Of a stretch of DNA of 64,000 bases, positions 1 through 64,000 are shown piece after piece. Source of the DNA: Fusarium oxysporum f. sp. lycopersici 4287 (taxonomy: Eukaryota; Ascomycota; Sordariomycetes; Hypocreales; Nectriaceae). Where the stretch lies: NCBI RefSeq assembly GCF_000149955.1, contig NC_030995.1, positions 558,001 through 622,000 of the forward strand, written 5' to 3'. A program made the position numbers and the translations under genes. Each line of letters starts with the position of its first letter. Position 1 is the first letter of the stretch. A model generated the notes under the pieces. That model did no database searches, was not told the origin of the DNA, and saw nothing but the letters and a program-made list of their open reading frames with translations.

Positions 1-718
1 CTTCCGGACTCGAACTGGCAGAATGTCACAACTTGACAGCTCACATACTTGGCAGAGCCGTGGACAAGAGGTTATATTAAGATATTTCATGGGGGTTGAG
101 GGAGTTTTTTACCCAACGCGGTTGGCGCGTCGATAGACCCTCATGCCTCGTCCCTCCCCCTGGTTAAACTTTTACCGGCCCAACGGATGGGTGTGTCCGT
201 GTCTTGTTTCATTGGCAAATCACCCCATGCCAATTGGACAGTTGAGGCTTGGGACTGACCGAGTTTTACGTGCTCGTTCTTCGTTTAACCCAACCATTGC
301 TCGTTGCTAACCTTGTTCAAGCCACGAGCACATGTTTGATGGCTGAGACATGAATGACTGGGCTAACAATAACGTCTGCGGGCCTTGAATCATGTCCAGG
401 TTTACGCTTGAGCTTTTAGCGGTTACATCCTTGAAGCATCAATTTTAGGTCCGTTCGCATGCCCCCATGCAGGGGGGGGAAGCTGATGACGATTGACTGA
501 ACAGGTTATTCGTATTAATGAATGAAAGAGCGGCCACACAAAAGATGACGCGCCAGATCGACACGGGGAGCCATCCATATTAACGTAGCACCCAACCTCT
601 TTGTCTTTCTTCTTCTTCCCTTTCGCCAAGAGCTGCCAACTGTTCACGATGCACCCGTACCAACTTCAATCTACCTTTCCTTAATGACCGTCGTACGTCC
701 GTCGGAACCGCCGAAACC
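1..718. other. Upstream region without a recognisable gene
   Basis: I see no convincing coding frame here. The stretch next to 719 is pyrimidine-rich and is presumably the promoter and 5' leader of the DUF7703-type gene. Confidence 0.4.
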
Positions 719-1730
719 ATGGCCGCTGAGTCTGGGGAGACAGGCCAGACGGGGCCAATTGTCGCGTCGTTGCTGGTCAACATGGTCATCGCGGGCCTCT
801 TCGCCATAGCTTGCTACAACTGTCTCGAGATCATCATCTCGCTACTGAATCGCTTCAAACGGCACGATGGTCTTTATTTCTGGAGCATGGTGGTAGCGAC
901 CCTTGGGATATTACTGCACAGTATCGTGGTCATATTGAGGTACTACAGCTTGGGGCCCAACTTTTTGCTCTGCGTTTTGACGTGCGTGGGCTGGTATGGT
1001 ATGGTCACCGGTCAATCTGTCGTGCTGTATTCTCGACTACATCTCATCGTTGAGGATAAGTCGAAGACGCGATGGGTTTTATACATGATCATCATCAACT
1101 TCTTCATACTACATGTTCCGACGACAGTCCTCTTCCTCGGAAGCAACACCAAACACTCGGCCCACTTCATCGGAGCCTTCAACGTCTACGAGCGCATTCA
1201 ACTGGCCGGCTTCTGCATCCAAGAAACAATCATCTCAGGCCTATACATCTGGGAACGTCGCGGGGCCTCAAACCGATCTTCGCCGTGGGCAAGAAATGGA
1301 GCGCAAGATCATGCGATACCTCATCATCGTCAACATCCTCGTCATCCTCCTCGACATCAGCCTCATCCTCACGCAGTACATGAGCCACTTCAACATCCAA
1401 ACAACCTACAAGCCCGTCGTGTACAGCATAAAACTAAAGATGGAGTTCGTGGTGCTGAATAAATTGTTGCTACTCGTCCAGCACAGCGACTGCAATTGCA
1501 TGCACGTAGTCGGCGAACCCGAAACCCCACCGCCAGACCCTTCACACATCGAATGTCAATCCATCGAACGAAATTCCTCTACACGAACAGGAAGCGACGT
1601 TCCCATTCAAATGAACGTCGCTCCAATTCAGATGAACCACGTACAACAATACGATACCAACGCATCGTCGCAGTCGGGAGGCCGTCACCAAAAGGCCAAC
1701 CCTCTACACTTTCTCGACTACTGTAAGTAA
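719..1730 (+). pseudogene. DUF7703-type fungal integral membrane protein, frame broken twice
   Basis: A multi-pass membrane protein of unknown function of the fungal DUF7703 type. From the ATG at 719 the frame gives hydrophobic segments and the family-like strings FKRHDGLYFWSMVVAT and QETIISGLYIWE. After IWE (about 1254) the matching protein continues in a different frame as TSRGLKPIFAVGKKW (about 1256-1298), and then in a third frame as ERKIMRYLIIVNILVILLDI to the C-terminus near 1722. Both switches need one extra base: GAACG reads through if it were GAAACG, and AAATGGAGC if it were AAATGGGAGC. A GTAAGT donor at 1723 and an acceptor at 1769 suggest a last intron just before or at the stop. 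The two breaks could be true inactivation or collapsed homopolymers in the assembly. The sequence cannot decide. The family call is from recall and is fairly secure. Confidence 0.7.
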
Positions 1731-2300
1731 CCCTCCCTTATCTCGCCCTTCAATTCTAACGCATCGCAGAACAATTACTCACACGCCACATAGACAGCTC
1801 ATAACTACAACGCCTCCGTAAGCTCTTCAAACAGCCACTGAAGCACGACCCTCACCGCTGCTATGAGTTCCCCAACTGCAAATGCCGAAGCCATCACCCG
1901 ACACTGAGGCTTCCGTAAGCTAATAGCGCCACAAAGCCACCTCGGCAATAAATAACTTTAGCCGCGTCGTTTCACTCATCTCGCCATTCGTCATACGGCG
2001 CTTGAGTTGGGGTTGACATTGCGTCTTCTGACACAACTCGGTGACGACTTGGCTACGTACAATATGGTTTCGGGACCAACCATTTTATTTACGAGGATGA
2101 CGCCCCCCTAGAAAGAGGCGCAGAGCGACCTCGAATTGAACAGAATTGTCTCATTTGCAATACAGCGTATCATTGGGAGGAGTTCAGGATTAAGGACAGT
2201 TCATTTACCAGGGGCAAACACGGGACCCGACCAGCAACATTGATACCCATTGATTCTCATATATCATCTATGATCTTAATATAGAAATCCCATGACCAAA
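1731..2300. other. 3' flank, no gene seen
   Basis: This stretch contains the probable last intron and stop of the DUF7703-type gene (acceptor at 1769 or 1793), then non-coding sequence up to the convergent F-box gene. No further coding frame is supported. Confidence 0.4.
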
Positions 2301-3988
2301 TTACTCGAAATTTTCCATTCTCGTTTTTATCCTGGCTGTGTCCTTCCAACGAAGGACGAACTTGTGATCATGCTCATGCGCTACGCGACGCCAAATTCGA
2401 AGCATGTCTTCCATCGGCAGCTGCAGCTTCTTCCCAACAATTCTCATGCAAGGCTCAACTTTGGCGCTGTTGTAAGAGGCCCTGTAGCCCCCGATCACAC
2501 CGACATTGATAACCATTCGTTGTAGCCGGGGCATGTGAGAAGCTGCCTGTCCTGCCGCGCAGAGTAGTTCATGTGCATAGTCTGGATCAATTGGACCTCT
2601 GAATTCATTGACGACGAAACTTGAGAAATAACCTCGCGACCGCCCACTCGGTGCACCCCATCGTTTGGTTTTGAAAATGTCAGTGTTCGGATCGTCCTTA
2701 TAGGGTACCGCGAGCCACTTTCCAGCGGGGGTTATCGCAAGAAACCCGATCTCATAGTATTCGAGTTTCGACCAGCCGAGACAGCCAGACAGAACTTCTT
2801 CTGATGGACCCATTATAGTCAGTTCGAAACTTCCCTTCGCCGAGAATCGCGTTGTGTTCTCGCGCTGCGAGAAGTTGAAGAGCGCTTGGCTAAGGTTATC
2901 GTAGTTTTCTTCTGAATCTAGTATACTCGTGGGTATGTGCGAGTGATCCCGTGATATACCTCGTGAATAATGAAAATCGAAGTCGTAGATGCTCTGTGGC
3001 AAGATAGACAGTGAACTTGCGAGCTCTACAGAACTGTCAGCGATTCAGGTGTGTAGCCCATGGAGACCTTACTATTTCTCAGCTCATTTCTTAGACCTTG
3101 ATCTTTCAACTCTCTATCACTAAGATGAAGTTTGAGTTTCTTCAGACACGGCATCTTGCTTCCAATGATGCATGCCGTGTGAGGTTCGAAGCACAAACTC
3201 CACGAGACGAGTTCAAAACTGCATGAAGCTATGGACGGCAATTCTGGTAGCTCCTCACCGTCGTGGTTCATACTGAGATAGACGGTTGTAAGCCAAGGGC
3301 CTTCTAGGGTATTTGCTTCCATCTCTTCAGGGCCGGAAATGCGGCTTAGTCCGTATTCCCGAGGGACTGGGAAGCCGAGCCGTATATCGATGTATGGTTG
3401 GTGATTCTCGTGGACAGGAGCCAATTTGAGGGTGTTGAAGAGAATTCTTATGATCTTGGCGAATACTCTATCGTAGCCTCTGTCTCTTGGATGGGGGAAG
3501 TCGATTACGCTAGTAATATAGTCACCGTCGCCATCAACGTCGTCTTCTTCAACTCCTTCGACCTCATCCTCGGATGAGACATCTCCGGTATCACCTCTGG
3601 CTCTGAAAAGGTCCTTTCTTATATCTAGTTCTGGGGAGAATACAATGGGAGTATCCCACGGTCGCGGAAGCGGAAAGGCGATGAGAACTGCGATAAAGCG
3701 AACATACCCCAGCCGTCGATGAGTGAGATACCCGTGCTGTGCCGCCTCAACCAGCCTCTTCGGCGAGATGACAAGGGTATGAAAAGTGAACGGTTCAAAA
3801 GCGAGCTGCCAATTGTGTGAAACGGCGGCGAATGGAGCAAGGGAATTATCTCGTGATAACGTTCGGGGAATTTTCAACGTGTCATCAGAGTCCCAGACAT
3901 CGAAGACTGTGTTGATGTCAATTTGTGGTCCAGACGCAGCAGCTTCCGCTGCGATCATGGAGAGGAGTTCAGTTGAGAGGCGATCCAT
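2301..3988 (-). CDS. F-box domain protein
   Basis: Two exons, 3988-3073 and 3025-2301, joined across a 47-bp intron (donor GTAAGG at 3072, acceptor TAG ending at 3026). They give an intact 546-residue protein. The N-terminus MDRLSTELLSMIAAEAAA is an F-box start, expected to bind Skp1 in an SCF ubiquitin ligase. The remainder, with acidic linker DVSSEDEVEGVEEDDVDGDG near residues 135-155 and the later string AASHMPRLQRM, resembles the long F-box proteins that are expanded in Fusarium. No substrate can be named. The frame closes exactly over the splice and no damage is visible. Confidence 0.8.
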
Positions 3989-4725
3989 TTTGAGTTTGGG
4001 AATCGCTGGCGGTTAGTCTAGGTTCCTGATGATATCGATACGTAAGTGGGCTCGTATGGGAATGGGGTTTCACGTGATGGATTGACGTCACGGGTTTCAA
4101 GGTCGACGAAGACATGTCAGGTCAGCAAGACAAAGCTCATCTCACGGGGAGAGTTTAAAAGGCAATTAATAATGCTTTCATATTCACAGATCCTCGAGCG
4201 TTAGAAATACACGATTGCTCAGAGTGAAAGTTGTTTGTGAATATTTATTGCCGTGTTCGACTGTGAACAAATGATACAGGAAGGGTCATCAAGTCATCAT
4301 CAGTGACTTGGGCACAAATATCTGGTCTATTTATGAAAGAATGATAAGCTCTCCACCATCTCAAGTGTGGAATGGGCTTTCAAGTCCATTGCGGCAAACA
4401 AGTGCCTTGTAACAGCTCGTTGGGGATTTTCATTCATAAGCAGTATGCCAAGGCACCATGATTGCTTTGACTTTCCACTGAGCCTTGTCAGGACGCTTCT
4501 GATAAATAAGTGAGAATACACCAGCTGTATCCATTTATAAGACCTAACATGACAATTCTGACTGTTCTTGCTGGAAGAAAGACATTCTGTATCAATATGT
4601 GCGAAGTTTGGTATCTATCATTATACTTCATATCATACATTGCCAAGTCGCTATACCAGCCTGAAGAGGCTTCCTTCATTCTCCAATAGAAAAGAATACT
4701 TCAATCCAGCTTCCCCCAAGATCCC
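3989..4725. other. Intergenic region between two minus-strand genes
   Basis: It holds the promoter side of the F-box gene (from 3989) and the 3' flank of the rhodopsin-type gene. Short open frames at 4327-4679 have no family resemblance and I do not call them. Confidence 0.4.
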
Positions 4726-6112
4726 CTACTCATAGTATATTCTTGTCTCATTCTTGACTTGAATGCCCTGTACACTTGTATTGTGTGCGTGGCTGTTAGG
4801 TCTCTCATCGGCGCAACTAGTGATGACAGTGTTGTGATTGGCGACACGCTCTGGGTAGCCATGAAAGTTCATATCATCAGACGATCCGTTTTCAAGCTCG
4901 GCAAGCTGTCGCTGCGAACTATTGTCGTCGATTTCTTTTGTTCGAGTAACGTTGGTAAGCTTGATACCCCGGCTGCTAGTCAAGCCGCTGATAGGATTGG
5001 GACCAGTTGAGTTGGACTTCGATGAAAGTATCGAGCTCGAGATGACCTTGCGGAAGATAGGTCGGATGATAGGGAGACAAGCTGTCAAGGTTAGCATCAA
5101 GGTCAGTGGTCATGTTATGCTACTTACAAGAGATGATTGCGAGGTAGGCTTCTGTGCCTGCCCAGATAATGACTCCCCTAATATCCCTCGCCATTTCAGT
5201 CGTCTTGGGATTGAGGTTGATTGCTTCGATAAGCACAATGATCGAAGCTATACAAACGCTATAAGGGAGACCAAGTTAGCTTCCTACTAACACAAGGCAA
5301 CCAGAGATGATGAGGTCAAGATGACCAAGACTTACAAGATACCAAACATGAACAAAGCGACGACAGCGACCTTCTGTCCCGGGCGAAGCTTGAGGCTCTT
5401 GACCTGAAATACAGGCAACGACAACACAGCAATCTCGAGCATAAGATGTACCAGCGTCGTACCAAACATGAACTTGGCAGGGTCGATGTTGCATACGGCG
5501 TTCTTGATGTTGTGGTTCCAGTAGGCTTCGACTGGTATGCAGTGGAAGATGGTCATGAAAGTTCGGATGGTGAGCCAGATCACAGTGCATCCCTGAAGGA
5601 TACGGATTCCCATTCGGATGTTTGAGACACTGAATAGGCGCCAGTAGAAACCAAGGATAGCAAGCTTGGAAAAGCCAAGGGACATTGCGTATGTGAACTC
5701 GGCAATAAATAGACCGAATCGAGCGTACTCCTCAACTCTCTCGGCTGGTAGAGGAACGTCCGCCTTCACATGACCAAGACCCATTTTCACGGCCCCTGGA
5801 GAGAGATTAGCAAGATGTGACTTGACAAGATCGATGAGTCTGAAGATGGTCATATACGTACAGTAAATCGTGAAGCCAAAGTAGAGAGAGGCAGAGGTCT
5901 TGGGAGAGAAAGATCAGTAAGTGGATACCAACAGAGGGATAAGTACAACTCACCCAGGAGAGCATCGCGAAAAAGTCATCCCACCACAATGCGACGTGTG
6001 TAAGCCTTCGAGATATCAGACGACAGACCAAGAGAGCTGTGGCGACAGAATAAGTGATGATCTGAGAGCTCATCACCCCAGCATCGGGTGTGTAGTGTGT
6101 TGCGGTAGCCAT
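4726..6112 (-). CDS. Rhodopsin-type fungal integral membrane protein (PTH11-like, no CFEM)
   Basis: Five exons (6112-5954, 5898-5862, 5795-5336, 5258-5128, 5081-4726) give a closed 380-residue frame. It is a seven-helix protein of the fungal rhodopsin-domain family, often described as PTH11-like receptors. Family marks are ALWWDDFFAMLSW after the first helices, FSKLAILGFYWRLF in the middle, and FHCIPVEAYWN before the sixth helix. There is no cysteine-rich CFEM domain in front. The tail from about residue 265 is polar, serine- and asparagine-rich, and presumably cytoplasmic. Ligand and partner are unknown. All introns have GT-AG borders, and the phases at each junction match. It lies on the minus strand upstream of the F-box gene with about 740 bp between them, so nothing suggests joint regulation. 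Confidence 0.85.
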
Positions 6113-7982
6113 TGTCGGCGAGTGAATGGAAAAAAAGAGTGGCAGAAGAAGATAAAGCAGAGGGATACTAAGACATATGATGTATCAGTACCGATGGGTC
6201 TGCCCAATTACCCGGTCGCTGGTAAATGGAGAAAGAGATAAACGAAAAAGAAAAAGTCCCGCAGGGCTGATATCTATAAGAATAAAATGGGAAGACAATC
6301 AAGGCACGAGATGTAATGAGGAAGAAGCTAAGAAATAGGATCTACAGCACTACAAAGACGAAGAAACAGGGGAAAAGGCATTACTACTCATTTTCTCGAA
6401 CTGTCAGTGCACTAACTCAAGACCAACAGCAGAAAGACGGGCTAAAAACAGACGACGTCGTATTTAGACTGTAGATCTCACAGACCGTCTCCGGGGAACC
6501 TTGTCGATCGACATTGTGCCCAGGTAGGATGATATCCTTCCGGCACCTCTCATTCGTCACATGCCCATTCCTGACGTCGTAACAAGTCCTGTGTCATATT
6601 CTGACTCCTCAGTGTAGGGGCTTCACCCTGGAAGAGAAGAGAAGGAAAAACACAAACAGGGGGGATCCTCCGGATAAAGTTTGCTGTGGATTTGATGAGC
6701 CGTTAGGGGAGAATCTTGGCATATTGATCTGCTGGGAATCTCTTCAGCTGGGAATATCCGATAGAATGCTGACTTCCCGTACGCCACTGATGAAATCTCA
6801 GACACTCTTCTGATGGGGGGTTTTGGCTTGGGCGGCACTTAGGAAGCATGCAGCCTTAACTGAAACGAGACGAGTAATCAGTTCGTACGCCAGGGAAAAT
6901 GCCGAAAGTTTAAATTGCTGTACGTAAACAGCTGTCGAGTAATGCTAGCGCCGTCTTGGCATATCGAACCCCTAACGGCATATGAAAGAGGGTCCGAGTC
7001 ATAATCGACGCGGGGGTTACCTTGGCTATGCTTGGCAATTATTGATGACCGAAGCTACAGCTCGATTAGGATGACTTTAGGCTTCTTTGTGAAACAGCCA
7101 TTACCGGTTCGATCGCATGGGCTATCAAGATATCGGTAATCACTTCGTTGGTGTTGGTCAATCTCGAGTTCTTAGCTCGTTGTGTAGAAGATCTCTCAGT
7201 GAGGTGGAGATAGCCTAGGGGGAGCAAGAAAGCTTCCGACTTCTATGCTAAATGACAAAAGACTTTGATGAATTTTGGATAAACTTAGGTAGATTGGATA
7301 TGGATATAGTAGACCTTTAGACTAACAATTTTGGCACCTTGATTTACCGTCGACGTTTCTTGCTCCCTGAGGAGCCTTTAAATCGGGCTGAAAGGGGAAA
7401 ATGCCCGAAAGAGATACAAGGAGCATTCAATAGGAGTATTCAAGTTCTATTTCATCTGGAAAGACGTTCTCAGTTCAAAATGTAGGCCTTGAACTTTGGG
7501 CATGCCCAGTGAGTTAATAAACGCGTATAGCATCCAGCTAAGACCCTTGAGAAGGCCTTACTCTTGATCTAGCTCGCCATTTCACCTCTACAATGAGGCA
7601 TTGGGCCACTGCTACAATTGGGCGGCAATTCGCTGCCTTATTTTCCAGCCCACAACCCATGTCGTTGGGATGTCACTGCCGGGGAGGCTAGGAAAGCTTG
7701 ACGCCACAATTACTAAATGAAGATGGGGACTGAGTCGTGTGAATAATGAAAACAGGTTGCCGGCCGGCGTAATGAAGATCCAGGATTTAACTTTCTTCAT
7801 TTGTAAATATGGTAAAAGATCGACATAGTAATAGAGTACTTATGCTAGCTGAGGGTTCTAATGCAGTTCGTTGCAGAACCAACGCTCGCCGAGAACAAAT
7901 TGGACCCTGATATGCCTATGGGAGATACAAGAATGTCATATTGGTATCTGCTAGGCTGAATGATGACTCGGACATTAGATTG
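6113..7982. other. Long non-coding stretch
   Basis: The part nearest 6113 is the promoter of the rhodopsin-type gene. Beyond about 6.6 kb there is no coding frame with family resemblance, no tRNA and no clear repeat. Short frames at 6623-6838 and 7612-7800 look like chance. Confidence 0.4.
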
Positions 7983-8834
7983 TCACGAGGATAGATGATC
8001 GACAGGGCTCAGACATGGTAGCATTCGTTGAGCATTCGAAGCTGTTGGCTGTGTTGGCTCTGTGCAACAAGAGACGCTACAGTATCTACCCGTCAAGGGG
8101 CCGAAAGGGGTTCCTGTAACCCTGTGTTTCATCTCAGCCTCAAAGTCCCGAAGTGTAACCCTCACGATTCTTACATTCTCGAAGCCTCTGGATGATGATG
8201 CCCCTAGCAGGCCGCCAAAAGACCTCCATAGGCTCATTAGGCCGTGGTCTTTTGAGACTCACTTCAACAGCATTAATGTCTGTGCTGTTACTGCTTTTTG
8301 GATAATTCTTGTTCTCGAACCCAACGAATTCGCGGTCGTTTACCCTTGTAAAAACTCAATATCTCAAGCGAAGTCTCATTTTCGAACAGCGCCTAGGAGA
8401 TCATTTTGCCAAGAAAGTGCCAGAAAGGGAAGGGATAACCGTAGTCATGCTGAACGCCAATCTGAGAAAATACTTGTCGTTGCCGAGCGTCTGATACTCT
8501 TTTCAGCCGACCAGTTGCACGATTCTTCTCTGTGTACTGACAAAAGGACTCACTGCAATACCACATGTGTCACGCAATCGGATTCGAAACTGTCGATGTA
8601 ACGTTCCTCGCCTAAAAGTTCAACCTTTGGAATTTTCCATGACACAACAGCGTCACGGTATGGGACTTGGCCGTTGACGAGTTCGAGGTGAGGGGTAGTT
8701 AGGGATTCAGGACCTGACTCGACAACGGTTGAATTCGAGGCCATTCTCTGAGCTTCGGTAGGAACACAAATACTAAGGGGTTGTTGTACAAAGATTTCGT
8801 ATTCTGCCCCGAGCTTCTTTGGATTTTCAAACAT
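7983..8834 (-). pseudogene. Unidentified, probably decayed gene
   Basis: On the minus strand an ATG at 8834 opens a 94-codon frame (start MFENPKKLGAEYEIFVQQP) that runs into a possible GTGAGT donor. Coding-like pieces continue in different frames: YQTLGNDKYFLRLAFSMTTV, then SLKRPRPNEPMEVFWRPARG near 8.25 kb, then VTLRDFEAEMKHRVTGTPFG near 8.12 kb. They look like one ancestral protein broken by indels or unsplit introns. I do not recognise the family. It may simply be a set of chance frames, so confidence is low. Confidence 0.25.
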
Positions 8835-9064
8835 GTTACGGTGCGGGGGAATTCGGTGGCTTTTGAAGTTTTGTCAAACTACTTGACTGCATACAGGGCG
8901 GCAAACACGGCCTGCCTATTGGCTGGCTTGACATCGCCATAGCATACTGAAAGTTGAAGTTCACAACTTATAAACTAGTATTTGAACTCTCACTAAGAAT
9001 ATGGACATCTTCGAGAGCACAGCATCATACTCCCCTGGTTTGACTTTCTCTTGACAGAATCAAT

Positions 9065-11044
9065 ATGGGAGACCTCAACTCGTCGACTTTCACCCAGCCA
9101 TGGAATGTTTCTATCGTTAATTACAATGAAACAGATCATCTGTGGTCAAAGTTTGCTCCACCTTGGGTTGGCACTCCCAATGTCAGGGGCACGTTCGATA
9201 TTCTTGAAAGTTGCATCTTTACCCTCATCGCCTGCGTCTTCACAGCCCTTCATCTCGACGTAATTCCTAACCCTACATGGCAACGGCTTCTGTTAGAGAA
9301 GATAAAATGGGTCCTGTTGACTATTGTGGTCCCGGAAATCTCCTTGTTAACCGCGAGTAATCAGATTGGCTGTGCCTGGGCTCTCAAGTCAAAACTTAAA
9401 AAGATCCAGAAGCAACAGAAGTCGTCGATATCAAGTCCCGAAGCTGATGTAAGTAACCTCATGCGGTGCATCTGAACACTTGGTAACAGATGCTAGTTCG
9501 AGATTAACTTGAAGTATGCCTACTTTATTGTAATGGGAGGACTTCGTTTCGACGTCAACGACATCTTGTCCATTCCGGATCTCGACTTTTCAGCTGAGAA
9601 GCTTTTCAAAGACCCCGAACCCCAAAATGGCCGGAAACCCGTGCGTAAAGCGTCCGCGCAGGCCCGCCTGCTATAGTTGCACTCGCCAACAAGGGCCATT
9701 GGATTAAGGTCCTAGAGAAAGACATTGACGACAAGAGTAAGGCTGGTATATTTCAGAAAACCCTTGTTCTTATTCAAGTACTCTGGATGATTATGCAATG
9801 TGTTTGTCGGTTTGCATTCGGACTCCCACTTACACTACTGGAAATCCATACCATGTTGCATGTTATTTTTGCTATTATCCAATATTGTTATTGGATTAAG
9901 GTTTGTGTATCCCCCAAAATCTCATTGCACCTAGCTGACAAACGTATAGAAACCTTTGGATGTTCAGGAACCAATTGTTGTTCAACCACATGGTTTCGAA
10001 GCCGAACTGGCCATTATGTTACAGAAGCAGTTCTATAGCAGGATGTCATACAGTCTAGCACTCTTCCCTTCACGGCAAACACCAGAACAGCCACCTCCAC
10101 GAGGACCTTTGGGTAGCCAAATGAGATGGATCGATCAGGCGGCGTCGGCAGAAATGAAAGTTGGCGATGTTCTCCCGTCCGGGCTTGCTCTATACAGGTC
10201 AGATGTCCTTGATGCCTTATTTCCTCTCGAACACATATGGGGTGGCCAGACACTGGTGAAACACAAGATCGGTTCAAGACCTAAATACGCCAAGCACTCT
10301 TTCCTACTCACAACTAAGTTCCTTCGGCGATGGGATATTATTCTGTCCAAATACCCTGATGAACAGCGGGAGAACCTGGCTGAAACGTCGATGAGGATTC
10401 GACAACACAGATGTGACGAAGACGGTATACTGGATGTTCCGGAGAGAGAAAAACGGATCCTTCTCCTTGTGCGGCTGGATGAATTCAGACAAGAGCTGCA
10501 GTTGAACTGCGAAAGGTATTTCTGGGAGGGTAGAAGCTTCTTCTCCCTAGATCTTGCTCCGCATTTTGAAACGCAAGGCTCTCTTTCGAAATATCGTCCC
10601 ATGTGGAAGTTCTGGAGGTACGATAAGATAACACTCATCGCTGCCGGCCTATCCATGTGCTATGGTGGTATTCACCTTATACCTACGTTCTTGTTAACCT
10701 TCCCTTCGTACACAGAGACATTATTGTGGGAGCTCAGCTGTTTGATTATCGTAGGCGCGTTGCCTCTTTATGTTATCATATCAGGCTTGATCTGGCTGAG
10801 CATTTGGTGTTTATTTCTCACCAAGTCTAATGTTCTCGTCTTTCCACAAAGGACACCGGAATCTCTCAAGAGATTCATCAGAACATTCGCCAAGTACTAT
10901 TGTATATACTTGCTATCTGTTTTGGGTACCGCATATGTTCTGTCAAGGGCCTTCATTGTCGCTGAGATTTTTGCAAGCTTGCGACATTGTCCCGTTGGAG
11001 TTTTTATCACCTTTCAGTGGTTGCAGCTGTTTCCTCATTTTTAG
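9065..11044 (+). pseudogene. Multi-pass fungal membrane protein with one frame break
   Basis: Exons 9065-9448, 9497-9900 and 9950-11044 are joined by short GT-AG introns (48 and 49 bp). The product is a membrane protein of about 625 residues, of a family abundant in fungi but without a known function. Marks are RGTFDILESC in the first helix, the block PLTLLEIHTMLHVIFAIIQY with KKPLDVQEP after the second intron, and a C-terminus of the form VGVFITFQWLQLFPHF. In exon 2 the upstream frame (YAYFIVMGGLRFDVNDIL) hits TAG at about 9674. The family-like continuation AIVALANKGHWIKVLEKDI lies one frame over. A single extra base near 9661 (GG to GGG) would rejoin them. All the rest is open, so this is either a young pseudogene or an assembly error. 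Confidence 0.65.
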
Positions 11045-12331
11045 CCATATTCTTGAATATTGTTGCCTTTCTCTTATTAGACATTTTATTAGTGCTATCT
11101 TTAAGAAGCTTGGCTGCTCGAAAGCTTTGTAACCAACAGTGGCGGCCCTCAGTGACACCGTTAAGGCAACGATTCAGAAAAGCAAATAGTTCTTCTGGGA
11201 AGACCTAACATCCGATAGGCCTGCCATCGTACAAAAGCTTGGAGTGGTGTGTTTGCAAGGCGTCACGAATATCAAGGAAGCCGACAAGCTCAGGATGAGC
11301 CTCAGTGTAAAACAGACCCAACGCGCCGCCCTAGCATTCGCTAAATACCACGCGACGTTGGAATGTATCGAGACGCGCTCGATCTTCTAAGTATCGTCGG
11401 AGTGCTGTGTCGCGTTCCGTCGCAGTTCATTTCTTGGGACTAAGTTCCCCACGCCTCGTTGGTCTAGGAGGACAACACAATGAAAGGCTGGATTGAAGAA
11501 CTTCTTCTTCCTCTTGGGGGTTGTAGGACCAACAGGACCATCTTGGAGGTGAGATGGATGAGACAAGCATGCATGTTGATCTGACCCCGACAATGGCTTC
11601 ATGCCAGCAAGACTCTCTTCATTTCTTTACTATTCGATGTGAATATTATGGATGTCATCGGCCTTTGGGTGCTCTTTGTCGAGTACCACGTTGTGGATTA
11701 TGAGTGTCGCGAATCAGTGAGAAATGGAACATTCGATACCGACCAAACAGCCTTCTTACCCACTGAGACGCAAGGTGATCGTTTTAGTTCATTCGATTTC
11801 CTTTGTGTCATCCTTCTCATTAATAAAGTACTAAACAATCTCCCATTTTGTAAGAGTGCCAATACGATCAAGATTCAAGGCGATTGCGTGGTATTTCTTA
11901 GCGGCCATGGCCCACTGTAACATGCTGAGCAGGCACAACAATTACAGAGCAACAGCCATGAACATCGCTAGAAAATGGTGAACCGTACCCAAATTCTAGG
12001 CATATCATCCACTGAAGGAAATGGCATTATAATAAGTAGCTTACACAAAAACTACTTCCATCACAGAGTCTTTTTTTTTTTTTTTTTTTTTTTTTTATTA
12101 TTATCTCTCTGAGTCTTTACGTTCTTCGATTAATGCTCAATGACCTGATCTAAATTATTATTTTCTTCATACCTTGCTCTTCTTCCTCTCAAACTCCCCA
12201 AATGAGCTTAGGCAGATCAATCTGCCATGACCATTTCGGACCTGCACAGTCCAAGTGTATGACTCTGTACACACACACACCCACGCTGCCATCTTTGTTC
12301 GTGACATCTAACACATCGCAGGAATAATTCA
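11045..12331. other. Intergenic region, no gene supported
   Basis: A 57-codon open stretch ends at about 11390 and small frames occur at 11387-11920, none with family resemblance. The stretch includes a 26-T tract (12071-12096) and a short CA run near 12270. The last 250 bp would be the former promoter of the MFS pseudogene. Confidence 0.35.
12071..12096. repeat. Homopolymer T tract
   Basis: A run of 26 T. A 29-A run lies at 15735-15763, so the two flank a 3.7-kb segment in opposite orientation. They could be tails of old retroelements or plain slippage tracts. Confidence 0.9.
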
Positions 12332-13927
12332 ATGGCCACGGTATGAATACAAGACGTCGAGAATCATCATGAAGGTTCGCCCCTTCTCGGAAGCGACGCG
12401 GAGACAATCAACATACCGCCCCAGCGAAAGCGACGCATCATCCAGCTCCTCTGCGCATTTGCATTTACACTGATGCTTGCTGATGGACTCCAGGCCGCCG
12501 GACTGCTCCAGATCTACGAGTCGGCAATCTGCGACGATTATTACAAGACCAATTACTTAGAAGTCTCAAAGTATGATCGTTGCCGGATTCAGCCTGTACA
12601 GAAAGAGCTCGTGTTTGTGCGTGGCTTCCAGCAGCTGGTACCTCTAATACCAGGCCTATAGGTTGTGTACTGTACCCTATGGCCTGCTAGCGGAGCGCAC
12701 CGGCAGAAGACGAGTGTTAATTCTTAGTGGCACTGCAATTTTTGCTTCCCTTGCTTGGGTCATGGCTATGTGTTACTGGCGGTTCGCTCCAATCCGCTGG
12801 GTCTTGTTTTCGGGTGTCTTCCTCTTTATCGGAGGTGGTGACGCTGTAGCCTCCAGCGTGGTGCATGCCATGGTCACCGACGTGACTGACCGAGCCGAAC
12901 GTGCGTAGATATTCTTGTATCTTCATGCAGCTGATGTGATCTCAGGCTTCTTTGGCCCTGCCATCAGTGCCCCATTGATGGAGAAGGGACATTCTTGGAC
13001 GGTGTTGGTACTGGCTGAGATTATAATCTTTTCAGTGACCTTCATTCTGCCACTGTTCATCCCAGAAACACTGCACCTCCGAAACAAGAACTTGGGTAGC
13101 GCATCTCCGCCTACGATCCAACCATCGACTGATTCACTATCCCAACAGCCCGAATGGTCGGCCTTTGCCAGCAGGATGAGGCATGTGCCCCGACGGGTTT
13201 CTAACATATTGGCGCCTCTCGTCAGCATCTTGACATCAAACCGATAATGCCTCTTGCTACTTGCCGTCCTCGCACTCCAGACCTCTGCCCGAGAGCTTTT
13301 CATTGTCATAGGTCTATATACTCCAAGGCGAGATATTCTCTTTCGTATGCTTGTGGTAAGATTCTTCTGTCTCTGTTCCAGGGTGCTCAATGGCTGCTGG
13401 TTCTCATCCTTCTGCCCCTTCTGACTCGCCTAATCGCTAAGCCGCGAGGCTGGGCTGACTGGGCACGAGACCGTCGGTATGTCATCTCTCCCATTTCATT
13501 GACATCCTTTGGTGTTCTGGTGATAGGTTTTGCACCGGCTTTGGCAATCGAGGCTAGTGGACTCATCGTCGTCGCACTTGGCAGCTGCACGACTGGGCTG
13601 TTGATGAGTTTGCTGGGCGGTGTGGTGCGACCCAATGAGTTAAGTACTGTCTACAGTGCCGCACTCACGCTCAGCATGGTATCACGGAGCGTGGCTGCTC
13701 CCGTTATGAGTGCTCTGTTGGTGAAGGGCATAGAGCTTGGTCGGGTATAGATGGGCCTACCATTCGTGCTCATGGCGGCGATGATGACTGCCGTTACTGC
13801 GGCGAGCGGGTTCATCAGTCCAGGAAAGGTTGATCGCGAGTCCGTCGGTCAAGAGCAGGGCTTTGAGTACGATCTAGTTAATCAACGGATATGTATACCA
13901 GGCGAGATGATATTAGGAATCATGTAG
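12332..13927 (+). pseudogene. MFS transporter pseudogene
   Basis: A former 12-helix major facilitator protein. The old start is probably ATG at 12332, followed by TGA at codon 5. The reading then runs through PPQRKRRIIQLLCAFAFTLM and ESAICDDYYKTNYL to FVRGFQQLVPLIPGL, where TAG (about 12659) and a frame change occur. It resumes at 12663 with the motif-A segment VPYGLLAERTGRRRVLI. Further breaks are TAG at 12906 inside ERA-IFLYLHAADVISGF, TAA at about 13245, a frame change near 13315 before ARYSLSYACGKILLSLFQGA, and TAG at 13748 before MGLPFVLMAAMMT. The native stop is probably 13927. The breaks are spread over the whole length and cannot be introns. Three of the four in-frame stops can arise by C-to-T or G-to-A change from CAG, CAA or TGG, which fits RIP. 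The family is secure, the substrate unknown. Confidence 0.8.
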
Positions 13928-14139
13928 AGCATCAATTGAACTAATCTTTGGGAGCAACACTCGATCTCCACTTAGTATCCAGACCTTGAGACTAGCTATC
14001 TGATAACTGTCTGCATACGCCGCAAACGATAGTGACTTCGTTCGGCCATACGCGACCGATTGTCAGTTCCCTCAATCATAAAATTTGTCGAGAGCTCTCC
14101 TGCTCGCCGAAATCGACAGCCATGGCCTAATTTACCACA

Positions 14140-14775
14140 CGGCCTTGATGATATGCCTGTGCCTCGTCGTTCTGCCATCTTTGCATCAACTTGTGTTGAT
14201 GTCCGGCCCTCGCGAACCTGCGTCTTTCCGCAGTTGTCATCCCCCTATGCCAAAGTCGGTGCACAGCCACGGTAACGTCCAGGGTCACGTTCAGGGTATG
14301 AACCCGGAGAGCCGAGGCTTGGTCGAGGATGGCCTGTCAAAGAGGGACATGGCGCGCAGGTGCCTTAGAGGAGGACTGCCTCGGGGTGTCAGAAGACTTC
14401 AGACCTTGAATTAGAGGACGGGACGAAAAGCGCTTAGACTGGCTAGTCAAAGAATCTCCTAAACTTACTCTAAATTACCCTAAAATGGTCTAAGCATTTG
14501 AGGCATATATAACTGTCGTCTACCGTTTTTCGCCAGACTGGACAGGGGGTTCATTCTAACCTGGGATAGCCATGATAAACAGGTTATGTAGTACGTCCCT
14601 CTGTAGACTACTTACTTACCCAGGTAAGATAAGGTGAGTTAAGTTAAGGAAGAAGCTACGGCTACCTCCAGGTTATCTTGTATGTAGAAATCATATCCGA
14701 ATATATCTCATTGTGCAAGAGCACACTCTCTCAATGTCCTTCTGCAAATCTCTCTAAGCGCTTCAGGAACTTACC
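14140..14775. repeat. Dispersed repeat family A, copy 1
   Basis: Two blocks match the region at 20725-21325 in the same order and orientation. One block includes tttgcatcaacttgtgttga (about 14180) against ctctgcatcaacttatgttga. The other includes ctgggatagccatgataa (about 14562) and caagagcacactc (about 14698). The copies are clearly diverged, mostly by transitions. No open frame of element size remains in this copy. The element type is unknown. Confidence 0.6.
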
Positions 14776-15734
14776 CAGACTTTGGTACATTGGTCGCTTG
14801 ACAAATAAATTCTCGTCCTTCATCACAGTCGAAGTGCCGAGGCATCATCTATTCAACAAATCTTATCAGTGGTCTCTCATGACGTATCTGTGGCTAGTTT
14901 CTCAGGTCAGAATTGCTTTGGGTTTGAGGAAATATTAGGGCTATGGCTTGTCCAAAGACTAATTTTTCCAATCGTTATGCTACATTGATGTCAATCAGTG
15001 CCGCTGCAAATACCTGCCTTCCAACTTTAACCTTAGAACGTATGCCAACATGTTAAGGGTTTTGAAGAAACATTAATACAGTGGCTACGGCTGAAAGACA
15101 ACTTGACCTGTATAAGCTTATAAACCTAGAGTCAAAAGGCCTGCAAGATCACTCATGACGAAGCAGTTCTAACACAATATCAAGGCGACATATGTTGAAA
15201 GAAAGGCTTTATTTCACATAAAAGATTATTATGGAGAGTGCCATCAACAAAGGCTACTCTCTGTTTAAGATTCAGGCTTATTACTAGATATTTATCTTCC
15301 CGAGTAAGGCACACGATGCAAGAATCATCTATTAGATCTATTAACTTAAAATAATACTCTTATAAATACAGTTTAGGCAGTATACTAACTGCCTACATAG
15401 TTACCTAAGATAAGCTTTTTAGCCTATTTAATAATTAAATCTAATATTTAAAGAGAACTCTAAATATATTCCCTAAGGGATAAAAAGGCTATCTCCGGTC
15501 CCCTATTATGGCTTCCACTTAACATTAAAAACACTTCTTAAGAGGAAAGGTTAAATGGGCGAAGGTTTCGAGGAAAACACATATATGGTGGCTGTGTTGT
15601 TATTAGAGGAAAGGTTAAATCAAGGTTAGGGAATATTGAGTCACAAGGTGGCAAAAGATCAGCCATAACAAAGTTATTCCAACACAATGGTTTATCTTCC
15701 CACCAAGGCTCAACACCAGAAATGACGCACCCGG
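14776..15734. other. AT-rich non-coding stretch
   Basis: The stretch is strongly AT-rich, especially 15.29-15.50 kb, with many TA steps. It contains one half of repeat pair B (15296-15360). No gene is seen. The composition fits a RIP-mutated relic. Confidence 0.5.
15296..15360. repeat. Dispersed repeat family B, AT-rich copy
   Basis: It aligns with 19672-19735. Both contain cgag(g)taaggcaca followed by gcaag and atca, and the differences are mostly C/T or G/A, with T and A on this side. It looks like the RIP-mutated sister of the other copy. Confidence 0.5.

Positions 15735-15763
<29 letters not shown>
15735..15763. repeat. Homopolymer A tract
   Basis: A run of 29 A, 117 bp before the start codon of the F-box-like gene. 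Confidence 0.9.
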
Positions 15764-15765
<2 letters not shown>

Positions 15766-15879
15766 ATAGTCTCAGGCTTTCTCAAATTCAGATCGAGTAT
15801 AAATATCCTTGAAAAACTCCTCTTCTCTTCCTTTTCAGTCTCCGCGCTACCGCAGACCACCGATTTGAGAACAACAAAG

Positions 15880-17138
15880 ATGGCGCTCGCAATAACAGAC
15901 CCTTTCAACAGATTACCGCCAGAGCTGCGCCTCCGGGTTCTTATATCGAGCCACTACAAATTATCAACATCACGCATAATCGAAGCCTCTCCAATTATGC
16001 TTCAACAATATCTCGCACACAAGAAGTATATCGTGCGACAAGTGCTTGCGGCCGAACTTGACGCGCAGATGATCCAAGATGCCATGGGATTACCTTGTTT
16101 CGAAGGTCACAGCCTACGCGTGCACACTTTCGAGCTTGGTCCAAGTCCGACCTGCCCAATCCTCTCAAAGAAATTGATGACCACCTGGTAGGTGAACTGG
16201 ACAAGTTGTATCGTCAAATTCTTCTTTTGGGCGAGGACTATATCACCAAAGCCACCGCTTCCTTGGCCCCACAGGCATATCTTTGTTTGCCGCAAGTCCG
16301 GCAGCCATCAATTGAAGGACATATTATGTTCAAAGGCGCAAAGGTGGCACCACGATTTGATTCCGACAAACTCACATTCTCGGAAAGGAAAAGGTTTTTC
16401 AAAGCATTTCTGACGTACGAGCTACTACGCAAGGCCGGTTATTCCATTCGTATTCCCAGGAAGCTACGGAAACGTAAGGTCAGCAATGCAGAGTATGAAG
16501 CTGTCGGGTGTGTCCACAGCTACGTCTGTTCTCTGTACGGGGCGATGCTCGCTCAATGCAACGATGCTGATCTCTCAACCGCTTCGGCGGCTCCTCCACT
16601 TAGAACTGACACGTTCTCCCCCATTCCCGATGCCGTTTATTTTGCCGCAAATCCATGCACTCCTAACATACGTTTGTTTACCGACAGCTATGGCCATGAC
16701 ATTGGGGCCAGTTTCTCAACACTTGGACTTGATCGGCTCACCGATTTCCTTCGCTACGATATGGCTAAGCCAGAGGAAAGAAAAACCCTCTACAAGCAAC
16801 TCAAACATGTCTGGGAGTTTGAAGAGCCCTCTGACTCTGACGCATGGGACAAGAGCTCTCGTCCCTTACTCAAGTCCAAGCCGAAATACAAAAACGGCGA
16901 CGAATCATCTATGTACAAGCAACTTTCTTTGCATCCCGGTGAGAAACTCCGTTACAGGGTGGGTCAGCAACGTGCTTGGGTGTTCTTTGACAACGACCGT
17001 TTCTATCCCCAAGAGAGCCCTGAACGACCGAATTTCCCATCGGAAAGGTCCCTTGCGGAGAAGTCGTTCAACCAAACTTTTTCTATTAACGACTGGTTTC
17101 ATAGCCTGAAAAATGCGAGAATTTTACAACGCGGCTAG
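15880..17138 (+). pseudogene. F-box-like protein gene with one frame break
   Basis: The ATG at 15880 gives an N-terminus DPFNRLPPELRLRVLISSHY, followed by SPIMLQQYLAHKKYIVRQVL. This is typical of Fusarium F-box-like proteins whose first helix is followed by a conserved PIMLQQY segment. That frame stops at 16191. The long downstream frame (to 17138) reads RSQPTRAHFRAWSKSDLPNP and then KEIDDHLVGELDKLYRQ, and is the natural continuation. One extra base between about 16092 and 16098 (in ACCTTG) would join them into a protein of about 419 residues. Everything downstream is open, ending SINDWFHSLKNARILQRG. It is either a recent pseudogene or an assembly indel. No substrate is known. Confidence 0.6.
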
Positions 17139-18144
17139 TGTTGGTATGACGAGCATAATCGTAGTGATGGTTCAATCGCCCTCACTCCCTCCCAATGGTG
17201 GGCATGACTATGCACTCAGTAGAGTGGTAAGTCAGTTCTGGTAGGTAATAATAATAATTTAAGATATTTAGCAGGATATAATGTTTGGACGCTGGTGATT
17301 TGCTGTAATAGAATTATGTATATAAATATAAAATAGAGAATTGTTAGTATTATTAGGCTAGATATTATTCCTATAAGACCTTTAGTATTAATCTATAAGC
17401 TAAAAGAGGGAGAGATGCTTTATGCTTTACTTGGCTAATAAGAATAAAACCCAAGCTATTAGGTAGCTACTCGGGGCAGCATTTATGTCATAGAAATTAG
17501 TCAGGCATTATAGTATCCTATCCAAATTGTAAGCTAGATGTGTTATCTGCAGTCATGTCCTATGGCTAAGGGCTTATATCACCACACAGAATTTAGTGAC
17601 TTAATATTTTTAGACCTTTATTAGGTTAACCATTTATCGCACTAATACAGCCAATTTATGCAGACGCTGTCCAAAATCTTTGATATGCTGGCTCATGACC
17701 TATGTTTTACATAGGAGGGCAAGAGTTAAATATATCTATTCGAATTATTCTCTCCCTGATCCAACGTCATCATTGGCTAATGTTCCACTTCTCATTTCAG
17801 AATTGAGGTCCGCGGCAATACCATTGGTGTGCATAAATCCCTCTATCCGACCACTCACTCAAGGCCTGGTATAACGATTAAGCGAATTGCATAGTTCGGT
17901 TGCAGTGTGGCTTCCAAAGTGAACCTGAAAAGACTGTGTCATTCTGTGACGCTCCACAGTCTCTTCATAGTTTGCCGGTCCTCGTTGACCTTTCGAAGGA
18001 TCCAGTAAAATGACCGTGGTGCAAGATCAGGTATCCTGAGTTATTCTGATTGTAGTCGAGTCTGGGGGGAATTTTCTGTCCTAATCCGCGTGTGTAGTAT
18101 GAATGAAACTTTCCTGTAGCCTAACAATGGTCATTGAGAGTGTT
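17139..18144. other. AT-rich non-coding stretch
   Basis: From about 17240 to 17660 the sequence is very AT-rich with many TA steps and no coding frame. From 17.7 kb it returns to average composition, still with no gene that I can support. Confidence 0.45.
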
Positions 18145-18795
18145 CTAGGCCGCGTTGTGTTGTATAGTAGCCGTAGCCGACCAGGACCAGTCATCATGAT
18201 ACTGGTGATGGCTAGGCAACGTGGATGCTTTATGCCAAGCTCTAATGCCGGGGAACGCTAAATCCAAATCCGCAAGAGTGGCATGCCTTGTTACTTTCAG
18301 TGTGTTTTTGTGCACATACATGACTGCCATTCCACAGGATCCACCTGCCAGGATGATCGTATCTCACTGATAAGAGTATGCAGTGATTAATGGAGGAAGT
18401 TGGTTGACATAGGCGACAGCGATGACAAAGAAGTGGCTGTGATCGATATTGACAATGAGGTACACAATATGAGTGGGCATTACACACGACTCTGTTGGTG
18501 GCACCGATAAGACGGTCAAGTGATCAGACAATGGCAGCTTCGTGACGATTTGGGGTCTCATGCCATCTTAAAGCCGACACCCGTAAACTTGTCGACGGCT
18601 TCCCAGCACAACTTGGGCAATGCCCTGCGGGTCGAAGAGATTGTATTTCGACACTATGCCGCAAAGGCGAGTAGCTTTAAGGTCTGGAAGAGGTGATTTC
18701 CTCAAAGCAATTCCAGAATGTGATGAATTATTGCTATAAATGGACGAGCATCCACTCAAGAAACACCAGCGTCTGGCGGGGAGTGGGAGGACCAT
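18145..18795 (-). pseudogene. Decayed minus-strand frame, family unknown
   Basis: Three successive open pieces (18795-18568, 18561-18364, 18330-18145) share one reading frame and are separated only by the stops TAA (18568-18570) and TGA (18364-18366). Read through, they form about 217 codons, starting MVLPLPARRWCFLSG, with THIVYLIVNIDHSHFFVIAV in the middle and LAFPGIRAWHKASTL near the end. Both stops could come from CAA and CGA by C-to-T change. I do not recognise the product. Confidence 0.4.
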
Positions 18796-19375
18796 GCCTC
18801 AGCTGATATGCACAGCGTTGAAGGGCAGAGTCCTCATAACGCTTTAGTAAGCGGTCTTCTCCCAATGATAGGGACGAATTTGCGCCTTCGAAATGGTACT
18901 GTGCCTATCTTGCGCTATTGCGTGGGTAGTTGATATGCTGCCTGAAGTGTGGTTTTGAGAAGTGCTGTTTCAAGTCGATATAGCTGACAGCTGACGCTTG
19001 CATCGCGCTCTTTATCTCTAGATGGCAGTGGAGAGCGAACCTTCAATTGACGAATCTTTCAGGTGTTATAGAGTGGTACTAAGCTAGGGACGCCTAGTCT
19101 TCGGCATTTGTTGGTATGTGGATTATCTTTGGTAATATGGTTAAGCGTCTCATGTGAGGCTGATCTGCTTGGAGTGAGGAGACTCATGATGTTCTAGTAG
19201 AATGCCAAATCATTGGGCAATGACAGCCAGTCCCAAGAGGTGCATTCTTCTTGATGCTTTACTTCGAAGTACCACTTTAAGAGAGATCCTAGTACTCGAA
19301 GATTCTAAGAATCGGAATTTGATACTTGGGAATCCTGTGGATTAATGGTAAAATAGTCTGGTAGCTTGGTAGCTA

Positions 19376-19462
19376 TGATCTTGATGATCTTGATGGTTTT
19401 GGTGTTTGATTGTCTTGATATTTGATGGTCTTGGTGTTTGGTGGTCTTGAAGTTTGATGACC
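19376..19462. repeat. Degenerate minisatellite
   Basis: Imperfect tandem units built on cttgatggttttggtgtttg and variants (gat, ggt and tct triplet blocks) fill about 87 bp. Read on the minus strand they give a spurious HQ/TK-rich frame. Confidence 0.7.
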
Positions 19463-19671
19463 CTTGCGATGATCTGGGAGCTCAGCTGTCTGGTTGTGGC
19501 CGATAAAGAGTGAATGGTACTGGTTTGAATCTTGCGTACTTGGGCCATTCTGTGGATTCAAGGCCTTTCTTTGTGTTGAGACCTGAAATCGAAAGGTTTG
19601 AGCTGTCCGCCTTGCGATGTTGTCATGCATGAAACTGCTTTATGGTTGAATGGATAGATAGCATATCGAGG

Positions 19672-19735
19672 TAAGGCACAGAACGCAAGCATCAGTTGCT
19701 AGGTCCATCAATTCAGAATAACTCTGTCAAAGCAC
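19672..19735. repeat. Dispersed repeat family B, GC-richer copy
   Basis: Partner of 15296-15360. This copy keeps C and G at positions where the other has T and A. Confidence 0.5.
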
Positions 19736-19888
19736 ACTTCAGGGGATATCGCATCAGCCGTTCCATATATATCAGGTCGAGTTCGTCTTGGCCTCCTTGA
19801 AATAAAGGAGTTGATCGTCGACACTACGTAGAAGTGCGAACTCATCGTCGACGTTTGACTTGGTCGTTGCCATCGATCCAGGTGTTAA

Positions 19889-20262
19889 GGGAGCCGTCCA
19901 TCAGCGGGCCTCGAGACCTTTAAACACTGGATGCGACCTAGTCACGTGGGTTTTGTACGTTTTCCTTCGCAGTATGTTACGAGTGATCTTTTCCTCGGGT
20001 TCCTTGCGTTGTCCTTCGCCTCGTGACATCCTCTAAAATTCGTCTCGGAAGGGAGCCGTCCATCGGCGGGCCTCAAGACCTTGAGAGATCAAAAATTGTC
20101 GGAATAGTCATGGGTTCCTTGCGTTTTCCTTCGCTTACTTGACCGGATCGTAGTGATGAACCGAGTTTTAAAAAGGGAGCCGTCCACAGGCGGGCCTCAA
20201 GACCTTGAAAGAACAAGGTCACCAGTCGATCGAGTCAAGGGTTCCTTACGTTTTCCTTCGTG
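19889..20262. repeat. Three-copy 85-bp repeat
   Basis: Three units begin at 19889, 20051 and 20175. Each opens with gggagccgtcca, continues gcgggcctcaagacctt (small variation) and ends with a ttccttgcgttttccttcg-type block about 65 bp later. A fourth, isolated end block is at about 20000-20018. The spacers between units differ, so this is not a simple tandem array. It may be part of a transposable element or a subtelomere-like repeat. Confidence 0.75.
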
Positions 20263-20287
20263 TAAGTAAAAATACAACACCCACTTG

Positions 20288-20347
20288 TGGCCTAGTGGGT
20301 GACGCGGTGACAGCGTATCTCCAACACCACCAGTCGGGTCGAGCCTC
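20288..20347 (+). other. tRNA-like segment with internal Pol III-type boxes
   Basis: TGGCCTAGTGG at 20288-20298 fits the tRNA A-box consensus, and GGGTCGAGCCT at 20336-20346 resembles a B box. Their spacing (48 bp) is close to that in tRNA genes. I could not fold a proper acceptor stem, so this is not called a tRNA. A tRNA-derived SINE or chance are both possible. Confidence 0.3.
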
Positions 20348-20557
20348 TAGAGAGAAGGGGACCACAGCTCAGCTATCTCCACCTAATGGATAGCGGCACG
20401 ACGTGCCAACCGAGCGTATCCTTCGTGCTGCCTTCGGGATCTAAGGGTAAAATACCCCCACTCCCACTTGTCGAGAAGGGCAGCGTGCTTCTCTGCTTGC
20501 CTATGGCAATATTAGCTTCCATGTTCTTTCGAAGAACATATTCATTCCGTCAAGGAC

Positions 20558-20986
20558 TTACTCGATAGCATAGCGGGCTGTCTCTTCGGCAACACCAGCC
20601 AGATCCTTGCGCTCCAGCAATGGGAGCGTCCCCTTTCTCAAAAAGTCGGGCAACCACTTCAAGTGACACCGCGGTTTCCGAATAGGGTTCGGGGCATTGT
20701 GGACAAATTTCCCGACCATTTCCCGGTATGCCTTTGCCTCGGCATTCTGGCATCTCTGCATCAACTTATGTTGACGCCGGCCCAACCTGAACCTGCCTTT
20801 CTCCTTGATTGTCATCCCCCTACGCCCACGCCGGTATACAGCCGGGGTGGTGATCAGGGTTCGGACCCTGAGAGCATCAGCTCGCTCTCGGATATCCCGT
20901 CGGCGAGCGAGAAGAGGCGCGTGTGCCTCGATGCTAGGGGGTTGGAGCCCCATGGCAGCCAGGTGGGCTCGTTCGGAGGCGTTCAT
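20558..20986 (-). CDS. Unknown open frame inside repeat family A copy 2
   Basis: A 142-codon minus-strand frame from ATG at 20986 to a stop at 20558. It is basic and arginine-rich, with REMVGKFVHNAPNPIRKPRC and LRKGTLPLLERKDLAGVAEE. Part of it lies in sequence repeated at about 14.2 kb, where the frame is destroyed. It may be a remnant of a transposon protein. No family is recognised. Confidence 0.35.
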   Translation of the reverse strand: MNASERAHLAAMGLQPPSIEAHAPLLARRRDIRERADALRVRTLITTPAVYRRGRRGMTIKEKGRFRLGRRQHKLMQRCQNAEAKAYREMVGKFVHNAPNPIRKPRCHLKWLPDFLRKGTLPLLERKDLAGVAEETARYAIE

Positions 20987-21325
20987 GGTGGTATTATCGA
21001 TATTCTATCGATAAGGAGATATTACTAATTATCGAATAATTAATTCAATAATAAACCCCAAGGAAAAAAGCTGACGATGTCGATGTTGATGATGATGATG
21101 AAAGAGAACTACATTCTATCCTGGGATAGCCATGATAAGTTCGTCATGCCGTACCTGCCTCAAGTACTGGGTATTGTAGATTATTTCCGACCCAGTTAAG
21201 GTTAGGTAGTCAAGCAGCTGCGGCTACTTCCAAGTTGTCTTGTGGGTGGAAAGGGTGTTCCGTAGTTTCCCATCTTACAAGAGCACACTCCTCCCTAAGT
21301 TGTCTAAACATCTCTCCAGGGACCT
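20725..21325. repeat. Dispersed repeat family A, copy 2
   Basis: The less mutated partner of 14140-14775. It contains ctctgcatcaacttatgttga (about 20751), cctgggatagccatgataag (about 21120) and caagagcacactcc (about 21278). A short GAT microsatellite lies at 21075-21101. Confidence 0.6.
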
Positions 21326-22699
21326 ATCAAGTTCCGTGTGGTAAAATGAGCTCTCAGACACAGGTCTCAATTTCAAATAATATATATAGCTCATAACTTC
21401 GACGTTATAACTTATATCATAATGCCTAGCTGATTGCCATGGCTTAAGTATTAATACACAGGAAACGTAGATAATTACTCTTTCCACTGGCTTCAGGAGA
21501 TATAACAAGCTCTACTGCATCGGTCGGGGGTAATCAGAAGCCCATGGTGGTATTGAGTTTATGAGTCGGTCATTGGGTTAGCAAACACCATAGGAGTATT
21601 AAGTCAGAAGTAGGCGGAAGGCCAATCAGAACAAAGTACTTTTAACAATGACCAACTCCTATCTGCTTTTAAACAAGTCCCAATCCTGCTGTCGAGAAGT
21701 ATGCATCAAATCTGAAAATTCTATTTAGCCTCCAGAATTAATCAGAGGTACATTATAAAAGGCCAATAAGAAGACGTGGTGGATAAATTGAGGTTTTGGC
21801 ACACCAACAGAGAACTCAAGTTTGTTTGTTTGTTTGTATATTTTTCGTCTGGGTGGCTGTAACGAAGCCAGATCTCCTACTGGAGCAAAAGACGTGCTGA
21901 GCTAGCTAGGTACAGGGAAACCCCGCTTCCTTCACCATCCAGCATACCAATGGCACAAAAGGTGCTGTATTTCTCAAGCCCGTCACCCGTCAGCGGGTTC
22001 GGGGGCAATCTACTGTCGAGCTTTTTCCACCGACCAGAATTCTCTCACGCATCACTACATCTGCTGACGCAGTCCACAATCTCCAGTAACCAAGTTGTAG
22101 CTCGTAGTCGACTGTCGTGGCGGCAGGGAAAAACCTTGGGAAGGAATCAGAGGCCGGCGGTGCGGCTTGCCTTCAAAGGGGAAAAACCCATCGCAATCGG
22201 CGTCGTTGATCGGGAGGATGTCGCTACCGATGCCACGGGCACCGTCCTCCGATATCTAAGGCGTTCTGGTTCTGAGGTGCCGCCATTAGATCCGACAAAG
22301 GTGTTGTCAGAGAAGGTGAACTCTCCAAAATTCCTTCTCTGAAAACTGCTGTTAGGGAGCCGATGGCGTCCCCGCAGTATTGTGTGGCCGAGTAGCCCGT
22401 AGAAAATCCCGCTCCTAACAGTGCACTAACAGTGCGTGCCAAGAAAGAATTTTTACAGGGGAGAGTTGACAGAGAACTCAAGAGTCTCACCAACAGACCG
22501 TTATAGGGTAGGTAAGCCACAATAGAGGTCCCGACCCACACATCCAACTTGCATTTAACCTTCCAACCAGCTTTCCCAACCCCCTCCTCAATGTTAGGCT
22601 GATATCTCGCAACAACCTAAGGCGATGCCTGATCGGCATTTAAACTTGGCATCGCAGGACCCTGTCAGCTAACGCTAGTTGCTTTTAGCCTGACCCGAT
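21326..22699. other. Intergenic region, no gene supported
   Basis: It has a TTTG microsatellite at about 21822-21837 and a 130-codon plus-strand frame at 21950-22342 without family resemblance. The last few hundred bases are the promoter of the Zn2Cys6 gene. Confidence 0.35.
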
Positions 22700-24667
22700 A
22701 TGAACCCCGCAACTGGGAAGCAAGAACTCTCGTGAGACCTTGAACAAGCGCGTCACCAAAGATATCCTTCACTGACACGAAACCCTAGTTGCAAACGGTG
22801 CCGATACCGAAAGGTAAGTTTATGTCACGATAGATAGATGAAATGGTGCAAAGTTGACAGCACTAGTTGAGATGCACACGTACAGTCCCTTGCATCAATT
22901 GTGCAACGGCTGGCGCAGGCTGCGAGTACGAAAAGATTGACAAGAGACGAAACCCACCATCTTCGGAATACACGATCAGTCTGAGAAATCGAGTTGCGTC
23001 GCTAGAGGCCTTCATCCAGGAACTGAGAGACGCCCCTCCCGCTCGCCGAGATGAAATGCTTGGGTCCCCGGCGTATACACAGGGAGCACCAAATATTCCG
23101 GCTGCAGGGCCGTCTCGGGTCATACAAAATGATACTACAGCACGAGCACTTTTGAAACCAGACGCAGAGGGATCACTGGTCTACCATGGCGCCACCAGCA
23201 TCTTCAACAGTGACCTTCTCTCCACAAGTGAGAGCTATCCAAGCCCAACGCAGAGTCTGTACGCAGAGTCCAACTTTGACCATGTTATGGATCACTTCGG
23301 CATCAAGCTGGAAGATGACACAGTTTTCAAAGCACTGCAGCAGTTCTTTCGCTGGCAGTACCCCCACTTTATGTTCGTTTATCGAGAGGCGTTTCTAAGA
23401 GACCATTTTGGTGAGCGGAAAGGTTGCAAGTACTGGTCATCTGCGCTTCTCTTATCCATTTGCGCATTAGGCCTTCTAATGTCGGAGACTGAGGGAGAGA
23501 GAAACCTGAGTGAACAGTTCTTCCAGGCGGCTGAGAGTATCGTGATGGTATCGGGCCTAAGCCGCCCTTCGATCCCCACAGTGCAGTCCTTTCTATGTTT
23601 GGCATTTTTTGAAATTGGTCGAGGGAACGTATCCAAGGGATGGGCATTCTCAGGTATGGTATGCCAAGCGCTCATATAAAAATGTTGAGTTTAACAAAAG
23701 ACAGGTATCGCGTTCCGTATGGCCCAAGATTTGGGCTTTCAAAGTGATCCTATGAACTGGCTGCCACATGACTCGACCATTGTATCGAGCGAGGATATTG
23801 AGATCCGTCGCAGAATCTATTGGGGCTCATACATATCAGATAAACTAATAAGCTTGGTACTCGGGAGATCCGTGCAACTGGCCTTTGATAGCGCTGAGGT
23901 CGATCTGTTGGAGTTCATAACGTGAGTCATCCCCCATTCCCATCGCTCAAGCTAATTAACGAAATCAGCGATGGGCCTGGTATGGAGTATTGGCGTCCTG
24001 TTGGTTTCGGCGATGACCCAGAAGAGCTTCGAGTCTTATCAAACATACCATATCTCAAAGAGCAGATCCGTCTGTACAGAATTGTTGAGAAAATGATGAC
24101 GACAGTATTCTCTCCACGGACGCCTCGAACGCAGACAGACGTCTTTACACGACAGACGCTGCTTGATAATCTCAACCTGGAGCTTCTGCAGTGGAGGGAC
24201 GCACTGCCCGCTTTTGCGAAGTGGAATAAGTGGTCTACAGGTGTGATAATTACCCCAGCGGTGGCCACCCTCCAGTAAGTCTCTTACAAATAAAGGTACT
24301 TAGCTAACCGTTGCTGTGAAGCCTGCTGTACAGCAGTATTCGTATTGCCTTGAACTACGAGTCTGCTACCACCAGTAACGTTGCCTCGGCTCGAGAAGCT
24401 TCACTTCTGTCTTGCACCACGGCAGCGCAAGATATCCTGGCCCTGGTTCGAATCTACAAAATGCAATATGGGCTCCGTCATGCACCACTAATATTGATTT
24501 ACGCATCCATACAAGCGTCAAGGTCTATTGAGAAGTTTGGTATTCCGGAAGAACAGAGCTACCTGGTTAGTTGCTTAGCTGAGTGCTCTCATACTTGGAG
24601 CATTGCTGGCCAAGTACAGGGTGCAATGCCAGCGGTGAATCTTGACGCTTATCATGACCTGGTATAG
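22700..24667 (+). CDS. Zn2Cys6 transcription factor with fungal-specific domain
   Basis: Six exons (22700-22731, 22789-22813, 22867-23653, 23705-23921, 23969-24274, 24322-24667) close to a 570-residue protein. The DNA-binding domain is split by two introns. Exon 2 gives CKRCRYRK and exon 3 gives LRCTRTVPCINC and onward, so the cysteines follow C-x2-C-x6-C-x5-C-x2-C-x6-C, a complete binuclear zinc cluster. The middle part has the fungal-specific regulatory domain pattern (FRWQYPHFMFVYREAFLRDH, then FRMAQDLGF and EIRRRIYWGSYISDKLISL), as in PF04082 proteins. It should be a nuclear regulator. It is convergent with the glutathione transferase gene only 123 bp away, which hints at a common role but proves nothing. 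No damage is visible. Confidence 0.88.
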
Positions 24668-24790
24668 GAATACGGCGGTTAAGGAAGTTATCTCATTCAC
24701 TAATGCCTCATCGATATGCGGATCTTGAACATCATAAGTGGACAAAGCAATATCATATATATCACTGCTAGTTTCATATTTCAGTGACCG

Positions 24791-25922
24791 TCATCCTTCG
24801 TGATCAGGCCTAAAGCCTCCCCCCTCCTCCAAATCGTGGATCAACACCAGAGGCCCCTTGGGAACAATATCCGGCCCAGTGATACCAAGAACTCTCCGTC
24901 TCGCGTTCGCATAACCGGTCTTGTACTTCTCAAGCCAAGGCTCCGAAGTCTTTCGAAACGCGCCATGAGTTCTGAAGCTATTGTCCCAGTAAAGCCTCCT
25001 CAGCCAAAGATGCAAATTCGGATAGTGATCCCTGATGGTTCCAAGGTTGCACATGAAAATAGGGACGTACCCAACGTCGAAACGGAGGATGGTTGGGAAC
25101 AGACGGATGTCAGCCTCAGTGATGGTCTTGCCGAGAAGAAAGGGTCCGTTGTCGAGGATTTTCTCCAGTCGATCGAGTGACTTGAAGACCTTTACGACGT
25201 TTTCTTCATATGCAGCTTGAGACGTTGCAAAGCCGGTCTTGTAGACTCCGTTGTTGACAGTGTCGTAGACCCATTCATTGATCTCATCAATCTTATCTCT
25301 CAAGCGCTCTGGGTAGAGTTCTCGTCCAGGTTTGTGACTTTCACGATCTTCCTTGGGAAGAAGGTGGTCGAACTCTGTGTAGAGCATCCGAATGATGTCG
25401 CTCGACTCGTTGTTCACCATGGTGTGGGTCTTCTTATCCCAGAGGACGGGCACGGTGTATCGACCCTCATAATTTGGGTTGGCCTTGAGATAAAGTTGCT
25501 TCAACGTCTCGAATCCATAAATCGGGTCCTTAGGCAGGACACCATACTTGGCTGCTTCTGGGCTGTCATCGAAAAACCAACCATCTTTGCCCATAGTGAG
25601 CGAGCAGATGTACAAGTCGATTATATTCTCGAGTTTCTTGAGGCTTCTCACGATCATGGCGCGATGAGACTATATCTGTCAGTGATGGTATGGGCTTAGC
25701 CGCAGTAGTGACCTACCCATGGACATCCTGGGCTCAGATAAAGAGCATAGCGGTCTTTCTCGGCCGGGAACTGAGAATCTGGCTCCTGTGATACGAAGCT
25801 GCGAAAGGCACTGTCAGGCCGAATGAAAGAGCCGTCCTTGTTTGGCTTGAGCCTGATCTCGTCCGGCTTGGATGAAGTTAGGCTCTTGCTATGATAACAC
25901 GAAGGCTTACCAGGTCACCCAT
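24791..25922 (-). CDS. Glutathionyl-hydroquinone reductase / ECM4-type (xi/omega) glutathione transferase
   Basis: Three exons (25922-25911, 25866-25717, 25669-24791) give 346 residues. The first exon codes only MGDL. The active-site motif SPGCPWSHRAM spans the second intron and contains the catalytic cysteine in the CPWSHR context of ECM4-like enzymes, which reduce glutathionyl-quinones and glutathione adducts. The substrate loop PILW-like VPVLWDKKTHTMVNNESSDI and the C-terminal helical domain (GPFLLGKTITEADIRLFPTI) are intact, and the length fits the family (about 320-370). It is probably a cytosolic detoxification or redox enzyme. Its stop lies close to that of the convergent Zn2Cys6 regulator. 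Confidence 0.88.
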
Positions 25923-26326
25923 ATTTCTAATACTTAATAGAGAAGAGGTTGTAGAGGAAAATTAAATAGAGGAGAAAGAACGAATAATTATATGCTTTGA
26001 TAGGAGATGTGCCGTATATGGTCTGAAACTCAAGATACACAAAGATTGAGGTGTCATGCCAACTCTTTTGTCGAAAATGGGTGCGCGAGCAGGTATTAAG
26101 TCTTGCCAGGCTTGATATAAGCAAATAATGCCATGATATCTAATCGAGCAAACATGATTGATAATCACGTCACCAAACTCGGCAGCTTATGGTGACAACC
26201 GCGCGGCAAACCGGGCAACTATAAGTAGTGGGGCCAGAATACGGTAGCAACCACCAAGCAAGCAAGCATCATCTTCAAGCAACCTTTTGTTATTATGTTT
26301 TTATTTTATTTTATATACTTGCTAGT

Positions 26327-26394
26327 AGCCTAAGGGCTATTAAATTTATACTAAATCATACTAAGTTTACCTAAGACCTTTCATTACTTAGGAT
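26327..26394 (-). repeat. Short AT-rich MITE-like element, copy 1
   Basis: The right end tttacctaagacctttcatt then acttaggat matches the reverse complement of the element at 40585-40665. The left end gcctaag is degenerate. Confidence 0.55.
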
Positions 26395-26424
26395 GGAGAT
26401 CCTAAGTCTTTCCGTCCTATCTTT

Positions 26425-26688
26425 TTAATTGAACAAATTCAAGTCTGAGCTGGAAATGTCCGGCGAACTCTCCGATCCTTCTCTCTTGATAGTTGACGGT
26501 GGTACACAAGGCACAATCTTGTCGGGGTAGCAAATGTCGCAGGACTCATCACCATCGCACCTCCGTGCCAACGGTGTACGCGGTTGAGGCATTATTCCAG
26601 CCACTGGTTCGCAAGCCAGAACCCGGAAATGACCGAGATCATCATCGCCGAGTGACAGAATATCAAACATGTCAAAAGCAGTTACCAT
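26425..26688 (-). CDS. Doubtful unknown acidic frame
   Basis: An 87-codon frame (MVTAFDMFDILSLGDDDLGH at the start, CDGDESCDICYPDK in the middle) that stays open upstream to about 26775. Its composition is coding-like, but there is no family, and it overlaps the 5' end of the regulator fragment on the other strand. It could be a last exon of an unrecognised gene or chance. Confidence 0.2.
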   Translation of the reverse strand: MVTAFDMFDILSLGDDDLGHFRVLACEPVAGIMPQPRTPLARRCDGDESCDICYPDKIVPCVPPSTIKREGSESSPDISSSDLNLFN

Positions 26689-26733
26689 TCCGCCACTGGT
26701 GACTTCATCGTTAGTGTTACTTACGACCCATGA

Positions 26734-27909
26734 GGTGCCGATGTCTCCTCTTTTGACTTCTGTGCAGATGAAAGACCAGAATCAAATGACGATCAGAGTC
26801 TCGAGAGATATAGTGATGGCCTCGGCCTCTCACCAGGCAAAGAATCTGCCATCCCCTTGATAGGTAAGATCATGTCAAATGACCGTCCTTCTGCACATCT
26901 GGATCAGGCAACAAGGACAATGCTTGCCTTGAAGTACCGTTTCGAGATGGAGGGGCTCCGGTCACACGGCGGGTCTAAAGACACTTCGACTTTACAAAGC
27001 CAACGAACTGTTGGTTTTCTATACTGGCTCCTTGTAATGTTTGATACTGTTGTCTCGCCACTGAATAAACGGCCTGTTGTTATAGCCGATGAGCACTGCA
27101 TGGCAGGTTTCATACAAAACACGGAGAATGTACCTTGCCAATGGAGACTCCATATGTTTCTGAAGGACGACTCCGAAATGCCACAATCTCTCCGCTGGCC
27201 TTGCTCAGAAATAGTTGCCTCGAGAGCGATAATCAAAGCAGCTCCCATCAAGTTTTTACTTTATCGCCAACTATCCTACATCCAGAACGCTCTGCGGAAG
27301 AGGTCGAGCACTCATAATATCATCAATGTTGCAAAAGGAGCAATTACTGTTTGTCGATACTGGGACATGACGTACGCCTCATTTTTCCAAGGCTTGTTAC
27401 GAGGCTATGATAGAGTTTCCCCAAAGCTTAGAAGCTGGGTTGTGTGCATTTTCACAGCCTGGAACCTCGGTACACTGGTTCTCGCGGACTTGTTAGAGCT
27501 AGTGCATGAGAAGGCAACTACTGGCGGCACAAACAGCTATATGGATATCAGACTGAGCAGTGCAATTAATCTTGCTGAACTCGCCAGTGCTGTCGTTCCA
27601 CATAAGACTAGCCATATCAAACAACTTCCAAAATGTCATGCCGCAGTTCAAGAGAGTCCACTCTTGACAGATCCTTGCACGTCAATTCTGGTGGAAGCGT
27701 TTACGAGAGCCTCTCTTTATCACCTGTCAACTATTTGTGAGCTTAAAAAGCATGAGTGGTTCGATGTTGAAATGGAAAGTTTTTGGCAGAGTTTGCAGTG
27801 GTTTGAAAGTTGTGTCAGGGCGTTGACGTGTCTTTCAAAGAGATCGAAACTTGCACAATCTATTGCAGAAATTTTGTTACCGACACTTCGGGATCTACAG
27901 AGTCCATAG
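26734..27909 (+). pseudogene. AlcR-like fungal transcription factor, N-terminal DNA-binding part missing
   Basis: The frame is open from about 26734, with the first ATG at 26872, to TAG at 27909, giving up to about 390 residues. The segment RTVGFLYWLLVMFDTVVSPL with NKRPVVIADEHC is characteristic of the C-terminal part of AlcR-like C6 regulators found in many Fusarium genomes. No zinc-cluster cysteines can be found upstream on this strand, where the normal N-terminal third should be. The remaining part has no stops or shifts. It is therefore either a 5'-truncated relic or a gene whose first exons I cannot see. Its function would have been gene regulation. The AlcR link is by recall, moderate. 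Confidence 0.5.
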
Positions 27910-29119
27910 ATCATACACCTAAACATTCTGCGAGTGTTGAGGTTGATATTGATGAAGGATGTTCATGGCATTTGCTTGACCAACTATTTTATGCAGATAG
28001 CTTTTAGGAATCTACAATTTGTGACATGTGTAGACAGGGCACTTGACGGGATGATCAATTAAAAATGGTGCAAATATAGCAAGTCAGAGGTCAACCCCGT
28101 ATAGCTTCTTTACCGTCTCGGGGTGTATTACCAATCATCATAGCTTCACACAAGACAAAAATTCATTCAGTCAGTAGTTGAGTAGCAGGGATATTAACCT
28201 TTTAACCTTAGTCGGCGCTGAACTCTACTTGGCCCGGTGTCGGGGCATTTGATTGGCCTTCGCGTAAAAGCAATGAAACAGTCTTCCTTTTTCCCGCTAC
28301 GCTACTGAATCCTTCGGCGTTGCGCCTCAGCCTTGACGCGTAAAAGGGAGGCTTAGCTGGATCATACGCAAATCCCAATAAACTGGAACTTTCACATAAC
28401 GATGCGTCTTTTTTTACTAACCATCGGTCCACTATTTACCGTCGATCGTGGCAGGTTGACGAATATCGTCATAAGGGACATCTTAATAAAGAAGACCAAG
28501 TTAAGCTTAATGGCCTGCCGTGAATCTCACGACTTGTTTGTATACTTGGACTTGTTTGAAAGCCCAGAAACACCATGGCCTTTTCTATCTGCCTGTTTCT
28601 TATCCCTAGCATGACATGAGCATGTGTTGGGTGTTTGATGCTCATCGGCTTCTTAACCGAGCTGTGGACCTTGCGTTAGGTAACATTTTAACGGCCAATT
28701 GCCAGAGCTTAGACAGGTCTAGAACATTTCCCTCTTCGAAGAAACGGAAATTAGGCTTCTCGTATACTTCGGTAGTTTCCTATTCTAGCCGGAATTTGTG
28801 CTTAGACAGTAAGAATCGTGGCCATCATACGATAGATGCATCGCAATTGGCCAAATAGTATCTGAGTGACAGCGATGCGTCCACTTGATTACGTTGATCA
28901 ACGTTTCGGCTATTCCTACTTACATGCAGGGGACGTAGCATCGGGCCTTCATAGATCAGTAGGGCTACGAATCATGCCGTAACCCCTGGGAGTGAGATCC
29001 AGTCTCGGTGTTGTCTTTAAATCGTTGAGCTCGCTGTAGTCACGTCATGTTTAACTTGTTGGTTCTTCGTTTCTTTTGAAATGGGTCTTCAATTCTGTGG
29101 TGCTCAAAATGGTGTGAAG
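27910..29119. other. Intergenic region, no gene supported
   Basis: Small frames on both strands (for example 28208-28432 minus, 28402-28614 plus) show no family resemblance. The end of the region is the promoter of the glycosyltransferase gene. Confidence 0.35.
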
Positions 29120-30442
29120 ATGGGACTGTTGAGCGCCCCCAGGCGGGCTATATGGATCTGCTCAGTTGTTAGCCTCACTGCATTTCTTATCTTCTTCTGC
29201 TTTCCCGTCTCTTCCTTTTATCCGTTGTAAGTACACACTGGCCACTCCGTTGCATGGTAAAGACTTCCGCTGGCGATGCTAACGACAATGTATTACATAG
29301 GAAACCCACAGTCTCTCCATCCAACCCCCCCTCTCCTCCTCCTCCAGCTCCTCAAACCACGGATACCTTCAGTGCCAACTGTCATAAGAAATCTCGACCG
29401 GAAGCCTATAAACAACATGGCAATGGAACCGAGAGCTTGGCTCTGCCGAAGCTAATGGTGGAGTTATGGAAACCTCTGGTACATCCTATCACAGAGAGAG
29501 TATTCGTCACCGACAAGGGAGAACGTTTCGAGGTACCAATCGACCAAGTGCGATGGAAGAAGCCATTAGGGAAACGGGTCGTTATCGTTGATACTGATAC
29601 TCGGCTTGATGGTAAAACTGAGAACACAATGTTAAATGAATGCCCCTTGGACTTCACAACACTACCCGGGCGGACTGGAGGACACTTGAACCATTATATA
29701 TACGGTACGTCTTGTCAACTCTATCTGATGCTCTGCTGTTACTGACGGTTTAGCTATGATTCACGGTTACGATTACCGACTCGTCCGTGCAGCCGATTAT
29801 CCCAATCGACACGGAACTTGGGTAAAGCCTGCCATCACCAAAGAGGCTCTCAAGACCCATGACTTCGTCATCTCGCTAGACTCAGACGCCGTCTTTACTC
29901 ATCTCGACCTTCCACTCGAATGGCTCATGAACCTCTGGGATTACCGCCCAGAAACCCTAGTCGCCATGGCTTACGACCTTGACTGGGAACAAGACTACGA
30001 TCCCCAAGGAAACCTCATCCTAAACACGGGCTTCGTCATCGCACAAGCAAGTCAGCGTACCCAACATATGTTTCAACGATGGGAAGATTGCCCACGGAGT
30101 ATACCTGGCTGCGATCATTGGAACTTCAAGTGGGCACATGAACAGAGCGCTTTCTCGTACTATATCCGATACGAGTTCAACAGAACACATGATGTAAAAA
30201 GCATCCCGTGCAATCAGGCCAACGGTAATGAGTTTACACTCGATGGAAATGGCGAGTGCAAGGGCGTTTTTGTGAGCCATAATTGGAAACATAAGCACAA
30301 GACGCCCGAGTTGTTGAGCAGGAGCATCATGACTTCGCTGGCTCGTCGGGTACATGGGCAGTTTCACCATGATATTAAAGACTTATATATAGATGCCTCG
30401 AAGGAGACATATCCAATCGCCGATGGGCTACCTAAGCAATGA
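29120..30442 (+). CDS. Type II membrane glycosyltransferase (GT-A fold, GMA12/MNN10-like)
   Basis: Three exons (29120-29226, 29301-29704, 29754-30442) give 399 residues. Exon 1 encodes a short cytoplasmic end and a signal anchor (about residues 11-33, with SVVSLTAFLIFFCFPVSSF), so it should sit in the Golgi with its catalytic part in the lumen. A proline-rich stem follows. The catalytic part has VVIVDTDTRLDG, HGYDYRLVRAADY, and FVISLDSDAVFTHLDLPLEW, where DSD is the likely metal- and sugar-nucleotide-binding DxD. It also has GNLILNTGFVIAQ and HEQSAFSYYIR, as in fungal alpha-galactosyl- or mannosyltransferase-like proteins. Donor and acceptor cannot be told. The start was chosen because it supplies the membrane anchor and the splice phases close. 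Confidence 0.72.
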
Positions 30443-31256
30443 TTTGAGGAAGGAAAGATAATTTAAATTTAGACTATAGAGCTTTGAGATATTTCTAAGA
30501 CTAATAACTCTAATAAGGCCCATCTGCCTTGTTTACCACCAATGCTGGCAGTTATCTCAAGCCAAAAAGAAATAAGGTATTCTAGAAGTTCTGGATGTTA
30601 TCTTATCTTATCTTATCTCCGTTGTCACCCTCGAACTGAACCACTACTTGACTACCCTAGAAGGCCCGCAAGTAACGCTGCTTTGTGGACTTTATCAATA
30701 GAGGCCCGATTACTCAAATACGTACCATCGGATTGTCATCATTACCATGATTCGTTCCTGCGTCATGAACTGTACCAAGGTTCAGAGTCACAAGATGCTC
30801 GGGTCGACTGAAGAAGCCTGTGCTGTCTAACCGGATTTGGTATGTCGAGCCTAACGAGCTGAATGGAGGGCGATGCATTAGTACAGTTATTATGCACCGT
30901 CCCTTTGTGTAAGAAAGGTAACCCAAATTGGATAAAATGGTGTGTCTGTGTTGCCTACCACGATCGACCTATAGAAGTTAGAGTTAGATGTGTTGTTTGG
31001 ATCACAGATACCGGGGGAATAGGCAGGTCTACGAGCAATTTATGGGCATGAGTCCAACTCTTGGGAATGAAGGACTTATTTAAATAGCAGTAGCTCGGTT
31101 CACATTTGGTACTTTATCATATCAAGTTTTCTGTGGCGATTGTAAGCTCTCAGACACCGAGATCAACTACAAATCACACAACTGGGTCTCAATTTAGACA
31201 GTCCTTCAACATACACACGCCTGATATCAACCAAGTAAAGCCCCAGTCCATCAACA
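30443..31256. other. Intergenic region, no gene supported
   Basis: It contains the 3' flank of the glycosyltransferase gene, a short TTATC run near 30600 and the promoter of the SDR gene. No coding frame is supported. Confidence 0.4.
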
Positions 31257-32187
31257 ATGGCTTCATTTGACGGCAAGACGGTATATATATTAAGATCTCT
31301 CCCCTTTTGACATCAAGGCACCTAACCTGAGTTTTGAAGATTGCCATTACAGGTGCAGCATCCGGTATTGGCCTCGCAGTTGCTAAGCTCCTAGCAAGTC
31401 GTCGTGCCCAACTCTCGCTCGCCGACATGAACAAAGCCGGCCTTGAGGCTGCTCTCAAGTCTCTTCCTGGTGATGGACACATCATCACACAAGTCGATGT
31501 GCGTGACAGCCAAGAAGTAAATGCATGGATCGAGAAGACGGTTTCTGTCTTTGGCAAGCTTAACGGCGCTGTTAATATGGCCGGCGTTTTCACACACGGC
31601 ACATGTCTTCGCGATGAGACTGATGATAAGTGGGACTTCATCATGGGAGTAAATGCTCGCGGTGTTTTCAATTGTTTGAGAGCAGAGCTACATCATATCA
31701 AGTCTGGAGGAAGCATTGTAGGTGTCGATCAATCTCTTCACCGGGATGGGAGAGCTTATGCGTGTGCAGGTATCGGCAGCTAGCGTTGATGGCCAAGCTG
31801 GCTTTGCTAATGCTTCTGTATATTGTGCAAGCAAGCATGCTGTCATTGGCATGTCTCGATCTGCCGCAAAAGAGAACGAGAATATTCGCATCAACTGTGT
31901 TGCACCAGGTACGTCTCATTCCATTAGGCTAGGAGAAAATCACCCAAGCTTCACACACCAAACTACCGTAGGTCTGACTACTATTATCATGACTAGGCAG
32001 TGTTCGAACACCCATGATGGAAGGTGAGGGAATGGCTAAAGCAGTAGAAGCAGAAGTTGCGCTGCAGGTTCAAAAGCGTCCTGCTGAGCCTCACGAAATT
32101 GCGAATGTTATCGCTTTTCTCCTCGGTGAAGAAGCCAGTTTCGTCACTGGAGCTGTTTATAACGTTGATGGAGGTTGGATCTGTTAG
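31257..32187 (+). CDS. Short-chain dehydrogenase/reductase (classical SDR)
   Basis: Four exons (31257-31280, 31340-31717, 31770-31908, 31997-32187) close to 243 residues. The cofactor motif is TGAASGIG near residue 12. The next beta strand ends with SLADMN, where the aspartate favours NAD. NMAG replaces the usual NNAG. The catalytic serine is probably in GGSIVSAASVDG, and the YCASK motif supplies Tyr and Lys. The end, ASFVTGAVYNVDGGW, is typical of FabG-like enzymes. The last intron acceptor was placed at 31996, because that gives GSVRTPM in frame. It should be a soluble NAD(P)-dependent alcohol or keto reductase. The substrate is unknown. The next gene follows on the same strand 298 bp later. 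Confidence 0.87.
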
Positions 32188-32485
32188 TCGGACGTTATCC
32201 CGAGCACTTCGGCATGGACCGGCAAGTAGCCGATAAGGATGGAGAACACCCACTTCATGGTAGCATCGGATTGAGCTAGTCCGACCAACAGTCTCTAAAA
32301 CTTTCCAGATTTGGTAAAAATAGTGAGTGGGGGTGCAATTGGTTGTAATTCATGATCAGGCGGACATTACAAGATAGTACTTATCTACAGGATTCCAACG
32401 GTCCAGCTCCTCAAGCGATTCAAATTCTTTGACTCTTTCGAAGTTTCAAGATCAGGATATAAACCGTCTCCATCTCTGAGAAATA

Positions 32486-33301
32486 ATGACCGTAAAAAGC
32501 CGACTTCAGCAACCTGTACGGGTCGCCATTTTGGATTGCGACTATGTTGTGCCGAAGGTCGCCGAGACTTGGGGACCAACGTATAGCAGCATCTTTGCCC
32601 ATCGGCTGCAAGCTGTCAATAAAACTCTAGTGTCTGATAAAATTCTGGAGATTTCTGCATTCGATATTATCAAAGACGAATATCCCAATCCAAACGACTT
32701 CGACGCCTTCCTCATCACTGGATCTATCAAAGGAGTTTATGATAAGGATACCTGGATCGCCAGATTGAAATCTTTTATTCAAGAAACCTACCAATATTAT
32801 CAGCATATACGATTATTCGGAGCTTGCTTTGGGCACCAGATCATCTCTGAAGTCCTGCTTGAAAGATACGGAGTCATTGTCGAGAAGGATCCAAAGGGCT
32901 ATGAAGTCGGCATCCACAAAGTCGCCCTGAATCCAGAATTCGCAGCTCATTTCAGTCATGTTCTGAGCCTCCCTGACGGGGATGGATTACGGATGCAATT
33001 CGCACATGGCGACCATGTTCGGTTCAAGACATCTTGGCCCGAGTCGTGGATGTCGATAGGAAGCACGCCGCATTGCACCGTGCAGGGTATTTATCAGCCG
33101 GGACGTGTTTTGACATTTCAAGGTCATTTTGAATTTGACGAGGAGATTTCAACGGAAACGATTAAATATTTCTTTACACCTGAACGAGGCTTTATGCCTG
33201 AGCAGACCCAAGCTGCTCTGGATCAGATTCGAGGAAAGGATGATTCCGAGGAGGCTGCAAAAGTATTACATGTCTTTCTTACAGGAAGCAATGATGAATA
33301 G
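32486..33301 (+). CDS. Class I glutamine amidotransferase-like protein
   Basis: Intronless, 271 residues. The fold of GMP-synthase-like type I amidotransferases is recognisable: VRVAILDCDYV at the start, FDAFLITGSIKGVYD, then RLFGACFGHQIISEVLLERY with the nucleophilic cysteine in the GACFGH elbow, and TFQGHFEFDEEI with the histidine and glutamate of the triad near residue 213. No synthetase domain is attached. In fungi such free-standing proteins are of uncertain function and may be gamma-glutamyl peptidases or amidases. It is intact and probably cytosolic. Confidence 0.85.
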   Translation: MTVKSRLQQPVRVAILDCDYVVPKVAETWGPTYSSIFAHRLQAVNKTLVSDKILEISAFDIIKDEYPNPNDFDAFLITGSIKGVYDKDTWIARLKSFIQETYQYYQHIRLFGACFGHQIISEVLLERYGVIVEKDPKGYEVGIHKVALNPEFAAHFSHVLSLPDGDGLRMQFAHGDHVRFKTSWPESWMSIGSTPHCTVQGIYQPGRVLTFQGHFEFDEEISTETIKYFFTPERGFMPEQTQAALDQIRGKDDSEEAAKVLHVFLTGSNDE

Positions 33302-33895
33302 GAGGTATTTCCGATCTTTAGGTAATCTGAATTTGCCTGTTAATTATGCCTGAAATGTCAACAGCGAAGATCAAGGAAACGGATGAAAGACTTACCATTG
33401 TTTTACATTTCAAGGCAGCTCAACCACTTATATATATATCTAGTATAATTCTCCAGTGGTGTTTCAACTCGATATGCCTCTTTGTAAGTAAGCAGTCTTG
33501 ATTTTCTTGGAACCTGAATTGAGATATCTTATTCAATGATGTTGCTAGGGGCTTCGGGGGTCTCAAAATAATCAAGAGACCGGGCTTGGTTACTCCTGTC
33601 TCGTACCGCACAGTGGAATTAATAACTATATCTATTACTTCAAGAATTTGCTGCTCATATTAGTGTCATCGATTGTCTTGGCTGATCTCTCTCCCTGCCT
33701 TATCTAAATTAAGCTTTTAGAGTTGGGTGGCTTAGCGTCATGCGCCCCAGAATGAGGCGCAATTCGACCAAGGAATTTCAAGGCAGAGTGCCAGGCTAAT
33801 GATTCGTTTTCATCCTTAAATCAATCGACTCTGCTCAATCTTCTACTGGTTCCTACTCGCCACTGCTTCAACTTTGAGTGTTCAACGGTTTTTCG
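33302..33895. other. Intergenic region, no gene supported
   Basis: 3' flank of the amidotransferase gene and promoter of the GRDP-like gene. A 9-bp TATATATAT run lies at about 33430. No coding frame is supported. Confidence 0.4.
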
Positions 33896-35425
33896 ATGCC
33901 CCTGTTCAAGAACTTTCGCAGCGGCGCAAAGGTCGTGGACCAAGCGGTCAATCTGGATCCTCACACCTGGACATTGCCATCGTCATACAAACCCGCTCAG
34001 CCAGACGATAAACAAACAATCATTCCTGACCCAAGAGTCTTCTCAAATGTATTTTCTATTCCCTGTGAAACCGAAGCACAAAGTATTGAGACTCTATTGG
34101 CATACCCCGACGCGAGCCATGCTGCCGTACATCTGGCTCTTCTTGAATGTTTTCGCAACCTGAGGGCTGGCGCAAAGGCGCTTGACGTCGAGGTCATCCA
34201 ACCACCTTCATATGACGAAACCAAGAGTTCAATGCCAGCGTCGCCTTCAGAGCCTACACAACTTCCCGCATCCCAAAAATGGGATCTTCTCATAAAGCTC
34301 GCCGTTACTCGATTTACTACCTGGTGGTCTGGCATCGAGCTATTACTGAACCACGCGAATGCCTACTCGCATCATGGCGGCAGCCGTGCTGCTCTTCAGC
34401 TTACCAAAGACTATCTGCCACCGTTGGACATCCTACTCGTCTGGTACGCACTTATGCTGAGCTCAGAGGCTTATGATGCTGCCTGCGACGCACAGGGTGC
34501 CAATGCCACGCGCTTGAAAAATATTTGCTTCCCTTGGCCTGCCATTCGCGATGTCATCAATATGGACAAGATGCAGCTTGTACTCCCTCGATCTGCACAG
34601 AAGTTGTTCACTAATATCACCTCTCAACCATGCGACATTCTTGAGTATATCCAGAGTCCCCCGGCATATGCCGACATCGGCAAAGTGCGTATTGAGACGG
34701 ATTTATTTAGCGAAGTCAAGAGGCATGAAGATATCATGGAGGAATCCCATAAGCTTCTGTGGATACGTTCACCTGCCTTACAAGGGTCCCTGATCCGAGC
34801 GGGCTTGGAGTACCTCGACTTTCACTTGAGGGAGCCCAATGCAGTGGAAGAGGAGATGGTTTGTCATCAGTCCTTCGGCGTTAGGCTTTTCTGGAGGACG
34901 CACCGCCTGTTTCCAAGACAATACAAGGCCTTCCTGAAAGAGATTGGAGGCATACAGTCGGAGCCAACGCAGGGCCAGGACCTCAAACGAGATGCGAAGA
35001 TTCTTTTCGATATGGACGACCCATCGCCCATACAGGAGCACTGCCATTGCTGGACCTGCGAGCGCATTCGCGATGATATCCCAGAATTTGTCTACACAAA
35101 CCCTTCAGCAACAGCATCCTCTTCTACGAGCTTGACTACCATGCAGAAGCAAATCTCTTCGTTATCTGCCGAGAGTCTACTTCAGATTCAAGATGACCTA
35201 GGCTTCTATCTTGCAGTTGAGGACGCTCGCAGATCAGGGCTGCCATTGCCAACTCGGCCACCGACTACTACAGAGAAGGAAGCTGATAAGATTGCTAAAC
35301 AGAAACAAAAGGAGCTTGGATATAGACCGGGATTGAATGAGTATGTGGAAGTGTTACCTGATGGGAGACGCAAGATCCGGACGCATAAGTATGCAAGTGG
35401 AATGTGGGGTACGACTTGGGTTTGA
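33896..35425 (+). CDS. GRDP-like protein (glycine-rich domain-containing protein-like, PF07173 type)
   Basis: Intronless, 509 residues from ATG at 33896. The frame is open a little further upstream without an ATG. The segment LAVTRFTTWWSGIELLL, followed by YLPPLDILLVWYALMLSSEAY, then FPWPAIRDVI, matches the core pattern of the GRDP-like family, in which PPLDVLMVWHAHMLNP is typical. The C-terminus is basic with GYRPGLNEYVEVLPDGRRKI. In fungal annotations these are often mislabelled as dioxygenases. No enzyme motif is seen. The cellular role is unknown. A cluster of cysteines and histidines, HCHCWTCERI, lies near residue 383 and might bind a metal. Confidence 0.65.
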   Translation: MPLFKNFRSGAKVVDQAVNLDPHTWTLPSSYKPAQPDDKQTIIPDPRVFSNVFSIPCETEAQSIETLLAYPDASHAAVHLALLECFRNLRAGAKALDVEVIQPPSYDETKSSMPASPSEPTQLPASQKWDLLIKLAVTRFTTWWSGIELLLNHANAYSHHGGSRAALQLTKDYLPPLDILLVWYALMLSSEAYDAACDAQGANATRLKNICFPWPAIRDVINMDKMQLVLPRSAQKLFTNITSQPCDILEYIQSPPAYADIGKVRIETDLFSEVKRHEDIMEESHKLLWIRSPALQGSLIRAGLEYLDFHLREPNAVEEEMVCHQSFGVRLFWRTHRLFPRQYKAFLKEIGGIQSEPTQGQDLKRDAKILFDMDDPSPIQEHCHCWTCERIRDDIPEFVYTNPSATASSSTSLTTMQKQISSLSAESLLQIQDDLGFYLAVEDARRSGLPLPTRPPTTTEKEADKIAKQKQKELGYRPGLNEYVEVLPDGRRKIRTHKYASGMWGTTWV

Positions 35426-35676
35426 TCTTTGCTTGCAGACATTTGTATCAGTCATATCGAAAAGAGGCAACAGGTTGCAAATTTATTGGATAAGGCGACC
35501 GTTTGGGTTGTCAGAGGCGATGTTTTGTTGTTTGATAATGGCTTCTCTCTCGAACTTTAGTGGAAGATGTATACTATCAGTTACAACTTTCTACAACCTG
35601 AACAGCAACAAAGATTCCAGCGATCAAGAAGGCTCGTGAACAGATGTGGAGGACTTTACAGCCAGAAAGAACAGCA

Positions 35677-35834
35677 NNNNNNNNNNNNNNNNNNNNNNNN
35701 NNNNNNNNNNNNNNNNNNNNNNNNNNNNNNNNNNNNNNNNNNNNNNNNNNNNNNNNNNNNNNNNNNNNNNNNNNNNNNNNNNNNNNNNNNNNNNNNNNNN
35801 NNNNNNNNNNNNNNNNNNNNNNNNNNNNNNNNNN
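35677..35834. other. Assembly gap (158 N)
   Basis: A run of 158 N. It removes the 3' end of the ankyrin-subtilase gene. The true length is unknown. Confidence 0.99.
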
Positions 35835-38800
35835 AAATAAGCTGCTGCCCCTCATCCAGCCCAATACCACGAAGTACATTATACATATCATCGTGATTCG
35901 CAAGCCGCTCCAGATCCTCGGCGCTAACAGCCGTAGTGGACGGATGTTCCTTACCATGAACAACAGCAAGGTTGACGCAGTGTAATATAAGTGCTGCTAG
36001 ACCATCTGCCAAAGCCGTAGCCACAGATGAGCCAGTGCGTTCTTCAAAGTCATCTGGTAACGCCCCCTCTCGGTGTGGATTTCGCGATACTACCTTGTGG
36101 CCAGGTAAGATAAAACTTAGGCTCTGCGGGTTGCCTGTTGGACCCCATACGCGGCCGTCTGCAGTGGCTGCGCCGATGCGGAAGATGCGCCGCTGGTCGA
36201 AAGACCATGGATATTCGACTTCTGCGATGGCCCCGGTGTCGGCGGCGGCGCAGAAGAGGAGGATACCGGCGTCAAGAGCATCCTTGATAGCTTGGCGGAA
36301 AGTATTGACGCCATCGCGGTTCTCGACTGTTTCTTTGACCGTCCAGGACATTGAGATGATGTCCACCTTCTGATCTATCGCTGCCCTTACAGCCTATTTT
36401 TTGTTAGCCATGGAAACATGTTTGTTTCTAGATCTGTACTCACCAGAGCCGCGCTTTCAGCAGCGATGTATTCCTTCCCATGGGTCTGTGTCGCCAAGTT
36501 GAGACTTGTGTGCGTCTCAAGCTTATACACATAAAGCCTCGCCATCGGACATACCCTGCAAATCATATCCGCCATAACAGTTCCATGGCCCTTCGTAGAC
36601 CTATAGTAAGGGCTTGGTCCATTCTCGTGCGGGAAACCTCTGCTGAACGTTTCTCCACCCCAGATTTTACCACGAAGAGACTCAACATAGGGATCAGCGC
36701 CATCGTCGATGAGGGCGACCTTGATGCCATTCTGAGGCTTGACAAACTCAGAGCACGTATTTTGTAATTCATCTGCAAACTTGTCCATACAGTTCAACCA
36801 TCTGTTAGACTGTAGACTCATCTCATTGATGCCGCTTTGAGCTTTTGCAAATGCCCCTTCTCGGACGATGCGTTCACTTCCTGGGACATCTGCTTTGCAT
36901 CTAAAGACGAGTATGCGTCTTCCTCCCCCCGTATCGTCTTCGTCATTTGAAAGAGTCCTTTTCGGGTTTGCAGCTGCTGATTCGTTCAACCGCTCCTCGA
37001 AATCATTTGCGTACATAGTGATGCGATCGGCCGACTCCAATGCCTATCAAACATGCAATGTTAGTTTCACTCTGAAGGTAGGTCCTAGACTAGCACATAC
37101 CTGCTCTTCGCTGTATACCAGATGTACCGCCTCTAGCTTTTCTAGCTTCGCCAGCCCTTCAGGCTCACTCCAAGCTCTCAAAATGGCCCTGTTACCACTC
37201 CATCGCAAATAGAGCTGTCTCACATTCCGACAAGCAGTCAGGATTGTCTCTGGACACAAGTCAACCTTGGTCCAGTCAAGGATCTCCACCTCAAAAGGTC
37301 GAAGACAATCCTCGAGTGCCTTGTCGCTATGTGATGGATCTTTCAGGTCATCCACCATCACCTTAAGGATGTGTTTGACCCCCTTCCCCTTGAGCCAGTT
37401 GAAGAAAACAGTGAGATCATCCCTACCGCGTCCTTTATTTGACGTCTGCGTCCGATTCCTAGTTAGCCTTGCTTTTACAGCGGATACAGGAGGTTTCTGA
37501 AGCTCTATTCTTCGGAACGAAACATAGCGTAGAACTTGGTCAAAGTTGATATGGTCATAACTCTGTTTGAAAGAATCCTCATAGATCTCGGGTGGTGCCT
37601 CCGAGTAGTCGAAGCATAAGTTAATGTCTAAAACCAAGAGTTAGCATTGCCTAAATTAAGGGGGGTCTTGTCTCACTATTGAGATTCGCGCCATGAAGAA
37701 ACTTCACAGCTTTGAGCTGGTCTCTGCTGGCAGGCTTCGAATTGATCGTCAGAGTAGTCCGGAGATAATGTAGCTTGACTGCCTGGCGGATCTTCTCTGC
37801 GTATTCGCTCTTACGCTTCTCTTCCTGGGCCTGCTTTTCAACGTTCTCCATACCCGTTTGTCTTCTCTGTATAGGCTTGAAACCTTCGGGTGCCTCTCCC
37901 GGCGTTCTTCCGTTCTCAGCTCCATGGAGTCCATCTGCGTTTGAAGTGTGGCTTGAAGAGGATACATCTGTCTGTTCTGATCCTCGTGCATGAAGATTAT
38001 CAGGCCCTCGATGTAGCCCTCCGTGGCCGTCTTTGCCTGGCTGTTGAGAGATGCGACTTCTCCCACTAACATGCTCCAACCCTCCTTTGGGCCTGGATCC
38101 AGCGTGTTCACCCTCTTGACCTTGGTCTTCCCTGGATTCAACTTGCTTTCTCTCCCCAATACGAGCGGAAGCTGGTACCTCGAATTGTTTCCGCCAGAGA
38201 CGCTGTGTATGGTCTTGGTATTCATAGACGGATAGGTTTTGAGGTTCTTTGGTATACTTATCCAAGGCACTGTCTCCGTGAGCAAGAAGCGCCTCAACAA
38301 TCCTCAATTGTGCTTCTGATGCATATTTGTAGTCGACTGCCAGGTGCAAGGGTGTCAAGCCGCTTTGATCTGGGGCGCGAAGTGTCTCTTCGGATGCTCG
38401 TTTAATCAACTTTATGGTATACTGGTGCTGAAGGTTGTGATAGATGGCTGTATGTATGCAGTTCCTCCTGTGCTCACAAGTAATGCGGAGCAGTGAATCA
38501 AGGTAATCAATCGCTTTCTTCTCATCCAGGACCACTTCGATGAACGCATGGTTCTTTTTGGCGATAGCGGTATGCAGAGGAGTTTTGCTTGAATCGTCCA
38601 CGCGGTACAGCAAAGTCTTGTCGAACTTGATTACGCACCGAGTCAACGATTTGTGTCCCACTGTGTTTGCAATCATATGAAGGAGTGTCTGGTTTGAGTC
38701 TTTTGTCGATTTTGAGAGAAATTGCCCATACTTTTGTAAGAAGCTCTCCCGATTTTCTCTCTTGCCCAAGTTCAACTTCATGTTCCGAGCCTCATTCGTG

Positions 38801-38940
38801 ATGCTCTCAAAGGCAAAAAGCACCTCATCGTGGTTGGGTATCTTAGCGGGCTCCTCCTCAAAATCATCGTTCTCGTAGTCCTCATCGTCATCATCGCTAA
38901 CGACGCCTCTGACATCTGTTGTAAATGCAACTTTTGTCAT
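35835..38940 (-). CDS. Ankyrin-repeat / subtilisin-like serine protease (S8), C-terminus lost in gap
   Basis: Exons 38940-37677, 37627-37101, 37043-36444 and 36393 into the gap give at least 983 residues. The N-terminus is acidic, then ankyrin-type repeats lie at about residues 90-240 (TPLHTAIAKKNHAFIEVVL, SGLTPLHLAVDYKYASEAQL). A charged, low-complexity linker spans about 260-400, and a conserved-looking middle domain about 422-597. The protease domain follows with the triad in order: Asp710 in VALIDDGAD, His750 in KGHGTVMADM, Ser920 in GSSVATALADGLAAL. The oxyanion asparagine position (LLFCAAADTGA) carries no Asn, as far as I can align it. There is no signal peptide, so it should act inside the cell. 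Such S8 domains are known in fungi attached to or beside NLR proteins, for example the Podospora HET-Q2 type. It is divergent from the beta-rich gene, with 316 bp between the start codons. Confidence 0.85.
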
Positions 38941-39256
38941 CGTTCTGGTGTCAAATCTATTTGGGATGTATCTTTCTCAGCTCTTGTTTTGCATTTCAAT
39001 GACCCTCTGGTTGCTTATTTGCTTCTCTGCTTACCCGCAGCTGCCTGCAGCTACAGAAGACACGTCATTTATTAACCGCTCACCAGACTCAAGGATATCC
39101 ATAAATGAACAGGGGTGCAGAGAACCCCATTTCCAAGCGCATGTACCTCCTATGTACCAGATCAGGCTGTCGTGACGACCCCTCCACTTCTTGATCACAA
39201 ACTTCTACCATTTACAGAGTACTCACATCCTACCTATTGACGTCAACGCTCACACA
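38941..39256. promoter_or_regulatory. Shared divergent promoter of the subtilase and beta-rich genes
   Basis: 316 bp lie between the two start codons, so both genes must use this stretch. This suggests joint expression. I see no named operator motif. Confidence 0.5.
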
Positions 39257-40159
39257 ATGAGTACTGACCCTAATTACGACGTGGATGCCGAGGAAGAGAT
39301 CTCCTTTGGCATCGCACTTGCACCCAAAGGCGAAGAGGGGAGTGAGTTTCGCACTCAAAATGATCCATTGGATCCGTATCAGCGCGAGAACATCATCGAA
39401 CGCAAAGGCGCCGTGGACATTCGCTGCTCCAGTGTCGACATTATTCACGGCCTATTTGATCCCGATGGCGATGATTTGTGTACTCTAATTGTTCTCGAAT
39501 TTCGATTTGACCCGAGAAAACGAGCGCGACGCATCGCACATGTCGATATCGAGCTGAGGTTCTCCGCTAGCGAGAAAGGCGTAGCCGACCCCCAGGTTTT
39601 TGCTATCGCGCCCAACGGCAACTTGAGATTTGCTCAGACGACACAGACAGAGACAACGACTACTGGAGGCGACGTGACCCTTGGCGCAGGCGCGGCTGGA
39701 GTGGAATTAGGAAGCGGTCTGAAGTATGAGCGTGAAATTGCAAGAGAGATGAGCTACGCAGCGTCCGTCACAGGGTCCATCGATTTGCGCGGGCGAAACT
39801 ATGGCAAGCCAAACTGCGCGTCTTGGACGCTGCTGGAAAACCCTGAGACAAAGTCTGGTGTACCTGTCTCTATGAGAACCGCCATTCTGCTCAAGAGAAG
39901 GGACGAGGGACGTTTCCAGTGCGTGGTGACCGTCAACGCCAAAGCCGACTGGAGAACGTCGATGGAATGGCTTGTCGGCACCACGAAGCGTGATGACCCG
40001 GTACTACTTGATCCGACGCTGGCTCCAACAAGTGATAGGTACAAGGACATGGAGATGAAGCTTGGGGAACTAGATCTAAACGCTGTCTGCGATATCACCT
40101 CGGCCAACGTGATCGAGAACTCTGTGAAGACAAGTAAAATAGGTAATCAGAGCTCCTGA
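39257..40159 (+). CDS. Beta-rich protein of unknown family, partner of the subtilase
   Basis: Intronless, 300 residues from ATG at 39257. The frame is open upstream, but this is the first ATG. There is no signal peptide and no long hydrophobic helix. The first part (60-120) alternates in a beta pattern, with VLEFRFDPRKRARRIAHVDI and LRFSASEKGVADPQV. Residues about 133-177 form a striking Thr/Gly/Ala/Ser-rich stretch (TTTTGGDVTLGAGAAGVELG onward) with alternating small and hydrophobic residues, as in amphipathic beta hairpins. The remainder again looks like beta strands, with MRTAILLKRRDEGRFQCVVT. I do not recognise the family. Its position suggests that it may be the substrate or target of the neighbouring protease. 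That is inference. Confidence 0.6.
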   Translation: MSTDPNYDVDAEEEISFGIALAPKGEEGSEFRTQNDPLDPYQRENIIERKGAVDIRCSSVDIIHGLFDPDGDDLCTLIVLEFRFDPRKRARRIAHVDIELRFSASEKGVADPQVFAIAPNGNLRFAQTTQTETTTTGGDVTLGAGAAGVELGSGLKYEREIAREMSYAASVTGSIDLRGRNYGKPNCASWTLLENPETKSGVPVSMRTAILLKRRDEGRFQCVVTVNAKADWRTSMEWLVGTTKRDDPVLLDPTLAPTSDRYKDMEMKLGELDLNAVCDITSANVIENSVKTSKIGNQSS

Positions 40160-40891
40160 AGCAAATTCTATAGCATTGACTCTCTAGTTGACTTGAATAC
40201 CACAGACCACCTAGACAGGTTACTCAGAACTTGATCGAAAGTGTACATCTCAGGTACCAACTGAATCACGCATTGGCAACTTTTTGCGAACATCCTTGGC
40301 GGAGCTTTGACCCATTCCATCCTTAAAAGTGGAGATAGGCTTACTCGCCTAGCAATAGCTTAATCCTGTTCGAAAATCCGTGGTGGAAGATCCTATGATT
40401 TGCTCATATATCGGAAGGATTACTCCATCCAGGAACCCAGCCTCCACATTGACAAGGATTACCCAGCCTCCCAAAGCTCTCTCTGCTTATCTATAGGTCA
40501 ATCTTCGGGAGCTATTGCCAGTTGTCGTTCAGCTCATGCAGGTCGTAAGCAGCCCTCGGGGACCAAGATTAACTTAGGGCCTTTATCCTAAGTGACAAAA
40601 AGATTTAGGTAAATTTAGTATAGACTTAGGGGTGCTTTAGATTGGTTATTTTTATTACTTAGGATGAAGACCCTCTATTTCCCTGCCTCCCCTTGGTATC
40701 ACAAATTTCGATACGAGGGGTCAACAATCATAGGCTTACGGACGATCCACGGCCGATCAGCCCATTTCACGGTGACTGAGTCAGCCTTTGACACTACCGC
40801 TCCTCATGATGACTAGGATCCTATCAACTTCCAGTTTCTAGAAACTAGCCTGTAGTTTGAATCAACATCGCAGGTGCCTGCCGAAGTCGCC
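40160..40891. other. Intergenic region with a MITE-like element
   Basis: It holds the 3' flank of the beta-rich gene, the clearest copy of the short inverted-repeat element (40585-40665) and the promoter of the NLR-like gene. No gene is seen. Confidence 0.45.
40585..40665 (+). repeat. MITE-like element with 15-bp terminal inverted repeats (type copy)
   Basis: The left end atcctaagtgacaaaaa and the right end tttttattacttaggat are inverted repeats with two mismatches. The whole element is 81 bp and AT-rich. Related copies lie at 26327-26394, 46722-46812 and 58613-58672. Confidence 0.65.
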
Positions 40892-43800
40892 ATGGAACAA
40901 GAGGAACGGTCGCTCGATGCTATGGAGACATCTAGCAATACCATGGATAACGATTCTCCATCCGCTGACCTGGGTCTCTCGATCGATACAACCGAAGAAT
41001 ATGAGGCAAGCGAAAAGAAATTCGAGTAAGATAAGCTTACCTTCTTTCACCAGCCATATTTCTAACAAAGCTTGCTATAGTATTGTAGCAATCCATGGCC
41101 TCGTTGGTCCGGGAGGCAAGCCATGGGGCTCAAGTAAGACCAACACCTGGATTCAGGGCTTGGCGGCGCAGATGAACTGGGAAGTCCGCATTATTCAGTA
41201 TGCCTATGATGCCACAAAAATAACAGAGGCTACATATCCCGAGGAGGCTATTTCTTCTGAGGCCTCTACGCTTCTTCAAAAGCTTAGCGAGTTGAGGACA
41301 GACCAGCAAACGGTGAGTATCCTTGAGAATTCGGGTCTGAACGATAACCAACTGAGAGACTCTAGCCGTTACCTATAGCGTTCTTTGGCCACGACATAGG
41401 AGGGATTATCGCGAAGAAGGTTGGTTGGGATGTAATCCATTTCGTTGTGTTCATGCTAACATGATATCAGGCTTTGATACTAGCCAGTCGATATGACAGT
41501 GGACATACTGATATTAGCTACTCAACGAAACTTTTGGTATGGAACATAAAGATCCAAGTTTCTATGAGCTATCCTTAACCTCCTGCAGATGTTCTTCGGC
41601 TGTCCACACAGAACCCTGGATACACATCAAGACATCGAGATTCTTGCTACCAGGCTTGACGTGTTGAAACCAGCAGACTCAACAGCGACTAGCCTGAATA
41701 TGAAATGTCTCGCGAGATCAATCATTGATGTAAACAATTCGTTCTTGAACACAAGAGTCCTAACGCGCGCCAACGTTATCAATATCATTTCATCAAAGAC
41801 AGATCCTGCTGAAAAGGTAAGTTGAAAAGTAGATTTTATGTTGCATTGATGATACTGACTGGCTTACAGGTCTTTGACAAATACACGGCAGCACTTGGAG
41901 TTCCCATGGAGAAGGTTTCACTCATTGACATGTCTCATAACGAGTTGAACGAGGAACCTGAAGGTTATGCTCCGTACGAAGGCTTTCAAACCAAGAGAAT
42001 TTCATCTTGTAATTCAGCAAGCAGTGAAACCTCTGCCAGAAGAAACCTGCTGACATAAATTACAGTTCCCTGGCAGAACGATAAGCTATCTCGTGTTATG
42101 GAAGCCATAATGCTCCAGGCACCTCCAATCTATCCATTCAAGTTCAACACAACCCGCGGATTCGGCTGGATTGCTGAGCACGATACCATGATCAAATGGC
42201 TGAAGTCTTGGGGTCTCGCTCTTCTGCATATTCACGGCACCTCCAGCATTTCTAACGTGGCTCAGCATGTGTATGAAGGAATAGTAGATCGTGGAAAGAG
42301 CACGACATTCCGAGCCATTCTCTACTTCAAATTTGACAAACACGATATCCGCCGGAATTCCATCGGGGCCATGGCAAACTCCTTCTTGCTCCAGATTCTC
42401 AGTCAGATAAGAGAATCCCCTAACGATAAGATGCCAGACATAGAACCACCTGATTTCTCAAATTGTTGGACCAATAAAGATGCCTTCTTCTTTTTGGAAA
42501 AGCTTATGAGGGATATAACAACCCACGGCGAAATTCACTGGATCATTGATGGGCTCGATCAGTGTGATGGCAGCAGTGGTTTGTTCTTGTCCATGGTCTC
42601 TGATATGACCAAGAATTCTGAGCAGCATTTCAAGATTCTGGTGACGACCGTTGATGACAGTCAGATCCGCGAGGCTCTATCGGAGTTTCCTTCAATTGAC
42701 TTGAGAGAGCACCCGCCGACAGCTGATGTTATCGAGAGCGTTGTGCTCGAATTCATGACTGAGCTGTGCCACGTGCGACCTCAGTATCGCCACGGCGAGG
42801 GAAAGATACGACGATTGTTGGATTCTTGCAGTGATGATGACTTGCTGCGGCGCCTCCTACTCGAATGGCTCCTGGTAGCCCCTTGTACATCAATCAAGTC
42901 TTCGCTAGAGCGGGATCTCACATCACTTTCACCCCTTTCGCCGGCTAAGATATTCGAAAGATGCTTGCAGGCGGTGCCGGAAAACTCGCGACCTTGGGCC
43001 CGAAAAGTCTTGATGTGGATGGTGCTGTCTTTTCGACCGTTGACTCCTGAAGAACTGGGAAGTGCACTCAGCCTCGGTACCTCAACGGACCTGGTGCCTG
43101 ATCAGGAGACATATGGAGATCTCATGTGGGATATTGAAAACTGTCTTGGACCTATGATAATACTAGAGAATGGTCACGTTCAATTTCGCCATCCAGCTGC
43201 TCGGGACTTCTTGACGACTAGCCATGACGCTTCCGACAGAAACCAGCCTTGGTACGCTTGGAACTCTTCGGAAGAAGGCCATCGAGAGATCACCGACGCT
43301 TGTGTTAGATATCTCACCTTGTCTTCTACCCAAGACAAGATCCTAGCAGCTTGCCGAACATGTCCTGTTGATCAACGAATATTTGAATACCCATCAGATA
43401 TCACACCATATGCTGTCGAATTCTGGCCACTGCACTACCAACGAGGTCACTCATCAGTATCTCCAAAGCTAGAATCTTTCAACATCGCAAGTTTCTTCGA
43501 CGACGAGACCGCACCCCGGCGTTGGGCTGCAGCCAGATGGTACCTTTCGAATCCTCATATCAGGTCCGACCGAGTCTTCCTGTCACATTTACCAATAATG
43601 GCGTCTATAGGCGACGAGGACTTGGCTAAAGCCTACGTCCAGTCCCAAGAACCTGACGAACGTGATGTTTCCGAGGCGCTTATTGAGGCATCGATATACG
43701 GACATAGCGATGTTGTCAAGTTACTCCTCCACAAGTCAAGCGCAAATGCAGATATCTGCCTCGAAGCTATAATGGCCGCAGGACGGTCGGCAGAATTGAA

Positions 43801-46547
43801 AACACTGGGTATCTTGTTAGCGTATGCCACTGAAAATCTACACATAGCTAAGTGGCCTGGCACGCTTGCTTCGCGACTGGCCTATCTCGGTTCATCTGAG
43901 CACTTAAAGACCATCTTACAAGCTGGAGCGGACGCGAACTCGACAGATCCAGATTGTTCGCCACCTCTTCACTGCGCCATCGTCAGAGACGAGCCTGCAA
44001 TTCTCGACACCCTCATAGAGCACGGAGCTGACCCTGCTGTCATCAACCCCAACTGGGTAGATACGCCGCCCATAGTGGTAGCTGGCAAGTATGGCCGAGC
44101 GAAGATCATCGACAGGCTAGCCAAAGCAGCACTCGTCGAAGCCCAGGACCATGAAGGCAGGAACGCTCTATGGTATGCAGGAGGTAGAGGCCATCACGTG
44201 GTGTTTCAAGCCCTCGTCAAAGCTGGAGCGAACACAGAAGTCCTCACAGCCAACGTGAGGGAGCTTCGACCTGCCCTGATTCCCATTTCAGGGGCTCCCT
44301 ATCCAAAGTGCCTCAAGTCAGTGCTTGATGCTGGCCTGGATATCAATTCAAAGTTGAGAGAAATCCACTCATTCCACGCCTTGGGCATAGCGGCACGATC
44401 GGGTCATGTTGAGATTTGCCGTATGCTACTTGACCACGGCACGTGTAAAGAGTTTGATGACGATTCTGCTCTTATCCACGCTACAAGAGCGAATAATCTT
44501 GAGATAGTGAACATGCTGCTTGAAGAGGGTCATAAAGTTGATGTGCAGCTAGACGATACCCCAGATCATGGCACGCCTCTCGTGGCGGCTGCCAGAGCAG
44601 GGTATAAAGACATAGTTACAGCTCTCCTACAGAAGGGAGCCAGCGTCAACTACGTTGCTCCCAAAGAAATCACGCCTTTGAGGTCCGCCGTCCTGGGAGG
44701 TCAACCGACAATAGCCAAGACGTTCATTGATGCTGGGGCGGATATGAATGCCGTTAACGACATAGGACGCTCCGCAATCCACTCGAGTTACCATCGCCCA
44801 GATTGCATGAAGGTTCTTGTCGATGCCGGGGCCGACATCAACTTACCGAGTCCAGATGGCACGCCATTTTACCTCGCCTCATTTTTTAACCAGACAAAGG
44901 TGGTTGAGTTGCTTCTTGAACACAAACCAGATCTTGAAACCAGGTGCCCCGATGGGGGCTTTATTGACTCGGGCTATACGCCTCTTCATTGTGCAGCATC
45001 TTGCGGCTACAATGAGCTACTCCGGCTGTTGTTGGAAAAGGGTGCTGACATTGAGGCAAGAACTCCAAAAGGTGGAACACCTCTGATCCTAGCCGTGGCC
45101 ACCAACAATGAAGAGAGTGTCAAGATCCTGCTAGAGTATAAGCTAGACATCGACGCGGTTGACATATGGGGAGGGTCTGCAATCTTCTGTCTTCCTAATC
45201 CTGCAAATCTATCTGTCGTCAGACGCTTGATAAATCGTGGGGCTAGTCTGACGATCCGGAACAACGAAAAGTATACCCCCCTGGGACGAGCCGTCGTGAA
45301 CGGAGACCTTCCGTTGGTGCAAATGCTCTCTTCTCAAAAAGTTGACTTGAACGCGGTAGCTTCTGAGGATGGGACTGCTCTGCACATTGCAACAGAGAAG
45401 TGCAACGTTGATATCGTCAAAGTGCTCGTCGAGAAGGGTGCTAGCCCCGATGTTGCCAACTCCTGGATGTATGGCTCACCGCTACAGAGATTATTTGAGA
45501 AATATTATACTTCTGCGGAGAATAAGGATATAATTGCCCGACATCTAATCAATGACGCTGGCGCCGACGTCAATGTTCGTGGCGGCAATATGGGATCGGT
45601 GTTGAGCGCAGCGATCCTGAGTGGTTCTATAGACATGATCAAACTCATACTCAAGAAAGGTGCTGACATTGGCTGGCAAGACCTCCACGGGCGACGGCCG
45701 ATACACTACGCAGCCTTGAAAACAGCTGAGCATTTCAGACTACTGCTCGAGTCAAGTGGCGATGATGAAGAACGTCTTGGCATCACTACGAAAACCAAGT
45801 CTGGCTTGACAGTGCTACATTTTGCTGCGGCGACCGGAAGATCTGATCTTGTCGAATTGGTGCTCTCTCATACCAGCGGGATTATATCTATCAATGAGCC
45901 TGATGACGATGGTTGGACGCCTCTGCTCTGGGCATGTCGCGTGTGTGAAAGTTGGGGCACGCCCAAGGAAATCAGTCCCGAAATCGTGAAACTTCTTCTG
46001 GATCGTGGAGCAGACCCATCGGTTCGAGGTCGGACCTGCGATGACAGGGAATGGTCGCCGCTCAAGATGGCCAGATTCCATGGCGCATCGCAGGAAGTAA
46101 TAGAGTTATTAACAGCAAGTCCTAGTAAGAAAAGGGAGGATGACTGGAAGTCCAAGTTCCATGTTTCCAAGAAGGCAGCGCGAACTACATGGTTCTGCGA
46201 CTTGTGCCTCTTTGTAAGTGTCCCCCGACTTCAATGTACCCATTTTACTAACCTATCAGCACGTCTATGGCATGTTATACTTCTGTAACGGTTGCGAGCT
46301 CTTGTATGGGTTGTGTTTCAAGTGCTATCGTTATAGAGAGGAGGTTCATCCGTATCACGATAAATGGGAGGAGCGAGGTCCAGAGTTTGTTGACGATGAT
46401 GAAGAGGAGGAGGAGGAGAAGGATGAGGAAGAGGATGATCCGAAGAGTTCGCCGGGAATTGAGCAGGTGCAGGATGATGATTCAGAGGGAGACTGGTCGA
46501 ATGATGAAGCTGAGGGGGATGAAAGGGCCAAGGGAGAGAGTAAATAA
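40892..46547 (+). CDS. NLR-like protein: alpha/beta-hydrolase-like, degenerate NTPase, ankyrin repeats, ZZ-like finger
   Basis: Eight exons (40892-41025, 41081-41312, 41366-41419, 41471-41536, 41589-41816, 41870-42008, 42066-46213, 46260-46547) close to 1,762 residues. After a 44-residue tail comes a SesB-like hydrolase fold (about 45-230): IVAIHGLVGPGGKPWG, then FFGHDIGGIIAKKALILASR, where Asp132 stands at the usual nucleophile serine. A STAND/NACHT-like module follows (about 300-650): after the strand ALLHIHG the Walker A loop is replaced by TSSISNVA, while Walker B is kept as HWIIDGLDQCDG (446-449), and the winged-helix-like MWMVLSFRPLTPEELG follows. Ankyrin repeats fill about 800-1640. 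The end is WFCDLCLF joined to HVYGMLYFCNGCELLYGLCF and a CxxC pair, a ZZ-like zinc finger, then an acidic tail. It probably acts as a cytoplasmic sensor. The neighbouring protease and beta-rich genes suggest a shared locus. Confidence 0.85.
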
Positions 46548-46721
46548 ACCTGGATGAACCTTGGTCGGTACAATCATGATCATGTTTCGCTTAGAACAAG
46601 CATTGTCTCGGATGCTATAGCAGCATTGTTTTCTGATGAAAGCCCCGAAAAACTGTGATTATAATGGCATCAGCATATCTTTATGTAAGATAACCAGTCC
46701 TCAAAGAGCAAGAAAACTTCT

Positions 46722-46812
46722 GACCTAAGCTTAGGATGTCAGAATTACCTACTCTAAAGATTAAATAAGTCCATAATAAGTTTACCTAAACCTTTTTGTT
46801 ACCTAGAAATAG
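46722..46812 (-). repeat. MITE-like element, degenerate copy
   Basis: It shares agtttacctaaacctttttg and ttacctag with the reverse complement of the type copy at 40585-40665. The left end is uncertain. Confidence 0.4.
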
Positions 46813-47630
46813 AAGTCTTAAGCTTTCTTGCGTTCCCCTAGCCAGCCTAATGTTGAACGGCTTCTACCATCAAATTGAAATTTATAGTTAAATCTAAGCC
46901 TGGAATAGAATGTTTATAGCAATATAATCTTTATAATAGGACACAATTTGATTCATTCAGCATGAATTCCACCAAGGTGCATAGGGTAGCTTGTTGAATA
47001 CTGATATTGACGGCAGAGATTGAAGCGCGTCAGTGGCCTCAGAATAAGACTAAGAAATGTTTGAGAAAAAATAATAAATTAGAACAGTAAAGAGAAAGAG
47101 AAGCTTGTACAATTATTTAGATATACCTATCAGAACACCTCAATGCCAGTCGATCTCTGGTAATTTTGAGCGTCGAAGACTTTGGCCATCCCTGCCGCAA
47201 AAGAAAGATTGTCACCAGAGTGCCCCAATAATGGCGACTCGAAGAACTTTTGATCTATCTCGTGTAGTGGTGCGCCTTACAATATAGTGCAAATAACCTC
47301 TCGTCTATCAGTAACTGCGGTGATTATCTTTGCTCAACGTAAAATTAATTATAGAACGAAAGGGTCTACGAGCCGTCCCAGCAAACTCTATTCTTCTCCA
47401 AGCGACATATGCTATATGGTTCAACTAGTGGATGTCCAGTATTGAACTACCGAGTAAAGATAAACACTAGCATAGCATTGCTTTACAATAGTTCCTAGCA
47501 TTCCAGTCAAAGCGTAGCCGCAATGGATCATCAGGTCGAATCGATCTTCCAGAATTTCCTAGTGGAGTTCGGCATTGCCTTGCCGACATCTAAATTTAGT
47601 CCTACGCTCTAGCCTTGGCGGGTAAATTGC

Positions 47631-47700
47631 AAATTTCAGGGGATCTGCATTGAAATCAAATCAACACTATTGGTCTGTTTGTTTACGAGCCCTGAAATTT
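47631..47700. repeat. Perfect 11-bp inverted repeat with 48-bp spacer
   Basis: aaatttcaggg at 47631-47641 and ccctgaaattt at 47690-47700, about 280 bp before the peroxidase start codon. It could be a paired regulatory site, an element end, or chance. Confidence 0.5.
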
Positions 47701-47979
47701 TGGGGCACTCCATATGGGTAGGGCTCGTATCTCCCGCTGTCTCGACTTCGCTCCTAGTCACGCGGAATGCCCGACGGACTTTCTAGGCTCGATTTATGCA
47801 TAGGTTTTACACTAATTGAGAGCTGGGTTCTCGTATTCTCTAATTCTGCCCCATAAGTGAAACATGTTCTGCTGGGATAGTGGGTTTTGACTATGAAGGT
47901 AAATGTAGTATAAGATGGCGAGAGACATCATGCCATTTGTTTTGTAGCATACCAACACATTCGTTCAATTCTGCCCATC

Positions 47980-49620
47980 ATGAAAGGCTCAGCCACTCTC
48001 GCTTTTGCGCTCACTCACTTCAGTGCTGCTTCGCAGCTCGTTTGGCCCTCAAAATGGGATGAGGTCGAAGATCTTCTGTACATGCAAGGAGGATTCAACA
48101 AGAGAGGTTTCGCTGATGGTAAGCAATAAACCTTTCTATGCCATAAAATCCATCAACAATTTGCAGCTTTAAGAACTTGCGAGTTTGGAAGCAATGTCCC
48201 CGGAACCCAGAACACGGCCGAATGGCTCCGAACAGCTTTCCACGATGCCATTACACACGATGCCAAAGCGGGAACAGGTGGTTTGGACGCGTCCATCTAC
48301 TGGGAGTCTTCACGACCCGAAAACCCCGGAAAAGCCTTCAACAATACCTTCGGGTTCTTCAGCGGCTTCCACAACCCCCGCGCTACTGCTTCCGATCTCA
48401 CAGCCCTGGGAACTGTTCTCGCCGTTGGAGCTTGTAATGGCCCCAGGATTCCCTTCCGAGCTGGCCGTATCGATGCATACAAGGCTGGCCCAGCTGGTGT
48501 TCCCGAGCCTTCGACAAACCTAAAGGATACCTTTGCTGCTTTCACAAAGGCTGGTTTTACTAAGGAGGAGATGACTGCTATGGTTGCTTGTGGTCATGCT
48601 ATTGGCGGCGTGCATAGCGTTGACTTTCCTGAGATTGTTGGCATCAAGGCTGATCCCAACAACGATACCAACGTGCCTTTCCAGAAGGATGTTTCTTCTT
48701 TCCATAACGGCATCGTCACAGAGTACTTGGCCGGCACGTCCAAGAATCCTCTTGTCGCTTCAAAGAACGCCACCTTCCACTCTGATAAGCGAATATTCGA
48801 TAATGACAAGGCTACTATGAAGAAGCTCTCCACCAAGGCTGGTTTCAACAGCATGTGTGCTGACATCCTCACCCGCATGATCGATACCGTGCCCAAGAGC
48901 GTGCAGCTCACTCCCGTCCTCGAGGCTTACGATGTCCGCCCTTACATCACCGAGCTGTCTCTTAATAACAAAAACAAGATACATTTCACGGGCTCGGTTC
49001 GAGTCAGAATCACAAACAACATTCGTGATAACAATGACCTTGCTATCAACCTCATCTGCGTTGGCCGAGACGGCAAGAAGGTCACTGTGCCTACACAGCA
49101 GGTGACCTTCCAGGGCGGTACATCTTCCGGTGCTGGAGAAGTCTTTGCCAACTTCGAGTTCGACACCACCATGGACGCTAAGAACGGTATCACGAAGTTC
49201 TTCATCCAGGAGGTCAAGCCCTCCACCAAGGCAACCGTCACCCACGACAACCAGAAGACCGGCGGCTACAAGGTTGATGATACCGTCCTTTACCAGCTTC
49301 AGCAATCCTGTGCCGTGCTTGAGAAGCTTCCTAACGCTCCTCTCGTCGTCACAGCCATGGTTCGAGATGCCCGCGCCAAGGACGCCCTGACCCTTCGCGT
49401 CGCTCACAAGAAACCCGTCAAGGGTTCTATCGTCCCCAGGTTCCAGACGGCGATCACCAACTTCAAGGCTACTGGCAAGAAGTCCAGCGGATACACTGGA
49501 TTCCAGGCGAAGACCATGTTCGAGGAGCAGAGCACTTACTTTGACATTGTCTTGGGTGGAAGTCCCGCTTCAGGTGTCCAGTTCCTTTCTTCTCAGGCTA
49601 TGCCTGCTCAGTGTTCATAA
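47980..49620 (+). CDS. Secreted fungal heme peroxidase (class II-like)
   Basis: Two exons (47980-48118, 48167-49620) close to 530 residues. The N-terminus MKGSATLAFALTHFSAAS is a signal peptide, followed by a possible KR processing site (FNKRGF). The plant/fungal peroxidase signature is clear: WLRTAFHDAITHD has the distal arginine and histidine, GTGGLDASIYWE a calcium/heme-pocket region, and MVACGHAIGGVHS the proximal histidine. It should oxidise phenolic or other donors with hydrogen peroxide outside the cell. The roughly 290 residues after the proximal histidine are longer than in classical lignin peroxidases and include a beta-type domain (TGSVRVRITNNIRDNNDLAI). Donor specificity cannot be read. 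Intact. Confidence 0.88.
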
Positions 49621-49828
49621 GAGTATCATGTAATATTTAGATTTAGACTTGCATTTGGGATTAGCAGAGCGTAATGAGATTTCTATTATCCTTTGACTGA
49701 ATTAGTCGCACTTGGATCCATCTTCGTGATTGAGATCAGCCTAATGATATGATATCATAAAGGACGCAAAAATCTTGACCCTCCAATACAGCAAGTCAAG
49801 GAGCAGACTTCTGATTAGAATTGGGATT

Positions 49829-51080
49829 TTACAAATGCGCTCGTAAGAAGAAATAGCTCTGCTTGTGAAGCAAAGTAACAACCTCGTCTGCGATGCCCCA
49901 TGATAGCTCAAGACCTCTACCGCCAACACCATACGCATGAACGACAACACCTGGCTTCAGGCGCTCCAGTTCTAGGCGAAGGCCCCCTTCGCGTGCTGGT
50001 CGACGACCAACGATGTCTCTGACGACATCAAAACGATCGGAGTCCCTGGTATTAGAAGATAGATAACCTTCACTGTCGAAAGGAAACCATTTTGCTGCAT
50101 TGTTCAGCAGAGTCTGTCGTGTCTCAGCTGAAGGATAAGGGTTCCAATTATGGGGCTCTTTGGTGCCTCCAATGATAGTACCGCCTTCTAAAGGTCGAGG
50201 AATAGCGAACGACCACGAGCCATCCGAGTTCTGGCGTGTTACGGTCTTCGAAATTGGATTTCGCACAAGGCATGTTTGGCCTAAACGAAGATTAGCAATA
50301 AAATTCAAAGACTTGTCGGTGTTTTATTACTTACCACGGATGGGAAATGCTTTTGGATCACCAAATCCCATGCCCGAGCAGTTGATCACAACAGAGACAG
50401 AGGCTTCAATCGAAAAGACCTCTTCCAATGATGCAAGTGTGTACTGTCTTACACGACCTCCTCTATTCTGAAATCTGCGCTGTAAAAACGAAGCATATAA
50501 AGGACTATTGAGACAGTATGTCCGGTAACGAAAACCCAGTTGCAGGGAGTCACTCATAGCACTCAATTCACTGCCGCTGAAAAGTTCAAAGCTCGATTCG
50601 AGGTGAGCATACGCCGACTGGGATACATCCTTGGTAACATGGATATATTCAGGCGCAGGGTTTTCGAAGAACTCTTCTCCTGGCATGAATTCAACACCAG
50701 CGGCGAGTTTGTCTTTCTCAGACCAACTGTCAAGAGTATCGTATGTCTTCTTCGCCCATATTGCTTCTTGAAGTAGTTGGGGAGTGTTCCCTGGGCACGG
50801 CCGATAATGTGCGCCAGCCCATGGCGTGGCATAGTTTATGGACGTCTCGCTGGGAAAGTCCCGTGCGATGATGACGACGGATGGTGGGTTGTTCTGAGAA
50901 AGAGTTTGCTCTTGGACTCGAAGGGCTGTGGATAGTCCTATGACTCCAGCGCTGATGGTTCCAGAGTTTAGTCATTGTTCTCAACAAGGTTGATTGTCCA
51001 AAGGAAAGCTGATTGGATTCAAGACAGGAATGGTATTGGACGTACCCAACAATGACAATAGTTTCGCCTTGACGAGACAT
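49829..51080 (-). CDS. D-amino-acid oxidase, peroxisomal
   Basis: Three exons (51080-51046, 50951-50335, 50280-49829) close to 367 residues, the usual length. The FAD-binding motif VIVGAGVIGLS is interrupted by the first intron (94 bp). INYATPWAGAHYRPCPG is the second FAD-contact region, and near the end VHAYGVGGRGLELSWGIADE matches the family signature. The C-terminus RAHL ends in AHL, which fits the PTS1 pattern (small, basic, Leu), so the enzyme should be peroxisomal. It turns D-amino acids and oxygen into imino acids and hydrogen peroxide. The imines hydrolyse to keto acids and ammonia. It is divergent from the RidA gene, with 653 bp between the start codons. Confidence 0.9.
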
Positions 51081-51733
51081 TTTTGGCGAGTAGTGGTAGA
51101 CAATGGTAGGACTAAGTGCATAAAGACAGTTAGGTCAAGATGATCGATGACTTGTGGGCTGAGCTAGCGAGTGCTCTTATAAAAAGAAGATATTGTTGCA
51201 GATTTATTCTTTGACTTCGGGAGACGCCGATGGCATGCCTCGCTCGTATGAGGTGCCTTATCAGTGTTTCCGGGGTCCATGCCATGGCTCTTGGTATATA
51301 TCTAGTCTTTCCTAAATGTCGCATTGGGTTTCCATCAATTGTCGGAGCCATTTCAAGGACGCCACTTGGTAGTCAAAAAGAAGGCCTCTGAAGCGATGGA
51401 GGGAGGTGTCCGTTGAGACTTGATTGGACATTGACTTGCATTAGTCTCACGGAGATCCACCTCCATTCTTCTTTGACAGTGGAGACTGCGGGGAGGTCTA
51501 TCACGGATTCATCCTGGCATCTTGTTGGGCATATGCATTCAAGTTGAGTTTTTAGTATGGACTCAGTGAAAATGCCTCTCCGAGCTCTCTCCGAACATCG
51601 GGAGCTTATTTGTTATCTAGTGGACTATAAGTAACCATTTCCATCTTGGATTGACCCAACCTTCAAACAAATACCGTCCCATCTTAGGTAACCGCGTTTA
51701 AGACCTAGACCTTTTGACTCTATACCATTCATC
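51081..51733. promoter_or_regulatory. Shared divergent promoter of D-amino-acid oxidase and RidA genes
   Basis: No coding frame is supported here. The two genes start in opposite directions from this stretch, so co-regulation is plausible. No named factor site was identified. Confidence 0.45.
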
Positions 51734-52259
51734 ATGCCTCTCCGAGCCGGTGTTCTGACTACTGATGCACCTGCCCCCAGTCCTCATCTCTCGCAAGCAA
51801 TTATTCATAATGGAACAGCAGTGTACTGCTCAGGTTCGTTCGGTATGGATCCCCAGACTCGACAACTGGCTGAGGGTCCTTATCATCAGACCGTATGTCC
51901 TCTTTTATATTCCCAGAGCTACGAGCCCAGTCTGTGTCCTAACCCTCCAAATAGGCGGGTGCTCTCAAGAACCTCGACGCCATCCTGAACAAAGCGGGAA
52001 CAAGTCTTCACAATGCTTTGAAAGTCACCATCTTTATATTGAATATGGACCACTATGCTGAGGTTAACAAAGCTTACCTCGAGTTTTTCACTTCTGATCC
52101 CAAGCCAGTAAGTATGTCTTTCGCTTTATGTGTCGGCTTGATACTGATAATGACTGACAGAGCCGAACGTGCGTGGCTGTTGCTCAGCTTCCCCTAAAGG
52201 GCGCTCATGTGGAGATGGAAGCTATCGCTGCTATTCCTAAGAAGTCTAGCAAGCTGTAA
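51734..52259 (+). CDS. RidA/YjgF/UK114-family imine deaminase with PTS1
   Basis: Three exons (51734-51892, 51955-52107, 52161-52259) give 136 residues, the family's normal length. The body matches RidA: SQAIIHNGTAVYCSGSFGMD, then LDAILNKAGTSLHNALKVTI, and SRTCVAVAQLPLKGAHVEME, in which the arginine is the substrate-binding residue. RidA proteins hydrolyse reactive 2-imino or enamine acids to keto acids. The C-terminus KKSSKL ends in SKL, a perfect peroxisomal signal, which is unusual for a family that is mostly mitochondrial or cytosolic. This fits a role beside the D-amino-acid oxidase, whose product it could clear. Confidence 0.92.
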
Positions 52260-52504
52260 GAATCTTGATTATTGTTTCTTTTAGCATATTAATATGATGA
52301 AATTGATTACTGTCCGGTTGATTTTATGAAAGAGCTGCGAGAGCTCTTCGAAAAACTGTTATATACGACTTAATCAAAAAAAATAAGCTTGATATAGAAC
52401 TTTATTAGAGTATCACACGTGAAACAAGCGATGTTCTCGTGAAATATTGGAGAAAGACTGCGTCAGTGTGTCTTCTGGACGTGGTCAGGCCCTGTGAGGA
52501 AAAG

Positions 52505-52969
52505 TTAATCATAAATCATCCTTAATCTCCTCAGGTTCCTGACCCCGCTCGCCAAAAGCGGCTCGGCAACTAAAACTGTGGTCGAAGACGTATCCGCAAA
52601 GGTTGCCTGGAACTCTGGGAAGAGCAGCAATCTAGAGCCATCATTGTTGACCGATGAGACAACCATTGAGTCCACTTCGGCAGGAAGTTCTAGGAACGAA
52701 GAGGCATCGATCGACTTCACTTTGTTTAGAGTTCTCCATACATCAAAGCACCACTTGTAGCTATAAGATAGTGGGAATACTAGTCAGCCACAAAGCCTAG
52801 GTATCAAATGGAGGTACACCTCCGTTGAACCACTAGCGTTGCACCACTCTCCATGAAAAGCCTCACGGCCTCGCTTCTAGATATGGCCAATAGCGTTTCA
52901 CAAATGCGAAAACTTACTAGATTCGATATGAGATACCCCACGATTCATGCTCCTCATCCGGGGCCCCAT
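52505..52969 (-). CDS. Unidentified small gene or relic
   Basis: On the minus strand an ATG at 52969 (MGPRMRSMNRGVSHIES) runs into a GTAAGT donor. Later pieces are SEAVRLFMESGATLVVQRR and, after a CTTATAG acceptor, YKWCFDVWRTLNKVKSIDAS and LELPAEVDSMVVSSVNNDGS to a stop at 52505. The pieces look coding, but I cannot join all phases with certainty, and I do not know the family. It may be a relic lying between the RidA and MFS genes. Confidence 0.3.
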
Positions 52970-53108
52970 ATCTGGAGTCTTATCTAGATCCGTTGTCAGT
53001 AAGCTTTCTGGAGCAAGAAAGATATAAAGCAGGGCCTTGGGCTCCTTGAAACTGCCAATATCCTCAAACACATCCTCAATATATTTCTACGATCAATCCT
53101 TCTACATC

Positions 53109-54734
53109 ATGTCCACCAAACTCTCAGAGACGAACTTTGCCCCAGCTGATGGTAAAGAGACCCTCGAGCTCTCCCCCTCCAAGAACACCGACCGTGAGGA
53201 GGGTTTCTCTTCCGAAGTGAACGATCCTAGCTATGATGCTGCACAGAAGAGTCTTGTGCGCAAACTTGATATGACTCTGATGCCAATGGTTTTCATCCTC
53301 TACCTATTCAACTATTTAGACAGGAACAATATTGCGTAAGAACCTCTCACGTGTTCTAGGGGCTGTGCTGATATATGTTGCTAGCCAAGCAAAGCTTGAT
53401 TCATTGGAGAAGGATCTTGGGTTGAGTGGCAATGATTATAGTACTGCCTTGGCAATCCTCAACGTTGGGTCAGTTAACCACTGACTTATCAGAAGTGTAC
53501 GCTAACGAGTGAACAGATACATGCTTATGCAAATTCCAAGCAACATGATCCTCACTCGCGTTCGACCTTCGATTTATATACCAGCATGGGTCTGTCTATG
53601 GTCCGCCGTATCTGCCGCCACTGCTGCATGCAATTCATTCACCCACTTGATCATCATCCGCTTTTTCCTCGGCATTTGCGAAGCGCCCTTCTTCCCAGGC
53701 GTTTTCTTCCTTTTATCCTGCTGGTACACCAAGAAAGAGTTAGCACTACGCTATGCGTTTCTGTATTCTGGTCTTGTTCTTGCAACTGCAGTATCTGGCC
53801 TATTAGCTGCAGGCATCTTTGCAGGCTTGGGAGGTGTAGCTGGACTTCAGGGGTGGCGATGGCTGTTCATCCTCGAAGGTGCCGCGACTTTCTTGCTGGG
53901 ACTAGTCGCGTTTGTGATGCTTCCTGATTTCCCTTCTACGAAGAGTCAGGATTGGCTTTTCACCGCGGAGGAGAAAGAGGTAGCTGTTACTCGAATGGTC
54001 AGAGATGCTGTGTCTGAGGAAGAACATGATCAGTCTGTGCTGCATGGCCTGAAACTTGCTGTCACCGATATCAAAGTCTGGGCTTTTGTCAGTGCTCTTA
54101 ATCCCCATGCTTCAGAAAACATCTAACCATGGCACAGGCTCTTTTGCTGCTATCTAACCAGTCTGCGTACGGTTTCAACTACTTTTATCCTGCCATAGTA
54201 CGGGGCTTCAACTTGGGTAGTCGAACAATCACTCTCGTCTGCACCGCGCCGCCATATCTTCTCGGTGCTTTCATCTCATACTTCATCGCTTGGCACAGTG
54301 ACCGCAAGGCTGAGAGAGGATGGCACATAAGCGGTGCGATTCTCTTCGCAATCGTCGGTTTCATTATCAGTGCTGCGACGATCAACATCCCAGCTCGGTA
54401 CGTTGCATCGTTCTTGTATATATGCGGTTGCTTTGGAGCAAATGCAGCCTTATACAGTTGGGCTGCGTCTTCAGTTGGTCAGACACCGACGAAGAAGGCT
54501 TGTGCAACGGCTATCATCAATGTCACCGGTCAGCTTGGAACCATCTGGAGCCCTTACTTCTTCGACTCGAATGATGAGCCAAGGTATACTAGGGCGATGG
54601 TTCTTCTTTTGGCGTTTGCTGTATTGGAAATCTGTGTTTGCTTCTTGTTGAAGTTTATTCTTCGAAGGGCCAATAAGAAGATTATTGCTGAGTATGAAGG
54701 AACCGGAAGAGTCCCGACGCTATTCACTCTTTAA
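53109..54734 (+). CDS. MFS transporter, Dal5/anion:cation symporter family
   Basis: Four exons (53109-53335, 53385-53468, 53517-54087, 54138-54734) close to 492 residues with about 12 helices. The start KLDMTLMPMVFILYLFNYLD followed by RNNIAQAKLD is typical of the Dal5/Tna1 group of allantoate, nicotinate, pantothenate and small-acid permeases. IIIRFFLGICEAPFFPGVFF marks helix 4-5, and GWRWLFILEGAATFLLGLVA helix 6. The substrate is unknown. Its place next to the D-amino-acid oxidase and RidA genes suggests uptake of a nitrogen compound, but that is inference. Intact. Confidence 0.88.
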
Positions 54735-55612
54735 TCTTCGCGAATATGCTCAGGCTAGATATAGTTTTAGTATCAGTATACGGGCAATATATCCGGGTTC
54801 GATGGACAGTGTTTCAACATATAATTCCTAATCTATGCATAGATTTTTGATACTTTGCGGTCTCTTTGCAAGCTTCGGTGTGAATAGACTCGCCTCAGGC
54901 TGAAATATTACCGTATTGGGAAATATTTGACTCGTCGGATCGCGTGCGGCACCGGTTTCCAATGTCGCGGAGCCGCAGGAATAGAGTTCACTAGGCATAT
55001 AAGCAAAGTGGATTTTGCAAGTCGGCTTGTGCCCGAATCTGTGAGCAGTCTTGCATGAACCATCTCAAAGAGAGTTGAGATTACAACTGATAATTTATTA
55101 ATATTGAAACGGAAAGTATAATCACCATGATGAGAAGAGTGAATCGTGATGGGATGATGTGGATGAAGGTATGTTTCTAAGCAGTCTGGCCATAAATTGT
55201 TCTACGAGCACCTGAGCAACTGTGAGTCCTCGAAAGTGTGGCGTTCCCTTTTCAGTTAAAATTGCGGCTTTGCGGCATCTAATGCGGCGCATCGTGCAAC
55301 TACCAGCGGCTCGGATCCGAATCCTTGACGTATCAACAGGTAATCGACCTATCGCTACACAATAACCTCAGCACGCAATCGTTCCCCACGTTGTCGCAAC
55401 AAAGGTCAGCGTAACAATGAAGTGCAAATCATCACGAAAAGGGCGATTCGTGAGTCAGTGTAATCAATTTAGAAGTATGGAGTCGATCTGATGTGATTTG
55501 ATAGTGGTCTTATATCTGGTGGTCGTTTGAGATAAAGCCAAGCATTTCCCGCATGTAGATCACTCGGCTGTATCCGCACTTCATCCCATTTCTTTATCTT
55601 TCCGTCTCAGAT
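54735..55612. other. Intergenic region, no gene supported
   Basis: 3' flank of the first MFS gene and promoter of the second. No coding frame with family resemblance. Confidence 0.45.
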
Positions 55613-57324
55613 ATGGGTGTTAAAGAAGATTCCAAGGACCTTTCTAGGGTTCAAAGCCGAGAGAAAGAGGGAGAGACTGCTATTGTCTCGGAGAAATATG
55701 CTGATGTTACGTTGCGCCTCGTTGAGGAGCATGGCGATCAGTTTGGACCTTTGACACCTGAGAAGGAGAAGAAGCTGCGAAGGAAGCTTTACTGGCACGT
55801 GATGGGGCTATTATCAGCGATTAATTTGCTTCTATTCGTATGTTCAAACCTCACCGGTGTTCCCTACGGTAGATTTACTGACAAATCTGCAGATTGACAA
55901 ATCAACTCTCGGATATGCTGCCATTCTCGGTCTTTTCGAGGAAACAGGTATCAACAAGGCACAATACAACAATTTGGGAACATTCTTCTATGTCGGTATG
56001 TTACAGGCCCTTTATCACCTTTTCAAGTCAGAACCTGTCTCACAATATCATAGGATACCTTGCTGCACAATGGCCTGGCCACTATCTCATGCAGAGACTT
56101 CCCTTTGGTAAATTCGTTGCCGGGTTGGTCTTCATGTGGGGAGCTACTATCCTTCTTCACTGCGTTGCGACCAAGTACGCCGGTCTTGTTGTTCTTCGGA
56201 TAGCTCTCGGTGCTGCCGAATCAGTAGTCGTGCCAGCGATGGAGATGACAATCGGCATGTTCTTCAACCGACACGAGCAGTCCTTTCTTCAACCTTTCCT
56301 CTGGGTCACATCAGCTTTGGCACCAGTCTGCGCTGCTTTCATCTCCTACGGTCTTCTCTGGAGTCATAGTGCAGTCCTACCATGGAAGCTTTTCATGATC
56401 GTTACTGGAGGCCTTTCCGTCGTGTTATCTGTGTTCGTTTGGTTCTTCTACCCAAACAATCCCGCTGAGGCTAGATTCTTGACCCTGGAAGAAAAGGTTC
56501 ACTCCATCAAGCGAGTGCACGAGTCGAGTCAGAGTTCCATCGAACAGAAGCAGTTTAAGAAGACTCAGTTTCAGGAAACACTCCGGGATCCCGTTTCGTG
56601 GCTGTTTGCTCTCCAGGCTTTCACACTCATGATGTCCAACAACTTGACATACGGTCAACAGAATCTTATTACCACAGCTCTTGGCGTCGATGCTCTGGGC
56701 TCAACACTTGTTGCTGCAGCTGGTGGTGGCTTTGGAGTCGCCATTTGTCTTGCCGGAACCTTTGCACTGAAGTGGTGGCCTTCCAACCTCGCTCTTCACG
56801 GTCTTGTCTGGTGTATACCTGCCGTTGCCGGTGGTATCGGAATGGTCGCTATCAACTGGAACGAGAAACTCGGCATGCTTGCTTGTCTCCTCCTCGCAGG
56901 CCATACCTACGGAAACACTTACATCATCGCCTTGGGTTGGGCAACATCGAGTGCTGCTGGCTACACTAAGAAACTCACCCGCAACGTCATGTTCATGATC
57001 GGCTACAGTGTCGCAAACTTGATTTCACCCCAAATCTGGGTTCCAAAGGATGCTCCCAGATATTATGGTGCCTGGATTTCTATGATTCTTATCAGCTGGG
57101 TAGGAACCCCGGCGATTTTGTTCGTCATTCAGTTCATTCTCAAGAAGAGGAATAAGGAGCGCAAGGAGTGGGCAGCTGGTTTGAGCGAGGAGGAGAGACT
57201 TGCACACGAGTTTGGTGAGGTTGAGCAGTTGGATGAGAATGGTCAGGTTGTTCGAAGGAAGGTTGAGATTGCTCTGTTGGATTTGACTGATCTTGAGAAC
57301 AAGTTCTACATCTATCCTATCTAG
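55613..57324 (+). CDS. MFS transporter, allantoate-permease (Dal5) type
   Basis: Three exons (55613-55837, 55893-55995, 56054-57324) close to 532 residues. The layout is that of Dal5-like permeases. A long cytoplasmic start leads to the first helix, then IDKSTLGYAAILGLFEETGI and AAQWPGHYLMQRLPFGKFVA, ALGAAESVVVPAMEMTIGMF in helix 4-5, and a charged central loop. The C-terminal half ends in the cytoplasmic tail KKRNKERKEWAAGLSEEERL. The residues resemble those of the neighbouring 53-54 kb transporter in class but not closely in sequence, so this is not a recent tandem copy. The probable substrates are ureides or small carboxylates, by family only. Confidence 0.88.
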
Positions 57325-58913
57325 GGTAGTCAGATAACCATATTAGATACGCGTATCTATATCTACCTTAGAAAGAAAGAGTTTCCTCCGATCACGGACT
57401 CGCTTAAGTTTACTAGAACATTTGATTGACAATTAGAATTTACCAGGTTTATGGTTCTTGAGAATGATATTTCCTGAAGTTTCCGGAGAAAGTCTTGATT
57501 ATTCTTCCCCAGAAAGGCCCAGAACATTCATCCAAGTCAATAAAGACCACGCGGCCTTGAAAAGTTGAAAGCTGTCGGTAATAAGCATCGGCAAGCCACA
57601 AACAGAAGCATATTTTTCTCACAGGAAAACGACTAAAAAAAGGCGAACTGTCACACATGACTGACTCAAGCTGAATCTAAGTCAGGGGTATTCCCTGCAC
57701 CGGATCTAAAACTCCCATCCCACTTACCTGGAAACACCGATAAGCGTAGTGTGCCGTCCACGTGTCGCTTCTGTCAAAATCATTAGCCTGTGGCGGTGGC
57801 GGTCGCGAATGGTGAGACTATTCCTGATATAAGCTTTCTTCCCGCTGACTAGCTCGTGAATTCGAGTTTAGAACGTCCAGAATGGGGAATCGTTTCGGGG
57901 CCTTCTCCATTCGTGGCTGGGAAATTCAATAGTGAATCTGCTTGATGGCTTACCCCTGTAATTTTGGAAATGATGATGGGCTGACGTGGTGCTGGACTCG
58001 AACTTTATGAATCGTTGTGGGATTGCGAGATCAGGATCGTGACACTTTGAGTTTGTGGGGGTTGAAATGATTTATTTAAACTGTCATCATAGAACATTAT
58101 AAAGTGTAACTATACATATTAATTATAAACTTTATATAAACTCAGACATAAAAAAGGGGTTCAACCATTTGGAACCTTATCGTGATATCGTCCTCGTCCC
58201 ACAAGAAAAACCTTCTTGGCAACGGTCCAAACTCCCGGCAGTCTGGATAGCCCAGAACGTCGTCACTAATACACTCTCATTGGTCTCTAGTCCAGGCCCA
58301 GACCTACCGTTCAGCTAAAAGACGAGATGAAATCTAGGGCCGTCCCACTACACCTTGCCTCTATTCCCGAAAGGGTATATTTCACCGTCTCCAAATAATT
58401 CTTCCGGCGCTTTCTTCCGTCACGGCCGAGTCCCCTGGACTGATTTGAACATTTTATTCGACCGTTTTGTGTCGTTTATTCTCTAGCCTTTGTGCGAAAT
58501 CGATAGTTTCTTGAAGGTCATGTTCAGCTGCTTGTTGGCCGGCACTATTCTCAGGGTGTCGTAAGACTCTAGATTAGGGGCCAAAATAAACTGATCAAGG
58601 AGTCCACTACGCTCATCATAAGCTACTCTAAGATATCCTAAACTCTTCTGAATATTTCTGTCACTTAGGATGAGGTCTTTGCCATGCCTAAGACTACTTA
58701 GTCTGACGGGCGAGCCGAGTACTTCTAGACTGGGCGAAACTCATGGCTTTTCATAACCGAGAAGCTGGTGGCCTCTGCGGCTGATATCAGATAAGAGACG
58801 GGATGTTATATCAGTGTATGTAGCCCCTGTAGAATTCAAGGTCCGATCACGTACTTTTGTCCCTCCCCCGCGTCCGTAACCTTCGTGCTGTTGCGTTTGA
58901 ATCACGGCTCAAC
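57325..58913. other. Intergenic region with a MITE-like copy
   Basis: No gene is supported. It includes an AT-rich patch at about 58080-58150 and a short repeat copy (58613-58672). The last part is the promoter of the pectin-methylesterase gene. Confidence 0.4.
58613..58672 (-). repeat. MITE-like element, short copy
   Basis: The right end tctgtcacttaggat matches the reverse complement of the type copy at 40585-40665. The left end catcata is weak. Confidence 0.4.
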
Positions 58914-61900
58914 ATGGCCAGATTGTCTGCCTGGCTACTGCTCCCGCTTGTCTGTGGGAGCAGTCTTGCAAAAGAAGGTTCAGTTGTCCCTGCTTTCGTT
59001 GATTCTTCCTCCAGCCATTCCACTCGTTTTGATTCCCTTCATGACACTCCTTTGAACGGCAACGTTCCTGTTGCTCCCGGCGGTTCTTCATCGTTCACTC
59101 CTCAAGTCAACCCGCTTGTCAAGAGATCGTCGGCATGCAAGCCAAGACAGCCCCAGGGTGGTATTGGTGCCCTGGTCTTGACTGCGAGTGGAACCTCTAG
59201 CCATGGTACCACGGTTGCTTCCGAGACAGCATACTCTGAGGCATCTACTGCATCTAAGTCAGAGACAACCTCTATCATTGGAAGTGTCTCATTGTCTGAG
59301 GCTTCATCGACCATTGAGATTACACTCACTTCTGGCACTTCATCAGGACTTGCTTCAGAGACATCTCTCAGCTCTGCCGGCGGCGACACCCACTTTCCAT
59401 CAACTGCAGTGACAGCACATGATGTTTCAACATCTACACTATCCAATGCCGACACAGCTTCAACAGATGCGATTGGTGCCAAGTCGGCTACAGCCGCTGC
59501 TGACAGGACGACTACCGACCTGACCACTGTAAACCCAACTACCACCGATACTGTTTCAGCCTCATCAGTTGAGTCCAGCGCAGGCTCGGATTCTACTACT
59601 GGCTCTGTCACCAGCAACGTCGATACTACCTTGACCTCTTCTGTCGATTCAAGCGCAACTTCGGACATCGCTACTGGATCCACCACAGCGGGCAAGACCT
59701 CAGCCTCTGGCAATCTCGTGTCGTCTTCTGAGTCTAGCGCTGGGTCAGATACGACTTCTGGCTCTGCCACCAGCGACGCCTCTACTACCTTGGCCGCTTC
59801 GCTTGAGTCGAGCGCCACTTCGGAAGTGTCTTCTGGCTCCTTGACAGCAAGCGAGACCTCAGCCTCTGGGGATCTCACATCGTCTTCCGAGTCCAGCGCC
59901 ACCCTGACCTCCTCTGAGACGAGCGAGACTCTCACATCGTCTGGAACTCAAACCTCCGAGGCATCACACTCTTTAACCACCGAATTTCCTTCTCCTTTCA
60001 CTTCTTCACAACAAACATCAGAGAGCGTGGTTTCAACATCGACTGACTCGCCTCTAGTACTCACAGTTGCTGCTGACGGAAGCGGCGACTACACAGCTAT
60101 TAACGATGCTATCAAGGCAGCACAGACAAGTGGTTACCCAACCGTGACTGTTCTTGCCGGCACTTACACCGAAAACGTCGTTATCCAGGCCATACCCACC
60201 GTCACTATCGTCGGTGAGGTTTCCAAGAAGCGCGATGTGTCCTCCCCACCCCAGGTCGTCATCAACAACGGCGGAAACGCCAACCCTGCACTGTCTTTCT
60301 CGACGGCAAGTGCTGCTGGGATCACATGGAAGAACATCAAGTTCTCCAACACTCAAGCTGGAGGGTCAGGCGGAGCTGTCTTCCTCAGGGGCAGCAAGAA
60401 CGCATTCTACAACTGTCAATTTTATGCTGCTGGTATTGCTGCCATAACTGGATCCTACGCTTCTGCCATCGTCGCCAACTCGTACATTGAGGCTCCTGAC
60501 AAGGTCCTCTATAACTACCCATCGCTCTACCTGTACGGAACCACAGTCACAGCTACGAACAGCAATGGTCTCATTGTCTACAACAAGGGCGCCCTCGCTG
60601 GAAGCACGCTCTACAACTCAACCGTCGTCTTCGATACCTGCGACATCAGCCAGAAGAGTGGATCAACCAATACTCGAGTGTTCCTCGCCGCGGGCAACGG
60701 CGATGGCTCCGTCGCTGTCTTCCGTGATACGAGCATTGGAGGCTTCATCACTGCTACAGGTGTCTACGTTGATACCAAGACGCAGTCCAAGCTGAACAGC
60801 TACATCGAGTTCGGTACTACTGGGGACGGCAGCTACTCCAACCACGTGGCGGACCGCTCTAAGTATGTGACTCTGGTCACGGACCCCAAGGATCTTTCTC
60901 CTTACGAGATCTCCGCCTTCTTCAAGAGCGCATACCCAAGCGTTGCCGTCTCTTCTCTCGATTGGATTGATCAGGGTGTTTTGAGTGCCATTCAGGCCAG
61001 TAATGCCAAGGACTTCAAGCAGGATGTTGAGACCACCACTTCGGCCACTCCTACGACTTCAGAAGCTTCCTCTGAGACCTCTGAATCAGCGACGACTACA
61101 TCGGATTCGAAGAAGACCACATCTGAATCACTCACAAAAGCCGCTGATTCAGTGACGACAGCCTCTGACGCCTCATCTGAGACCAAATCTGCAACCAGCA
61201 CTACAGAGGAATCCACTTCCGCCGCGCCCACTACATCCTCGTGCTCACTGCCTTCAGCCGTTCCCAGCACGGCTTTCGTTGTCGGCCCTAAGAGCAACCC
61301 TTGTGCCTCTTACGACACTGTCGCGTCTGCAGTGGCAGCCCTTCCTGCTGACGACACCACCCAATACATCTACATCCTTGCTGGAACATACCAAGGACAA
61401 GTTTCGGTCGTCCGTACTGGAGCCACTGTCTTCCGCGGTGAAACCACTGATGGTTCTTCGCCCAATAATAACAAGGTCACCATCACTGCCAGAAACGCTG
61501 TCTTGTCAAGCAGCGGTGGTTCGTCGGGCACAGCGACCTTCGCCGCCAACAAGTACGAAGCCAAGCTTGTATCTTTTTACAACATCAACTTTGAGAACTC
61601 CTTCGATCCTACGACCAACAACATCGCTCTTGCTGTCTATGCCAAGGGAACCAAGGTTGCTTTCTACGGCTGCGACATTGACTCGTCCCAGGGAACCCTG
61701 TACCTTGATTACGGCAACTTCTTCTTCAGTCACAGTCGGATATCAGGAACTACTGACTTTGTTTGGGGACAAGGCGCTGGTTACATCTACAACTCTGTCA
61801 TTGTTTCTCGGGGATCTACTACTGGCCAAGCTATCGCCGCCCACAAGTACCAGGGTTCGTATGGCGGTTCACGATTCGTGTTCGACCTCTGCGCGGTTGT

Positions 61901-64000
61901 TCCTGAGTCAAGCTCTGTGCCTGAGGCTAGCACCTACCTTGGCCGAGATTATAGCACAAAGTCCAACGTCGCCTTTGTCAACTCGTTCCTCGATGGCCAT
62001 ATCGCAGGCGCTGGATGGAAGATTGCTTCTCCCACCACCTTCACTGGTACCTTCACTGAGGGTAACAACACTGGTCCTGGCTGGGACTCTTCTGCTCGCA
62101 TTTCTGCTGCAACCATTATCAGCGATACTTCTTCCTTCAGCGCTGCCGGTATCTTGGGCAGTGATGCTTGGATTGATAAGGCTGCCATTGCTCCCTTCAA
62201 GGGATGGCCTGGTTCCGTCTACGGCAAAGACGCTGCTAGCACCACAACCACTTCGGCTGCGACTACAGCTTCAAGCACTACAAGTGCTACCGCTGCCGGT
62301 GCTACGTTGACCGTTGCTCCCTCCCCTACCGGAAATCAGTACAAGACTGTGGCCTCTGCCCTTGCTGCCATTCCCAACGACGGCGATGACTACACCATCT
62401 TCGTCAAGGCGGGTTCTTACAACGAGCAACTTACCTTCACTCGCTCTAGCGGTCACGTTACCATTCGCGGTGAGACAAGCTTCGAGAATGACTTCACACA
62501 GAACGAGGTTCTCATCTGGTTCAAGCTGGGCTACTCGACTGGTGCATCCCGCAACGAAGAGACCCCCGTTCTCTTCTGGAAGACTACCTCAGCCTCTGCT
62601 GGTCTCTCGCTGTACAACCTCAACTTCACCAATACCTATCCTCAGACTAGCGACACAGCTGCTCTCGCTGCTGACTTCTTTGGCAACATGGCTGCGTATG
62701 GATGTGCTTTCGATGGCTTCCAGGATACTCTACTTGTCAACCAGGGCATTCAGGTCTTCTCCAACTCCTATATAGCTGGATCAGTGGATTTTAGTATGTT
62801 CTTTTCTTTCACTCTCTTACGTTCCTGCTGACAATGTGAATAGTCTGGGGCTATAGCAAGGCCTTCTTCCACCAGTGCTATATTGCATCCAACACCGCCA
62901 ATGCCTACATCACCGCAAACAACCGCAAGAGTTCTTCTTGGGCCGGTGGTTTCATCTTCGATAAGTGCAAGGTCACATATACTGACAGCTACGGATCTAA
63001 CTTCGGTACGACGTCACTGGGTCGCCCCTGGTCCCAGTATGCCCTTGTTGTGTACATGAACTCTTTCCTTGACAAGCATATCTCTCCTCAGGGTTGGGCT
63101 ACCTGGTCTTCCAGTAACCCTCAGACATCGGTAAGTTTAGAGGAGACGACTTTCTAAGTTTAGAGGAGACGTCTTTCTAAGTTTAGATGAGGCGTCTTTC
63201 TAAGTTTAGAGGAGACGTCTTTCTAAGTTTAGAGGAGACGTCTTTCTAAGTTTACCATATGGCTTGCTGATAATGTCCAGAACGTGCTTTTTGGAGGGGC
63301 TCAAGACAAGGTCAGCCCTGTTTCAGGTGCAAGATTTGTTGAAGATTTCCTGGTCGATGACGGCGAAAAGCCTCCCGCTGGGGAAGTGTTTGCAAATTCA
63401 TTGGCAGCACCAGCTGGCTTGATATGAAGGCATACAGCCTTGTACCCAGCTACGCCATTGACGGCTCTGACACAGCTACCGACCCTGAGACTGATGACAC
63501 TTGGCCGGTGCATCCTTCTGACGGCACCACTCCTCCCAAGAACGCTGTCACTGTGTCCGTCGGAGGAGAAAAGTCGGGATCTTACTCCACTCTCACCGAT
63601 GCTCTCAAGAGTCTCCCCAAGGACTCAACACCCCAGACCATCTTCATCTACGCCGGAACATATGAGGAGCAGGTCCCTGCGATCAACCGACCAGGACCTG
63701 TCACTATCATCGGATACACCGAGAGCGACCCAGGAAAGACCTATACCAGCAATCAGGTCACCATCACCCAAGCCAAGGGTCTCTCGGTTGCTGGTACTAT
63801 TCCCGCTGGCCGTAGCAACGCGGATACAGCCACCATCGCGACAGCCAGCACTAAGATCGCCTTTTACAACGTCAAGTTCGTCAACTCTGATAACTTGGAT
63901 GGCGCGACACCCAGCTATGTTACTCTCGCTGCCAGTATCTACGGAAATGACATCGGATTCTATGGCTGCTCCTTCATCGGCTGGCAGGACACTCTTCTTA
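58914..64000 (+). CDS. Secreted mucin-like protein with four tandem pectin-methylesterase (CE8) domains, runs off the window
   Basis: Exons 58914-62793, 62844-63130 and from 63281. The start MARLSAWLLLPLVCGSSLAK is a signal peptide. About residues 110-380 are Ser/Thr-rich with repeated SSESSAGSDTTSGSATSD-like blocks, probably a glycosylated stalk. Four CE8-like beta-helix domains follow. Domain 1 (about 380-690) keeps GTYTENV but lacks QDTL, DFxWG and LGRPW. Domain 2 (about 785-1105) has QGTL for QDTL, keeps DFVWG and has LGRD. Domain 3 (about 1125-1390) has GFQDTLL, DFIWG and LGRPW, so it should be active. Domain 4 (from about 63540) has GTYEEQV and GWQDTLL and is cut by the window end. After the third exon start the frame reaches TGA near 63427. 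The family-like continuation GSTSWLDMKAYSLVPSYAID is in another frame, so one or more indels lie at about 63340-63400. It acts on methyl-esterified pectin in plant cell walls. The frame breaks may be real or assembly faults. Confidence 0.8.
63132..63254 (+). repeat. 23-bp tandem repeat inside an intron
   Basis: Five full units of taagtttagaggagacgtc plus tttc (starts 63132, 63155, 63178, 63201, 63224) and a partial sixth fill most of the 150-bp intron 63131-63280. The first unit overlaps the splice donor GTAAGT. In later units the donor G is C (CTAAGT). Confidence 0.9.

Follow-up and report, generated by a model that had tools for sequence, protein, structure and literature searches.

The window analysed here is a stretch of 64,000 nucleotides from Fusarium oxysporum f. 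sp. lycopersici 4287 (contig NC_030995.1, positions 558,001 to 622,000). Positions 35,677 to 46,547 of the window hold an ankyrin-S8 protease gene, a divergently read gene for a beta-rich protein of 300 residues (here called the beta protein), and an NLR-like gene on the same strand as the latter. The features, in window coordinates, are the following.

35837 to 38940, minus strand: ankyrin-S8 protease gene, visible part (gene model with ATG at 38940; homologues)
37628-37676, 37044-37100, and 36394-36443, minus strand: three GT-AG introns of the protease gene model
38275 to 38703, minus strand: ankyrin-repeat region, protease residues about 80 to 222 (Ank_2, 3.1e-11; Ank, 9e-9)
35980 to 36731, minus strand: S8 catalytic domain, protease residues about 702 to 935, with one internal intron (limits from the homologue P0144)
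38941 to 39256, no strand: gap of 316 bp common to both head-to-head genes (distance between the two ATGs)
39257 to 40159, plus strand: beta protein gene, 300 amino acids, proposed executioner (ORF, homologues, and two structure models)
39257 to 39376, plus strand: flexible tail at the N terminus of the beta protein, residues 1 to 40, candidate cleavage site or latch (low pLDDT, conservation)
39380 to 40030, plus strand: predicted leukocidin-like body, residues 42 to 258 (fold matches)
39617 to 39784, plus strand: long central hairpin, residues 121 to 176, candidate membrane stem (predicted strands 121-141 and 154-176)
40892 to 46547, plus strand: NLR-like gene with a hydrolase-like part, a NACHT domain (NPHP3_N), and ankyrin repeats (ATG at 40892; candidate gene model)
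41081 to 41963, plus strand: alpha/beta-hydrolase (SesB-like) part, with introns inside and HDIGG replacing the GxSxG elbow (Pfam hydrolase families below cut-off)
42167 to 42646, plus strand: NACHT-type domain, NPHP3_N (8e-16, 59.1 bits)

In the gene model, the protease reads for 982 codons from its ATG up to a stretch of 158 bases masked as N (35677 to 35834), because of which its 3' end is invisible in the window. Over the part searched, it is 99% identical to F. oxysporum database entries and 99% identical to the database protein P0144, whose S8 domain is above the Pfam cut-off (5.4e-17). The ankyrin repeats exceed the Pfam cut-offs. Taken singly, one S8 exon of the window scored 18.5 bits, under the Pfam cut-off of 21.8, and the following exon (35980 to 36426) scored 39.2 bits, above it; the Pfam scan gave no family above cut-off for the middle region of the protein. 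When 120 homologues from the database were aligned with four proteases of the genome itself, the triad columns proved to be kept in 124 (Asp710), 122 (His750), and 123 (Ser920) of the 124 sequences, and the catalytic triad, as predicted from the alignment, is intact. The putative column of the oxyanion-hole Asn holds Asp in 122 of the 124 aligned proteases. An S8 domain with an Asp-His-Ser triad and an ankyrin repeat domain are both features of the Q2L (HET-Q2-like) sensor proteases. As to a further Q2L trait, a gasdermin gene next door, no gasdermin-like ORF adjoins the S8 gene at the four loci where it is paired with a beta gene.

The beta protein matched no Pfam family at an E value of ≤1. 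Its closest relatives among the matches listed are those of F. fujikuroi and F. proliferatum (93%), and the homologues listed come from Fusarium, Gaeumannomyces, relatives of Xylaria and Podospora, Aspergillus, Phlyctema, and Cadophora, as well as from Lasiodiplodia (Dothideomycetes) and the lichen fungus Letharia (Lecanoromycetes). Podospora itself has homologues for the pair (P0035 and P0170). No relative was confirmed among bacterial and archaeal genome contigs or among viral contigs. In a hydropathy scan, the N terminus was acidic and hydrophilic, and neither a hydrophobic N-terminal signal nor a secretion signal peptide of the leukocidin type was found, the top 19-residue hydropathy being 0.94 at residue 62. 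The N-terminal tail has pLDDT values under 50 for residues 1 to 29 and a mean of 58 for residues 31 to 40. Residues 21 to 40 are conserved among the homologues, and the C-terminal end is variable.

The NLR-like gene begins at an ATG 732 bp past the stop of the beta gene. Besides NPHP3_N, its ORF from 42098 to 46288 encodes numerous ankyrin repeats, and a short ORF that overlaps it extends to 46547; the layout of fungal NLRs, with a central nucleotide-binding domain and C-terminal ankyrin repeats, is present. An in-frame TAA (42056 to 42058) parts the hydrolase-like and NACHT regions unless a candidate GT-AG intron found by eye (41964 to 42065) is spliced, which would bridge the TAA and join the two. 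For the N-terminal part, a curated label as a hydrolase was rejected, the Pfam match being below cut-off. In serine hydrolases, the nucleophilic Ser usually sits in a GxSxG elbow. At the three loci where the hydrolase-like motif was seen, it reads HDIGG (window, 41081 to 41963), HDIGG (L014, around 8580), and HDFGG (L015, around 8520), and, with HD[IF]GG where GxSxG is usual, this part is perhaps not active as a serine lipase. The cassette is flanked by an ORF at 33878 to 35425, with a GRDP-like family match slightly under cut-off, and by a haem peroxidase ORF at 48283 to 49620 (6e-16). A sequence-only reading of this DNA had described a protease with ankyrin repeats and an S8 domain, a divergent spacing of 316 bp to a 300-residue beta-rich protein, and a large NLR-like ankyrin protein 0.7 kb farther on. 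All of this holds, with the spacing being exact and the beta protein being all-beta in both models, and the hydrolase-like part is an addition to that description.

The two predicted models of the beta protein (pLDDT 74.9 and 75.9, medium confidence), which have most of their alignment rows in common, show the leukocidin-type layout of a beta-sandwich cap and a central stem hairpin. For the first model, all 32 Foldseek matches at an E value of ≤1e-3 are leukocidin-type pore formers, with a clear gap below this family (from 1.6e-4 to 9e-3 at the next entry), and for the second model the best 50 of 82 Foldseek matches are all of this type. Comparison by VIA gave leukocidin-type structures in all of the 50 matches listed for either model, and no enzyme or gasdermin fold is among the matches listed by Foldseek or VIA. 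The core structural alignments to the leukocidin type cover 148 to 156 residues at 2.9 to 3.4 Å; TM-scores are low (about 0.2 to 0.36), and rmsd values are 6 to 9 Å for the longer alignments by VIA. Based on these models, the beta protein is predicted to have the fold of the leukocidin/alpha-haemolysin pore formers.

Sequence profiles do not add to this prediction. Matches to PF07968 (leukocidin) in 2 of 68 family members, the commonest family there, first looked supportive of leukocidin membership. Because a scan of 142 members again gave only 2 (best E value 0.065, failing the curated cut-off), while two unrelated families among the 16 matched reached 5 and 4 members, these matches are regarded as noise, and membership by sequence was rejected. 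An NCBIfam scan of the 68 members listed no haemolysin model and nothing relevant, and a PF07968 search across the genome gave no match, which is uninformative, as the control genomes gave none either. Hydrophobic/polar alternation in the whole hairpin strands is not above that of shuffles (mean z of 0.61 and 0.38), and two strands of the body alternate more (z of 1.77 and 2.73). The tip-side halves of the hairpin strands have mean z values of 2.0 and 0.85, so that one alternates strongly and the other weakly, the division into tip-side and far halves having been picked after the weak whole-strand result. The weak overall amphipathicity, the low TM-scores, the medium pLDDT, and the lack of a profile link would all suit a beta-sandwich whose role is one of ordinary binding, with the leukocidin match as a chance likeness of long hairpins; the database label of the homologue P0035 for an arrestin-like domain (LDB19) also fits such a role. 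However, one structural family tops all four listings, with the clear gap and the core alignments given above, and this explanation is considered quite improbable.

The beta protein is also not detectably a gasdermin. Profiles of 68 and 142 beta members gave 0 matches at an E value of ≤10 against PDB sequences, whereas single gasdermin-like proteins from the same genome, used as positive controls, match RCD-1 structures. In addition, hhalign gave a probability of 0.1% for the beta family against one gasdermin-like protein, and gasdermin membership is therefore unsupported by sequence. The beta gene does show one gasdermin-type trait, clustering with a protease gene, which is a common trait and no proof of membership. 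The shared partner class, the similar length, and the frequency of gasdermins beside S8 genes in this genome could be explained by a highly divergent gasdermin, but the profile and hhalign results, together with leukocidins as the best matches of the model, leave this explanation very little probability.

A search of the 61.2-Mb genome with the beta protein revealed five copies of its gene, including that of the window. The others are at C4:370212 (39% identity to the window copy), C13:558647 (31%), C4:4727334 (L016, 4430 to 5476; 33%, with stops), and C3:5049065 (25%, E value 0.0025; 1.5e-49 in a profile search of the locus). An S8 gene lies head-to-head with the beta gene at 4 of the 5 copies. 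At L016, where the beta copy is broken, there is no S8 gene within the 10 kb fetched, and the broken gene perhaps reflects decay after partner loss. Downstream of the beta gene, L014 has three pieces similar to the NLR-like gene (E values of 2e-6, 1e-13, and 8e-6) and L015 has one (3e-7), and therefore, with the window, the three-gene layout is found at three of the five loci. The four intact beta proteins share 16 to 37% identity with one another and their proteases 20 to 38%, which indicates that the linkage of the two genes is old. Transposase-like ORFs, recognised by eye, are located beside the most divergent S8-beta pair (L017, 2 to 1174 and 1634 to 3583).

Outside this genome, adjacency was judged by two proxies, a contig of equal size and consecutive locus tags, with 36 named beta homologues compared with 119 of the 120 listed protease rows. 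For 14 of the 36, a listed S8 homologue is on a contig of exactly equal size, and five of these contigs are just 38 to 155 kb long; the other 22 showed no match, which is uninformative either way given the clustering at 90% identity and the comparison of the best 120 of 234 proteases. With draft tags, taken as nonserial, left out of the count, the serial locus tags of the beta and protease genes are consecutive in all five comparable cases, three in Fusarium (IL306_013724/5, F53441_1807/6, and FPOAC1_003800/1), one in Gaeumannomyces (RB598_005241/2), and one in Lasiodiplodia of the Dothideomycetes (LTHEOB_4668/7). The distances among proteases follow those among their beta partners (r = 0.964 over 18 pairs; 0.925 over 14 other genomes; 0.955 without Fusarium orthologues), and none of 2000 label shuffles reached these correlations. 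Common species descent accounts for part of the correlation. The paralogues within one genome point to joint duplication of the beta and protease genes as well. The protease-beta pair is a conserved unit in this genome and, as judged by the proxies, in other fungi.

Fourteen further S8 loci, picked nonrandomly among weaker matches, were fetched from the genome as an internal control, and the protease-family profile finds S8 at 11 of them. A gasdermin-like ORF adjoins the S8 gene at nine of these 11 loci and a beta gene at none. Two of the nine gasdermin-like proteins match RCD-1 structures (5.5e-26 and 5.9e-8), and the other seven calls rest on similarity to these two. Four of the nine loci are near-identical copies, and therefore six are distinct. 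In these copies (L033, L034, L036, and L037, located on C3 twice, C6, and C70), the region with the S8 and gasdermin-like genes is 99.98 to 100% identical over 9.8 to 9.9 kb and spans nearly the whole fetched stretch, which looks as if it had been duplicated recently or formed a mobile segment with a death pair. At L025 (2560 to 5695, C8) and L030 (4591 to 5469, C11), the S8 gene has neither partner in the stretch fetched; the L025 protease is up to 40% identical to that of the window. An S8 gene with both a gasdermin-like and a beta partner was present at no fetched locus. In the window, the sole gasdermin-profile match is a weak one to a 64-amino-acid ORF (63233 to 63424; E value 0.00083) 23 kb from the pair, and this candidate was rejected, with no PDB sequence match. 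An S8-gasdermin pair (L024) and an S8-beta-NLR cassette (L014) are about 14 kb apart at C4:346301-373500, possibly forming a small defence island.

Thus, one genome keeps both S8 genes with gasdermin-like neighbours and S8 genes with the beta family. The strongest argument for the beta protein as an executioner is that it stands where other S8 loci have a gasdermin-like gene. The tight pairing and co-diversification are equally expected of an enzyme and its inhibitor, and the beta protein might instead be a dedicated inhibitor, scaffold, or substrate-adaptor (antitoxin-like) of a protease that is itself the effector. This is unlikely, since the predicted fold is of the pore-former type and the neighbours at the other S8 loci are gasdermin-like, a family known as a protease substrate (PMC10989679).

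The cassette probably serves cytosolic regulated cell death, with a leukocidin-fold executioner released by a sensor protease. The ankyrin-S8 protease would act as sensor and switch for a presumed trigger, and the beta protein, with the leukocidin/alpha-haemolysin fold, would be a pore former that is soluble and unsecreted and stays inactive until cut by the protease. The cut would most likely be in the flexible N-terminal tail or the variable C-terminal end. Once freed, the body would oligomerise and, with its long central hairpin extended, make a beta-barrel in the membrane of the cell itself, with death as the presumed outcome. At the three loci that have it, the NLR-like hydrolase-NACHT-ankyrin gene may be a second sensor or regulator. 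This scheme is modelled on the action of HET-Q2 on the gasdermin HET-Q1, for which the primary paper is Clave et al. 2022. The literature states that the HET-Q2 protease takes about 40 C-terminal residues off HET-Q1 (PMC10989679), that protease genes form clusters with about 80% or more of the gasdermin genes of fungi, and that these proteases are mostly S8 enzymes, many with repeat domains (PMC12881547, PMC10197012). PMC12881547 also raises the possibility that gasdermin two-gene clusters take part in other processes, such as secretion, and describes an allorecognition role of gasdermin pairs. By analogy, the pair studied here could be a nonlethal regulated membrane channel, with a task such as secretion, the sealing of compartments, or the repair of membranes, or an allorecognition locus only. 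The spread of the pair over several fungal classes is unlike a fast-turnover het locus alone, and these roles taken together are considered rather improbable.

With slightly less confidence than for protease-released cell death at this locus, but still on balance, it is proposed that gasdermins are not the sole pore-forming executioners triggered by proteases in ascomycetes, and that a second such family exists. Its members would have a cytosolic leukocidin fold and would be co-inherited with an ankyrin-S8 sensor and sometimes with an NLR-like gene. S8 sensors would have swapped executioners of unrelated fold under the same gene-pair logic, with both sets kept in one genome. The sequence-only reading had suggested an analogous protease-effector pair with an executor of a family it could not name, to be checked by adjacency in other genomes and by structural comparison with pore formers. 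Neither of the two outcomes that it named as refuting was obtained. The pair is supported by the conserved adjacency here and, by proxy, in other fungi, and by predicted matches to beta-hairpin pore formers rather than enzymes among the matches listed; the profile and hhalign results agree with a family distinct from gasdermins. In a literature search, which covered few subscription papers and no preprints, no report of a leukocidin-fold fungal executioner was among the entries listed, and the words leukocidin and hemolysin have 0 occurrences in the available portions of PMC12881547, PMC10197012, PMC9815663, and PMC12258605. The design of a protease plus a pore former is already known, and the executioner family appears to be new.

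If the proposal is true, a fold of secreted bacterial toxins would act in fungi as an intracellular, protease-gated death effector at loci resembling those of gasdermin pairs, and a protease plus a pore former would be a general design with an exchangeable executioner. The pairing hints at a second built-in cell-death switch in fungi beside the gasdermin one, and, if it is real, experiments in yeast and laboratory fungi would become possible on a family that has neither a name nor a Pfam entry.

Among known systems, the HET-Q1/HET-Q2 and Q2L clusters are similar in having an ankyrin S8 sensor-like protease adjoining a small putative membrane-active protein, but the partner here is not detectably a gasdermin. 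The arrangement also differs, with the beta and S8 genes being head-to-head, whereas the gasdermin-like ORFs at L024, L026, L027, L029, L033, L034, L036, and L037 are on the 3' side of the protease gene and on the opposite strand. The leukocidin/alpha-haemolysin toxins share with the beta protein a cap-like beta body and a long central hairpin, both predicted here; unlike these toxins, the beta protein is fungal, shows no signal peptide, is paired with a protease, and has no sequence-profile link to them. In fungal NLR clusters of two or three genes, such as nwd2/het-S (PMC12881547), an NLR-like gene is likewise beside a gene for a putative membrane-active effector, whereas the cluster described here includes a protease as well. 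In the protease-linked bacterial gasdermins, named in the same review (PMC12881547), a protease and a pore former are also side by side, as predicted for the pair in the window, but in another kingdom and with another fold.
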